The notes under the pieces: generated by a model | Told to the model about the DNA's origin: nothing | The model's input: the letters and a program-made list of their open reading frames with translations, nothing else | The model's database searches: none | Translations under genes and position numbers: made by a program | Shown here: positions 1 to 64,000 of the stretch, piece by piece | How the letters are laid out: every line of letters starts with the position of its first letter | Numbering within the stretch: position 1 is the first letter of the stretch | DNA from: Brachionus koreanus | Taxonomy: Eukaryota > Rotifera > Eurotatoria > Ploima > Brachionidae | NCBI GenBank assembly: GCA_016987375.1 | Contig: PJRA01000005.1 | Span: forward strand, 3,301,006-3,365,005 | Length of the DNA: 64,000 bases | Direction of reading: 5' to 3'

Positions 1-1329
1 TCACTAGAGTATTACGAAGAATCTTTAAAAATTCAAAAAAGAATTTATTCAAATGAGCCTGATCATCCTGATATTGCGAATTCATTGAATAATATTGGAA
101 TAGTCTATAATTATATGGGAAAATATGAAAAAGCACTTGAGTACTACGAGGAATCTTTAAAAATTCAAAAAAGAATTTATTCAAATGAGCCTGATCATAC
201 TGATATCGCGAATTCGTTGAATAATATTGGAATTGTATATAATTATACGGGAAAATATGAAAAAGCCCTTGAGTTTTATGAAGAATCATTGAAAATTAGA
301 AAAAAACTATATCATAATCAATTAGTTCATCCTGACATCGCGAATTCGTTGAATAATATCGGATCAGTACTTATTAAAATGGGAAAATATGAAAATGCAC
401 TTGAGTATCATGAAGAATCATTAATGATTAGAAAAAAACTATTTCAAAATCACTTAGATCATCCTGATATAGCGACGTCATTAAATAATATTGGGTTAAT
501 CTATGATAATATGGGAATATTTGAAAAATCACTTGAGTATCATGAAAAATCATTGATAATTAGAAATAAAATTTATTCAAATCATCCTGACCATCCTAAT
601 ATCGCGAAATCACTGAATAATATTGGATCCGTTTATTTAAATATGGGAATATATGAAAAATCACTTGAGTACTACGAGGAATCTCTAAAGATTCAGAAAA
701 AAATTTATTCAAATCAGCCTGATCATCCCGATATCGCGAAGTCTCTAAATAATATTGGAATAGTCTATAATTATATGGGAAAATATGAAAATGCGCTTGA
801 GAATCATGAAGAATCATTAAATATTCAAAAAAAAATTTATTCAAATCAGCCTGATCATCCTGATATTGCGAATTCATTGAATAATATTGGATTTGTCTAT
901 GATAATATGGGAATATATGAAAAATCACTAGAGTATTACGAAGAATCTTTAAAAATTCAAAAAAGAATTTATTCAAATGAGCCTGATCATCCTGATATCG
1001 CGAATTCGTTGAATAATATTGGAATTGTATATAATTATACGGGAAAATATGAAAAAGCCCTTGAGTTTTATGAAGAATCATTGAAAATTAGAAAAAAACT
1101 ATATCATAATCAATTAGTTCATCCTGACATCGCGAATTCGTTGAATAATATCGGATTAGTACTTATTAAAATGGGAAAATATGAAAATGCACTTGAGTAT
1201 CATGAAGAATCATTAATGATTAGAAAAAAACTATTTCAAAATCAACCAGATCATCCTGATATTGTTATGTCATTAAATAATATTAGGTTTCTACTAAAAA
1301 CTGCACCAAATTTGAATTATAGAATTTAA
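1..1329 (+). CDS. Tandem TPR (kinesin-light-chain-like) repeat protein, 3' part
   Basis: The frame is open from base 1 and stops at 1327-1329, so the N-terminus lies outside the window; the first ATG in frame is at 85. The protein is a string of about ten 44-residue units, each containing SLNNIG, an aromatic-rich helix, KYEKALEYYEESL and a linker ending in HPDIAN. This is the helix A/B pattern of TPR_12/kinesin light chain repeats, two residues longer than the 42 usual in kinesin light chain. Arrays of this kind normally act as protein-binding superhelices; the partner cannot be told. The last unit degenerates (SLNNIRFLL) and the protein ends in a short Asn/Tyr-rich tail. No other domain is visible. 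Blocks of units 2-3 recur almost unchanged as units 8-9. It could be a full gene or a decaying copy, but the frame is intact across all repeats. Confidence 0.85.
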   Translation, partial: SLEYYEESLKIQKRIYSNEPDHPDIANSLNNIGIVYNYMGKYEKALEYYEESLKIQKRIYSNEPDHTDIANSLNNIGIVYNYTGKYEKALEFYEESLKIRKKLYHNQLVHPDIANSLNNIGSVLIKMGKYENALEYHEESLMIRKKLFQNHLDHPDIATSLNNIGLIYDNMGIFEKSLEYHEKSLIIRNKIYSNHPDHPNIAKSLNNIGSVYLNMGIYEKSLEYYEESLKIQKKIYSNQPDHPDIAKSLNNIGIVYNYMGKYENALENHEESLNIQKKIYSNQPDHPDIANSLNNIGFVYDNMGIYEKSLEYYEESLKIQKRIYSNEPDHPDIANSLNNIGIVYNYTGKYEKALEFYEESLKIRKKLYHNQLVHPDIANSLNNIGLVLIKMGKYENALEYHEESLMIRKKLFQNQPDHPDIVMSLNNIRFLLKTAPNLNYRI

Positions 1330-1779
1330 GAATCAAAAAAATATATTATTTTCCCATGATTTCTAATATTTACATAATAATTTTTGAAGACAATTTAATT
1401 TACCTTACAAAAGAAAAATTTGAAGCAATAATTGATCACGCTCTACACAAATGCAAAAAAAATATTTCAAACAATACACTTTAGAGTTTATAAAATTACA
1501 AGATTAGGCAAATTTTTTTTAATGCGATGAAATGCAAAAGAAAAAGATTGTTCTTTAACCTAGTTTTGGACTTAAGCTTTTTATTTATTATTAAAGAAAC
1601 TTCCTTTTTATTTAAATTTTTGTGTCAAAGTAAATTTTTTTTAATTAATTAAATTCATTAAAAAAAGATTTTTTTAAAAAAAAATTTTAAAAATTAATTT
1701 TATTTTGATGATAAATTTTTATCTTTTAATATAATTTAACCCTAACCTTCCAATTTCCGGCCTAATATAATCTAATAAA
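1330..1779. other. AT-rich intergenic, no gene seen
   Basis: Downstream flank of the TPR gene, consisting of poly-A/T-rich DNA with no usable frame. No tRNA or other RNA gene recognised. Confidence 0.5.
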
Positions 1780-2585
1780 AGAGGTCAAACATTTACTAGA
1801 AAATAAGCTTATCGTGAAAGCTCAGCACGGCTTTCTTCTACAGAGATCCTTTAGTACAAATTTACTGATTACACATGCCTTATCAAATGGCTACCCTGTG
1901 GATGTAATGTAAACTGACTTTTAAAAAGCTTTTGACAAGGTTTCCCATCCAAAACTAGTCTTTAAACTTAAATTTTACGGTTTCAGTGAGCGTTTGATAA
2001 ACTGGATAAATTCATTTCTAACTGGACGATCACAACAAGTCAAGGTTCTGTCCTTGGTCCCATTTTATTCATTATATACACAAATGATTTATTTGAGAGT
2101 ATCAACAGATTATAACCACCATAAAAGATTCTTCATTGAATTAAAAGTTACATCTCCACATTGATAATATATGTAAGTAGTCACGAGACTGGTCTGGTCA
2201 GCTTAATATCGAGAAATGTTGTCCATTTTGGTCGCAACAAATCAAAACATAATTACAAAATTGAGTCATTTTCACTTAATAAGTCAGTATGAGAAAGAGA
2301 TCTCGGAATATATATCAAAAATGACCTTAAATGGGACACACAAGTAAACTATTTTACAGCAAAAGCTAATAGGACTTTGGGTAAGTTGAAGAAATCGTTA
2401 AGATATCCCAATGTTAACAAAATTAAACTCAATGGATTACCGGAAGAGATAGTTAACGCAAAAACGTTGAATGTTTTTAAGTTGAAACTAGATGCATGGT
2501 TTGTGAAAAAGAAGCGACTGCTATAGCTCATTAGACCTCTGCTCGGGTATTTTTCCGAGTTGCAGTTCAACTTACTACTACTAAT
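1780..2585 (+). mobile_element. Decayed non-LTR retrotransposon (LINE) RT fragment
   Basis: Conceptual translation in shifting frames gives reverse-transcriptase landmarks. These are a QHGF-like start with a TDF-KAFDKV block near 1910-1945, an SFLTGR-Q segment near 2010-2040, GSVLGPILFIIYTNDLF near 2045-2093, and DLGIYIKNDLKWDTQV near 2296-2346. A C-terminal stretch with FKLKLDAWF follows near 2475-2505. Stops and frameshifts interrupt every part and the 5' half is missing. The 3' end runs into an ACTACTA-type tail near 2570-2582, resembling the tail of the LINE at 23330-24345. CR1/Jockey-like affinity is inferred from the motifs only. Confidence 0.8.
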
Positions 2586-2919
2586 TTTTTAATAAAAACA
2601 CTTGAAACAAAAAACGATCGAGTCAAATTACTCGTTTAATAGAAATTTATTAAACATTTTTATCTTTTTTTCAGAATTTTCAAATAATTAAATCTTCTTA
2701 TTTAAAAAACATTTACAACTTGGTAAATAGATAAATAGTATTTGACCAAACAAATCAAATAAAGCAAATTTTTTTAAGAAAAAGCCTAAAAGTAAATGGC
2801 ATCTAATTAAAGTGAAAAATTTAAAACTTACAATAAATCATATTCAAACATGATTAAGAAAAAAAATAATTTTAAAACTTTTATTCAAAAAAATCCAAAT
2901 TATTTTAAAGGCATTTTAT

Positions 2920-5900
2920 TTATCTTACAGGCATATGACATAGTGGACAAGAAATTCTGTTAGCAATTTCCTGTTCAATAGCTCTATGCTTACATGAACC
3001 ACACACCCAGAACTGAGTTTCCAAAATAGGCCGACCAGAGACAATACACGGAGCAAATTTAGTTTCACAATTTGGACAATTTGTATGCCATTCGGTGATT
3101 CTGGTGGCACATTGCGGACATTCGCCTTTTAATGCCGGTTTTTTATCTTTTGGTTGATGACTGAAATTAAACAAAATTTAGAATTAATTAGATATTTTTC
3201 TAACTAAAATGTTACTATGAAAATATTTGAAAAGCTAATGCTTCAAAGTCTTTTCGTTCGCTCTCTGAAATTTCAATACTCGATTCAAGCTTAATGAAAG
3301 CTTTTGAAGCAATGTTATACGAACCATTTCCACATGCACACAAAGCAATTAAACTATAAATATTCTTAGACTTTAGAATGTCTTCATAGTTCATTAATGC
3401 CATTGATGTTTTAAATGCTGCATCAATTTTTCCCTCTCTTAATTGTCTCTCACACAACATGAGAAAATGATAAGCCTCTGCACCATGCCAGCAATTGTCC
3501 AGAATTTTCGAGTCTTTGATGGCTATTGAGGCCTCTTCATTAAGTATACCATCTAGTGCCTTGGATGCATTTTGTTCTTTAGCCTTGTTTTTTGACAAAA
3601 TTCCTCCCGATTTTATCAGATCTCTATATTGCTCTACTAATAAGCCAGCTAAAACATACATTTTTTTAATTAAAACAGGGGAATTTCGTTTCTTAGATTC
3701 TTTTTCGACAACCTAAAATTAGTATTATTTATCTAATTTATCTTATTTTCAAGAAAAACAAGAATACTTCAAACATAAGCCTGGCAGCGTCCAAATAATG
3801 CTTAGCTTTGCGATAGAGTTCGATAGCATTGAATATTTTATTTTGCTCTAAGAACTTATTAGCTTGTTTGGCAAGGAGTTCATCAACATGTCCTATGTTG
3901 TACTGCTTGGCCAGACGGACACCTTCGTCCCATTGGTTTAGCCGGACACAAACATCTACAGCGGCTTTCACACTCTGAGCTTTTACATATGCTTCACAGG
4001 CTTCTTTACACATTCCCACAGATTCAAACATACCAGCAATTTTCTAGAGTAAATTTTTAAATTTCACAACAATACTAATTTAATCGAAATAATTTAATAA
4101 AAATATTTTCTAATTTTTTTTCAAAAAATTTATGTAAAGAAAAGCAGCTAGGTGATTTTCGAAACCTTAGTTTGATATTTTAAGGAAAAAAAATTTTTTT
4201 GATTTCTTTTAAAATTTTTAACAATATTTTAAATTATTTAAAAAAAATTAAATTTCTGAAATTATTAGTAACATAGTACTCGTTTTTCAATCAATGTACA
4301 TTAAATCATTAAATTTCTATATATTATCTTAATTTTATAAAATTTCTTTTTTTTTAAACTTATTTTAAGATATTTTACAAAACTTTTAAATTATGATTTT
4401 TTTCTAAAATTTGTAACTCGTTGATTGAAATAAATAAAACTAATTTTGGAAGAGCTTGAAAATATTTTAAAAGCAAAAAAAAATTTTTTTTTTTCTAGAA
4501 ATTTGCACTTACAAACCAAGTCTTTAAAAATTATTTAAACAAAATAAAAATTATATGAAAAATAAATTTAAAAAATACCAACCCCCAAAAGCTCGCTATT
4601 TTCGGGCAATTGATCCATTATTTTAGAAAGACTATCATAGTCTTCGAGAACGTAGTAGCAATCAGCCTGTCTTTCAATATTTCGGCTCATCATATAATAT
4701 CTGACAGCTAGATTCCAATTCTGTCTTTCGAAATGATAATCGCCTATTTCGTTATATGCCTCTTCCAATTGCACATCTGTACCAGTTCCTATTGTTGCAC
4801 TCAACATGTCACTTTCCAAAATATCATTGTCATCAAAAATTCTCTTGTCCGAATCTAATTTCAAAAGCTGCAACACTTTGAACCAATCACCAAGTTTTTT
4901 GCGCAAAACATAAGCCAAATCTCTGATATAAAAAAAAATAAATTAATCTGTTTGACATAAAAGAATTAAATCTACTTTCTGTCTTGTTCCAGATAGGAGA
5001 TTTCAGCTTCTTCAAACATGCCAAAATAAGCACAAATTTCGGCCTTCCTTAAACTTTGATCGGGAATGCTATTCAATTTTTTGACAAATTCAATTCCATA
5101 ATAATCTTTTAGCTTAACGAAAGCATGCTCAGCAGTAATAAGATCCATTTTATTGAGAGCGGCTTCGGACAACAACTTCCAAAGCCTTGTGTGTGGATTT
5201 TGTTCAATAAAGTGAGTGGCGTCTGATAGATCGACCTTTTCTAGCAAATCTCTTGTGTCTCGAAGATATTTTGTATCAAATTCGACAATGTCAGAGAATT
5301 TTGGAGTTTCCACACGCGCCATTATGTCATCCAAAAATACCACTTTGACTTGTAATTCTGAAAATTCGCATATATAGCCGGAGCAGGAAATAGGCTCTTC
5401 AGATTGCGTATCACGAAATATCAACATTTTAGTTTTTTCCATGCAGACGTACATATCTGGATTTTCAGTGGCCCACACTACATTCCAAACGTCTGTTCTT
5501 TTAAAATCAGCCCAGTCCTCTCTTTCAGTGGATATTGTCAAGTCAATTAGCCTCATTACCGAACTAGTGTCTATTACTGCCATCTTTCTAAAAAATAATT
5601 TTTTTCATTAAAATCAAATTTTTTTAAAAATTATTTTTAAATTTAATTTATTTTTATTTTTGAAAATAGACTAATTTTTAAGAGTCCGTAAATTTTCAGG
5701 AGCTGACAAGGCATACCAATGAATGTAAGGTTACGAAATGAAAGTGAAAACAATTAGATATTTATTTCAGAAAATGAATAATTTTTTTATTTTCTCTAAA
5801 ATAATCAAGTTCAAAATTTTGTTAGTGAGAATGTGTTTTTTTACATTAAATTTTTTTCTAAAAAATTAAATTTTACAACAATCTGATTAAGTCAAAATTT

Positions 5901-8900
5901 TCATGCATTCACATTCAAAAAATTTTAATAATAAATTAGGACCTATTGTCAATGACGTCATTAAAAACCAGTATGGCAATTTTTTTAAAACTATCTTTCA
6001 ATTGTTTTCAATGGTATAAAATCGAAGAAAAAAATTTTGGCTCGAACATACTGGCTATACTTCATGTCGTCTAATTTGGATATAACAAATATCTGACAAT
6101 ATATTTTTATATTTTACAATGTAATTCATTTTCTTCTATGTAATCTTGTATATTCTTTTTTACAAAATATTCTTGGCTACAATTGATTTTTATGTACTTT
6201 ATGCACTTTATACCATATAAAACAATGTTATGGTCTTAGATATTATTTTATTCAATAAATGTCCTTAAAGTATTCATAAAAGAATCCTGTTTTAAGTATT
6301 TGATGCATGAAAAAGTACATAAAGAATAGAAAGGGATAGGAATGTATCAGATTTTATTATATTTGTTCTTTTAATTTAAATAAATTTAAAAATTGAATAA
6401 AAATGTATAAAGTTCATTAAGGAAACATGATAGATGGAGGAATATAGAAGAGCATACTAGGTTTTAATTACGTCATTGACATTAGATGTAAATTAGTCGA
6501 AAAATTAAACAGTCAAGCTTGTAATTAAAAATTAAAAAATAAAAGTCTTAGAAATTAGTCTAGCACTTTTCAAATGTGAAAATTTTAAATGTGCATTTCA
6601 TCGTAGATTTTTACATTTTTTTTTAATTTTTAAAGCTTTATTATTAAATTTTTGAAAATGGATTGTAATTTACAAAAATGCATTCAAATTTAATTGCGTT
6701 TTTAAAATATTTTAATCATATTTAAAAAATGAAATTTGTCTATATCTTGAAAAAAAAAGTGTAAGAGATAGACTCATTTCTCTTATCATGCAAATAAAAA
6801 GATGGTCAAAAGTATAGATTTATTATTTAAAATTTCAGAAATTTAATGAAAATGAGACAAAAAGACTTTTCGGAAAACGGAAAAGTCAAAATTCTTTTTA
6901 ACAATTTAAAGCTTTAAAAAACGCTTAAAGCTCAATTTTATATTATCAAAAATTTTTTTTTAAATATCTTTTTTTAAATATATGTTGTTTTAAATATATT
7001 AAAAAACATTACTGTAAAAATTAATAAAAATCATAAGCTTTAAAAAACGCTTAAAGCTCAATTTTATATTATCAAAAATTTTCAGTCTACTAAGAAAAAT
7101 TTTCGATGTTTATTTTTCGAAAAATAATTTCGAAATGTCGATTTGTTCCTCATGATTTGAAAGATTTCGATATTCATTGATACACTGAAATTTTAGGTAA
7201 ATCCTTAAAAATTTTCTCTAGGTGAACAGACGGAAAATTTTTGAAATTATGATAATACAAATCAATGGTTGGATCTATCTTAACCAGCTCAACCAGTCGT
7301 GAAAAGAGGACGCTTTGATTAAATGGTGATGTTGTGTATCTGGTTGAATTTCTGAGGAGAAATACACTTGGAGCTCGTTACCCAAAATGGTCGTGCTATA
7401 AATGCAGAACTTTATTCTCAATAATTAGAACAAATGAAAGCTCAATAAAAAAAAATGTTCGTGTTTGGTCAACCGAAATTTTAGTTTGTTTATTCAAGAT
7501 AACACTAGAGCTCTTCCATCAGAAAAACAGTAGATCAAGGGATCGAACTTCTTCATTCATCCTCAGTCCAGATCTTTCTGTTTCTAATTATCATCTTTTT
7601 CGCTTAATCGCTGATTTTCTTAGAAGACTCTATTTTACTAACCAAAACCAAGTTGAAAAAGAGTGTCATGCTAAAAAAAATTCAAATTATTTTGACTCAC
7701 GTTATTAAAGAACTATCAACATTATACAAATTAAAAAAAATAGCTTTTAAATTTGGTCTATTTTTCAAAGTGCATTAATTACTCTTTTTTGCCTAATTAA
7801 TTTTATAAAAATAAAGAAATAACTCATTTTCTGAACAATAATTCAAAATTTATTTTGATAAATAAAAATTAATATTAAAAATCTTGATTCTAATTAATAA
7901 TTTTAATGATTTTTCAGAAAAAGATGCTGTGAAATTCGGTACAAAATAATAAACAAAAATTAGAAAAGAACTTAACTCCAAAAAAACCGTGTAACTTTTT
8001 TCTTATTTAAACTAATTCTCTTACATGGTGCAGCATTCATAGTTGCATCAATATTTAAAGTATGCTTATGATATGCCAATCCTCTGCAAAATGCATAACA
8101 GCCAAATTTTTCCAAATTTAAATTTGACTTAATTTGCATAGTTTTACTAGAAAGTGCTTAAAAATACAACAACAATGAATGTTGCACCATGTTGCATTTA
8201 CAGAACTTTTTTTTTGGGAATCTTTTAAAAGATTACAATTTTTAACATTGTATGGTATCAAATTTTGCAAAACCCAGAAAATAATTTCTTTTTTTATTGT
8301 TCTAAAGCTTATTAAGCTTATCAAATAAATCTCAAAAACTAAAACTTACGTCGAATTTGAATTGACTATAATTTTTGAAGCAACTATTCCATTTGATTCA
8401 TTAAGATATACTTGGGCTACATTTCCAGTAGAAAGTTCAAATTTTTGAATATAGCCCGATTGACGAGCTATAAAAAAATTCTTATCACTCAAAGCTGTAG
8501 CCATGATTGAATTTTTTGTTTCCTTAAAAATAAAAAAAAATACACACATTTAAATTTTTTTCACTAAAGCACACTTGAAGAGATGGTCCAACTGCCACTA
8601 TTGCAGAATCATCGGAATTAATTTGCACTGATATATTAGGATTGTCAATAAAAACTAGTTTTTCAAATGATTGTTTCTTTAGAAGACTTCTATCAACCAT
8701 AGAAGAAAAGTTCCATAGATAGAAATACGATTTTGATGAAACTAGAATGTGCGTGTTGCTCATTGACCAATATACAGGCTGAAAATCAATGTATTTCTGC
8801 TCAATTGGTGTACCAATCGAGTTACACAAAACAATTGCATACTGAACTTGGTAAGCTAAATTCGAATTGGTTAGCCGTGCTGCTAGAGCACTTGCAAAAG

Positions 8901-10803
8901 TAGACTGAGCAACACTTTTTGAATCATCACCTTGTGCTATTAAAATACAGTAGTCTCCTGAGCCTGCTATTCCAATCAAATTTTTCATGTATTTTATGCT
9001 TTTCTCTCCCGTTTTGCTGTCAAAAAATACAATACATTGCTCGTTTTTGGTCGGCTTTGTATACGAATAGACAATAGTATTTTTCAAATAGCACCATTTA
9101 TACGAAGGCCTAAGATTGGCAAAATAAATAAGTGAATCAACAGTAATCACTAATCTAAGTCCATTTCCCTCCCAGTTAACAGAGGCTAGTTTTTTCCCCG
9201 GAACTTTTAGTGTTTTCAAATGCTGACCCCATGGATTATAGAATTGAACGACGTTTGTCTCTTTGTCATCTCTAACAACAAGTCCTCCTATGGCTAAAAC
9301 ACTGCCGTCATGGTTCCATTGAGCGCATATTATTTCCATTTGACAATCAATTATAATCGGCTCTGAAGAAATTTAATTAATTAAAATTAAAAATAAGCAT
9401 CTTTAAATTAAAGCATTATAGCTTACTTTCATCTAGCTCGTTTTTCATAATTTGACACCGTCCATTTTTATAGCAAATAGCCAAAGCAGGCGAATCGTTT
9501 GAAACAAAGCCGTTTTGTCCATCATACCAATCAATGGCAGCAATTCTAACTCCCAATGAGTCAAGACATTGAACATTTAATTTTTCCACAAAATTGCCAT
9601 CAAAGTCATAAATATGAATTTCACCATTAATAAAACCAATTAATAAGAATCTTTTATCAGGAGCCCACTTAAAAATTTTAAATTATTTTTTCTCTTTTGT
9701 TTTAAAATTCAAATATTAAAAATGATAAATCATTAACAAAAATAGGAAAAAGCATTGGACCGAAAACAGATCCAAAAACGGCTAATCCAACTTTTATTCT
9801 ACAAGTTTAGATATTTCACTGCCAATTCAACTATCTGAGATCTATTTTCAAAAAATTTTGTAGGAAGCCTTAAAAAAGATCTATCAGAGCTCTAAAAAGT
9901 AATAAATTTGTATCACTAATGTCAAAGTCAAAAAACAGAGAGACATTAGTAAGTTTTTTTTTTCTTTAGCTTTATTTATTTCACTTATTAACTCATATTT
10001 GTTAATAAAATCTTATTTGATTCAAAAAGATAAAAAAGATGTCTATTGGTGATAAGATTGTTGATGCGTTAGTCCATTTAACTCTTGTTCCTAAAGAAAA
10101 CAAGTTTTCTGTGATTTTAGATTGATGTTATGTAAATTAAATTAAGCTTTATTGACAAGCTAATGAAATAAATTAATATTATTAAATAAATCACTTAATG
10201 AACTTGTTTATCTATCTATTTGTAAAAATAAAAATTAAGTTACTTCTACGTTAGTTAAAGTTGAATTCTTCAACTCTTTGACCCAAATTCTGCTTCCTTC
10301 TAAAGAGCCCATTATAATTACACCATCATTATAGACAATGCAAATGTGTTCGCCATCTGAACTCCATTTCATTCCAGTTACAATAGTCATGTCTCTTTTA
10401 TTTACCATTTCTTCTGTCCATTCATCTATAAAAAAGTATTAAAAATAAATTAAAAAAAATTATGCTTTTTTATTAATATTTTTTTACTTCTATGAAAATT
10501 CCAGATGACTATACGGCCATTTGAATCGGCCGTTGAAAGTTTATTATAAGTGTCGTTCCAAACAACTGAAGATATGGAACTGGCATGGCCTTCCAATGAG
10601 GAATTCATAATTAAATTAGTTGTGTTTGATGACTTTGGGTCTCTAGCCTTTGGATCTTTTCCTTCTGTCACTTCTAATTTAATAACTTTGATAAGTCCGC
10701 TGTCTGTGCCAGCTGCTACAAATCCTTGTTTTTTGTTCCATGCTGACGCGGTAATTAGTGAATTATTTTGAACTGTTATTTTCTTACTCAAGTAAACATA
10801 CAT
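2920..10803 (-). CDS. WDR35: WDR35 / IFT121, intraflagellar transport complex A subunit
   Basis: Exons (transcription order): 10803-10488, 10425-10244, 9667-9427, 9362-8575, 8522-8350, 5587-4976, 4922-4583, 4043-3768, 3712-3216, 3160-2920. All junctions keep phase and give 1221 residues (human about 1181). The protein starts MYVYLSKKI, and WD40 repeats forming beta-propellers fill roughly residues 1-650. TPR-like helices follow, including the family-typical FIEQNPHTRLWKLL and LNQWDEGVRLAKQY. The C-terminus is a Cys-rich zinc-binding module (CPQC, CPNC, CGSCKH) ending CPLCHMPVR. WDR35 is a core IFT-A protein for retrograde ciliary transport and membrane-protein entry. The fifth intron, 5588-8349, is about 2.8 kb against 45-70 bp for most others; the intron at 9668-10243 (about 580 bp) and 4044-4582 are also enlarged. 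No broken exon was found, so the gene looks functional. Confidence 0.93.
5947..6481. mobile_element. MITE-like element with ~29-bp terminal inverted repeats in WDR35 intron
   Basis: The left end (5947-5975, starting TGTCAATGACGTCATTAAAA) is matched in reverse complement by the right end (6453-6481, ending GTCATTGACA) with only a few differences. The 535-bp interior is AT-rich with no coding potential. It lies inside WDR35 intron 5. A target-site duplication is not clear (flanks TAT and TTA). The superfamily is undetermined. Confidence 0.7.
6908..7083. repeat. Direct repeat pair of ~48 bp
   Basis: The segment at 6908-6956 (AAGCTTTAAAAAACGCTTAA...) recurs at 7035-7083 with essentially the same sequence, 127 bp apart. 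It sits in the swollen WDR35 intron just upstream of the mariner relic and may be transposon debris. Confidence 0.7.
7262..7700 (+). mobile_element. Mariner-type transposase relic
   Basis: Translating across frames gives typical mariner blocks. Near 7323-7380 there is VMLCIWLNF followed by GEIHLELV. Near 7383-7410 comes NGRAINAELYSQ. Near 7465-7510 comes VNR with FIQDNTRAL, containing one catalytic-triad Asp. Near 7555-7650 comes LSPDLSVSNYHLFRLIADFL, corresponding to the YSPDLAPSDYHLF block. Several stops and frameshifts and the absence of the N-terminal half make it inactive. Part of it lies in an apparent 124-residue frame (7334-7708) that should not be annotated as a gene. It is inside WDR35 intron 5, antisense to the gene. 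Confidence 0.82.
8023..8194. repeat. Imperfect inverted repeat (hairpin) in WDR35 intron
   Basis: The left arm at 8023-8045 (ACATGGTGCAGCATTCATAG) pairs with the right arm at about 8169-8192, whose reverse complement is ACATGGTGCAACATTCATTG. The arms enclose about 125 bp. A short related motif (GTTGCACTATGTTGCA) appears at 60418-60435 in an RPGRIP1L intron, so this may be a small dispersed family. Confidence 0.5.
9700..9980 (-). mobile_element. Possible reverse-transcriptase fragment in WDR35 intron 3
   Basis: On the minus strand, 9800-9725 reads GSVFGPMLFPIFVNDL, resembling the QGSVLGPLLF-x-IFINDL block of LINE reverse transcriptases. Nothing else of the enzyme is clear around it. It lies in the roughly 580-bp intron 9668-10243, which is otherwise AT-rich. 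Weak support. Confidence 0.4.
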
Positions 10804-11063
10804 GTTTTAAAATTAAACTGATCTTGTTTTCGAACAGCCAAATAACTAAATTTTAAATTTTATTTTTTAAGAAATTTTTGCTTTAGAGTTCAAGAATAAT
10901 CAATTTCAAAAATTTAACCTTGACTTTAATTGCCAGTTTCTATGGAAACAAAAAATTTTTTTGATTAATATTTCCTCGATTAAATTAAAATATTTTTTTT
11001 TAATAATTCTTTATTCTCAATTATTAAAAAAAATTAAAATTTATTTTTATTTTTAGATAAATA

Positions 11064-11684
11064 TCATTGAAGATCATTTTTATTTTGTACAATTTTTAAA
11101 CATGCATCACTAAATTCTTGAAATAATGGCTCTTGCATTGCTTTTTCCATTTTTTCATCTATATTCGAAGAGTCAGTGCTATTGTTTAAGTTAATCAATA
11201 GCTCTCTTAAATGTCTATTTTCTAAAATTTGCTTCAAATCAAGTGATTTTTCGAGAAGTCTTAATTTTTCTTTGGAGATAAAATCTGATTCTATGTCTTT
11301 CAACTCTAGACTTGTATTAGAACTATTTTCTACATCATAATCGACCAATTTCAATGATTTTTCTTCACCAAACTCTTCTTTTTCACATGGTTTGCAAACA
11401 ATTTCGGGTAGTTTTGGCTCGTCTATCTTTTTAACTTCACATTTTTCTAAATATTTGAGTAATTTATATTAAAATCAAAAATTATTATAAGAATTTTTAA
11501 CTTACCTTTGTGATTTTTGTAGCAATTCAATGAGCAGCTTTAAAATTTAATAAATTAAATAAGAAGAAAAAATTCTAAATTATTTTTATTCAAAACCAAC
11601 TTACTACAAAATTAAGCACTTTGGACATTTGTATTTACTTTCAACATTGATACATATTTGACAATTTTTTTTTGAACTGTTCAT
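11064..11684 (-). CDS. ZNHIT3: ZNHIT3-like HIT-type zinc finger protein
   Basis: Three exons (11684-11605, 11537-11506, 11446-11064) join in phase to 164 residues (human ZNHIT3 about 155). The first 40 residues form a HIT zinc finger with ligands C8, C11, C20, C23, C28, C32, H36 and C40, including the CPKC and YCSLNCYKNHK pattern. The rest is acidic and helical with a LRELLINLN-like segment near the C-terminus, as in ZNHIT3. The family works with NUFIP1 in assembly of box C/D snoRNPs and is also known as a thyroid-receptor interactor. The finger is split by two tiny introns, so it cannot be seen in any single open frame. Assignment to ZNHIT3 rather than another HIT-finger protein rests on length, the N-terminal finger and the helical tail. 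Confidence 0.72.
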
Positions 11685-11837
11685 TTCTTCAAAAAAAAAT
11701 ATTGATTTCGTTATAGTTATAAGTAAATTAGACCATGGAATTGAGGTTTTAAACTCAAACTCAAAAATTCAAAAAAAATATTTATTTAAAAACTCAAGAA
11801 ATTAAATTATTAAACAAAAAACCCAAAGCAAAAAAAT

Positions 11838-12803
11838 TTAAATTGAATTTTCTCCAGGCAGTCCAGGAGATAGCATCGAATTTTTGTCTGCGTACCAATT
11901 CTTGTAGGTTAAAAACCAGACACCGATAGCATAAAAAGCTGCTAATAATTTGTGCAACATGCTATGAAAGAAAAGATATGTACTTAATAGCATAACCTCC
12001 CATAAAATTGACAATAATCCAATGAGGATATAATTAAATTTAATAAATGGTGACAATTTATTGTGTAAAATTTTCGCTTTTCTATAAAATCTCTCATTGC
12101 TACTTTCTAAGTTCTCCCTCTTTTCTAGACTCTCGTAAAATTTAGTCCACGAGGAAAATACAGTGCTTTCTTCATTCATCACAAATAGACTGTGCATCAA
12201 TAGAAAAGTATGACCACTTATGTCAAATCCATTGAGCCATTCATGTTTATTTGTTTTGCAAAGCAATTTGCTTTTAAATTCATTCTTGCTGCAACTTCCT
12301 GTTTGATTGTCAATATATTCGAAAATAGATGTGAACGTAAACCAAAAAATAGTTGCTATAAATATTCTTATCAAGTGATTTTTCATAGAAACTAAATTAA
12401 AACAGTTATAGACACTTGAAGTCATTAGAACAAATGGTGTCAAGATAGCCAATGTCCATCCCCAACCAAATTTCACAAAATATTTATTGAATATGTTTTG
12501 TTTATAAGCTAAGTAGTATGTTGAAGGAATTATTTTAAAATCTTTGATTAGAGAAAATAGAATTAGAGTCATCAAATATATTCCAACTTTGATGTTAACC
12601 GGGCATAGAACAATTCGTTTTATTATGTAAATAATAAATGAATAGAAAAATCCCATCACAGACTGCTGGTTACAATCGAAGCTTTTTTTGTTTGAATTTT
12701 CTTGATTTCTTTTTTTTGTAGGCAAATTCGATTTGTATGAATCATTTTTGGTAGATTTTGGACTAGTCTGTGCTTCATTGAGAGGCCGTCTTGGACTTAC
12801 CAT
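11838..12803 (-). CDS. FITM2: FITM2-like fat storage-inducing transmembrane protein
   Basis: Single exon, 321 residues. After a 45-residue polar Ser/Lys-rich head come several hydrophobic segments (about residues 50-70, 75-95, 110-130, 140-160, 190-210, 255-300). The family signature GFDISGHTFLL is present near residue 195, and a second conserved histidine lies in FHSMLHKLLAAF near residue 280. These match the two catalytic histidines described for FIT2. The C-terminus carries SPGLPG, also typical of FITM proteins. FIT2 is an ER membrane acyl-CoA diphosphatase needed for lipid droplet budding. Human FITM2 has 262 residues; the extra length here is mainly the N-terminal head and one loop. The start at 12803 is the first ATG in frame. 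Confidence 0.85.
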   Translation of the reverse strand: MVSPRRPLNEAQTSPKSTKNDSYKSNLPTKKRNQENSNKKSFDCNQQSVMGFFYSFIIYIIKRIVLCPVNIKVGIYLMTLILFSLIKDFKIIPSTYYLAYKQNIFNKYFVKFGWGWTLAILTPFVLMTSSVYNCFNLVSMKNHLIRIFIATIFWFTFTSIFEYIDNQTGSCSKNEFKSKLLCKTNKHEWLNGFDISGHTFLLMHSLFVMNEESTVFSSWTKFYESLEKRENLESSNERFYRKAKILHNKLSPFIKFNYILIGLLSILWEVMLLSTYLFFHSMLHKLLAAFYAIGVWFLTYKNWYADKNSMLSPGLPGENSI

Positions 12804-13194
12804 TTTAAGATCGATTATCTAGAATTATTTTTCAATTTATTTTATTTTTATTTTACTCATTGGAATATATTTGTAAATTAAAAAATATTCAAATTCATAA
12901 ATTTAATAATTTAACAACATGCTGAAATTTTTGTCCGTGATATTTTGAGAAAAATTGAAATAAAAAAAAAAAATATTTTATAATTATGCAATTATATTTT
13001 TACTCTTTAAAAAGAAAAAATAATGAATGAATGAATTAAAAGTCTGAAAGAGTTACAGAGATATATTAAATTAATTTACAAAATTGGCCAGTTTACACAT
13101 ATTCTATTTTTATTCTGCCCCAAGACGAATTATTTATTTACAAATCATAATAGGCTCGTATTTAGTCTATAAGTAAATACTTGAATGCATAATT
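12804..13194. other. Intergenic, no gene seen
   Basis: AT-rich spacer between FITM2 and the 3' end of a minus-strand LINE. Nothing recognisable. Confidence 0.4.
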
Positions 13195-14995
13195 AAAGTA
13201 TTAATAGTAAATGCCTATGAAATCGAATAGTAGAATTTATGAAGAGGATATTTTCATGTTCCCAATTTGATTTAATTTAAGCTTACCAATACTATTTAAT
13301 AGTGATTCAAGATTTTCTCGCGTGAACTCTGACAAGCGCTTGAGATCATTTCCAAAGGAAAGAGGAGAACTGTTGAGGATATTAGAACATATATACTGAA
13401 ATATATTTGAAGCTAAGGCGTTGAACCTAATAGAGCTGATAAGGACATTTTTGAAAAAAGATAGAGTTGGTTAATTTTAAAGAGTTTTAAAAGCTTTAGA
13501 ATTCCATACATGTGACAATTAGATATCAAGTTAAACATATGTCTAATAAGATTGTTCTGATTAATGTTGAGAGTTTTGATGGTTTTGTTGTCTTGTGTTA
13601 AATTTTCTAATCCATAAGTAAATTGGGATAAGCAAAAAGATTTGTAGATAAATCTTTTTAGAGAAGGAGAGACGTGACTCATTTTGTTCAATAAAAAAGA
13701 CGCTGAGAAGAATGACTTTTGGACTAGTCTAAATTTTTCCATTGCAAATATGTTAAAATCTAGATTGGAGTTGATAATGAAACCAAGATATTCTATACTA
13801 GTGACAAAATTCAACTTATTATCACTCAAAAAGAAGTCACAGTTAAATATATATATTTATTTATAAACTACTAAAAATTAGCTATAATATTGCAAAAAAA
13901 AATTTTTTAAATGGGNNNNNNNNNNNNNNNNNNNNNNNNNNNNNNNNNNNNNNNNNNNNNNNNNNNNNNNNNNNNNNNNNNNNNNNNNNNNNNNNNNNNN
14001 NNNNNNNNNNNNNNNNNNNNNNNNNNNNNNNNNNNNNNNNNNNNNNNNNNNNNNNNNNNNNNNNNNNNNNNNNNNNNNNNNNNNNNNNNNNNNNNNNNNN
14101 NNNNNNNNNNNNNNNNNNNNNNNNNNNNNNNNNNNNNNNNNNNNNNNNNNNNNNNNNNNNNNNNNNNNNNNNNNNNNNNNNNNNNNNNNNNNNNNNNNNN
14201 NNNNNNNNNNNNNNNNNNNNNNNNNNNNNNNNNNNNNNNNNNNNNNNNNNNNNNNNNNNNNNNNNNNNNNNNNNNNNNNNNNNNNNNNNNNNNNNNNNNN
14301 NNNNNNNNNNNNNNNNNNNNNNNNNNNNNNNNNNNNNNNNNNNNNNNNNNNNNNNNNNNNNNNNNNNNNNNNNNNNNNNNNNNNNNNNNNNNNNNNNNNN
14401 NNNNNNNNNNNNNNNNNNNNNNNNNNNNNNNNNNNNNNNNNNNNNNNNNNNNNNNNNNNNNNNNNNNNNNNNNNNNNNNNNNNNNNNNNNNNNNNNNNNN
14501 NNNNNNNNNNNNNNNNNNNNNNATTCTATTGAAAAATAAATTCTTTACATCAGAAAAAAAACAGAACTTAATATCATTTTTATTTTTTGAGATATTCGCT
14601 TTTAATTTTTGTCCATTTACTTATGTATCACCCGTTAGGATAGGGCCAAAAGTAATTATTTTAGATTTGCATGGGTTAAATTTAAGTCTCCATTTTAGAC
14701 CATAGTTACTGCAAATATCTAATAAAGTTTGGAGATGGCTATCGACCGGACTAATAAGAATGATATCATCTGCATAGACAATTATTGAAACATTAAGATT
14801 ATTAAAAATGCCACCCAAATTCTTTTCTAAGCATTCTTCTATTAGATCGTTAATAAAAATATTTAAAAGGAATGGAGATAAAATTCCCCCTTGCTTAACA
14901 CCACATTCAACTTGAAATATATCAGAGAGATTATTATTTAAACATACTACAGCACTTGATGAGTCATAGTATTTTTTTTAATAGTACCCAAAAAC
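13195..14995 (-). mobile_element. Non-LTR retrotransposon (LINE), minus strand, interrupted by N gap
   Basis: Minus-strand pieces of one reverse transcriptase run from right to left. Near 14895-14850 there is CGVKQGGILSPFLF, then a frameshift near 14850. Next comes INDLIEECL and the catalytic YADDIILISP box near 14785-14755. KWRLKFNPCKSKIITFGP follows near 14695-14645. After the gap comes the C-terminal connection region (EYLGFIINSNLDF near 13795, and a following helical block). A frameshift near 13440 leads to a tail ending ESLLNSIGKLKLNQIG near 13265. The element is thus a pseudogene with its 5' part missing, although the 13829-13413 stretch is still open. Confidence 0.82.
13916..14522. other. 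Assembly gap (607 N)
   Basis: Continuous run of N. It falls inside the LINE, probably because the repeat could not be assembled. The apparent open frame across it is an artefact. Confidence 0.99.
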
Positions 14996-15350
14996 AAATA
15001 TTCATTCTTGAGAGTGTATACAGATGTATTTACAAACTTATTAGTCTTATGTCACTTCAACTTATATGTATATTAATTAAATTAAAAATAAATAATATAA
15101 AAATTATATAATAAAAAAGTTTAATTGAACATTTTAACTTCAAGCTTTGTTTACAAATTTACTATAAACATTATTTTCACTATTTTAATTTTAACTCAGT
15201 GGCTCCTAGTAAGGAGGCGTCACTTCTTTGTTCATTTAATTTAGAAATAAACTATCTAAAAATATATAAATTTACAAACCCTTTATTTATTGCTGAGTTC
15301 CGTAAAATTGAGATTAAACATCTAGTTAAATAATATTTTAAACAAAATTA
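14996..15350. other. AT-rich intergenic, no gene seen
   Basis: Low-complexity spacer between the LINE and the inverted-repeat element. No coding signal. Confidence 0.4.
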
Positions 15351-16061
15351 ATACCGTAAACCCTTGCGATATCATGCATGGGATTACTTTTGATTATTTT
15401 TAGATTTTAGTGCACGCATAAGCGACCATCCTTCCCATGTTAAAATCGGCCCTCTTGGGATGCGGCGTTAAAATTCAAGAAACTTGAAAAATAATGCTGG
15501 GTCAAATACCGAAGATGCGGACTTTACCCCTCATTAAAAACTAAAAATTATTATGTAAATTTGAGTTATGGTGCAATTAGGTTTACAAAAAAGCTAAAAA
15601 ATTAAATAAAATAATTAAAAATATTTTTTTATGTGTAATGGTATCATTCAAAAAAGAAAGAAGTATGGTGTAAGCGAAAATGAAATCAGCAATGCTGGTA
15701 GAATACAAAGAAAAGTCTACTATAGTGGGATTCTATTAGTTATCCTGCTTTGTCAATTTAGTTAAACTAAATTGATCGTAGAACATACATTATTATTATT
15801 ATTATTATTATTATAATTGTCTCTAATTCAATTCATATTTTTCAGTTTTTAATTCGGGGTCAAGCCCGCATTTTCGGTATTTGACCCAGCATTATTTTGG
15901 AGGTTTTTTGAATTTTAACGCCGTGTCAAATTATGAAATCTTCATTTTAATGCAATCCAAAGGGGCCTGATTTTAACATGGGAGAATGGTCGCTTATGCG
16001 TGCACTAAAACCTAAGAATCAAAAGTTATCCCATACATGATATCGCAAGGGTTTACGGTAT
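15351..16061. mobile_element. Non-autonomous DNA element with ~200-bp terminal inverted repeats
   Basis: The left end (ATACCGTAAACCCTTGCGAT at 15351) is the reverse complement of the right end (finishing at 16061). The pairing continues inward with scattered mismatches to about 15565 on the left and 15820 on the right. Shared blocks include GCACGCATAAGCGACCAT, AACATGGGA, the AACGCCG motif and GGGTCAAATACCGAA. The spacer of about 250 bp contains an (ATT)n run at 15790-15812 and no open frame. Such long arms fit a foldback-type or MITE element. A target duplication is not certain (AT/TA-rich flanks AATTA and AATTG). Confidence 0.85.
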
Positions 16062-16539
16062 AATTGATCTATTTAACTCAATCAACAAATATTAATTCTT
16101 TAGTTTCACTTTTTAAATAAAGTGGATAAATGTAATGACATAGGATAATAATTTGATTTAGTACTAGAAAAAAAAATTAAAAGCCAATATGAAAAATATA
16201 AAATTTAATTAAAGTGATTTTTAACAATTATTTTTTTATCCTCTTACTTCTCCAGTCTTGAACATTTTCATCGTCGTTCGTATTTAGACGTGTTCTCTTC
16301 ATTTGGTTTGGATAATATTTAACGGTGGTAGATGAATGTGCTCAGTGGTCTTTAAGACATCCATTTCTTGGATCTCATTAGTATGGTTAACATTTTGCTT
16401 AACTTGTTGGTTTACTGGTTAGGTATATATCCTAGTCGCTTTAATCACTTATTTGATAATTAAAAATTATTCATTCGTTTCTAAATTTTTTCATAAAACT
16501 TAAATGTTTGTGAAGTTTTAATTTGCATAGACGACAGCT

Positions 16540-16808
16540 TTATAATTTCCACTACCAAGAGCATGGTTGTTTTGAATAAACTAAAAGAATAAACGAATTT
16601 CTATGTTCACTTTGAATACTTACGTAACAAAAATAGTTAGAATATCATCCTTTTTTTGAAATTTCTCTAATTTACATTTATTAAAATATAGAACAAAAGC
16701 CACAAAAATATTTCCCTTTAACAAACTGTCTAAATTAGTAAGAAATATGACATGGTTCGCTGTGACTTGTTTTGCTATAAGATCGCTTATTTCCTTTACA
16801 GTCAACAC
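16540..16808 (-). other. Possible small two-exon coding segment, unidentified
   Basis: A minus-strand frame from 16808 ends at a consensus donor GTAAGT (16617-16622) after a 60-residue peptide beginning LTVKEISDLIAKQVTANH. About 45 bp further on, an acceptor CTTTTAG is followed by a short frame reading NNHALGSGNYKAVVYAN then a stop near 16525. The two frames do not join in a consistent phase by the simplest splice, so this is weak. I do not recognise the product; it could be a remnant or the last exons of an unseen gene. Confidence 0.22.
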
Positions 16809-17123
16809 CCTTAATTAGAATATTGCCTTATGATTTCAATTTTTGCTACCACTTAAAAACAGTGGTAATCCAGTTTTTATATTTTTCAGTAATTTAATAA
16901 AAAAAAATTTACGAAAATTTTATTAAGTTTTTCAAAAAATCGATAATTGGAAATTTTTTATTTAGATAAACTTAATTAAATGATGTCGCATTCAATAATT
17001 AAAAATTTATAATTCAAGATTTAGTAAATTTAATTTATCATTAGAATCAAAGATGCTCTTTAGTTTTTTATTTTATTTTTTGAAACAAAAATTAGTTTTA
17101 TTTTAAGAATTTAATAATTCTAT

Positions 17124-18337
17124 TTAATAGCTGACATGATGAAGAAGCCAATCTTTGTAGGCACTTACTCTGGTAAATACACTTAATTTAATTGCAAAAA
17201 TAAATTTATTTAATCATAATTTTATTAAAAAAAAATTACCTCGGAGGACCTCTTGCACAACTTGCACCAAAACTAGTCACTCCAACAAGAATAAACTTTT
17301 CTCTGTCAACAACCTTAGCTCTTACATACAACCCAGTTCCTGAGTCCCCATTGCATACGTCACTTGTTGAATTTCCTCCACAAAGCTGTCTAAATGAATC
17401 TATGTAAAATGAATTTTGTGAAGATGAACATATTGAATTATCATAAATAGTTATTCTGGCATTGTGCTTAAAGTCTTGCGGAAGTCCTCCAAAAACAGTT
17501 TCTCCCCATCCGGATATCCATCCATCAATATTTAAATTTTCGGGATATGTTTCAAATTCTAGATCTGGTAAACATGCTATTTGAGTATTATGATCAAGCA
17601 CAATTTCATGTGCCAATTTCATTACAGCTATATTATTTAAATAGGTGTTTGGATCATAATCTTCATGCTTTTGTGAAAAAATTTTAAAAATTTTTCTCTT
17701 AAAGTTATACTCAAAAGCTTACTTTGGTGAATTCTACAACTCCGACTAGCTTAGCCTTACTTCGAGAAAACCAAAAACCTGTATTACTCATGTCATGATT
17801 ATCGATGTAAACCTTATACATTTCTGACCAAGTGCTTCTATATCTATTTAATTCCACTTTAATTGTATAAGGAGCCCCATTGTGTTCAAAATCTAATTTA
17901 TCTATTATACAGTGAGCTGCAGTAATAATTGTTCGTCTGTTAATTAAAGTAGCACCACATGATATTCTTCTAGTTAAATATATCCAAGATCCATTTATTC
18001 TAAAATAATTGGCATAGTCAAAAACAAAATGGACTGAAGCTGGCCATGTATTATTGAGCACTGGAGAACCACCGGCAATTCTTACATTCGGTTCACTACG
18101 AATTATTCCGCATTCGTCACACACAGAGCCGCTGAATTTATTTGGACAATCCTCAGGTTCTTCTACTTCTGGTGGTTTATTGTGATATCCGACAAAATAA
18201 ATCAAAAGACCAACTGCAATTAAAATAAGAACCAAGACTTGACATAACAGGCTTATTATTTTCAACGCCAATATTACTTTATTTTGTTTTGGAGTAGGGT
18301 TAGCGAATGGGATTATTTTTGTCATTTTGTCAAACAA
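17124..18337 (-). CDS. Type II membrane-anchored trypsin-like protein, catalytic Asp replaced by Asn
   Basis: Exons 18337-17723, 17667-17240 and 17181-17124 join in phase to 366 residues. A short cytoplasmic head is followed by a hydrophobic anchor (about residues 21-49), a Cys-containing stem, and an S1 (chymotrypsin-fold) domain starting at an activation-type site R86-IAGG. His is present in ITAAHC (H142) and Ser in NGDSG (S314). The residue at the specificity-pocket position is Asp (D308), predicting cleavage after Lys/Arg. The position of the catalytic Asp, normally N-D-I-A, reads LNNIAVMKL (N217). In trypsin this Asp-to-Asn change is known to lower activity greatly, so the protein may be a weak or non-catalytic relative. 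The C-terminal helix (VFTRVSAYKDWLLHHV) is complete. Otherwise the gene looks intact and conserved. Confidence 0.88.
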
Positions 18338-19069
18338 ATATTAAGAAAAATTTTTTTATTTCTTTGATTAAATAGTTATTTATATGTAATGTGGCGATTA
18401 CCTGCAGTTTTTTTTAAAACAGTATGCAATGACATTTTTTTTAAAATTTAATTAAAAAATTCAAATCAAAATACTGTTAATTAGATTTTTAATGTCTTTA
18501 CTTCAAATGAACCATATTTTACATTAATTAATCAGTAAAAATAGTTTGTTAATTGAATTTGAATTAAAAAATTTTCTAACCAAGATTTTGTGTGCTTATG
18601 ATCTAATTTTTAATTTTCATTTATAGATACTTATTAAAACTAAATTTTTAACTTAAATTTCTAAATCACAATTAAAAAAATTTTAAATAAAATATCAAGA
18701 AAAATATTTTATTTGAAAATAAAAAAATATAGAGTAAAGAAATATTTTTGGACTGAATAATTGCAAAGCCAAATTACCCACCTGTTGCGGACTAAACCGT
18801 AGCTCCTCACTCTAATAGCATGATTTCAATAGTTTGTTATAATATCGTTGTTTTCTTTTTTGTATTATTATTATTGCTATCTACTTCTCTCTTTTGTATT
18901 GTCTCGAATAAAATGTTTAAAATATAAAACCGTAATTTTATTTAAAACCCCCAACCGTGACGGTAACCAAAACCACATTTAATTAAATTAACTCGTGAGA
19001 CCAAGCACCAACACTTGAGTCTTCAACACACCTATTCAAATTTTTCATCAGAAAATAACTACTTTACTC
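18338..19069. other. Intergenic, no gene seen
   Basis: AT-rich spacer upstream of the protease-like gene. A more complex stretch at 18770-19045 looks like repeat-derived 3' sequence (mixed composition, AATAAA-like tails) but could not be classified. Confidence 0.35.
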
Positions 19070-19203
19070 TTATCAAAGTTTTTTTTTTTTTGGAAACGCA
19101 AAGAGGTAAGCACTAGAAGAGAAAATTAGTTGACTTGAACAGAAATACCTAAATAAAAATGAAGAAAATGATGGCCGCTATAATAATGCGACCTAAATAC
19201 AAA
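19070..19203 (+). repeat. Direct repeat copy 1 (~130 bp)
   Basis: Begins ATCAAAG-T(n)-GGAAACGCAAAGAGG and ends GCGACCTAAATACA. A nearly identical copy lies at 20397-20523 in the same orientation. The visible differences are the length of the poly-T run and one A/T change. No coding potential. Confidence 0.85.
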
Positions 19204-20396
19204 TCTTTAAATAAGTCAAGATAAACCATAATGAAATATTCTTAAATATATTGCTGCTAATGTTGTGCGAAAGAGTTATCGAATACAATTATATTTATTT
19301 GAAAAGTGACCAAACCAAATTGAATCATAAAGACTCAAATACTTCTTATTTTGAAAGAAAATAAAAATTTTTCATTTTAAAATCATTTTTCTAACAACCT
19401 TTAATATTCTATAGGTTTCTATAAATTTTTTAAAAATACTTATTTACTTACAATTTTTTTACTTAATTCTAAATGAATGATTTTTTTTAAATTATTCCTT
19501 ATAAAGTTTAATGCAAAAGCTAAAATTCAAATTTAAATTTAATACCTAAACAGAAAAAAAAACTATAGTTTTCAATTGATAAAAAATTGTATAAATTTTT
19601 TTAATTCTTAATCGCTTCTAACAATAAAATATTCAAATATTCTCAATTCGTTTTTACAGACTGGATTAGAAGCTCCCAATTTGCAAGTGTAAGAACTACC
19701 CCAAACTTATAAGAGTCATATTTTAGTTATAATTAGTTTGAATTTGAAATTTTATTATCCTATTTTTTAAATCAAGACATATTAAATATCCTAGTCCATT
19801 GTGTTATATTGCTACCTTATTATTACTTCTTTTTTCCCATGAGCCATCTTATAATTAAACATATGTAATGTTTCCTATAACTTTCTATTTTCATTATATC
19901 TTTTCTTAATATTTTTCCTTTTTTTTTAAACTCTTTTTACAATTTTTTATTTATTATTTTATTTTATTTAACTTTATTTTTATTTTATTCATTTTTTTAT
20001 TTTTAATCTGCAGGAGCATGAGCTCGATACAGAAAACAAATAAATAAATAATATGCACAAAAATTTTTTTTTGATATCCAAAAAAACTGATGTTTCAAAA
20101 AAAAAAAGTAATAAAAAACAATACTACTTTTTAAAAGATTTCTTTTTGAATTTACACGAAAAATTTTGTTTAATTTTATTTTGTTTTTATTAATTTTCAG
20201 TTATTTTTCAATAATTTTGAAATTTTCAAAAAATAATAAAATAAAGCAATTTAATTTAAACAATTTGAAGCCTTTATTTATAGACAAATCAAAAATAAAT
20301 AACTAAGAATTAAAAATTTACAATTTCTTACCTAAATTTTTCTTAAAATGATTTTTTTTGTATGAAAAATTTATTAAAAAAAAGAAGAAAGAAATT
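19204..20396. mobile_element. AT-rich spacer containing a LINE 3'-end-like fragment
   Basis: Between the two 130-bp repeats, 19665-20045 resembles the sequence at 50840-51060. Both share ATATCC-x-CCATTGTGT followed by GCTACCTTA, later an AGCTCG-TACAGAAAA motif, and an AAATAAATAAATA tail. This is the signature of a dispersed retroelement 3' region. No reverse-transcriptase motifs are readable here. The rest is low-complexity. Confidence 0.45.
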
Positions 20397-20523
20397 ATCA
20401 AAGTTTTTTTTTTGGAAACGCAAAGAGGTAAGCACTAGTAGAGAAAATTAGTTGACTTGAACAGAAATACCTAAATAAAAATGAAGAAAATGATGGCCGC
20501 TATAATAATGCGACCTAAATACA
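20397..20523 (+). repeat. Direct repeat copy 2 (~127 bp)
   Basis: Second copy of the repeat at 19070-19203. It ends about 170 bp before the start of the PDIA5-like gene, so it may lie in that gene's promoter region. Confidence 0.85.
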
Positions 20524-20691
20524 CGCACACACATAAACAAAATTTGAAGAATAGAATTTAAGTTCAATAAGAAATAATTTCACCTTAACATAATTGAACG
20601 AATTTAACTTAAAATTTGCTTTCGTCAGCATATTTTCAAATATTTTTTTCTATCTGTTCTTTTTTTTATTCAAGTAAAAAATTTTAATAAA

Positions 20692-22903
20692 ATGAAAATT
20701 GAAAAAATTTCAACTATTATCCTATTTTGTGTTGTCATACTCCAAATCAACGCAGCAAATAGCAATCTGGAAACATGTAAAGACGAGAAAGAGTTCAAAA
20801 ATCTGCTAAAAACACGTCCCAACTTGTTAATTTTATTTTCCAAAAATGGTATTCAACAAATTTAAAAATAAATTTTCTTTTAATAAGAAAAAAAAAATTT
20901 TTTATAGATGCTGTTGTAAAAGATAAGATTAAACTTCTCAAAGAAATAAGTGTTGAAGTTAGAAATTTGGCAACCACAGCTTATATCAATTGCGAGTAAT
21001 ATTTTTCAAATACCAAAAATTTTTTCAATAATAATTTTATTACTAACTAGTACATTGAAAAAAGTCTGCAAAAAACTTAAAGTTACACCAGAACCTTTTG
21101 AACTCAAACATTTCAGGTAATTTAAGTTTTGAAACTAATTACCAAAAATAAATTAATTTGGTTTTCAGTGATGGAAAATTTCACAAAGATTATGATCGTC
21201 CATTTGTTAAAAAATCAATCATAAGTTTTTTGAAAGATCCCAAAGGCGATTTACCATGGGATGAAGTACTTTTACATCTTTTAGATTAATTTTTTTTTAA
21301 TTTAATTTTTAAAGGAAGAGGATTCAAAAGATGTTGTTCATATCAAAGATGAATCAGTACTTAATATTTCTTTTTTAATTTAAATTTTTTATTTATTTTT
21401 GAAAAGTCTTTTTATAAACTGCTCAAAAAATATGCCAAATCAGACAAAATAGGAATATTGGGAATGTTCTATGCACCATGGTGTGGATTTTGCAAAAAAT
21501 TAAAGCCTGATTTTTCTGCTGCTGCAACTGAACTAAAAAAAAAGCAAATTCTGGCCGGCATTGATGTCGATTTGATCGAAAACTATGGTCTTAGAAAAAC
21601 ATTTAACATTACCGGTTTTCCCACTTTGTTATATTTTAAATCAGGAGAACTGCAATTTCAATACGGAGGCGAAAACAACAAAGAGTCCATAATTGAATGG
21701 ATGAATGATCCTCATCCTCCGAAGCCAAAAGAAGAGGAAAAAAGTTGGGCCGAAGAAGAAGACGTTTATGTTACTCTTTTGACTGATGAAAATTTTGACA
21801 ATTTCATCGAAACACATAAGAATGTATTGGTGAAATTTTATGCCCCATGGTGTGGTCATTGCAAGCACATGAAACCAATTTTGAATAATGTGGCCAAAAA
21901 ATTACAAGAAGAAAATTCTGAAAATATAATAGCATTTGTAGATGCTACCAAGGAAACCAATTTGGCCAAACGTTTTAAAATTAAAGGCTATCCAAGTATT
22001 AAACTTTTCCAAGATGGAAAATATGCATGGGACTATAATGAGAGATCAGAAGAAAAAATTCTTGATTATATGAGAAAGTAATTTTTTATTATAAAAATTA
22101 TTGAATAATGAGATTATTTATTATTAAGTCCTACTGAACCGCCGAAAAAAGAAGAAGAGCCAGAATGGAAAGATGAAAAATCGCATATTTTTCATGCAGA
22201 TTCTCAGTCATTTAATACTTTTGTGAAAACTAAAAAGCATTCTCTGGCATTTTTCTATGCTCCATGGTGTGGTCATTGCAAAAAAGCCAAGCCAGAAATT
22301 ACTCAGGCAGCTGAACACTTTAAAGATGAACTCAAAGTTGCATTTGTGGCAGTTGACTGTACCAAGCACCAGTCTTTATGCGAACAATTTGAGGTTAAGG
22401 GTTTTCCAACAATTATCTACTTAAATTATGGAAAAAATTCAAAACCATATGAGGGAGGTCGAGAGGCCAAAGATTTTATCAAGTTTATGAAAAACCCACA
22501 AGATCCGAACGCGGGAAAAAGTGATCCCAGAGACGAATGGCTCGACTTTCCCGGAAACAAACACGTTCATTTGTTAGATGATTCAAATTTTGATGATTTT
22601 ATAAATTCCAAACGAAGGGTATTGGTGATGTTTTATGCACCGTGGTGCGGTCATTGTAAAAATATGAAACCAGCATATGCTCTAGCTGCTAATGATGTAA
22701 CTAGTTTTGTACCTGGCTCGTATTTGGCTGCTGTAGATGCTACAGCCAATAGTCAGTTAAACAAAAGATTTGAGTTGCGTGGATTTCCAACGTTAAAGTT
22801 TTTTGAAAATGGTCAGTTTAAATTTGATTACAATGGTGGTCGTAATAAAGAAGATTTTATTGAATTTTTGAGAAATCCAATACAAGCTAAGTCAGAACTT
22901 TAG
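20692..22903 (+). CDS. PDIA5: PDIA5-like protein disulfide isomerase with four CxxC thioredoxin domains
   Basis: Seven exons (20692-20848, 20908-20995, 21051-21116, 21169-21265, 21315-21356, 21407-22077, 22129-22903) join in phase to 631 residues. A signal peptide (about residues 1-21) is followed by a redox-inactive b-type domain resembling the PDIA5 N-terminus, with FLKDPKGDLPW. Four a-type domains follow with active sites near 176 (CGFC), 299, 421 and 547 (all CGHC). Domains are separated by acidic Pro/Glu linkers containing W, as in PDIA5. Human PDIA5 has about 519 residues and three active sites, so an extra domain has been added. The protein ends KSEL, a variant of the KDEL/KEEL ER-retrieval signal. 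Expected role: disulfide formation and isomerisation in the ER lumen. Confidence 0.9.
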
Positions 22904-23329
22904 GATAGAAATAATTTTTATAATTTTATTTAGTTATTGATTTTGATGCATTTATGTTTTTATTTTCACCTTTAATTATTGTTTTAATTTCTAGTTTTAG
23001 CTTTCAATAAAAAAATTGAAATTCAAAATATTTCTTTATAATTGAAAATATTTTAAAAAATAATTATCAAAAAAAAAAAATTATTTCATTTTTTATTTTG
23101 TTTTTAATCTATAACTTTAAACATTTATTTTTAAAATATTAATAAAAATTAATTTTTTTCGGCTCTTTACTTAAATTAGCAATCGGAGTTAAATATTTGC
23201 AAAGCTTGAAAAATAATTTTTTTTTTCTATTTAAAAAAATTGTAACCGTATTATTCAAAAATTTTTTCTTTTATATAAAAGTTGATTTTAAAATTTTAGA
23301 TTAGTGTTTAATTAATTTAAAGGATACTA

Positions 23330-24345
23330 AAAATATTCGTGACTAGTGGTGTACCACAAGGCTAACCCTGTCCTCGGTACATTGCTCTTCTCAATTTTTA
23401 TTAATAATTTGCCCAACAAACTAAAAAACAAATGTCTACTTTATGTATACAACTGCAAGATATTCTGTTTTATCGATCGATACAATCCGCATGCATCATT
23501 TAAGTTACTTCAAGATGATATTGATTCATTGATCAGATTAATGGTCTATGGATCTAAATTTTGTAAAATGCGAAATTATGAGTTTTGATCGAAATCAAGG
23601 GCTCCAAAATGATTATATTATGAATGATTTAGCCAATGGAAAAACTCATCTTGTCTCAAGATCCTGGATTCAGAAAGACTTAGGAATCTGGATTCAAAAC
23701 GATTTTAAATGGCATTCTCAAGTTTGCTCAGCAGCCTCAAAAAACAACAGAATACTCGGTCAAATTCTTCATGGTATTAAATTTCGGACAAAGATGGTCA
23801 TTAAATTACTTTATACAAGTCTTGTTAGGCCTTACTTAGAGTATGCTATTCCTGTATGGTGTCCATATCTAGAGAAAGATAAAAGAATTCTAGAGGCTGT
23901 TCAACGAAGAGCTACTCGTGCAATTTCTGGTTTCAAAGATCTTAACTACAATGATAGACTATATGCTCTAAATCTAACGAATTTAACCGAAAGGCGAATG
24001 AAAGGTGACAAATTTTTAAAGTTAAAAGAAATATTGATCACATCAAATGGCTATCTCCACTCACTTTTTCAAGCAGAAATACAAGAGGCTATCCATACAA
24101 AATTAAAAGACAAATAATCAAAAATTGTGACCAAAGATACCACTTCTTCACAAACCGTGTAGTTAATGGCTGGAATAAGTTGGGAGTGGATGCAGTTGAA
24201 GCTCAATCTAGCGATATCTTTAAAGCAAAAATAGACACAAACTTTCATTATATTTTTTGCACATAATCTGTTGTCAGATTTACGTATTTTATGCGTTGCA
24301 ATAAACCACTATACATTACTACTATACTAATAATGGTTCTTTAAA
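23330..24345 (+). mobile_element. LINE reverse-transcriptase 3' fragment, partly open
   Basis: A damaged GVPQG-like segment near 23345 is followed by LLFSIFINNLPNKL. A second frame (23548-24117, 189 residues) then carries DLGIWIQNDFKWHSQV, SLVRPYLEYAIPVWCPY and VQRRATRAISGFKDLNY, the usual connection region of CR1/Jockey-type elements. After its stop the frame shifts and continues to a tail containing FKAKIDTNF. The 3' terminus holds CATTACTACTATACTA near 24316. It is 5'-truncated and broken by frameshifts. Confidence 0.85.
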
Positions 24346-25432
24346 GTCTTGCAATTTTGTATTTTTTTAAAATTATTTAGTTAATTTTTTGAAACTGAAT
24401 CATTAAATGTTCCATATTTTTTTATAGTTTTTAATTAATTAGTTTTAATAAATTTCATTTTTCAATATATGCACCATCATGCTCTGTATTCTTAAGCCAT
24501 CTATCATTAATAAAATGATTTTCTCTCTTCAACCATTAAATAAAGATCAATTTGAAGTTGGATAATGTTTTGTTAAATCTAAAGCGATTGTCAAAGAAAG
24601 TGAGCCATTAAAAGAAAAAATCAAAAAGACAAGCTGAATGAGGCAAAAATTAGTTAAATCTAATAATATAAAATATTCTTAAAATAAAATTTTTACTTTC
24701 TTTTTAAGATCAAATCAATAAAAAAAAAATTTTTTTTTAAATTTTCTTTTTACACTTTTTTTTGAATAAAAAAAAATATTTTAATTTAATAAAGACCAAA
24801 AAAGTGTAACTATAGAGGGCGCTTCCATAATTGGAAACTTTTAACCATTGTCATTATTTTTCCATTAGATATTTTTAAGCCTTAATCTAATCCTAATCTT
24901 TGGGGCATAAAATCTAAGAATGTTTTGACATTATGATTTGATTGTGATTTTTTGGTTTATGACGCTGAATTTCCCACCAATGGAATAAAGTATTTTTAAG
25001 TAAGAAATTAAAAGGAGACAGCTGCTATTTTGCAATTTTTAAGTAAATCAATTTTTCACTCAAATTATTTATTGATATTTATAAAACCTGAATCAATTAG
25101 AAAATGTACTTATTTTAATCATGTGTTTAGCAATAAATTTACACATATATTAAACTTTAGGAACGGTAAAGCCCTCATTATGCTAATAAATTAAAATTAA
25201 AACAAATGTAAAGTTAACTTTTCATTTGAAAATAATTAAAATAAAAGATAGCATAAATATTTAGATTATACTAGGTATATACTCTCTGGACAAAGGATAT
25301 TAGATTTTTGAGAATCTGTACGAAAAAATAAATTAATCTAAAATTCGCGCACATTCATTTTTACAATTTTTTCAATTTATTTATTAAGAGAACTATTTAA
25401 GATTAGCATTATCGTCGCTAGTAAAAGTTAAA
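24346..25432. other. Intergenic upstream of Acinus copy A
   Basis: AT-rich DNA with no gene seen. The 50 bases before the ATG at 25433 do not resemble the corresponding region of copy C, so the duplication does not extend into the promoter. Confidence 0.4.
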
Positions 25433-27939
25433 ATGTCAGATGCATTGAAAGTGAAAATAAATTCGAAAATGGTTGACATAACCAGCTTGAAAGTAACCGA
25501 GCTAAAATCAGAGCTTAAAAAGAGAGGGCTTTCAACTGCAGGTGTTAAGCAAGAATTGTTTGAAAAATTAAAAAATGTATTTTTCTATTAAATTTATTTA
25601 AAAAATTATTAATTTTCTCTTTCTAGCATTTAATTAAACAAACCGAAGAGTTAAAAACAGAGCAAGAAATTGAAGAAGAACCGGAAATTTCAAGCTATAA
25701 ATCACCTCGAAAGACGAGAAGCTTGAGAAATGGTTCTGAGAATGGAATAAAGGAAATTGAATTAAAATCAGAAGAACCAGTATGTGATGATCCAAAAAAA
25801 GAATCTAACGAATTACAAATCGAAAATAAAAATGAAACAGAATCGAATAAATCAGATAATTCGGCAAAACAATTAGTTGAAGATGAAACTAAAAAAGATC
25901 AGAATACAGTAAATACGCTGGAAATAAGTGAAAAAAGTAAAGATGATGCTGGGATTGTAAAACATGATACAAGTGAAAATACCAGCGATGATAAAAATGA
26001 TATAAATGAAAGTAATATGAACATTGATAATGAGCTAACAAATACAGAAGAAAAAGTTGAAGATGATAATGAAAAAAAAGAGGTAAGTGAAGCAAAAGAA
26101 GAAGAAAACAATAATGATTCAATAACTGGGGAAAATACAGAAATCATAGAGGGAAAGAATGATCTCAAAGAGAACAATGAAGAAGATAAAGAAAAAACAA
26201 TTGACGAAAACAAATGCATTGAGATAAAGGATGATAAAAAAGAAGTAGAAAAAGAAAATGAAAAAAATGGTTCTAATCGTAAACGAAAATGGTTGTCAAA
26301 TGAAGCAAGCTCGTTTCTTTCATCAAAAAAACCTTTAACTATTTCCAGTGATACACTAAAAAACTATTTAGAAACAAATCCAATGGAAATTTTAGAAAAA
26401 TCACCAATTGAAGACTTAAAAAAAAGCATATGTCGTACTGTAATAATGGTAAATAATAAAATATTAAAATTTTGAAAAATTTCTAAATTTAATTTTCTAA
26501 TAAAGGAACCAGAAAATGAACTTGATTTTGAAGAGAACGTACAAGAGTCACCATCTAAAGCAACCGAGTCAAAAAAAGAAGAAATGAAAAATGAAGCTGA
26601 AAAAAGTGATGATGAAAAAAGTGATGATGAAAAAACAACAAATGTTTTACATTTATCCAATTTGACACGGCCATTCACTTTGAATCAACTAAAAGAATTG
26701 TTGGGAAAATATGGCAAAATAAATGAGCAACATTTTTGGATAAATTCTGTGAAATCTCACTGTTTTGTTGAATATGAGACAAAAGAAGATGCCAAAATGG
26801 CTCGTAAAAATTTACACAACATTAAATGGCCATCGTCAAATCCAAAAAATCTTGTCTGTGAATATTCCACATTGGATGAATTAGTGTTTAACATGAATGG
26901 TGCAGTGAATGTGTCACAAAAGCACAAAGAATTGGAAGACAAAGAAAATAAAGATAATAGTAATTCAACTAGTGAGTTGAAAAATAAAGAAAAAGAGTCA
27001 AAGAACAAAAGTGAAAAAATACGAGAATGGGACTTGCCTAAATTGAGACAACGATCTAGATCACGCGATAGAAGACAAATAGAAAAAGTTGAAGAGATTA
27101 AAAAAGAGAAAAAAGAACAACCAGCAAGCAAGACATTTGATGAACTATTTAGAAAAACAACTACAACACCATATCTCTATTGGTTGCCATTGACAGAAGA
27201 ACAATATGCTGAAAGACAGCGTGAAAATGAGAGAAGACAAATTGAGCGAGAGAAACGAGCCGAAGAAAGAAGACAAAGAGAAGAGGCTGAAAAAATTCAA
27301 AGAGAAAAAGAAAGACAAGAACGTTTGGAAAGAGAGGAAGAAGAACGAAAAGCCAAAGAAGAACAAAGAGCCAAGGAAAATGAGAAAATTGCTAAAGAAA
27401 ATGATCAAGTGGAAGATAAAAAAGAGACTTTTGAACAAGTAAATGAAAAAGACAAAGATCGAGAGAGAAAAGAAAGTGTAAACGAGAAAAGCAGAGAAAA
27501 GAGTAGAGATAGAATTAGAGAGAAAAGTATTGAGAATAGAAAAGAAAAGAGTAGAGAGAAAAGTAGAGATAGAGATCGTATTAGAGAAAGAGATCAAAGA
27601 AGAACTGATGTTGGTGCAAGATATAGATATGATCGATATGAACCGTACAGGCGACGAACACCACCTAGATATGACTCTGATAGATACAGAGGTCGTGATT
27701 ATTATGCTGATCGATATCGTGATTATCCACGTGGCGGAGCTCAGAGACGATCAAGATCAAGACGTAGAAATGCTCGATCAAGAACCAGATCATCTTCCAA
27801 ATCGTCCAGATCATCCAGTCGATCATCAAGCTCTAGTTCTAGTTCATCTAGATCAAGTTCATCTTCAAGATCATCCAGATCTTCGTCCTCTTCTAGATCA
27901 AGATCACCAGACAAAAACGGAAAAAGGCAGAAAAAATAA
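25433..27939 (+). CDS. ACIN1: Acinus (ACIN1) copy A, full length
   Basis: Exons 25433-25576, 25627-26448 and 26506-27939 encode 799 residues. Residues 12-47 form a SAP domain (DNA/RNA-binding helices; ELKSELKKRGLST). A long acidic Glu/Asp/Lys-rich region of low complexity follows, then a basic RKRKWLS patch near residue 273. An RRM spans about 368-448 (NVLHLSNLTRPFT). The RNPS1-SAP18-binding motif lies near 531-550 (FDELFRKTTTTPYLYWLPLT), followed by a charged coiled coil and an RS/SR-repeat tail ending SPDKNGKRQKK. This is the Acinus architecture; Acinus with RNPS1 and SAP18 forms the ASAP complex on exon junctions and regulates splicing. The copy differs from B-D at several residues in the last exon (for example QVNEKDKDRERK). 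It lies 400 bp upstream of MIF in the same orientation. Confidence 0.93.
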
Positions 27940-28343
27940 AATAATAAGAAATTTTTGATCTTTTTTTTGTATTATTTTTTGTTATTTTTATTAATTTTTT
28001 TCTGTTTTTTTTTGTATCTTTTGAATTTTTTTTATAAAATAATTTAATTTTTTGTAAAAAATTCTTTTGTTTTTAAATTGTTCACAAAAATATTATATCT
28101 AGATTAAATTAGTTTTAAGACAAAAAAATTGTCAAAGCTAAAAATGAATATCTCTGGCTTAGAGTTTAGCAGTGAAGATTAAGCATGAAGAATTAACTAA
28201 TTTCGATTTTAAACTTTTACAAACTAGAAACACTGTCAGCAGATTTTAAATTGTTTAATTCTTTTTATTTGAAAAAATTTCAAATAACTTTAAAAGAAAA
28301 GAAAAAATTCTTTGAATTTTGAAAACAATTTCATTAAAATAAA

Positions 28344-28766
28344 ATGCCAATTCTCCAAATAAACACCAATATTCCAAAAGAAAAGGTAACTGAAGAATAC
28401 AATCTTAATTTGTGCGAAACATTAGCAAAAACTTTAAATAAACCGGTTGGATATTGTGCTGTCCACATATTAGCTGGTAACTTTTGTTTAATTTTTTGGA
28501 AAAAAAATTATATTATTTTATTCTTAATAAAAGATCAAATAATGTCATTTGGCGGAACATTTGAACCTTGTGCACATGTTTCATTGATATCAATTGGTCG
28601 TCTTGGTGTTGAAGAAAACAAAAAGCACAGCAAAGTAATTATGGATGAATTAGAAAAGCTTGGTATTCCATCAAACAGAGTGTACATATTTTTTCAAGAT
28701 GCCCATCCATTTGAATTAGGCTACAACAAAACAACATTTGCAGAAATTTTGGCTGAAAACAATTGA
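28344..28766 (+). CDS. MIF: Macrophage migration inhibitory factor (MIF) family protein
   Basis: Two exons, 28344-28476 and 28534-28766, give 121 residues (human 115). The 57-bp intron has no stop and is a multiple of three, so an unspliced reading also stays open; splicing restores the family sequence across A-DQIMSFGG. Pro2, the tautomerase catalytic base, follows the initiator Met, and a Lys in NKPVGY corresponds to Lys33. Strand and helix order (INTNI, CAVHIL, FGG, LISIGRLG, NRVYIFF) matches MIF trimers. The human CxxC (CALC) is CAHV here, so the oxidoreductase motif is missing. MIF proteins are keto-enol tautomerases and, in vertebrates, cytokines; the role here is unknown. Its first 22 codons resemble the start of the chimeric Acinus copy B. 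Confidence 0.93.
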   Translation: MPILQINTNIPKEKVTEEYNLNLCETLAKTLNKPVGYCAVHILAGNFCLIFWKKNYIILFLIKDQIMSFGGTFEPCAHVSLISIGRLGVEENKKHSKVIMDELEKLGIPSNRVYIFFQDAHPFELGYNKTTFAEILAENN

Positions 28767-30192
28767 AAAATTATATTTAATTGACAGATTTTTTTTATAT
28801 ATTTTATAAATTTTATTTTTGTAGACAATTTTTATCAAAAAGAATATTTGATTAAATCTTTTTTTTTTTTGTAAACTAATTTACTTATCTGATGAAAGAA
28901 TTGTTCTGTCATAAATTTTAATTCAAGTATTAAAAAATGATCTTTAACATAACACATCATCTGAATTCAAACATCAATTCAACTATCTTTTTCTAATTAT
29001 ATTCTCAACCAAATTCAAAATTTGTTTATCATAAATAGATATATTAATATTATTACCAGATTTTTTTAAATTTAAATCAAAAGAATTCTTTGGAGATTAT
29101 TTATTTTTTAAAAATCAAGCTTTTTTAAAACTATTTTGAAATTAAAATTAATTTAAAAAATATTAAAATATCATTAGGTTCTACTTTTTTCATTGGTATT
29201 AGATGTTGACTGATGTGCTGTGGATTAATCAATTCTAGTTTTTAACAGTAGTTGTCATCAACCTGTGATGAACAAAACCAGGAATAAAACAACTGGAGTA
29301 TTAAATTTATTTGTATCAAAAGCTATGTGGCCAGACTTATTTCTCATCCAGTCGAGCTCAGCATCCTTGGTCACAAGGCTAATGTCAAAAGAGCTAATGT
29401 TATAGTTCAACTTCAACGCAAATTTCTCTTATTTCTTCTGCCAAGTTTATTTATTGCCATTGAAGTTGAACTATAGGCAAATTAAAATCACAATTTAAAG
29501 TTTAATATTTAGGATTTTACTAAAATATAATCAGTAATTTACTATAAAATTTAAATCCTTTAGTATACAGTTATTAACTTACTTTTCCAGTAAATTAAAA
29601 AAAAAATCCAAATTCAAAAATTATTGGTCTGAACATCATCCATCTCACATATTTGGTTAAAACTGTTGCAATACAAGCCTAAAGAGGAATAAAGGATTTA
29701 CATTGAAAATTTGCCCCTGTTTAATTTTAAATAGCTCACTCAAATTTTTTAGAATTCTTTTTACGGGCGTTAATATATTCTTTTTACTAAGAAGTAAAAA
29801 AATAATAAAATATTACCGAACCGAGTCATAGCGAAAGATGTTTGTTAAAAAGAGTTAAGGCTAAGTGAGGTTCCCATTATAAAAGATGGGAAAAAAACAG
29901 AGAAAATTAAACTTTGATATAATAAACTAATAAAAAAAAGAAAATAAATTTATTTTAAGAAATTTGAAATTTTTTGCTGCTTGAAACGAACATTTAATTT
30001 CTTAATAAATGAAAAATTTAATTTTTTTTGAGACTCCCAAAAAATATGTAATTTAGGGTTTAACAAGAATCAAATCAAGAGAATTATAAATTCAGATGGC
30101 ACTTAGATAGCAGTTAAGAATTTCTGGAAAATAGGATTGAGCAAATTATTTTATTTTAAAAAAGTCAAAAAATAAATTCAATTAAAATATAA
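28767..30192. other. Intergenic between MIF and ACSF3
   Basis: AT-rich with no gene seen. It contains the hairpin at 29401-29475 listed separately; the more complex stretch 29190-29480 may be repeat-derived. Confidence 0.4.
29401..29475. repeat. Perfect 16-bp inverted repeat (hairpin)
   Basis: TATAGTTCAACTTCAA at 29401-29416 is exactly repeated as its reverse complement at 29460-29475, with a 43-base loop. It lies in intergenic DNA and could be the ends of a very small foldback element or a structured transcript. Confidence 0.65.
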
Positions 30193-31899
30193 TTAACTAT
30201 ATTCTTTTTCATAAATTTTAATCAATTCCTTCTTATTTACTTTTCCAAGCTGATTACGCGGCATATTTTCAATTACTTTTACCATTTTTGGCACACTTTG
30301 CTTAGGCAATCTTTGTTTGCACCATTTTTTGAACTCATCTGAACAGAACTGATCTTGAAACGCTTGCTTAAGGACAACCAATGCGAATACTTTCTGACCC
30401 CAAACAGGATCTTGCAGTCCAATAACCGTCACATCATCAATCATGTCATGTCCTAGCAATTCTTTTTCAATGTCTAAAGCACTTATTTTATAGCCTCCAC
30501 TCTTGATCACATCCACTGAAGTACGTCCAATTAGCTTATATATGCGCTTATCTTTCAAGAACTCAGCCGTATCACCAGTTTTAAACCATCCATCATCACT
30601 AAATGTCTCCTTGGTCTGTTCGGGTTTATTCAAATATTCCCTAAAAACCATATCGCCTTTTACTTGCAGTTCACCTAACAAATTTTTGCTATTATCCAAA
30701 ATTTTGTCATAGTCCGGACCTGATTCGACCACGACATGTTTTGAATCAATCGTGTCGTTCGGCTCAACAATACGCACTTGAGTATTGCCATAGGGTCGGC
30801 CCACTGCTCCGGCCACTCGTTTATAGTCTTCAGTCTCAATAAACGGATTTGAAAGACCAAGACCTATTTCAGTCATTCCATATCTCTCCAAAATTTTATA
30901 GCCTGTTATTTCATTCCATTCTCTATAAGTTTTAACATTCAATGGAGCTGAACCAGAGACTACCAAGCGTATTTTCGATCTAAAAATATCTTTTATGTAA
31001 TCTTTAGGATATTTTTTTCTGATAACTTCATTGTTTAAATAGTAGTTGACAAGCTGGACATAGATGGTGGGCACTGCCATAAAAGAATTTATGCTGCTGT
31101 TCGGATTGAGCAGCTTTTCCCATACAGTCAAAGGGTCAAATTTCGGTAGCATGTCCACATGACAACCGGCATACAGATAAGTCAATAGACAATAAATGAG
31201 ACCGTGTACGTGGTTCAATGGTAAAACATGCAAAAGAGAATCAGTCGAAGAAATTTTCCATGCATCAATCAAAGTTTTTATGGTTCTAAGAATATTGAAG
31301 CAGGTCAAAACGACACCTTTGGGGGGACCACTAGTTCCGCTTGTATACAAAATAATTCCTTCTTTTTGTTTCATCTCTTCCAGATCAAGCAAATTTTGAA
31401 TTTTTTCGTAGGTATTGTGCTCAATTGATTGGAAAATCTGTCGATAAAAGGAAGATTCGGGTAGCTTTAAATTAATTATTTTATTTTTGTCTAGTAGATT
31501 ATTTAGTTCAGATGAATTTTGCTCCTTATCACTAGTGCCATTTATGACTAGCTTGCATTTGGAATCCTGTATAAAATATTCGATCAAGTTAGTTGGATAG
31601 TTTTTATTAATTCCAAGCGGAACACCATTTGCCATCCAGACAGCCAGACAACTTATCAAATAAGTGTAATTATTTGAGCATAAAACAGCTATTTTCTCAC
31701 CGTTCAAATCTGTTTTTTCATATTGATCAAGCAAATTTTTGCTCAATGCATTGCTCAAATTGTATACTTGATTAAAACTGAATTTTTCATATTTATCGGT
31801 TAAAAATGTTTTATTAGATAGATTGAAAATGGAAGGACTAGATGAAAAAGATCGCACTGATCTACTTAATGGAACAAAATACTTTTTAATGGAAAACAT
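30193..31899 (-). CDS. ACSF3: ACSF3, mitochondrial malonyl-CoA synthetase
   Basis: Single exon of 568 residues (human about 576). The first 25 residues are rich in Arg, Ser and hydrophobics without acids, as expected for a mitochondrial targeting sequence. AMP-binding motifs follow in order: P-loop YTSGTSGPPKGV near residue 190, LPLNHVHGLIY near 230, VSGSAPLN near 315, and LERYGMTEIGLGLSNP near 337. Next come the GWFKTGDTAEF motif near 440, the hinge GRTSVDVIKSGGYKISA near 463, and the C-terminal catalytic Lys context GKVNKKEL near 555. The HVHG and ERYGMTEIG-x-x-LSNP forms are those of ACSF3 rather than of other acyl-CoA synthetases. ACSF3 activates malonate to malonyl-CoA for mitochondrial fatty acid synthesis and malonylation. 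No introns or defects are seen. Confidence 0.93.
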   Translation of the reverse strand: MFSIKKYFVPLSRSVRSFSSSPSIFNLSNKTFLTDKYEKFSFNQVYNLSNALSKNLLDQYEKTDLNGEKIAVLCSNNYTYLISCLAVWMANGVPLGINKNYPTNLIEYFIQDSKCKLVINGTSDKEQNSSELNNLLDKNKIINLKLPESSFYRQIFQSIEHNTYEKIQNLLDLEEMKQKEGIILYTSGTSGPPKGVVLTCFNILRTIKTLIDAWKISSTDSLLHVLPLNHVHGLIYCLLTYLYAGCHVDMLPKFDPLTVWEKLLNPNSSINSFMAVPTIYVQLVNYYLNNEVIRKKYPKDYIKDIFRSKIRLVVSGSAPLNVKTYREWNEITGYKILERYGMTEIGLGLSNPFIETEDYKRVAGAVGRPYGNTQVRIVEPNDTIDSKHVVVESGPDYDKILDNSKNLLGELQVKGDMVFREYLNKPEQTKETFSDDGWFKTGDTAEFLKDKRIYKLIGRTSVDVIKSGGYKISALDIEKELLGHDMIDDVTVIGLQDPVWGQKVFALVVLKQAFQDQFCSDEFKKWCKQRLPKQSVPKMVKVIENMPRNQLGKVNKKELIKIYEKEYS

Positions 31900-32799
31900 T
31901 TTTTTTTTAATTTGATTAAAATTTTAAAATATTTATACAAAATTTTTTATGTAAATGTTGATAAAAAAAAATTTCAAATTTATTCTGAATTTTATTATGA
32001 ACCAAACAATAAATAAATTAAAATTTGACTATCGGTGTAAGCACAATTTTGGGCATGCTTTTCAACAAGAAAACCTTGTACCAAAGATCTAATTCGAAAT
32101 TTTTAAAGGCCGCCAGAGATAAAATTTTCTCTAAATTTTAACTTTCTCTTATACTCAATTATTTAGTCTATCGAATTTTTGAAAATTTTTAAAATTTATT
32201 TTTTTACAAAGACGGTAGCAAACATTTGTATTATTAATAAGATTTCTTTTTTAACAAGCAGGAATAAGAAATGAATAGCCTTTGGCAAAAAAATTTGAAG
32301 AAATGATAATGAGAATTTACTACCAATTTTCGTCTATATAAAAATATTTTTTATCTAACTAAGAGGAGAAATCTTTCTTAGTCTTTATTTTAAAAAAATA
32401 TTTAATTTATATTTTATAGCCAAAAATTTCAAAATAAAATTAAACTCCATTAAATGAAGATAATTAATTGAAATTGGATTAAATAATCCCTAAAATATTT
32501 GTCTAAAAAAATAAATCTTAACCAATATTCATATTAATATTAATTACTGGTTTTATGGTCAATGAGGTTTTGATTTAAAAAAATAAAGAAATGATTATGA
32601 TTTGAAAAAAAAAAACTCAAATCATAAATGCCATTAAAAAATAATATAAACTAGATTTTTTTATTTTAAACATAAATTTATTAAACATTAAAATTTTATA
32701 ATTTTTATTAATTTTTACAGTAATGTTTTTAAAATATATATAATTGAAACAGATAAAGATATTTAAAAAAAAATTTTATTATTAGACATTAAATTTTTT
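31900..32799. other. Intergenic between chimera B and ACSF3
   Basis: AT-rich with no gene seen. The part just left of ACSF3 would hold its promoter, and 32640-32799 the 3' end of copy B. Confidence 0.4.
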
Positions 32800-34254
32800 T
32801 TAATTTTTCTTTTGCCTTTTTCCGTTTTTGTCTGGTGATCTTGATCTAGAAGAGGACGAAGATCTGGATGATCTTGAAGATGAACTTGATCTAGATGAAC
32901 TAGAACTAGAGCTTGATGATCGACTGGATGATCTGGACGATTTGGATGATGATCTGGTTCTTGATCGAGCGTTTCTACGTCTTGATCTTGATCGTCTCTG
33001 AGCTCCACCACGTGGATAATCACGATATCGATCAGCATAATAATCACGACCTCTGTATCTATCAGAGTCGTATCTAGGTGGTGTTCGTCGCCTGTACGGT
33101 TCATATCGATCATATCTATACCTTGCACCAACTTCAGTTCTTCTTTGATCTCTTTCTCTAATACGATCTCTATCTCTACTTTTCTCTCTACTCTTTTCTT
33201 TTCTATTCTCAATACTTTTCTCTCTAATTCTATCTCTACTCTTTTCTCTGATTTTCTCGTTTACACTTTCTTTTCTCTCTGGATCTCTGTCTTTTTCATT
33301 CACACGTTCAAAAGTCTCTTTTTTATCTTCCACTTGATCATTTTCTTTAGCAATTTTCTCATTTTCCTTGGCTCTTTCTTCTTCTTTGGCTTTTCGTTCT
33401 TCTTCCTCTCTTTCCAAACATTCTTGTCTTTCTTTTTCTCTTTGAATTTTTTCAGCCTCTTCTCTTTGTCTTCTTTCCTCGGCTCGTTTCTCTCGCTCAA
33501 TTTGTCTTCTCTCATTTTCACGCTGTCTTTCAGCATATTGTTCTTCTGTCAATGGCAACCAATAGAGATATGGTGTTGTAGTTGTTTTTCTAAATAGTTC
33601 ATCAAATGTCTTGCTTGCTGGTTGTTCTTTTTTCTCTTTTTTAATCTCTTCAACTTTTTCTATTTGTCTTCTATCGCGTGATCTAGATCGTTGTCTCAAT
33701 TTAGGCAAGTCCCATTCTCGTATTTTTTCACTTTTGTTCTTTGACTCTTTTTCTTTATTTTTCAACTCACTAGTTGAATTACTATTATCTTTATTTTCTT
33801 TGTCTTCCAATTCTTTGTGCTTTTGTGACACATTCACTGCACCATTCATGTTAAACACTAATTCATCCAATGTGGAATATTCACAGACAAGATTTTTTGG
33901 ATTCGACGATGGCCATTTAATGTTGTGTAAATTTTTACGAGCCATTTTGGCATCTTCTTTTGTCTCATATTCAACAAAACAGTGAGATTTCACAGAATTT
34001 ATCCAAAAATGTTGCTCATTTATTTTGCCATATTTTCCCAACAATTCTTTTAGTTGATTCAAAGTGAATGGCCGTGTCAAATTGGATAAATGTAAAACAT
34101 TTGTTGTTTTTTCATCATCACTTTTTTCAGCTTCATTTTTCATTTCTTCTTTTTTTGACTCGGTTGCTTTAGATGGTGACTCTTGTACGCTAGCATTTAA
34201 TTCTTCTTTCACTTTATCTATTTGTATATTAGTATTTATTTCGAGGATTGGCAT
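32800..34254 (-). CDS. Chimeric gene: MIF-like N-terminus fused to the Acinus last exon (copy B)
   Basis: A single uninterrupted frame of 484 residues. The first 22 residues start MPILEINTNI and match the N-terminus of MIF at 28344 in about 14 of 22 positions, including Met1-Pro2. From about 34189 downstream the sequence becomes the Acinus terminal exon (VQESPSKATES onward). It contains the RRM, the RNPS1-SAP18-binding motif, the coiled coil and the RS tail, ending RQKKN. The SAP domain and the acidic exon 2 are absent. The junction lies inside a coding stretch, not at a splice site, so the fusion is at DNA level and in frame. The MIF part is too short to form a tautomerase fold; it may mainly have supplied a promoter and start codon. 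Product: probably an ASAP-complex protein without SAP-mediated nucleic-acid binding. Expression is unknown. Confidence 0.88.
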   Translation of the reverse strand: MPILEINTNIQIDKVKEELNASVQESPSKATESKKEEMKNEAEKSDDEKTTNVLHLSNLTRPFTLNQLKELLGKYGKINEQHFWINSVKSHCFVEYETKEDAKMARKNLHNIKWPSSNPKNLVCEYSTLDELVFNMNGAVNVSQKHKELEDKENKDNSNSTSELKNKEKESKNKSEKIREWDLPKLRQRSRSRDRRQIEKVEEIKKEKKEQPASKTFDELFRKTTTTPYLYWLPLTEEQYAERQRENERRQIEREKRAEERRQREEAEKIQREKERQECLEREEEERKAKEEERAKENEKIAKENDQVEDKKETFERVNEKDRDPERKESVNEKIREKSRDRIREKSIENRKEKSREKSRDRDRIRERDQRRTEVGARYRYDRYEPYRRRTPPRYDSDRYRGRDYYADRYRDYPRGGAQRRSRSRRRNARSRTRSSSKSSRSSSRSSSSSSSSSRSSSSSRSSRSSSSSRSRSPDKNGKRQKKN

Positions 34255-36040
34255 TTTATTTTTTAATAAAATTGCGCAAATTTTCTTCCTAATTTAATAA
34301 ATTCTTTCTCTTATATTTAAATTTTTTGAACTTATTTTAAAATTTAATAAAAGCAATTTAAAATTTTTTTTCATTATTTTTTTAATTATTTCAAATTCAA
34401 AATTAAATCTTCTTTTGTATATTCATGATTTTTATTCATTGCTTAATTTTTTTCATAGTTTAAAATCACTCTATCTTTTTTGTCTTTAAATAAAGTAAAT
34501 CTCAATTATTTTTGCATGATACTCTTTGAATATTTTAAAAAAATGTTAGTGCCCAGGAATGCTTGTCTTTAACTTTACCGTAAGAGAAAATAAAAAAACC
34601 ATTTACATTTCGAAAAAAAGAAAAATTTTTATATTTTTTTTTTGCTTCAAATTTAAAATTATACAATTTAATTTTCAAAAGCTCTTAGCCTGATTTGTTG
34701 TCTCTTTTGAAAAATAACACAAAAGAGTCAAAATAGGGTAAAATGAAAGTTTTTAAAAGCCGCACCTTAAATTGACATATAGAAGAGTCTTTGATTAAGC
34801 AAAATAAATTATTTAGTCTAAATATTAAAAACAATACAATTTATTAAAAATCAAAATTTTCTTCCCAGTCAAAAAAGCTTTAGTGAATTTTTAAAGATTC
34901 TTAAAGGTTTCGGGACGCTTTTTCTTTATAACTTCTTTAAAGAAAAATCTCTAAAATTTCATTTTAAATTCGATGTTATTTAATAATAAACTAAAAAGTA
35001 GTGTCAAAATCATAATTTTTTTTTTTAAAAGATAAGAATCAAATTTTCACATTTTTTATAGAAAAAATAATAAATGTTATACAATTTTAAGAAATCAATT
35101 TTCATGAAAAGCATGCTTGGTTTTGAACTTTTACCTGTTGATTCTCTTGATACTCAAGTTTTTATAAACATTAGATGTCATCATTAGAGTGAAAATAAAA
35201 TCTCTTAGCTATAAGCAGGATAATATGGTCACTAAAAAATTAATAGTTAACATCAATAGCTTGACAACTCAAAAGTAATTTTATCTAATCGAAAAATATA
35301 AATATGAGAAATAAGTAATCATTTTTGAGAAGACAAAATTTATGAAAAATTTTAATGTGTAAATTAAAACTCTAAAATATTTAGATTTTTATCTTAAAAG
35401 ATAAAATTTTGTTGAATATAGAATGTTTTCAGTGTGAATGTAATAGCTAGCTATATTTTCTTAATTTTGAACTTTTAAAGCGAAGTCATGATTATTAAAT
35501 TATAGTCTTGTAAATGCAATAGCCAGTTAGTCAATAATTAAACTGCACTGTAAGCGAACATTTTAGACAAAAAATTAATACTGGTATACTGGTATTCGAT
35601 TTCATCAATGACAAAGCCTAGTCAAAACTTAAAGTATGTAATAGTTATTGTATATTGTATACCTTCTCAATTAAAGTATGCTCGAAAGAATCCAAATACA
35701 AATAGTAGCAAAAAATTAAGGTGCAGAAATTTAAAATGAAATCGACTATTAATATTTTTTCATTTCTTTTGATTTTAACTTTTCTTCAATAAAAAATTTA
35801 TATAATTTTTTTTCTTATTTTATTATATAATTATTTAGTTTGGATCAGAAAAATTATGCAAAAAAAAACATCCTTAAGATTGTACATTTCAGTGTTAAGT
35901 TCAATTATAGAACATAAATATCTAAGAAAAAAGTACTCATGATGAAAAAAGAGGAATATTAAGCACTTTTCAATAATAAAAGATAATGTTAACAATCCTA
36001 AGTAAGCAATGTAACATAAAAATTTCTTCAATCAAAGAAA
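34255..36040. other. Intergenic, no gene seen
   Basis: AT-rich spacer upstream of copy B. Nothing coding recognised; 35831-36031 has a hydrophobic open frame on the minus strand that looks random. Confidence 0.4.
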
Positions 36041-36178
36041 TTAATCAACATCATCCAATGTTTGGTCATCTGGGTTGAGTAGTACGCTCTCATTAGATTT
36101 TGTAGCTTCGCTTGGTTCCATTTTTAGTTTTTTTAAGTTGTAGTCAATTTTATTTTTTGGGTCTAGTCCATAGTGATA
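36041..36178 (-). other. Orphan C-terminal coding-like segment
   Basis: The minus strand reads a coherent 45-residue frame, beginning near 36178 with YHYGLDPKNKIDYNLKKL and ending DDQTLDDVD before a TAA at 36041-36043. It is bounded upstream by a stop. Composition is unlike random AT-rich DNA. It could be the end of a decayed transposase or of a lost gene; I do not recognise it. Confidence 0.35.
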
Positions 36179-36442
36179 TCAGGTGACAGAATATGTTATC
36201 AACGGGTACCATACCGTTAATGTGAACAGTCTGACAAAACAAATGTTATCAGATATTTTGTTATCAAAAAGAGTATTTTTAAACTATACCTTAATAAAAT
36301 GTTATCATCAACTAAATTTTGTTATTGTGCAAAATATAATATTATCACGAACATAAATAAAGACATTTTGAAAAAAGTTTATTTGAATCTCTTAAATAAT
36401 TTAATAAATTTTTATCACTAATTTAATAAATTTTCTGATTTC
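36179..36442. repeat. Short spacer with four TGTTATCA octamers
   Basis: TGTTATCA occurs at 36194, 36244, 36259 and 36300 in one orientation, with a related ATTATCA near 36352. No gene is present. It may be the end of another transposon with subterminal motif repeats. Confidence 0.5.
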
Positions 36443-36450
36443 AAAATAGC

Positions 36451-37158
36451 GGGAGTGTATCAATAAATAGTGAATAATTAAATTGAAATAATTTTATACT
36501 GAGTTATTCAATAATAAAATTAAACAGTGATGCTTTAAATAGTGCCTTTAAATAGTATTTTAGTGACTTTTAGTGGCATAAAATTTATGAGGTAAATTTA
36601 ATTATAAGTAAAAAATAAATTTTTAAAATAATAATTTTTTCTTAAATCAATAATTAATAGGCCGAATGTAAAAAGCATCTGACTTAAGCTAAATTAGTTG
36701 AACAATTCAAATTAGAGCAAAATGAAACGCAAAACCTTTGATCTCAATTAATGTCGTGAGATGTTATTTATGTAGCGCGATAAACGCCAAGTTTTGAAAG
36801 ACAATGCAATAAAAGCTGCTGTCCTTTCTTATGAAAATGAAAACGGTCTCGTATATTTAGAAAAAATAGCGAGTATTTTAGATAGTTTTTCATTAAACAA
36901 ATAATTTTTTTTAAGTCAAACATAAATATGATTCAGAGATTTTTTTAAATAAATAATAAATTTATCTGTGTATTCATAAAATGTCAATAAAAATCACATT
37001 TTTTTATTACATATTTTTTTTGTCAACTATTTAATTATCACTATTTAAAGGACCACTATTTATTTCTTACTATATAATTACTCACTATTGAAAAAGATTA
37101 TTTAATTCCACTATTTATTTTCAGTATTGAAAGCATCACTATTTAATTAACTGCTCCC
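36451..37158. mobile_element. DNA transposon with inverted termini and 8-bp target duplication
   Basis: The ends GGGAGTGTATCAATAAATAG (36451) and ...TTAATTAACTGCTCCC (37158) are imperfect inverted repeats. The element is flanked by identical 8-bp copies AAAATAGC at 36443-36450 and 37159-37166. The motif AATAGTG occurs twice near the left end, and its complement CACTATT five times near the right end (37039-37144). The interior (36720-36895) contains a degenerate frame starting MKRKTFDLN and later IKAAVLSYENENGLVYLEKI, perhaps the DNA-binding head of a transposase. Duplications of 8 bp occur in hAT, Merlin and P superfamilies; which one applies is undetermined. Confidence 0.85.
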
Positions 37159-37788
37159 AAAATAGCTCTGTTGGCAGATGACCTATGTATTTGGTAATCC
37201 AAAGCTAGTAAGAGAGAAATTGAAGTGATTCTTCAAAAGATAGTAAACAGAATCATTGAGTACTGTAAAAAATGGGGATTTAAAATCAACGAAAATAAAA
37301 CCTACTTTACAACATTTACCAGATCGGGGCTCTGGGAAAACTACGAGAAATTCCTTTTGAGCCAAATCCAGCATTCGTTGGTATAAAATAAGACCCGAAA
37401 AGAAGATATCGTCGTTCAAAATCAACAGAATTCTTTATATGTCACTCATAAGATCATTATTCGACTATTGTTTTGTAATTTTTCAGTCAAGTACTTAGAA
37501 AATAAAATTTGAATTTCAAAAATTGCAAAATCGGATCTTAAGAATATCATCAAATATTTCCCATTTAAAACAAGTATTAAAACAATTGACGAGAGCTGAG
37601 AATTGATATTATTGATGACAGGGCTGCTGCTCTTTTTTCAAAATTTATTACTTTCAAGAAAAACCATGAATTATTAGTCAAAGAGATCCAGAATTTTATG
37701 CTTCAAAGCTCCAACAGAAACAAACTAGAGTACAAAACTCTCTTGGAACAGGAATTATATTTTTTATCTTTACTTACGGGAAAAATCA
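37159..37788 (+). mobile_element. LINE RT relic, split by the DNA element at 36451-37158
   Basis: Translation gives LLADDLCIW near 37168 (catalytic ADD box), then EIEVILQKIVNRIIEYCKKW and GFKINENKTYFTTF. Further decayed RT connection sequence follows to about 37788. Just left of the DNA element, 36429-36450 reads FSDFKIA in the frame that would lead directly into ALLADDL if the insertion and one duplicate were absent. This supports insertion into the LINE. Confidence 0.8.
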
Positions 37789-38443
37789 TTTGACGTATAG
37801 ATAAATTACAAAACAGTATAGAAAATAATTCTACTTCAGTACAGTAGTAAAAAATATATTTTATTTAAGTATAAAGAATTAATTGAATCAGTATAAAAAT
37901 ATATGAAACAGTATAAAAAACAATTAATTAGTATAAAAAAAAGTATAAAAATATGTCCTATGGAGTATGAAGAATTAAATAAAACTTAAAGTGTTGTATT
38001 TTGAATTTGAAAGGACATAATTCACCTTCTATAGTGTGACATTTCACTGATGAACAATGACGGTAAGTAATTACCAAATTGTGTCGATCTGTGTTTTTGC
38101 ATTCATTGCAATACTGGTTTTGAGCCCCACTTTTTGAGACATTTCGGTGTTCGTCATTTCTTAAAAAGGTTTCCAAACTAACTTTGTTGAGAAAAACCCT
38201 TTTTTTACTCCACTCGTATTTAATTTTTCCTTTTGGTGGCATTTTAAAATTTATTTCAAAAATTTGCAACAAAATTTTTTTTATACTACTTCAAATTATT
38301 TTCATACTCCAAAAAATATTTTTTATGGTAATCTTATTTGTTTTATACTTAACAAGGAAAAAAATAGAAATATACTTAACTTTTCACTGTGTATACTGTT
38401 TTTGAAATGTTTATACTGTTTTATTATTAATCTATACGTCAAA
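37789..38443. mobile_element. DNA element with TTTGACGTATAGAT inverted ends and a short zinc-finger-like ORF
   Basis: The left terminus TTTGACGTATAGAT (37789) is mirrored by ATCTATACGTCAAA ending at 38443, followed inward on both sides by AAAACAGTATA. The motif AGTATAAA recurs many times inside both ends (about 37820-37950 and 38345-38425). No target duplication is clear. The interior holds a minus-strand open frame, listed separately. Confidence 0.8.
37958..38272 (-). CDS. Short Cys/His-containing ORF inside a DNA element (FLYWCH/MULE-like?)
   Basis: 104 residues; a likelier start is the inner Met giving MPPKGKIKYEW. Later residues contain CNEC, a HNLVITYRHC segment and VKC...LCPFKFKI. This spacing of Cys/His with an aromatic core recalls the zinc-binding FLYWCH-type domains at the N-terminus of many MULE transposases. 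No catalytic domain follows, so it is either a truncated transposase or a stand-alone DNA-binding protein of the element. Function not established. Confidence 0.45.
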   Translation of the reverse strand: MLQIFEINFKMPPKGKIKYEWSKKRVFLNKVSLETFLRNDEHRNVSKSGAQNQYCNECKNTDRHNLVITYRHCSSVKCHTIEGELCPFKFKIQHFKFYLILHTP

Positions 38444-39164
38444 CGATCTCCTCCTTTGCTTACAAATTTTATATTTGTATAATGTTCTAGTGCATAAAAA
38501 ATTCTCAATTTTCTATTTATTTTTCTTTAATTTAGATAAAAAATGATTCAAATAGAAATTAAAATTAATTTAAAAATAATTAATTTCTAAAATTCTTGCT
38601 AAAAAAATGAAACTTGGAAATTAAAATGGAAATTTAAAAAGTGAATATAGTTTTTTTAAAAAAAATGTTTGTAATATTTTCTAAAAAAAAAGCAATTATT
38701 CAAAAAAATAATTTTAACCACGAAAAGGTCAGAGACTGAAATCAATAAAGACTAGAGCCTTTGAGACTCTTTTTCTTTTTAAACTGGTAACGTTCGTTTA
38801 GTTGTATGGTGCCGGAGGGCAACCTAAAGTTATATCATTAATAAATTAAAAAAAAGCTTGAATTAATATAAGATAGCATTGTTTAAATATTTAAGCTTTT
38901 AATTCGAGGGAAAATAGATATATATTTTTACGTAAAAAATCTTTCAATAAATTAAACATAATTTTCTAATATATTAACTTATTTATAATAAAACACATAA
39001 AAAAAAAGATTAAAGATTAAAAAAAATTTATTTGTAATTAATTAATTACTATAAGACGAAAAAAATTAAAACAAATTAATTTTAAACAATAAAATTACAT
39101 TATTTATACGTATGAAGCTTTTTCAGTAAAGAAACATATTTTTTTTTAAACAAAATGTTTTATA
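38444..39164. other. Intergenic, no gene seen
   Basis: AT-rich; 38700-38840 is more complex and may be retroelement 3' debris. Copy C ends at 39165, and its downstream sequence is unrelated to that of copies A and B. Confidence 0.4.
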
Positions 39165-41684
39165 TTATTTTTTCTGCCTTTTTCCGTTTTTGTCTGGTGA
39201 TCTTGATCTAGAAGAGGACGAAGATCTGGATGATCTTGAAGATGAACTTGATCTAGATGAACTAGAACTAGAGCTTGATGATCGACTGGATGATCTGGAC
39301 GATTTGGATGATGATCTGGTTCTTGATCGAGCGTTTCTACGTCTTGATCTTGATCGTCTCTGAGCTCCACCACGTGGATAATCACGATATCGATCAGCAT
39401 AATAATCACGACCTCTGTATCTATCAGAGTCGTATCTAGGTGGTGTTCGTCGCCTGTACGGTTCATATCGATCATATCTATACCTTGCACCAACTTCAGT
39501 TCTTCTTTGATCTCTTTCTCTAATACGATCTCTATCTCTACTTTTCTCTCTACTCTTTTCTTTTCTATTCTCAATACTTTTCTCTCTAATTCTATCTCTA
39601 CTCTTTTCTCTGATTTTCTCGTTTACACTTTCTTTTCTCTCTGGATCTCTGTCTTTTTCATTCACACGTTCAAAAGTCTCTTTTTTATCTTCCACTTGAT
39701 CATTTTCTTTAGCAATTTTCTCATTTTCCTTGGCTCTTTCTTCTTCTTTGGCTTTTCGTTCTTCTTCCTCTCTTTCCAAACATTCTTGTCTTTCTTTTTC
39801 TCTTTGAATTTTTTCAGCCTCTTCTCTTTGTCTTCTTTCCTCGGCTCGTTTCTCTCGCTCAATTTGTCTTCTCTCATTTTCACGCTGTCTTTCAGCATAT
39901 TGTTCTTCTGTCAATGGCAACCAATAGAGATATGGTGTTGTAGTTGTTTTTCTAAATAGTTCATCAAATGTCTTGCTTGCTGGTTGTTCTTTTTTCTCTT
40001 TTTTAATCTCTTCAACTTTTTCTATTTGTCTTCTATCGCGTGATCTAGATCGTTGTCTCAATTTAGGCAAGTCCCATTCTCGTATTTTTTCACTTTTGTT
40101 CTTTGACTCTTTTTCTTTATTTTTCAACTCACTAGTTGAATTACTATTATCTTTATTTTCTTTGTCTTCCAATTCTTTGTGCTTTTGTGACACATTCACT
40201 GCACCATTCATGTTAAACACTAATTCATCCAATGTGGAATATTCACAGACAAGATTTTTTGGATTCGACGATGGCCATTTAATGTTGTGTAAATTTTTAC
40301 GAGCCATTTTGGCATCTTCTTTTGTCTCATATTCAACAAAACAGTGAGATTTCACAGAATTTATCCAAAAATGTTGCTCATTTATTTTGCCATATTTTCC
40401 CAACAATTCTTTTAGTTGATTCAAAGTGAATGGCCGTGTCAAATTGGATAAATGTAAAACATTTGTTGTTTTTTCATCATCACTTTTTTCATCATCACTT
40501 TTTTCAGCTTCATTTTTCATTTCTTCTTTTTTTGACTCGGTTGCTTTAGATGGTGACTCTTGTACGTTCTCTTCAAAATCAAGTTCATTTTCTGGTTCCT
40601 TTATTAGAAAATTAAATTTAGAAATTTTTCAAAATTTTAATATTTTATTATTTACCATTATTACAGTACGACATATGCTTTTTTTTAAGTCTTCAATTGG
40701 TGATTTTTCTAAAATTTCCATTGGATTTGTTTCTAAATAGTTTTTTAGTGTATCACTGGAAATAGTTAAAGGTTTTTTTGATGAAAGAAACGAGCTTGCT
40801 TCATTTGACAACCATTTTCGTTTACGATTAGAACCATTTTTTTCATTTTCTTTTTCTACTTCTTTTTTATCATCCTTTATCTCAATGCATTTGTTTTCGT
40901 CAATTGTTTTTTCTTTATCTTCTTCTTTGTTCTCTTTCAGATCATTCTTTCCCTCTATGATTTCTGTATTTTCCCCAGTTATTGAATCATTATTGTTTTC
41001 TTCTTCTTTTGCTTCACTTACCTCTTTTTTTTCAATATCATCTTCATTTTTTTCTTCTGTATTTGTTAGCTCATTATCAATGTTCATATTACTTTCATTT
41101 ATATCATTTTTATCATCGCTGGTATTTTCACTTGTATCATGTTTTACAATTTCAGCATCGTCTTTGTTATTTCCACTTATTTCCAGCGTATTTACTGTAT
41201 TCTGATCTTTTTTAGTTTCATCTTCAACTAATTGTTTTGCCGAATTATCTGATTTATTCGATTCTGTTTCATTTTTATTTTCGATTTGTAATTCGTTAGA
41301 TTCTTTTTTTGGATCATCACATACTGGTTCTTCTGATTTTAATTCAATTTCCTTTGTTTCATTATCAGAACCATTTTTCAAGCTTCTTGTCTTTCGGGGT
41401 GATTTTTGAGGTGATTTATAGCTTGAAATTTCCGGCTCTTCTTCAATTTCTTGCTCTGTTTGTAACTCTTCGGTTTGTTTAATTAAATGCTAGAAAAAAG
41501 AAATTATAATTTTTTTTATAACAATAAAATAGAATATTACATTTTTTAATTTTTCGAATAATTCTTGCTTGATACCTGCAGTTGAGAGCCCTCTCTTTTT
41601 AAGCTCTGATTTTAGTTCGGTTACCTTCAAGCTGGTTATGTCGACCATTTTCGAATTTATTTTCACTTTCAATGCATCTGACAT
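39165..41684 (-). CDS. ACIN1: Acinus (ACIN1) copy C, full length
   Basis: Exons 41684-41541, 41489-40656 and 40598-39165 give 803 residues with the same domain order as copy A: SAP, acidic region, RRM, RNPS1-SAP18-binding motif, coiled coil, RS tail. Exon 2 has four extra residues (repeat of KSPQ/KSPR near the start) and some substitutions. Intron 2 (57 bp) appears identical to that of copy A, whereas intron 1 and the sequence upstream of the ATG are unrelated. Exon 1 differs from copy A at several third-codon positions only, plus Val/Ile. In the last exon it agrees with copy B at the ECLERE and RRTEVG sites but with copy A in having the duplicated SDDEK unit. Probably functional. Confidence 0.92.
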
Positions 41685-43681
41685 TTTGTTTTTTTCAAGT
41701 GGCAAAATGGTACTCTCAATTGATTCTGCTAACTAAATTAGGAAAATTATTAATGCGATATCTTGGAATTTATTTTTTCCTTAATAAAATCAAAAAATTA
41801 ATATCTTATGTCCAGAGGTTGTTTGCACTTATATATTTATACTAGCTAATTATGAAAATATTTTAAATATTCAAAATTAACTTAACTTTTTAATCTAATT
41901 TTAAGAATTAACTTAACATATAGCTTTATAAGTGGAAAAAATAAATAAAAAATATTTCTTACTGCTTAATAATCAAATTATAAAATGAATTTTTTTTATT
42001 CAGCTTTAGGATTTATCATTTATTTTCTTGAAATTATTTTTAAGAACTTAAAATTTCAACATAGCCACCTTCTAAGATCTAAAATTGATTGGTTTTTGTA
42101 TAAAAATTCAATCCAATTTAACATGAAATTTATTTTATCTATTTATTTAATTGAAAAATAGTTGTGAAAAATATAAATGGCACAATTGATATCATGAATC
42201 GCTGTTTACAGTACTATGTCTGTGAATTACTTTAAATAAAAATATTTCGTTTAAATTAAACTAAATTATTGAATGAATAAGAAAAATAAAACGATAGGAA
42301 TGGTTTGCCTGGGTTGATAGTTTAGCTGCTTTTACTGACGCTTTGGTTCTAAGCAGACCCTTCTCAGAATGCTTTTTGTTTCTAGCTCTTCTTCTTTGTC
42401 TTCTCTCGTCAATTTTTCTTTCTCTAATGTCACTGTGGTTTGCATGGGACATTTACCCTAAACCACAGTTGTACTAAGCGTAACCAAATATGATCTTGTT
42501 GAAATAGCAGTTGAACAGGGATAATACCCTAAATTGAAAATAAACTTAACTCCAAAATTAATTTTTGTTTTTTGAATGATTTAGTTTTTGAAATCAAAAT
42601 ATTTTTATATTTTTTTGTAAAAACATAAATGATCCTCTAAGAATATTATCCCACTTACTTTATCTTGATCTTTAATCTTGTTTCCTGTTATGACGTAAAG
42701 GATTTGATATGGGAATCCTTAGAAGATCCTATTAAAGATCTTATTTAGAATTATTAAATAGATTTATTTAATATGTATTCAATTTTTCCAATTATTATTT
42801 TAAAATTGAACATTTTTTTTCGACTTTTAAGTTTTATGTTAAATTAACAAAAAATAAAAAAAATAGTATTATTTTATTTTTCTTTAATTTTTTTTTAGTT
42901 TAATTAACTTTTAAAATATTGGTGTCTTTAAAAGGTCAAATTAAAAATAAAAAAAATTTAGCATATAAAATAATAAAATAAAGATTTTTGGCTTTTAAAA
43001 AATTTAAAAAATTAATTTTATTTTAATGACCATATTAATTGATTAGTATAATAAATATTTTAATCAGTATTTTACTATTAAGATCAATATTTAATAAACA
43101 ATGAAAGTAAAAGATAAAATTGTGGGTATTAATTAATTTTCATTTCAATTTCTAATTTTTATCAAAATAAGATTCTAATCAATTAAATAATCATATTTAA
43201 ATTTTATACAAAATTTCATTGCTTTAAAAAAACCCTTTAAGTCAAAACAAAACATTAATAAAAAAAAATTTTCGAAATTATTTATTTAAAACTCTAAAAC
43301 AACTCAAATGTTAGATCAAAAGAGCAATTAACACTTTGATAACAAGAATGTCGGTAATTTTTTGGAAATATTGCTCTCAAGTAGACTGTTTCTTTATTGG
43401 ATTGTAAGAACATAATACTATTTATTAGGATTACCATTCAACTAAATCAAATGACTTTGATATTGTCAATCAACTTTGAAAGCATGGGGCAAAATGAAAT
43501 TTTTATGGATAAATAAACTTGCAAATCTAAAAAAAATTTAATTTTATACTTTGATTATTTAGCTTAATGATACTTAAACAATTAAATTTCTAACCTAAAT
43601 TAGAAACAAAAAATCTTCTTAAAAACTTAAAATGAATATTTATGTTTTAAAAAATAAAATTGCCTTTTTATTTATTTATAT
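41685..43681. other. Intergenic between copies C and D
   Basis: AT-rich with no clear gene apart from the small basic frame at 42261-42452. No repeat of the flanks of the other copies was noticed. Confidence 0.4.
42261..42452 (-). CDS. Small basic ORF, unidentified
   Basis: 63 residues, starting MSHANHSDIRERKIDERRQR and very rich in Arg and Lys up to residue 50, with a hydrophobic end. Base composition over 42300-42450 is less AT-rich than the surroundings, which argues weakly for past coding. It may be an isolated exon or a remnant; no family recognised. Confidence 0.3.
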   Translation of the reverse strand: MSHANHSDIRERKIDERRQRRRARNKKHSEKGLLRTKASVKAAKLSTQANHSYRFIFLIHSII

Positions 43682-45966
43682 TTAGCGCGAAGATCTACTC
43701 CTTGATCTGGATGAACTGGACGATCTTGAAGATGAACTTGATCTAGATGAACTAGAACTAGAGCTTGATGATCGACTGGATGATCTGGACGATTTGGATG
43801 ATGATCTGGTTCTTGATCGAGCGTTTCTACGTCTTGATCTTGATCGTCTCTGAGCTCCACCACGTGGATAATCACGATATCGATCAGCATAATAATCACG
43901 ACCTCTGTATCTATCAGAGTCGTATCTAGGTGGTGTTCGTCGCCTGTACGGTTCATATCGATCATATCTATACCTTGCACCAACATCAGTTCTTCTTTGA
44001 TCTCTTTCTCTAATACGATCTCTATCTCTACTTTTCTCTCTACTCTTTTCTTTTCTATTCTCAATACTTTTCTCTCTAATTCTATCTCTACTCTTTTCTC
44101 TGATTTTCTCGTTTACACTTTCTTTTCTCTCTGGATCTCTGTCTTTTTCATTCACACGTTCAAAAGTCTCTTTTTTATCTTCCACTTGATCATTTTCTTT
44201 AGCAATTTTCTCATTTTCCTTGGCTCTTTCTTCTTCTTTGGCTTTTCGTTCTTCTTCTTCTCTTTCCAAACGTTCTTGTCTTTCTTTTTCTCTTTGAATT
44301 TTTTCAGCCTCTTCTCTTTGTCTTCTTTCCTCGGCTCGTTTCTCTCGCTCAATTTGTCTTCTCTCATTTTCACGCTGTCTTTCAGCATATTGTTCTTCTG
44401 TCAATGGCAACCAATAGAGATATGGTGTTGTAGTTGTTTTTCTAAATAGTTCATCAAATGTCTTGCTTGCTGGTTGTTCTTTTTTCTCTTTTTTAATCTC
44501 TTCAACTTTTTCTATTTGTCTTCTATCGCGTGATCTAGATCGTTGTCTCAATTTAGGCAAGTCCCATTCTCGTATTTTTTCACTTTTGTTCTTTGACTCT
44601 TTTTCTTTATTTTTCAACTCACTAGTTGAATTACTATTATCTTTATTTTCTTTGTCTTCCAATTCTTTGTGCTTTTGTGACACATTCACTGCACCATTCA
44701 TGTTAAACACTAATTCATCCAATGTGGAATATTCACAGACAAGATTTTTTGGATTCGACGATGGCCATTTAATGTTGTGTAAATTTTTACGAGCCATTTT
44801 GGCATCTTCTTTTGTCTCATATTCAACAAAACAGTGAGATTTCACAGAATTTATCCAAAAATGTTGCTCATTTATTTTGCCATATTTTCCCAACAATTCT
44901 TTTAGTTGATTCAAAGTGAATGGCCGTGTCAAATTGGATAAATGTAAAACATTTGTTGTTTTTTCATCATCACTTTTTTCAGCTTCATTTTTCATTTCTT
45001 CTTTTTTTGACTCGGTTGCTTTAGATGGTGACTCTTGTACGTTCTCTTCAAAATCAAGTTCATTTTCCCAATCCTAAATTTATAATTATTAATTTACATT
45101 AAATTACTTAAGAAAGTTTACAAATAATTACTTTTGTTTTTAAATCATTTTCACTATTTACAGTTTTTTCCTCATTTATCTTTGTTTTCGACTCGCCCAG
45201 TTCACCGCTTTCCTGAAAAATTGGGTTATCTAAATTATGTAACGGGTTTTTAGGTAAATAACTCTTTAAAGTTTCACTTGAAATAGTTAGAGTTGTTTTT
45301 TTATTGACTAGAAAGTCTTCACCTAACCATTTTCGTTTTCTCACAGCTTTAGCCGCATTCGCTTCACTTGATTCAGATTTCTCTTTATCTTCATGTATTT
45401 CTTCATCCTTTGAATTTGTGTGCCAGCGTGGTTTGGGTGATTTTGATCTGCTAAAACGATTTCTTTCTCCTGAGAGAGGAACTTCTTTAATTAATGACTC
45501 TGACCTTTCGCTACTTGTTTCAGGATCATTTGCAATTTCTTTATTCTCTTCATTTAGATTATTAAGATCTTTTGTGTCATCTAACTGAATTACATTATTT
45601 TTCTCATCTTCTAATTCTCTTGGTATTTCAAAAAGCTTTGTATCTCCATTTACACTGGATTCATTCAATTCAACTGAGTTTTCCTTTCCAGAACAGCTTA
45701 CTTCAGATGTTGAATTATCATCAATTATTTTTGATGTTTTTTCATCTTGCTGACTCAAAAACTTAAAAAAAGATTTTTAAAATTCATTTTTAATTTTAAA
45801 GATATTTAAGAAAAATATTTACAGTTCTGAGTTTTTGTTGAAGTTCTTGCTTATTTCCAGATGTTGAAAGTCCTCTTTTTCTTAATTCATTTCTTAATTG
45901 GACAACTTTTAATTCATTAATGTCAACATCTTTCGAATTTATGTTTATCGAAATCAGATCTGACAT
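43682..45966 (-). CDS. ACIN1: Acinus (ACIN1) copy D, divergent 5' half and altered C-terminus
   Basis: Exons 45966-45823, 45761-45132 and 45073-43682 encode 721 residues. The SAP exon (residues 1-48, with RNELRKRGLST) is clearly homologous to that of A and C but differs at many residues. Exon 2 is shorter and mostly different, keeping a KRKWLGEDF patch and LTISSETLKSYL near its end. In contrast, the last exon from the VQESPSK region is almost identical in nucleotides to those of A, B and C. The tail stops earlier, SSSSRSRSRSSR, lacking SPDKNGKRQKK. Exon 1 has the same length (144 nt) and phase as in A and C. A plausible reading is an old paralogue whose last exon was overwritten by gene conversion. 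Confidence 0.9.
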
Positions 45967-47384
45967 GATTTTTTATTCAATCGAAATTTATGTAGTTTTT
46001 TTTTTTTAATTTAAAAACAAGGATATTTATTTTTTTATTATTAAAAATAAAATATTTTATTGTTTCAGATCAATTTTAAAATTAACATGTACAAAACTGA
46101 AATGAAAATTTTTTTAGAATTAACTCAACATTTTAACCAAGTATTAGAAATTTAGTGGTGTGGTATCAAAAATTTTTATTATACTAAAAATAACTATTCA
46201 AAAGCTAAGTTTTAACTGATACTTAAAGATAAATTCTTTAAAAATTCAGAACATAATTTTTTGTCAATTAATAAGCACATTTAAGTTTTTAATTCCGAAT
46301 CGAAATGGTCTTTTTAAATCTATTTAATCAACATGGTAGAAAGTAAATTTTCTCGAAATCAATTTTATGAAGAAGAAGTCAATCTTTTTTTTTATAATTT
46401 ATAATCGCGATATTCAATTTACAATTTTCTAAAATTTAAAATTTAATTTTTGGTCTCATTTTGTAATTAATAAAAGTTAAAATGTAAAATTCATTCAAAA
46501 TGATATGAATTTTTGAATATAGCTTTGGATCACTTGATTCCTAAATAATTTCTTATAAGTTTTTAAATACAATATCTTATAAAATTTTCCTATAGATTTT
46601 TTAATCTAAAAACTGTTACACTATAAGAAGATTTTGCATTGTTTTACAAAATATTAGCAATTCAAATTCCTAAAAGAATATTCTAGGAATCTTAGATGCT
46701 CCATTCTCTTTAAGTTATTAATTTTTGTATAAAAAAAATTAAAAAATTATGTGTTTTATGTTCCAAAAAGTTAATCTCTTTAATTGGAATTAATAGTAGA
46801 GAGTAGCTATCTTGAAATTAAATTCTTAGAAAATAGTTTCTTAAAGCAAAAGAAAGATGTCAAGGCTGAATAAAAAAAAATACATTTTGTAATTATACTT
46901 TTGATTATACTACCAAGTTTTTAATATTTTTTGCAACTTTTTGAATCTAAATTTTAAGTTCAATTAAAAAGTTAAGTTAATTTTGCATGTGAAAAATTTT
47001 AAATCATAAAATCTAGTTTGGACATATAATCGATCCGAAAATAGAATATTTGACCGTTTTTTTTAACCATATCATATCTGTATCTTAAAATTATATAATT
47101 TAAATAAATGTGAATATTAACTATTAATAAATTATATTAATGTGATTATTGTCAATAAAAAAATTTATAAAAATTAATTTAATTTAATAAATTTTTAGTT
47201 TTTTTTTTAATTCAATTGAATCTATGTTTTTCTTTAAATTAATGATTCTGGGAGCATATTCATTGATCTCTTGTTCAAAACTAGATAGAAAATTCTGAAA
47301 AATCTTTCAACAAAAACCCTTGAAAAAATGAAAAAATTCTTCTATTTTTGATAAATTAAAATAGGGTAAATGTTTTTTTATAAA
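45967..47384. other. Intergenic, no gene seen
   Basis: AT-rich upstream flank of copy D. No coding signal on either strand. Confidence 0.4.
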
Positions 47385-47885
47385 ATTTTTCAAAGAAATG
47401 TCAAATTAAAAAAATTATTTTGTCAAATTTTAATTTATTTAATAACAGTCAAATTTTCATCAAAAAAAGTCAAATATTCACAAAAAAAAGAGAAAAAAAA
47501 ATTTATAAAAAACTTACTTTGCCAATGTTTTAGCCATTTTTCTTTTATTTTTCATTATTTTTCTAGGTCTGCCAGCACTCGCGACTTGACCCAAAATTAG
47601 ACACCAAGATTCTTTAGGATACTAATCAAATAGACGTTCGCGATAAGCAATATTGATGATGTGCTTACACATGCGCGTTGCTTGGTTCTTGTTGTTCTAA
47701 AGGTCTTTTTGGTGGTCTGCCTCTTTTCTTTTTTTACACCGTCTTCTTGTGTTGTAATTGAAACTTGTGTTGTTGTTGAAATTATTTGACACGTTTAAAA
47801 AAAATTTGACATTAATTAAATTAATTTGATGTTTGGTTAAAAAACTTGACATTATTTTTAAAAATTTGACGCTTTCTCATGCGGC
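47385..47885. mobile_element. Inverted-repeat element with GTCAAA subterminal arrays and AT-hook debris
   Basis: GTCAAAT occurs at 47400, 47422, 47448 and 47469. TTTGAC or its near variants occur in mirror orientation at 47784, 47804, 47845 and 47865. The sequences around them are imperfect inverted repeats. Minus-strand coding debris between them includes KKKRGRPPKRPLEQQEP (47739-47690), an AT-hook, and SAGRPRKIMKNKRKMAKTLA ending at a GTAAGT donor (47518-47513). A stop precedes the first and a frame change separates them. Likely a decayed non-autonomous DNA transposon; exact ends are not fixed. Confidence 0.6.
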
Positions 47886-49064
47886 AATTAAAATATACTA
47901 AGATATAATATCTAAAAAAAAAGTGCAACAAACTTTGAAAATATGGATCATATGTACCTTTTTTAAGTAAAATAAAACATTAAATTACTATTTTTTTTAA
48001 AGAAATCATATTAATTTAAAATCTTTTTTTAAAAAAACAAAAATTAAGTAAAATTAAACAAAGTATATAATTTTTTAGATACTTTGTCTAATTAAATTTT
48101 GATTTATCAAAAAAAAGTATAATTTCTGGATACATCTAATTTCTGTGGCTGCCTGAATTTTTTAAGACTTAAATTTCACTAAATTTCTCTTTACAGCATA
48201 ATAATGTAGCTCATTTAGTCTTAGATTAAGTTTGGATTGACTTGACCTAGACTGATTCGTTTCATTTTTTTCATTAATTATCAATGCAACAGTGTCTACA
48301 AAGTTGCTGTTAACTGATGCTTGGAGGCAAGTTGGAATTCAAATCTAAAGAGATCCTAATTAGAGACTAAACTAAACAATAAAGAGATTAAACTTGATAT
48401 CATATAACCAATTGTCCAAATTAAAATAATATACAATGAATATAAAATTCTAAAAATAAGTAAGAAGAAATTTAGATAATCTTTTTTTATGAACTGGACA
48501 TAATTGATATAATTGATTGTCGGTTGTAACAGCGTTCTTCATAAGCTTTACATTTCAAGCATTAAATAACAAACTTGAAAATTTTAGTCAATATTCTGAT
48601 AAAAATTTCAAATTAGTCTGAATTGAAGATTATTAAAACATTTTCTAGGATACATCATTCAAATAATCAATTTTAAAAAAGTTTGCTAAAAAAGAAAAAA
48701 TAATTCAAAACAAAGATAAGTTTAATAAAGATTTTTAAATTTTAAAATGAATTGATTAAAACAATAGTAAATATATCGATAAATAAATGTGTTTAGTCTG
48801 TTTTTTATCATTATTTAATTAGATAAAAAGATTGGCCAATTTTAATCCTTTCATTTAAATGCTTGTAACAATTTATTTTTTTTTATTTTAATTCCAATAA
48901 AATATAAAAAAAAGAAAATTTAATTTTAAATAAGATTTTATTCAATTTTTGAAAATTAAATTGATTATCTATTTATAAATCAAAAATTTAAATTATCTTT
49001 ACATTTATTTAAGGAAAAAAAAAGATAAAAAAAAAATTACCTAGCCAAAAAACAGATGTGTGCA
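47886..49064. other. Intergenic / 3' flank of PDP1-like gene
   Basis: AT-rich with no gene seen. Confidence 0.4.
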
Positions 49065-52000
49065 TTAAGCCTCTATTATGTGATCAGTATCAAAATAGAT
49101 CACTGTAATAGTGATGTCGTCACGAATGTTACGCGGCATATCGGCTCGTAAATAATTTGATATTTGAATATGGTCATTACCCAATGCATAGCGAATTAGA
49201 TGTGTGGCTGAATTGTGGTCGACGGGTTGATGTGAAATAGACACTCTTCGCTTGGTCAGATCCTCAAATACCTCTCTCAATTTTACCGGTCTATCTTCAG
49301 GTATTACATATGGATCATAACTTTGCTGACCGTTTAGATGATTGCCTACTAGTTGAACAACTTTTTCAGGACTCAACAAATCCCAAAGACCGTCTGTAGC
49401 AAGAATTAAAAATTTATCTCTATAATTCAACTTCTTGTGAATTATTTCAGGTCTAGCTGTGACATAAGGTGGAGAAAAATAATATGAAGGTATGACGCCA
49501 TGTCCGTAAACCGGGACTGCATAATCTTTTAAGTTTTTTTGAGGCCATTTAAACCGTACATCGCCAAATGCTCTCAATGGTAGTAGCATCTCTAACAAAC
49601 GACCATCTCTAATCAGAGTTGTATGTTCATTTGGATGCTCATCAAAAAGTCTTTTCATTTCGTTTATATTTTCCGAATTGTGCTCAAAAGACATTTGATA
49701 GGGAACATAAGTTCCATCATCGATTTCTTGTCCTAGAACGGCTCGCGCATCGCCCAGATTCGCAACATAAAGATCCATATCTTTAATCAAAGCAACACAT
49801 GCACAGCTTCCACTCATAGCTACATCCAAAGTCTCTTTATCTAATGTCTTTCCACTAGCTGGATATGGCAAAGCCTCAATCATTAAATCATTGTCCAATT
49901 TTAGAAAAGAATCTATCATTATTTTCTCCATATTGTACTCAATTTCATTGCCTATGCTTTCTTCCATTATTTTTTCTTTCAAAAGTTCTTCGGCATACAA
50001 AAGAAGCGACTGTCTGTGCAATTCTTTTAGTTTTTGTGTACGCGCATCGTTGTAAGTAGCTTGATAAGCGTACCATAGTGGAAATTTTCCAGTAGATTTT
50101 AGCTTTAGTTTGTCTTCCAGCTGTTTGGTGTTCAATAAATTCAGGGCTATATAATCAAAAAGTCGCTGAGAAATAGTGTCAGAACATTGATAGCCTTAAA
50201 TTAGCTAAATGTTACCCAAATTGAATTTTTTTAAATTTTAAAAAATTATAAGTTTAAAAGACTTTGTGTGTAGACAAAAAATTATCTACCGACAAAGACT
50301 TATGTAATACATTGGAAGCACGTTGTTTTAAAAATTCTTCTCAAAAAGCAAGAACAGTAATTTTAATAACCTTAAAAAAAAATTATTTCGTTATTTTTAC
50401 TCAAGATTAATTAATAGGTTTTATAAATTTTTATACTAATAATAAAAATAAGCTACAGCAGGCTTACTGTGGAGCAAGACAACAAGTAGCCTTGCTATGG
50501 TAGCTCTCTGGTTTTAACATATTTAAGCTTTCGATATTAAACAACATACTTTCTTATTTAAAAAGTAGTAGAATTCTTTAGTTGGAAGAAAAAGATGTGT
50601 TGCCTTTAACTCGACATTTCTAAAGCTTTTGACAAAGTTCATTTATAAACTAATAAAGATAAAACTTCTTCCTTATCTGATTGTCTCGATAAAATCATTT
50701 CTTCATTCGAGACACTTTATTGTAAGCTTAAATGGTCATCTAAATGATCAATAAAAGGATAATGAAATAGATGTCAGGGCAGGATTGAGTCATTATGTTC
50801 TATTGGTTGTCAGACTGAGAATCTAAGGAAAATTTCAAATCAAGATATATTGAATATCCAAATCCATTGTGTAATTGCTACCTTAATTCTTTTTTTTCTG
50901 AGTCATCAAGTGTAATGTATCTTGTTACTATCAAAACTCGTGGTTTATCTTTTTTCATCAATATCTTTCATTTTTTTTTAAAACTATTTTTATTATAATT
51001 TATTTTTATCTTTTATTCTGAAAAAGCATTAGCTCGGTACAGAAAATAAATATATAAATAACAAACATAAAAATATCAAAAATTTAATTTCAATTTTTGG
51101 TAGTTTTATTTTTACAATTAATATTTTTTTAAAATCAAAGCAAACTTATTTTGAAAAAAAATTTATGCTAATCTAGCTTTTAAAGATTGAGTCATTAATC
51201 TGTTGATTTGATCTTGAATACTTAAACGAAAAAAATATAATTTCCTTTTATTATAAGAATTTAGGCCAAAAGTTAAAATTAATTTCTTATGAAGCAATTT
51301 TCATTTAATTCAAATGATAATCTTTAATTCACCTCAACAATTGACTTGTTCCTTAAGGTGGCCTCAGTCCCGAATCAATATACACAATATTATTATTATG
51401 CTTATTTATTTAAGTAGTTTTTTTCTCCTCTTTAACAAATTCACTGTAAAATTTTAATAAGTAATATTAATCTAAACTAACAATTTGTTTCAATTATATT
51501 TTTCAAAATTATTTTTCATGTAGCTGAAAGGAAGGACTAAGTTTCTATTCCAACCGGCAAAGGCTTTGCCGAACTATATTTTAAATAAATAAATGATAAT
51601 CTTAGAAACAAACTTAGCCTTTCTTTCTATTAAAGTTTCCAATGTTTGCTTTTATTCTAAAATCATGCAGATGAGATTGGCAAAAACTAATTGAATTTAA
51701 CGATCAAGTGGGCAATTAACTTGAATTCTATAAATTTATTTCAACAAATTTATTATTACAGCAATGAACAATGGGTTGAAAAAGTCCAAGCCTTATAGGA
51801 ATCAGGTGAATGTCCGGTGAACAATGTGCATTCATTTGATTAGTTCACACAATCATAAAACTATATATTCAGTCAGTCAGCATAGATTTTTAGAACTGCA
51901 ATGCCTGATTTACAGTGAACGGTGCATATCACAGTATACACCTTGGCAATGCTAAAATTTATTATTATAACTGATTTTGCTGCATTTCAGCAGCTTTAGA

Positions 52001-53016
52001 ACTTTTCATTTTTATTATTTAATAAAACTGACTGACTCGTGGTCAAGCCACCAGTCAGCCAAACATTTTTGCTGACTAATCTTAGCTGACTGACTGATTT
52101 GAACAAGAAAAATGTTCGGCTAACCAGTTTGAAAGCCTGTGAAATGCAGCTAAAACAGTTATATCTGTAATAAATTTTATTATTGCCAAGGCATATGATG
52201 GTTTACCGATTGTAAGCATATAAAAGCTTTGTCATTTCTGTTCATTCTTATTTAAGGCAATCGTAGTTATTTTAGAAAAAATTTAAATTTTTATTATCAA
52301 TTAATTAATTTTATCTAAGCTATTCTAAAACATTAATAAACACTTTGATCATAAAAATTAATTATTGATCCCAAAGAAAAAAAGTTTATCACATTTTTTT
52401 GATCAGTCTTGTTCACCAAACCAGCAGCATTAAACTGATTAATTTGTACGAGATCCAAAAAAATCATTACTTTAGATTTTGCCAAAAGAGTTAAAAGTTA
52501 ATATAAAATCAAACTAAAATTTTAATTTAATTATTAAAATACAAAATAATCTAAAATGAAAAAATTTCAAAGTAAAAAATCAATAAAAATTACTTTGAAT
52601 TATCGATTTATTTACCTGAATAATTTACCTAAAATCTGAATTTAAAATGCCAGGTGCTTCAAATGCTGTTAGTGCCTGAATAGTGTTTTTTTTTTACCTC
52701 CGTGACCATCAAAAACGCCGAACAAGTAAATGTTCGAGTAGAGGAATTTAGCCGATGTTTGGCGATCTTCAATTGGATTGTTAGCACCTAAATAATTAAC
52801 GTCGTAGTATTTTATCGAGCATTTAGACTGAATATCTACTGTTGACTCGTTAGTTCGCAAAATTTTGGTAGCCTCGGCAGGGCTCAAAAGTAAATTTGAT
52901 GTCGAACGATCTCCCAAATTAAGATAGCGAATGTTGCGTCTTATTATACTTTTTTGATAAGGACTTTTTGAATACAAAGACAGAACTTCTCCAAAGTTTT
53001 TGCACAAAAATTTCAT
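49065..53016 (-). CDS. PDP1: Pyruvate dehydrogenase phosphatase catalytic subunit (PDP1-like)
   Basis: Two exons, 53016-52698 and 50194-49065, join in phase (GGC across the junction) to 482 residues (human about 537). The N-terminus is basic and Ser/Tyr-rich, fitting a mitochondrial targeting sequence. PP2C metal-site motifs are all present: NNPIEDRQT, GVFDGHGG at the exon junction, SGSCACVALI with VANLGDARAVLG, the LATDGLWDLLS motif, and RDDITI near the end. PDP-specific features are PLRAFGDVRFKW and NSATHLIRYALG. The enzyme dephosphorylates and activates the E1 component of pyruvate dehydrogenase in the mitochondrial matrix. The 2.5-kb intron (50195-52697) carries a LINE relic and a foldback repeat and has no exon-like frames. 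No defect in the coding sequence was noticed. Confidence 0.92.
50450..51060 (+). mobile_element. LINE relic in PDP1 intron
   Basis: Near 50590-50740 the translation shows FLKLLTKFIYKLIKIKLLPY then SIKSFLHSRHFIVSLNGH, resembling the KAFDKV...L...SFL-R motifs of a CR1-like reverse transcriptase, with an RAGLSH piece near 50780. The 3' part (50840-51060) resembles 19665-20045 and ends in an AAATAAATATATAAATA tail. Heavily decayed and antisense to PDP1. Confidence 0.6.
51935..52196. mobile_element. Foldback / MITE-like nested palindrome in PDP1 intron
   Basis: The outer arms CCTTGGCAAT...TAAAATTTATTA...GCTGCATTTCA (51941-51990) and their reverse complement (52137-52191) pair with few mismatches. 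A second inner stem joins 52050-52070 (ACCAGTCAGCCAAACATTTT) with 52108-52128. The interior is rich in GACTGACTGA motifs, and TCAGTCAGTCAGC also occurs just outside at 51871. Transcribed as part of the intron, it could form a long hairpin. Confidence 0.8.
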
Positions 53017-53342
53017 ATCTTTCTGATCAAGAATGTTGAACTGTTTAATCGCTGCGATGAGTAGACTTGATATACTTCAAGATTTGATTTTTATTTTATT
53101 AGCAAGTAATTTATGAAAAGAGAAAAAAATATTCGAACTTGAATTAATCACGTGTTTGATGATTTGTGCACTTAAAATTGACTGCTTGGTTTAAAAATAA
53201 ACCATCTGAAAGCATTATTCGATTTAGATTTTTTAAATTTTATAAATTTTAAATAAAAAAAGAGAAGAAAAAGAAAAATGAATAAATTTTATTTTAAATT
53301 CTAAAATTAAAAATTTCATCAGTCGCTTGATCAAAGCATATT

Positions 53343-53895
53343 CTATGCACGATTAACAAAAAATTGATAAGCTATTCCTAATCCAGCCAATATCAAACCT
53401 GGCACCACCAATGAAGAAAAATTGAGCCCATTTTGAGTTGGCTGAGTACGGTCCTTTTTGAAAAATTTTTTTAAATAAAATTTTCTCTCATTTATTAATC
53501 ATACGTAATCAGACTTGACTTTTTGTTCTTTTTTATCTGCTAAAGATCCTATTTGATATTTTTTCATCATATCTCGGGCATCCATTGAGTGTCCCACGTC
53601 TTCAAAAGACTCAGTAGCGTCCTTAAAAACTTGGCCTTTAATTTGATACTCTTTCAACGCTTCTTCACCACCTGGATGCTTAATTCAAAAATTATTTTTC
53701 AATATTCATGAAATTAAGAATTCTTAGAAAATTTGTTTTAGACACCAAACGACTTACTTCGTCCAAAAATTCTGTCACATTATAAACATTTTCATGAATG
53801 GAAATGTAGCATTGATCCGGATTTTGGGCTATCAATTCAAAAAGGGCCTCTTTTGAATAAGCTTTTGAATTAGCGCTGGTATCACTGTCAGACAT
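53343..53895 (-). CDS. CYB5: Cytochrome b5, tail-anchored
   Basis: Exons 53895-53758, 53678-53505 and 53453-53343 encode 140 residues. The heme-binding core starts with [12 protein letters not shown] and includes [11 protein letters not shown] before the HPGGEE motif, with H47 as first axial ligand. The second ligand is H76 in [10 protein letters not shown]. The C-terminal exon supplies a hydrophobic anchor (about residues 116-135, [17 protein letters not shown]) and a short basic tail, typical of ER-anchored b5. The spacing between the two histidines is 29 residues, five more than the 24 of vertebrate b5, because of extra residues in [11 protein letters not shown]; the exon is continuous there. 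Function: electron donor to desaturases and P450s. The exons are too short to stand out individually. Confidence 0.9.
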
Positions 53896-55254
53896 CTTTC
53901 GATTAATTTGACTTTAAATTTAACAAATTAGCTATACTTAAAAAAAGAAATTCAGTCAATAGTTTTAAAATTTATATATAAAATTGTTGGATTTTGAACA
54001 AAAATAAAGTGTCGTCTTGAAACATTTCAAAATTAAATTCATTTATAATTTATTATTCATAATGTAGGAAAAAAATTTGCATTTGCAAAAAAGTTTAAGA
54101 AGATGTAGATTAAAGAACATTGTCTCAATTTTCTATAATAAAATTTTAAATGGCTCATGGCTTCTTTTTTGAAGTTTTAACATTTTATAAATTATAAAGT
54201 GCTTATAAATTTCAAAAATAATGTGTTGAAATTTTGTGTAATTATTCACTAAAATTGAAAAACGAAATAAAAACCAAGCTTTGAATAAATAATTATAACT
54301 TTGCTAAAAATTTATACAAATAATTAATTTTTAATTTTTAAATCTTCAATATGGTTATTTTTATGCAATTAAAAGGAGAAATTTTTATTATTAAATTTAT
54401 ATTATTAAAAAGAATATTCTTTCATTATTAAATTAAATTGAATATTTGATAATATTAAATAATAATTGATCAGAAATAAACAAAAATTTATTACAAAAAA
54501 ATACGAAGAAGGGCTGATCTTGAAAAAAAATCATAAATAATCAATACTATTAATTCAAAACTGATAAGATATTTTCCTTTAAAATTTCCTAATTTGATAC
54601 CCAGTCAACTAAATTTTAAAGGATTTTTAAAGAAATTTGTAGAGAATTTTTAGAGGTTATAAGACATTTTACTTTAAAATATCTTCAAAAATTTATTTAA
54701 GAGCTCTCTAAAATTTCTTTAAAACTTCATTCATTTTTCTTTAAAAAGTCTTAAAATTTATTTTCGATTCAACCTGAGTGTTCAAAAACATTACTCAAAA
54801 ATATATTTTTGAACTCACAAAACCCATAAGTCAAAAAAAAATTGTTTGATGATTAAAACTGACAATCAGCAATTGAATCAGATATTTCAAAAATTTATTA
54901 AAACTTGAATAATATTTTGACAGCGAAATTCGAATAAGAAAAAATTCTCTTTTTTTTTAATATTAAATTATCTAAATATTTTTCTTATTTAATTATTAAT
55001 AAATTTCTTCTCTATAAATTATTTGCAAAATCACCTCAATTAAAATTTAATAAAATAAAAACATTATATCATGTTTAGTCATAAAATTATGCTTTTTTTA
55101 AAAGGATGGATATATTTGATTTTAGCATCTTTGTAAACTTTAAGTCATATTAAAAGAATTGAATGCTCTTCAAATGTTTCCTCTAAATTTTTGTTTATTT
55201 TCCTCTAGAAATGAAAGAAATTAAAACGAAAGCATGGTTCACTTCAAGAGAAAC
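53896..55254. other. Intergenic, no gene seen
   Basis: AT-rich. The stretch 54590-54785 (CCCAGTCAA... with repeated TTTAAAGA/TCTTTAAA motifs) resembles 34865-34980 and may be a dispersed repeat; not firmly defined. Confidence 0.35.
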
Positions 55255-55450
55255 ATACTTCTTAGGTCAACCGAAAGCTAATTTTGTTTCTTTAAGATAA
55301 CGTAAGACCTCCTACAGCAAAAAGAACAATGACAAAAATAGTAAACTGGAAGGGATTAATGTTCTTACAGATCAAGTATATAGCCCAAGTCTTTCTTCTA
55401 CTGATTATTAAGTTTTTGAATTATGAATTGGATGGGAAAGATAGATAAAT
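55255..55450 (+). mobile_element. Mariner transposase fragment
   Basis: In one frame 55269-55370 reads VNRKLILFL, a stop, then DNVRPPTAKRTMTKIVNWKG, corresponding to the VNRK...QDNARPHTA block with a catalytic Asp. After a frameshift VYSPSLSSTDY appears, matching YSPDLAPSDY. Only about 200 bp are recognisable. It is a second, more truncated relic of the same superfamily as 7262-7700. Confidence 0.75.
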
Positions 55451-56245
55451 TATTTTGATGTAGATTGCTTTTTTTAAATTTTTAAACTTTTAATATATTA
55501 AAAGTTTAAAAATTGCAAAATTTTTTTTGAGTCACCTAATTCAAAGTAAAAAATTGTTAAAAATATAAGCATTCTATTAAAAGCTTAAAATAATTAAATT
55601 ATTTAAGCAAAAAACTTCCAAAAATACTACTGAAAATAACTTAGAAAGAAAACCTGCATGATGGTACTTAAAATGGTAAAATTTTGCTAAATTTTCCAAA
55701 GGTCCAAATCATTAGCTATTAAAACTTTAAAAAATTACAGAAATTTTTTATTGTCTTATTAAAAAGTTTATCATATTTTGCATTGAATAGCTTTAGGCCG
55801 GCATAGAGCCGTAGTGTATTTCGGCAGAAAGTTATGGCTCAGTTTTTTATTATCTATAAACAAGATGTTTTTAATATAGTAATAACTAAATTTTGAGCTT
55901 TATACTATATCATGATATATGAGTACTCTGATCTTTGAAAAATTTCTGATTAAATTTTGTTGAAAAAATATTTTTCTTCCAATGTTTTTAAGCATTTTTT
56001 TGAAGGATCTTTTTTTGAATTAATTATTCTAAATGTTAATATAAAATTTTAATCCTATAATTCAAAAATATTTTAATAAGCGTGAAAAATCGGACATTAT
56101 TTAAAGCAAATAATTTTATCATTTGAATTCTTGGTAACCATGGAAACGAAATTTTTTTCTAAAGCCTGCACCTAAATTATTTTAAATTTTCTTACTGAAG
56201 AAATTTTTCTACAAATTAAATTGACCGAAAATTTCTGATTACAAG
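55451..56245. other. Intergenic / promoter region of RPGRIP1L
   Basis: AT-rich with no gene seen. Confidence 0.35.
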
Positions 56246-59200
56246 ATGGAAGATAATGGTAGTTAACTTCAATACAAAATATTCCAAATTAAAACCTTAT
56301 TTATTTTTAAGATGAGCCTATGAATAAACGATCGATCCAGGAAGGTCTTCGTATAGCCAAAATATCTCGTGAAGATTTAGAAGACAAATACTTAAATTTG
56401 TATGATGAAAACATTATACTAAAAAAACATGCTCGTAAGCAAGAAGATAAAATAAAAAAGTAAGATTTGTAAATATTTGGTTTTAAAAAAAATAAAAATT
56501 AATCTTAAATTTTTAGAATGGCCACTAAACTAATTAAATTAGCCAATGATAAAAAAAAAATTGGTTCCAATTTAAACGATTCTGGATTTGGTGGAGGTAA
56601 ATTAGATCTCTTAGAGATACTTAAATTTTTTTATAGACTATTTTTTCAGCAAAAAGAATGCGCGACATAGACACAGAAGAATTAGTGGCAGAATTGCAGG
56701 GCAAAGTCTATGATTTAGAGCAACAAAACAAAAAATTAAAAGAAAATGTAATCTTTATTTGGAAAGTAATTTTTTTCAAAATTAAATTGTTGTAGCTTCA
56801 AATAAGCAAAATTCAACTTCAATCACTACAAACCCAAAAAAACACGGTTGGCAATGCGTATAGTAATGTCACATCTAGAATCGATACAGTAAACTTTGAC
56901 TAAATGACTTTGAATTCTGTATCAATCAAATCTTAATATTTAGGGCTTGCCTAAACGTGATCCAAGCTTTACAAAAAATATTCGAACTGTTTCAACTCAT
57001 AGAAGTGGTAATATGAGCTCAAGATCAGTGGCAACACCAAATTATAATTCCAATAACAACAATAATATTCGCCAAATGCAACAACTGTAATTTTTATCAA
57101 TGAAATTATTTTTATTTTTAATTAATTTTAAATTTAGAGAATATGAAAATATTGATTTGAAGTCTAAGATTGACGAGCTTGAAACTCATATTGAGGCTTT
57201 GAACGAACAGCTGGCTCACCAACGTATCGATCATGAAGAAGAATTGATTAGATTGAGAAGTCAAGTTTCTCAAGAGCACGTGTAACTATATTTTTTATTA
57301 ATTTTTTTTAATTTTTAAACTTTTTAAAAAAAATTAGTCACGATTTAATTCCAAAATTGTTTCTTACAGGCAAAATGAAAGTAATTTAATAATAAAATCT
57401 AAAAATATGAAAACGTAAAAATGTAAAATTATTTTCATTTTGCCTTCATACAACTATTAACTATTTTAACTATAAAATTTAAATTTTAATTAAGAAATGA
57501 AGAATTTTTAAAAATTTTAATTTAGAGATAAAAAAATTATAAAATAACAAGCAAATTTTCAAATAAATTCACATTAAGCGACCATTGTAATAAGAAAATA
57601 CATCTGATATGCTTTATTTGCTTCATTTGTCTTTGCAAATGAACCATGCTGTTGTATTTCAATGAGCCTAATTTGTAAATTATTCATTAAAAATATAATT
57701 TAAATGGTTATTTGGAAGAGTATATTGTGATGGTAGTATATAAATACTGGGACCCTTTCGGGTAAAGCTTTTTTGAAGCTAGGGTAGTAAATTTGACTGT
57801 TTCCTGAGCCATTTTCCAAATTATTTTTGAAATTCTTTATTGATAAAGAACTAATAATTTGATGAGGTTAACTATTCCAAACATTAACTACTCGGTTAGT
57901 TAAAAAATTATATCTTTGCTTGCAAATTTTCACTTAACGCAAATGTATGCTCAATTACAAAAAAAAAAGTAAAATCATTCTCTAAGTTAATTATCTAAGT
58001 ATTCATTAATTATTTTAAAAAGCTGAATTAAATCACCTCTCATGCATCTAATCTTAAGTTTAGTTAAATTGAACATATTAAGTCTTGTCAAGTAATAATA
58101 TTTCCAAAGTATTGGAATGATCTTGGTCCTTCTTCTTTGTATCCTTTTGAATTCTGAGAATTCTTTCTCGAAAGGGGCAAGATAAAATAATAGCAAATTC
58201 TAGATGAGGTCTTACTGATACTGTGTGAAGAATTCTTAATGTTTAAATTTGTATTAATTAATAAAATTGCATATTGCATAAAGTTTAATAAGATATCTCC
58301 CTAAAAATTTCTTAAGCATTCTAAAATTAACTTAAAAATTCAAGAATAGATGTGAAATTTATAAAGAAATTTTTAAAAAAACATGGTTTCATTGTGTTAA
58401 TTTTTTCAGAGATATAAAAGGAGTATTAAATTCATGTTGAAACAATTCACAATTAAAAAAAGAATAAATTCAAAAATTAGAAAAAAATTTTTTTTCATGA
58501 TTCTATTAAAGTTTTGCCACAATTGAATAAAATACAAAAATAAAAATTTACATATTTTTCTAATAAAAATCTTTTTCTGAATTTTTATATAACACTAGAA
58601 AGCACAAGAGTTTTTAAGGCTTCTTTTTCATCTTAAAAAATTTGATCCATTTTTACAAATTAGCCTCCAGAAAAACTCGTTTATCAAATGAAAATATATT
58701 TTTTTCATTTTCAAACTCAACATGTTAAATTTATTTTCCGTTTCAGTGATAAAAATCGGATTTTTATCTTAAGTAAACTACTTCGGGATTCCTTTTGTGA
58801 ATTACGTTCATAAAATAAGTTCAACAAATATATAACTAAGAAAAAACTACAAATAACTTGATAAAGTATAATGTTTAAAGAAATTTAAAAAAAAAATTGA
58901 AAAATTTTATAAATCATAATTTTGATAAAAATAATTCAGAAACTTTATTAATATTAATAATTACAGAACAACAGTTCAAGAGAACATCGATCAAATTCGC
59001 TTACAACGTGAGCTTAAAGATAAAGCTAATCAATTCACCGAACTTTATTCAAAGTTTTCAAATTTAACTGAGGTAGAGTACAAACAAAATCTCTGAATTA
59101 ACTAAATTGTTTTTTTTTTCCAAAAGCAACAAACACAGCTTAGAGCTAAGCATGATCGCTTGCTAGATGAGCTTGAGCGAAGTAACATTCAATTAAAGCA

Positions 59201-62200
59201 AGAACAGCAAAAGAATGTCTCATTGAAAACCGACATCAAGAATTTTCAGCATAACTATCGGGAAATTATTGAACTCAAAGAGAGAATAGAGGATTTGTCT
59301 CGAGAAAACCAGGTATTGACAGAAGCAAATCAAAAATTGGTCAATAGTGCATTTAGTTTGGATCGAGAAAGAGATTTTAGAGAGCGTGAGAGATCTCTAA
59401 AAATCCAAATAGCTCAATTGGAGGCTACCTTGAAATCTGACGTTGGTGAAAAGGGTTCAATTTTAGACAAATTGAATTCAGAAAGAGATCAATATGATAA
59501 GCTTAATACGGAAATGAGAGAGATGCAAATTAAATATTATGAAATGAAACAAAAATATGATGAAATGAATGAAAAAATGCAGTTTTTAAGCAAAGAGAGT
59601 AACATTGATTTTAGCGAAATTGAAGAAGCGCTAATTTTGGTCAAGGAAAGGAAAGCAAACAAGAATTCAGATGAATTTCTTGGCATGGTTGATTCGGAAA
59701 AAGTGAAGGCTTATCAACGAAAAATTGTTGATTTGGAATGTACTCTTGCCGAAACTGTCAGTGAACTGGATAAATCCAGGCACTTGTTGGTCACACAAGT
59801 TAAGATAAACGAAAACTATAAAAAAGAAATGAAGTTAATAGAGAACAAGATGGAAGAGAACAAAGCTGAATTTGATACCAAAATGAATGAAGCTGCTCAA
59901 ATGCTGGATATTCGAGCAGCCAGAATAAAGGTAAGCAGTTATAAATTGATATTAATCATGATGTTAATTCATGTTTGAAAACAAAAAGATTAAACTCCAA
60001 AATTGAAAAAAATAAAAGTTTTTTTTTTTATAAACAAAATGCAAATTTTTAAAGAGACAGGTTTTTTTGGGAAAAGAACAAAAAAAATTAACTTTTACAA
60101 AAAATTATTAATATTAAATACATTTTTAATTTAAAAATGACATTAAATAGGCCTGAATTGAATAATTCAGAATAAGTTTTTTTATAAAATCAAAATCATA
60201 AAATCTAAAATTGACCCAAAAATACTTAAACCTGTAAATTTTCTAATTTTTTAAAAATCGATTTCCCTTAGATGTTAATTGTAGTTTAATAGCTTTATCT
60301 TAGAAAAATAGTACTTTGAAAAAGCCATTGACTACTCTATAGATGGCTAAAAAGCTAAATAATATAATACATCAGTCACTATGACTTGATAAAAGGAAAA
60401 AAATAAAGATCCTTCATGTTGCACTATGTTGCAATATTTTTTTAAATATACTTTTTTGTCCAAGACGACTTGCTGTCAAGTGACATAACATGGTCAATTA
60501 TTAAGCGATTTTCAGTCTGTAAAGTCAAGAACAAATAAATTTAAATTTAATAAAAAAAATTAGAGAGTTCGATACCAAAGATTGAAGATCATGCACATTG
60601 AAGTTTATATTTAATCAAATTAATTAGTTCATTCTCTCTGAAAAATTAACACTGATTTTTTTTCAAATCTTTTTTGAGTATAAAATATATAGCAGAAGCA
60701 TATTTTCAAAGTAAATATTCAAAATTAAATTAAATTTATTATGTATTCAAATATCTGGAAAATTTTTCGGGTTTATAGGGAATAGAGGTTTTAGCATTTT
60801 GGGCTTTTAAGAAGGGTTTATATGTTATAATAACTTATAATTAAAAATATGTCTCTTCATTAAATTTTTCAATTAAAGCAAATTTCTAAAAATAAAAAAA
60901 ATTATTTTTAGTGAATATTTTTATATGATTTTAAATTGTAATAATTTTTTATTTTTAAATTAATTAAAAAAAAAATATTCATCAAGAAATTCAATAAAAA
61001 ATGAAATATATTTTTGTTTTTGATAAATTATAAATAAAGCTTTTTACACATGAAAAAAATAATTCAAATATAAAAAAGATTAATTTATTGAATAAATATT
61101 TTAATATTTAATGTTATTTTCTAAAAACAAAGGGCATCTTACTTGAAAAATTAAAAAAAAATTTGTGATTCAATTAATTTATTTTTAAGAAACTTGAACG
61201 TCAATTGAGAGATGTTGCTTATGGAACTAAGCAAGTTCGCATTCAAAAAGACCAAGAAGAAGCTCCCATTGACGGAAAACGTAGAGACAGCTACAGTTTT
61301 GTTGGTGCACCAGAGCCACACATGCTTGACAGCTACATAACTTCAAATCTAGAACGCGGACAGAACATATTCGAAATACATTTAACTAAACTCATTTTAA
61401 CACCTGAGGCTCTTAAGTTAATGCAAGAAAATGATCCATCTACATTCTGCACTATTGAATTCTATGAGCATGAAATCCAGACTACGCCTGTTATCAAAGG
61501 ACAAAAGGCAGAATACAATTTTACATCTCAATATGTAATAAGAGTGGATGATTTTTTCCTTCACTATTTGCAAAAAAAGACTTCTACTATAGAGTTGCAT
61601 CAAGCTATTGGCTCTGATTACGAGACTCGAGCCGCTTGCCAGTTGTCTTTCCGAGATTTGATAGACCGTGAGAAGACCAGAATTCACGGTCAAGCTGAAC
61701 TGATTTCAGTAGTGGCCAAAAACACTGGCATTACTCTTGGCGTACTTGAGTACTGGGCTCGTTTAATAGTTCCTGTTGATCAAGCATTCCGTTTGTATAA
61801 AGAAAGAGTAAAAGCTTTGGGATACATTGCTTCAAACAATCAAGGTTTAAGCGATATAAACATTAGAAAAAAATCTGACCAAAATATGAATGAACTAAGT
61901 ATAAGCATATTACGTTGTTCTAAACTAAATTCACTAAACAGCAGTGAACAACCATCGCCCTATTGTGTATACAAATTCTATGATTTCGAGGACCAGGACA
62001 CCGAAATTATAAAAAGCTCAAATAACCCTGAATTCAACTCTCACAAAAGCTTTCCCATTCAAATGGACATTGATTTGGATAAATACTTGAAAAATTCGTG
62101 CCTAGAAATTTATGTTTTCGATGATAATCAAGACAGCAATGATCCGTCTTATTTAGGCATGGCTAAGATTGAACTAATTCGTTTATCACATGACCAAGAA

Positions 62201-62999
62201 ATAAAGGGAACTTATGAGCTAAGACGAGAAGATGGATCAAGTAATGGTAGCATAGATGTGACCATGTACTGGCAGTATACCTATCTGCCTCCATCAGCAT
62301 CTACATTTAGCGCATCAGGCTCCTCAGCAGCTAAAAAACAAAACGAAAAACAGAACATCCTAGAAAGAGCAGTTCAAATGAGCTTTAAGAATGGAACACC
62401 TCCAGGACAGTCCCCAGTACTAAGCCAACAAGGCAGCAGAGGGGCTAGCAGACCTGCTAGTAAAGTTTCCAGTCGTGCTGCTAGTCAAAATGGCAGTCAA
62501 ATCGCTAGTCGCGTAGCCAGCCAAACTGGTAGTCAAGCTGGCAGCAAATTGGCTAGTCCTAGATCGCCAACAAGTCAAAATGGAGAAAATGAAAAAAAAC
62601 ATTCAGACACAGACTCGATCGGCAATGCAACTTTGTATCGTGTGCCAGATTCAAACAATCAAGATGAACATTTTAATGACACTTTTTTCGGAGACCAAGC
62701 TACAGATGTGACTAGACAGTATCGTGAAACATTGGAAACAAATAAAGTGTCGGACAATGATGATGAAATAGATGAAGAAATAGAAGAGAATATTGAGAAT
62801 CAGGAGAGAGAATCAGATGCAGGAGGTGATGAAGTATTAGGAACGACTATGCGACGAAATTTTAAAAATTACATTGCCACAACTAAAAGTGATGACGTAG
62901 AGGCCAGCACTTGGGATCCAAACGATACTAATCGAATTGCCAAAAATGGAGATGAAAATAATATAATTATTGAGATTAATAGTTTGAAATTTAATGAAG
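56246..62999 (+). CDS. RPGRIP1L: RPGRIP1L (MKS5/NPHP8), ciliary transition-zone scaffold, 5' 11 exons
   Basis: Exons inferred: 56246-56258, 56312-56459, 56517-56596, 56650-56747, 56796-56888, 56944-57086, 57138-57281, 57370-57414, 58967-59072, 59127-59930 and 61190-62999. All stay in phase, giving about 1161 residues before a donor at 63000; the rest lies beyond the window. The family start EDKYLNLYDENIILKKHARKQ is followed by a long coiled coil (to about residue 560, including LDIRAARIKKLERQLRD). Two C2 domains follow, the first with EHEIQTTPVIKGQKAEYNFT, the second with PYCVYKFYDFEDQDTEII. Next is a Ser/Ala/Gln-rich SRAASQ-type repeat linker and an acidic stretch. The last visible residues (IIIEINSLKFNE) begin the C-terminal RPGR-interacting C2. 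The protein organises transition-zone assembly. The tiny first and eighth exons are the least certain. Confidence 0.9.
57720..58290 (-). mobile_element. LINE 3' fragment in RPGRIP1L intron 8
   Basis: Minus-strand frames give SVRPHLEFAI near 58225, then FKRIQRRRTKIIPIL, then LNLTKLKIRCMRGDLIQLFK near 58060, and after a frame change TNRVVNVWNS near 57895. These are the C-terminal blocks of CR1-like LINE proteins (VQRRATK...RR-RGD...VWN-LP). The 1.55-kb intron is otherwise AT-rich. The element is truncated and antisense to the gene. Confidence 0.82.
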
Positions 63000-64000
63000 G
63001 TAAGTTAAAAAAAATTAATTGAAATTTAAAAGAATGAAAATTATATATTTTTATCAATTGAAAAATCTTGAGTGAGCATTTTTTCTATTATGATGGGTCA
63101 TAAAATTTTGAGTTTTTAAAAAGATTGAATATTTTTGTTTTTAGTATCTTTGTTTTTCTAAAACTTTTAGTCCTATTATATGTTTTAAACAAACAATTTC
63201 AAGGTAAATCAACAAGGCTAGTGTGAATGTCATTAATAATCGATTAACACTTCATTTATTTAATTTTATAAAAATAATTATTCACAACTATTTTTATAAA
63301 ATACTTTTTTTCTTACAATGGTTGTACTGGAGAAAAAATCTTCGCCATGTTAAAAGATTTGTATATGAGGTTAGGAGAAGTTAGTTCTTTACTGTTTATT
63401 AATTAAATAAATATAGCAACAGTCTTTTTTGATTAAAATTCTTCAAATTTATTCAAAATAGGCGCCAAGTCATTAGACATCAATTCAAAAAAATTAATTG
63501 ATTGTATATATAATTAATAAAAAAATGCAAGTTATAGGATTTTTAATTTAAAAATTAGTTTAATAGCGCAAAATTGAACTCCCAAAAAATGTTATAAAAG
63601 TAAGTCATATTCTCTTATTGAGTATATTCTATAAATTAGAATTTTAAAATTACAAAATAATCAAAATCTTTAAATTATTGAATATATTTAGATATATTTA
63701 AAAATTACGAAAAATTCTACAAGATGATGAGAATTTTTATTGTCTTGCTTTATAAAATAATATAGTTTTAGAAATAAAGAACTATATAATTAGTTGTCAA
63801 CAATCGATTTTTTTGAATTTTTATTATTTAAAAATAGAATTTTTTATACACAGTTAAATTTAATAGCATCATCATTAATCTGTTTATTCTTTAGATCAAA
63901 ATCTTTTAAAAAATACTGATGGGTCAAAATAGAATAAGGCTTTTAAGTTTATTAACATTTTAAATAAAAGATTCTCCGCATGGATAAGGTAACAAATGTA
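63000..64000. other. RPGRIP1L intron (partial), no exon recognised
   Basis: Follows the donor at 63000. I looked for the continuation of the C-terminal C2 domain and saw none, so the intron probably extends past the window. AT-rich throughout. Confidence 0.45.

Follow-up and report, generated by a model that had tools for sequence, protein, structure and literature searches.

In-frame fusion of a MIF-derived start with the Acinus last exon in the rotifer Brachionus koreanus, beside neighbouring Acinus loci with near-identical last exons

The window analysed here is a stretch of 64 kb from Brachionus koreanus, and the genome searched comprised 83 Mb in 92 contigs. On the minus strand of the window, a frame of 484 residues runs unbroken from 34254 to 32800 (stop included) and encodes an RRM, an RSB motif and an RS tail. 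Its first 20 codons (34195..34254) are derived from MIF; they are followed by a junction (34190..34194) of a few bases that fitted neither parent in the alignments and, from 34189 onwards, by a tract corresponding to the last exon of Acinus (32812..34189). The assembled sequence holds a genuine in-frame chimera, and the original prediction of such a MIF-Acinus fusion was confirmed by the open frame, its MIF-derived start and the Acinus tract.

The donors of both halves had been predicted to be neighbours of the chimera, and this was also the case. A MIF gene, the closest MIF relative of the chimera, lies on the plus strand at 28344..28766 with one short intron placed by eye at about 28477-28533; it is 85% identical to the MIF of Brachionus calyciflorus and 80% to that of B. 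plicatilis. Acinus, which acts in splicing and apoptosis and is usually present as a single copy, was modelled at three further loci: copy A on the plus strand (25433..27939; exons 25433-25576, 25627-26448 and 26506-27939, stop included) and, on the minus strand, copy B (39165..41684; exons 41684-41541, 41489-40656 and 40598-39165, stop included), whose last exon is the closest to that of the chimera, and copy C (43682..45966; exons 45966-45823, 45761-45132 and 45073-43682, stop included). These models were chosen by custom scoring from 51, 69 and 6 candidates for A, B and C, respectively, and the donor of the second intron is ambiguous. All three are full-length open frames lying within 21 kb, with a SAP domain detected in their modelled starts at 51.8-54.0 bits.

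The best Acinus relative of these loci was a B. plicatilis protein, one match named for this species being present among the matches listed. In the N-terminal part, copy C was 49% identical to this protein, compared to 26-28% for A and B, and C is on sequence grounds likely its orthologue. Copies A and B form a divergent pair, whose N-terminal parts are 27-31% identical to that of C. In their last exons, A and B were 97-98% identical to C in protein, and only one synonymous and two nonsynonymous codon changes separated B from C in 423 codons. The last exon of B. plicatilis Acinus resembles these exons, although with only 65-67% identity, and differs from the chimera in lacking a MIF start.

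Several other features were detected in the window. A 132-bp tandem repeat with 9.7 copies occupies positions 2-1284, and we presume that it perhaps encodes TPR-like repeats. A frame of 191 aa at 23542-24117 matched no Pfam family and in our estimation resembles the final part of a non-LTR retrotransposon protein, and a 614-aa frame with RPGRIP1-type C2 domains at 61178-63022 presumably belongs to what is perhaps a ciliary gene. On the 3' side of the chimera, a short repeat of about 110 bp (32101-32211) had dozens of partial genome matches of about 70-110 bp (40 of 91 candidates scored). A run of N, outside the parts described here, gives rise to mechanical open frames in several frames on both strands, which do not indicate genes.

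The MIF-derived start had been put at 22 codons. Codons 1-20 proved to be MIF-like, with 14 of 20 residues equal to those of the window MIF, but codons 21-22 were unmatched; Met1 and Pro2 were kept, as predicted. Compared codon by codon with the MIF gene, 8 of the 20 were the same, 6 differed synonymously and 6 changed the residue. The MIFs of B. calyciflorus and B. plicatilis have a comparable start, MP-LQI-TNI-KEK; the chimera retains only 20 codons, with changes, and nothing else of the fold. The DNA likeness extends about 110 bp 5' of both ATGs into non-coding DNA, where the flank of the chimera (34255..34364), its presumed 5' UTR, matches the MIF 5' flank at 71% in ATG register; aligned as one piece, 34200-34364 of the chimera and 28398-28243 of MIF were 71% identical over 167 columns.

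Mere chance is a highly improbable source of this resemblance. It is true that only 20 codons in AT-rich DNA are involved and that the upstream stretch has three weaker genome matches elsewhere, but a MIF gene is adjacent and a tblastn search of the window with MIF exon 1, composition correction off, returned the chimera with E = 2.7e-6. Furthermore, when the 115 bp upstream of the chimera and MIF were compared in ATG register the score was 43, whereas 2032 further ATGs in the window scored at most 14 when compared with the chimera and at most 10 with MIF. In an earlier control with softer end-gap penalties (n = 706), a score of at least 43 was reached against MIF by none of the sites and against the chimera by one, an untraced site scoring 55, which speaks for chance but did not recur among the 2032 ATGs.

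No complete MIF domain was found by Pfam either in the full chimeric frame or in its first 49 residues. The MIF stretch covers, we assume, no more of the tautomerase (MIF) fold than its first strand and a portion of its first helix, so that it supplies a start and no enzyme, and this piece alone is too short for folding. The MIF-type homologous start and Pro2 of the chimera are evidence of descent only. Four of the six residue changes (Q5E, K12I, E13D and T16K) fall at positions common to the three MIFs compared, those of the window, B. calyciflorus and B. plicatilis; therefore, these changes arose on the chimera side, and they are consistent with relaxed constraint.

The original prediction had considered another MIF paralogue as a possible donor. 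A genome search with PF01187 yielded three matches at two loci, namely the window MIF gene and a distant paralogue on contig C14 (start MPFLRLVTNVP), and a second intact donor was not found in this search. The 20 MIF codons of the chimera itself were not picked up by this search, so that further short fragments of MIF could have escaped it as well. The upstream DNA of the chimera had no other good match in the genome, and no credible match to MIF exon 2 was detected around or downstream of the chimera.

The Acinus part was expected to start at about 34189 and to carry an RRM and an RNPS1-SAP18 motif without a SAP domain, and each of these features was found. BLAST from 34189 matched the Acinus copies B, A and C, with a sharp boundary at this position, about 31 nt inside the modelled Acinus last exon. 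Pfam detected RRM_1 (PF00076) with 38.1 bits (cut-off 20.7) and RSB_motif (PF16294) with 56.9 bits (cut-off 27.1) in the chimera, and no SAP domain. The RRM matched that of human Acinus (6g6s, E 1.6e-28) and the RSB stretch matched 4a8x chain B ('HOOK-LIKE, ISOFORM A'; E 1.4e-6), which we take to be the Acinus chain of the ASAP complex.

At the nucleotide level, the Acinus tract of the chimera showed one mismatch to copy B in 1378 aligned bases plus one missing 15-bp unit, with no synonymous and no nonsynonymous changes over the 423 codons compared. The 15-bp unit is present twice in tandem in A and B and once in the chimera, and C likewise lacks the second unit; the C-terminus of the chimera is of the A/B type, unlike that of C.

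Four near-identical exons of 1.4 kb within 21 kb are a usual setting for misassembly, and the N run elsewhere in the window indicates that the sequence is not gap-free or is incompletely shown. A false join between a MIF fragment and an Acinus exon among these repeats is nevertheless improbable as the source of the chimera. Either the 15-bp unit or point sites distinguish its exon from those of A, B and C, and the stranded body of a second MIF duplicate, expected from a wrong join, was not found in the PF01187 search. Searching the genome with 34190-34500 gave five matches, the only full-length one being at its own place; the downstream flank of the chimera, 31930-32811, likewise had a full-length match only at its own place, and the remaining matches were short, partial and repeat-like. 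The chimeric protein had four genome matches, namely A, B, C and itself, all within the window (48 of 48 candidates scored). Neither this search nor that with 34190-34500 revealed a second copy of the junction. Among predicted proteins, the MIF start was present in none of the five matches of the junction query, made against a database apparently without the Acinus of this species, and in neither of the two inspected out of 56 matches of the full-length query, the best of which was 63% identical.

The relationship between copies A and B varied along their length. Altogether, 121 differences were counted in 2725 aligned bases, but these were unevenly spread: in windows of 100 bases, the flank and first exon (25200-25599) differed by about 12-32%, no difference was found across 26200-26799, and the final 600 coding bases differed by 0-6%, with the likeness ending at the stop codon. 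The longest identical run was of 659 bases, a length attained in none of 5000 permutations, and the modelled second intron (26449-26505) lies within the identical windows. The 5' flanks of A and B were 75.6% identical over their best 135 bp, a value similar to that between the flanks of the chimera and MIF (71%). The last exon is thus near-identical at four loci within 21 kb while the flanks have diverged, that is, a tract of identity is flanked by diverged homologous DNA, the configuration by which interlocus gene conversion is recognized. Given that this exon is only 65-67% identical to that of B. plicatilis, selection alone is unlikely to have kept the copies alike, and homogenization of the last exon among neighbouring loci by gene conversion is the most likely explanation of these sequence patterns.

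This conclusion bears on the age of the fusion. The original prediction had pointed to a dating puzzle, and the observation behind it stands, as the likeness of the MIF part to the MIF gene nearby amounts to only about 71-75% while the exon is near-identical to its relatives; to reconcile the two, however, requires homogenization of the exon, an element that had not been proposed. If the last exon has been homogenized by conversion, the near-identity between B and the chimera dates the last copying and not the fusion, so that an old fusion may carry a recently refreshed exon.

An alternative, somewhat unlikely but still live, is that the last exon of B was copied in one recent step into a decayed MIF duplicate where no Acinus exon had been before. 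A single mismatch to B and the sharp boundary inside the exon are what such an event would leave. On the other hand, the second 15-bp unit of A and B is missing from both the chimera and C, and C, a fresh exon in an old gene, indicates that copying between loci has been active in the cluster. The 3' flanks are a further point against it, since those of B and the chimera look weakly homologous in register: the score was reached by 8 of 1500 controls, which possibly include true copies. No likeness was detected in register between the 3' flanks of the chimera and A (277 of 1500 controls) or of A and B (982 of 1500), and in local alignments of the chimera 3' flank with those of MIF, A, B and C, none of the four exceeded the best of 60 shuffles.

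The arrangement of the genes is also informative regarding the origin of the chimera. Copy A and MIF lie head to tail on the plus strand, 0.4 kb apart, with Acinus just 5' of MIF, and B and the chimera are arranged likewise on the minus strand, with 4.9 kb between them. The order of A and MIF is the one that an inverted duplication of an Acinus-MIF block needs, and it was therefore counted in favour of such an origin, whereas the lack of a credible MIF exon 2 on the 3' side of the chimera counts against a simple tandem duplication. The proposed course of events would begin with an inverted duplication of the Acinus-MIF block, in the order still seen in A and MIF. The MIF sequence up to codon 20 would later have been joined to the last exon of Acinus by another rearrangement within the second block, and gene conversion would then have overwritten the exon of the chimera while the flanks diverged.

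The DNA between B and the chimera contains interspersed repeats at 34788..36048, with many partial genome matches (40 of 136 candidates scored), and a second one at 37151..37747, also with many partial matches (40 of 98 scored). Between them, an inverted repeat at 36462-37119, with arms of about 95 bp that are 76% alike around 470 bp, is perhaps a small transposable element; one of its arms overlaps a weak 29-bp tandem repeat.

Taken jointly, a 5' end from an old MIF duplicate, origin in an inverted block, an exon refreshed by conversion and a working Acinus product without SAP form the explanation that we favour, by a judgement slightly on the positive side of even and drawn from sequence comparisons. 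The principal rival, which we hold to be possible at somewhat below even probability, is that the chimera is real but dead DNA, a silent by-product of duplication and conversion whose frame is open only through recent copying of the exon. The latter is compatible with the residue changes at conserved positions of the MIF part, and with the absence of codon changes from B over 423 codons, because a freshly copied exon makes the open frame uninformative about selection on the chimera. It fits less well with the retention of MIF-type upstream DNA and of the bases around the start codon, with a fusion that is in frame and with a missing 15-bp unit whose loss preserves the frame. Dead copy and recent one-step transfer are thus the live alternatives, and an assembly error is less likely.

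In the favoured explanation, in which the product works, the MIF duplicate would provide the promoter region, the start codon and the first 20 codons, and the Acinus exon would provide the remaining 460-odd. The product of the chimera is likely, from this analysis, an Acinus lacking SAP and made from a MIF-type promoter and start codon. RNA binding and assembly with RNPS1 and SAP18 are predicted for it, and under MIF-type control it could supplement full-length Acinus or compete with it, a role also conceivable for human Acinus-S and S'. For human Acinus, a SAP domain is attributed to the long form and the S and S' forms have unique N-termini (PMC6057467), and T7-Acinus S*, a short construct with the RRM and the RS-like region, was pulled down with RNA from cells (PMC4986896). 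As SAP is attributed to the long human form, S and S' have unique N-termini and S* was recovered with RNA, the chimera may be a short Acinus under MIF-type control. The likeness to Acinus-S and S' of human ACIN1 lies, as far as those texts describe them, in the RRM and RS-like region, the unique short N-terminus and the restriction of SAP to the long form (PMC6057467, PMC4986896); the difference is that alternative splicing and/or promoters produce the human forms from a single gene, whereas here there is a separate locus with a MIF-derived start. HYDIN2 (PMC5345166), an example of lineage-specific chimeric genes that arose by incomplete duplication and fusion, is likewise a partial gene duplicate fused to other sequence, but in the chimera diverged flanks surround a donor exon that is near-identical to its parents, so that the two halves differ in apparent age.

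Literature searches returned no paper that combined MIF with Acinus and a fusion gene, rotifers with MIF, or partial duplication with chimeric genes. The fusion is a lineage-specific chimeric gene of an event type already known, to which the concerted last exon is an unusual addition. With two halves of conflicting ages, it offers a compact natural case of how conversion can mask the time at which two genes were joined. Its expression would make it an instance of a short Acinus put under the control of another gene by rearrangement and not by alternative promoters. A broader reading, which we consider doubtful, is that several loci share the last exon as a cassette on which conversion imposes uniformity, each locus contributing a promoter and N-terminus, in one case those of MIF. 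If this were true, separate genes would yield long and SAP-less Acinus forms under different control, as other animals achieve by alternative promoters, and conversion would keep their common splicing module identical.
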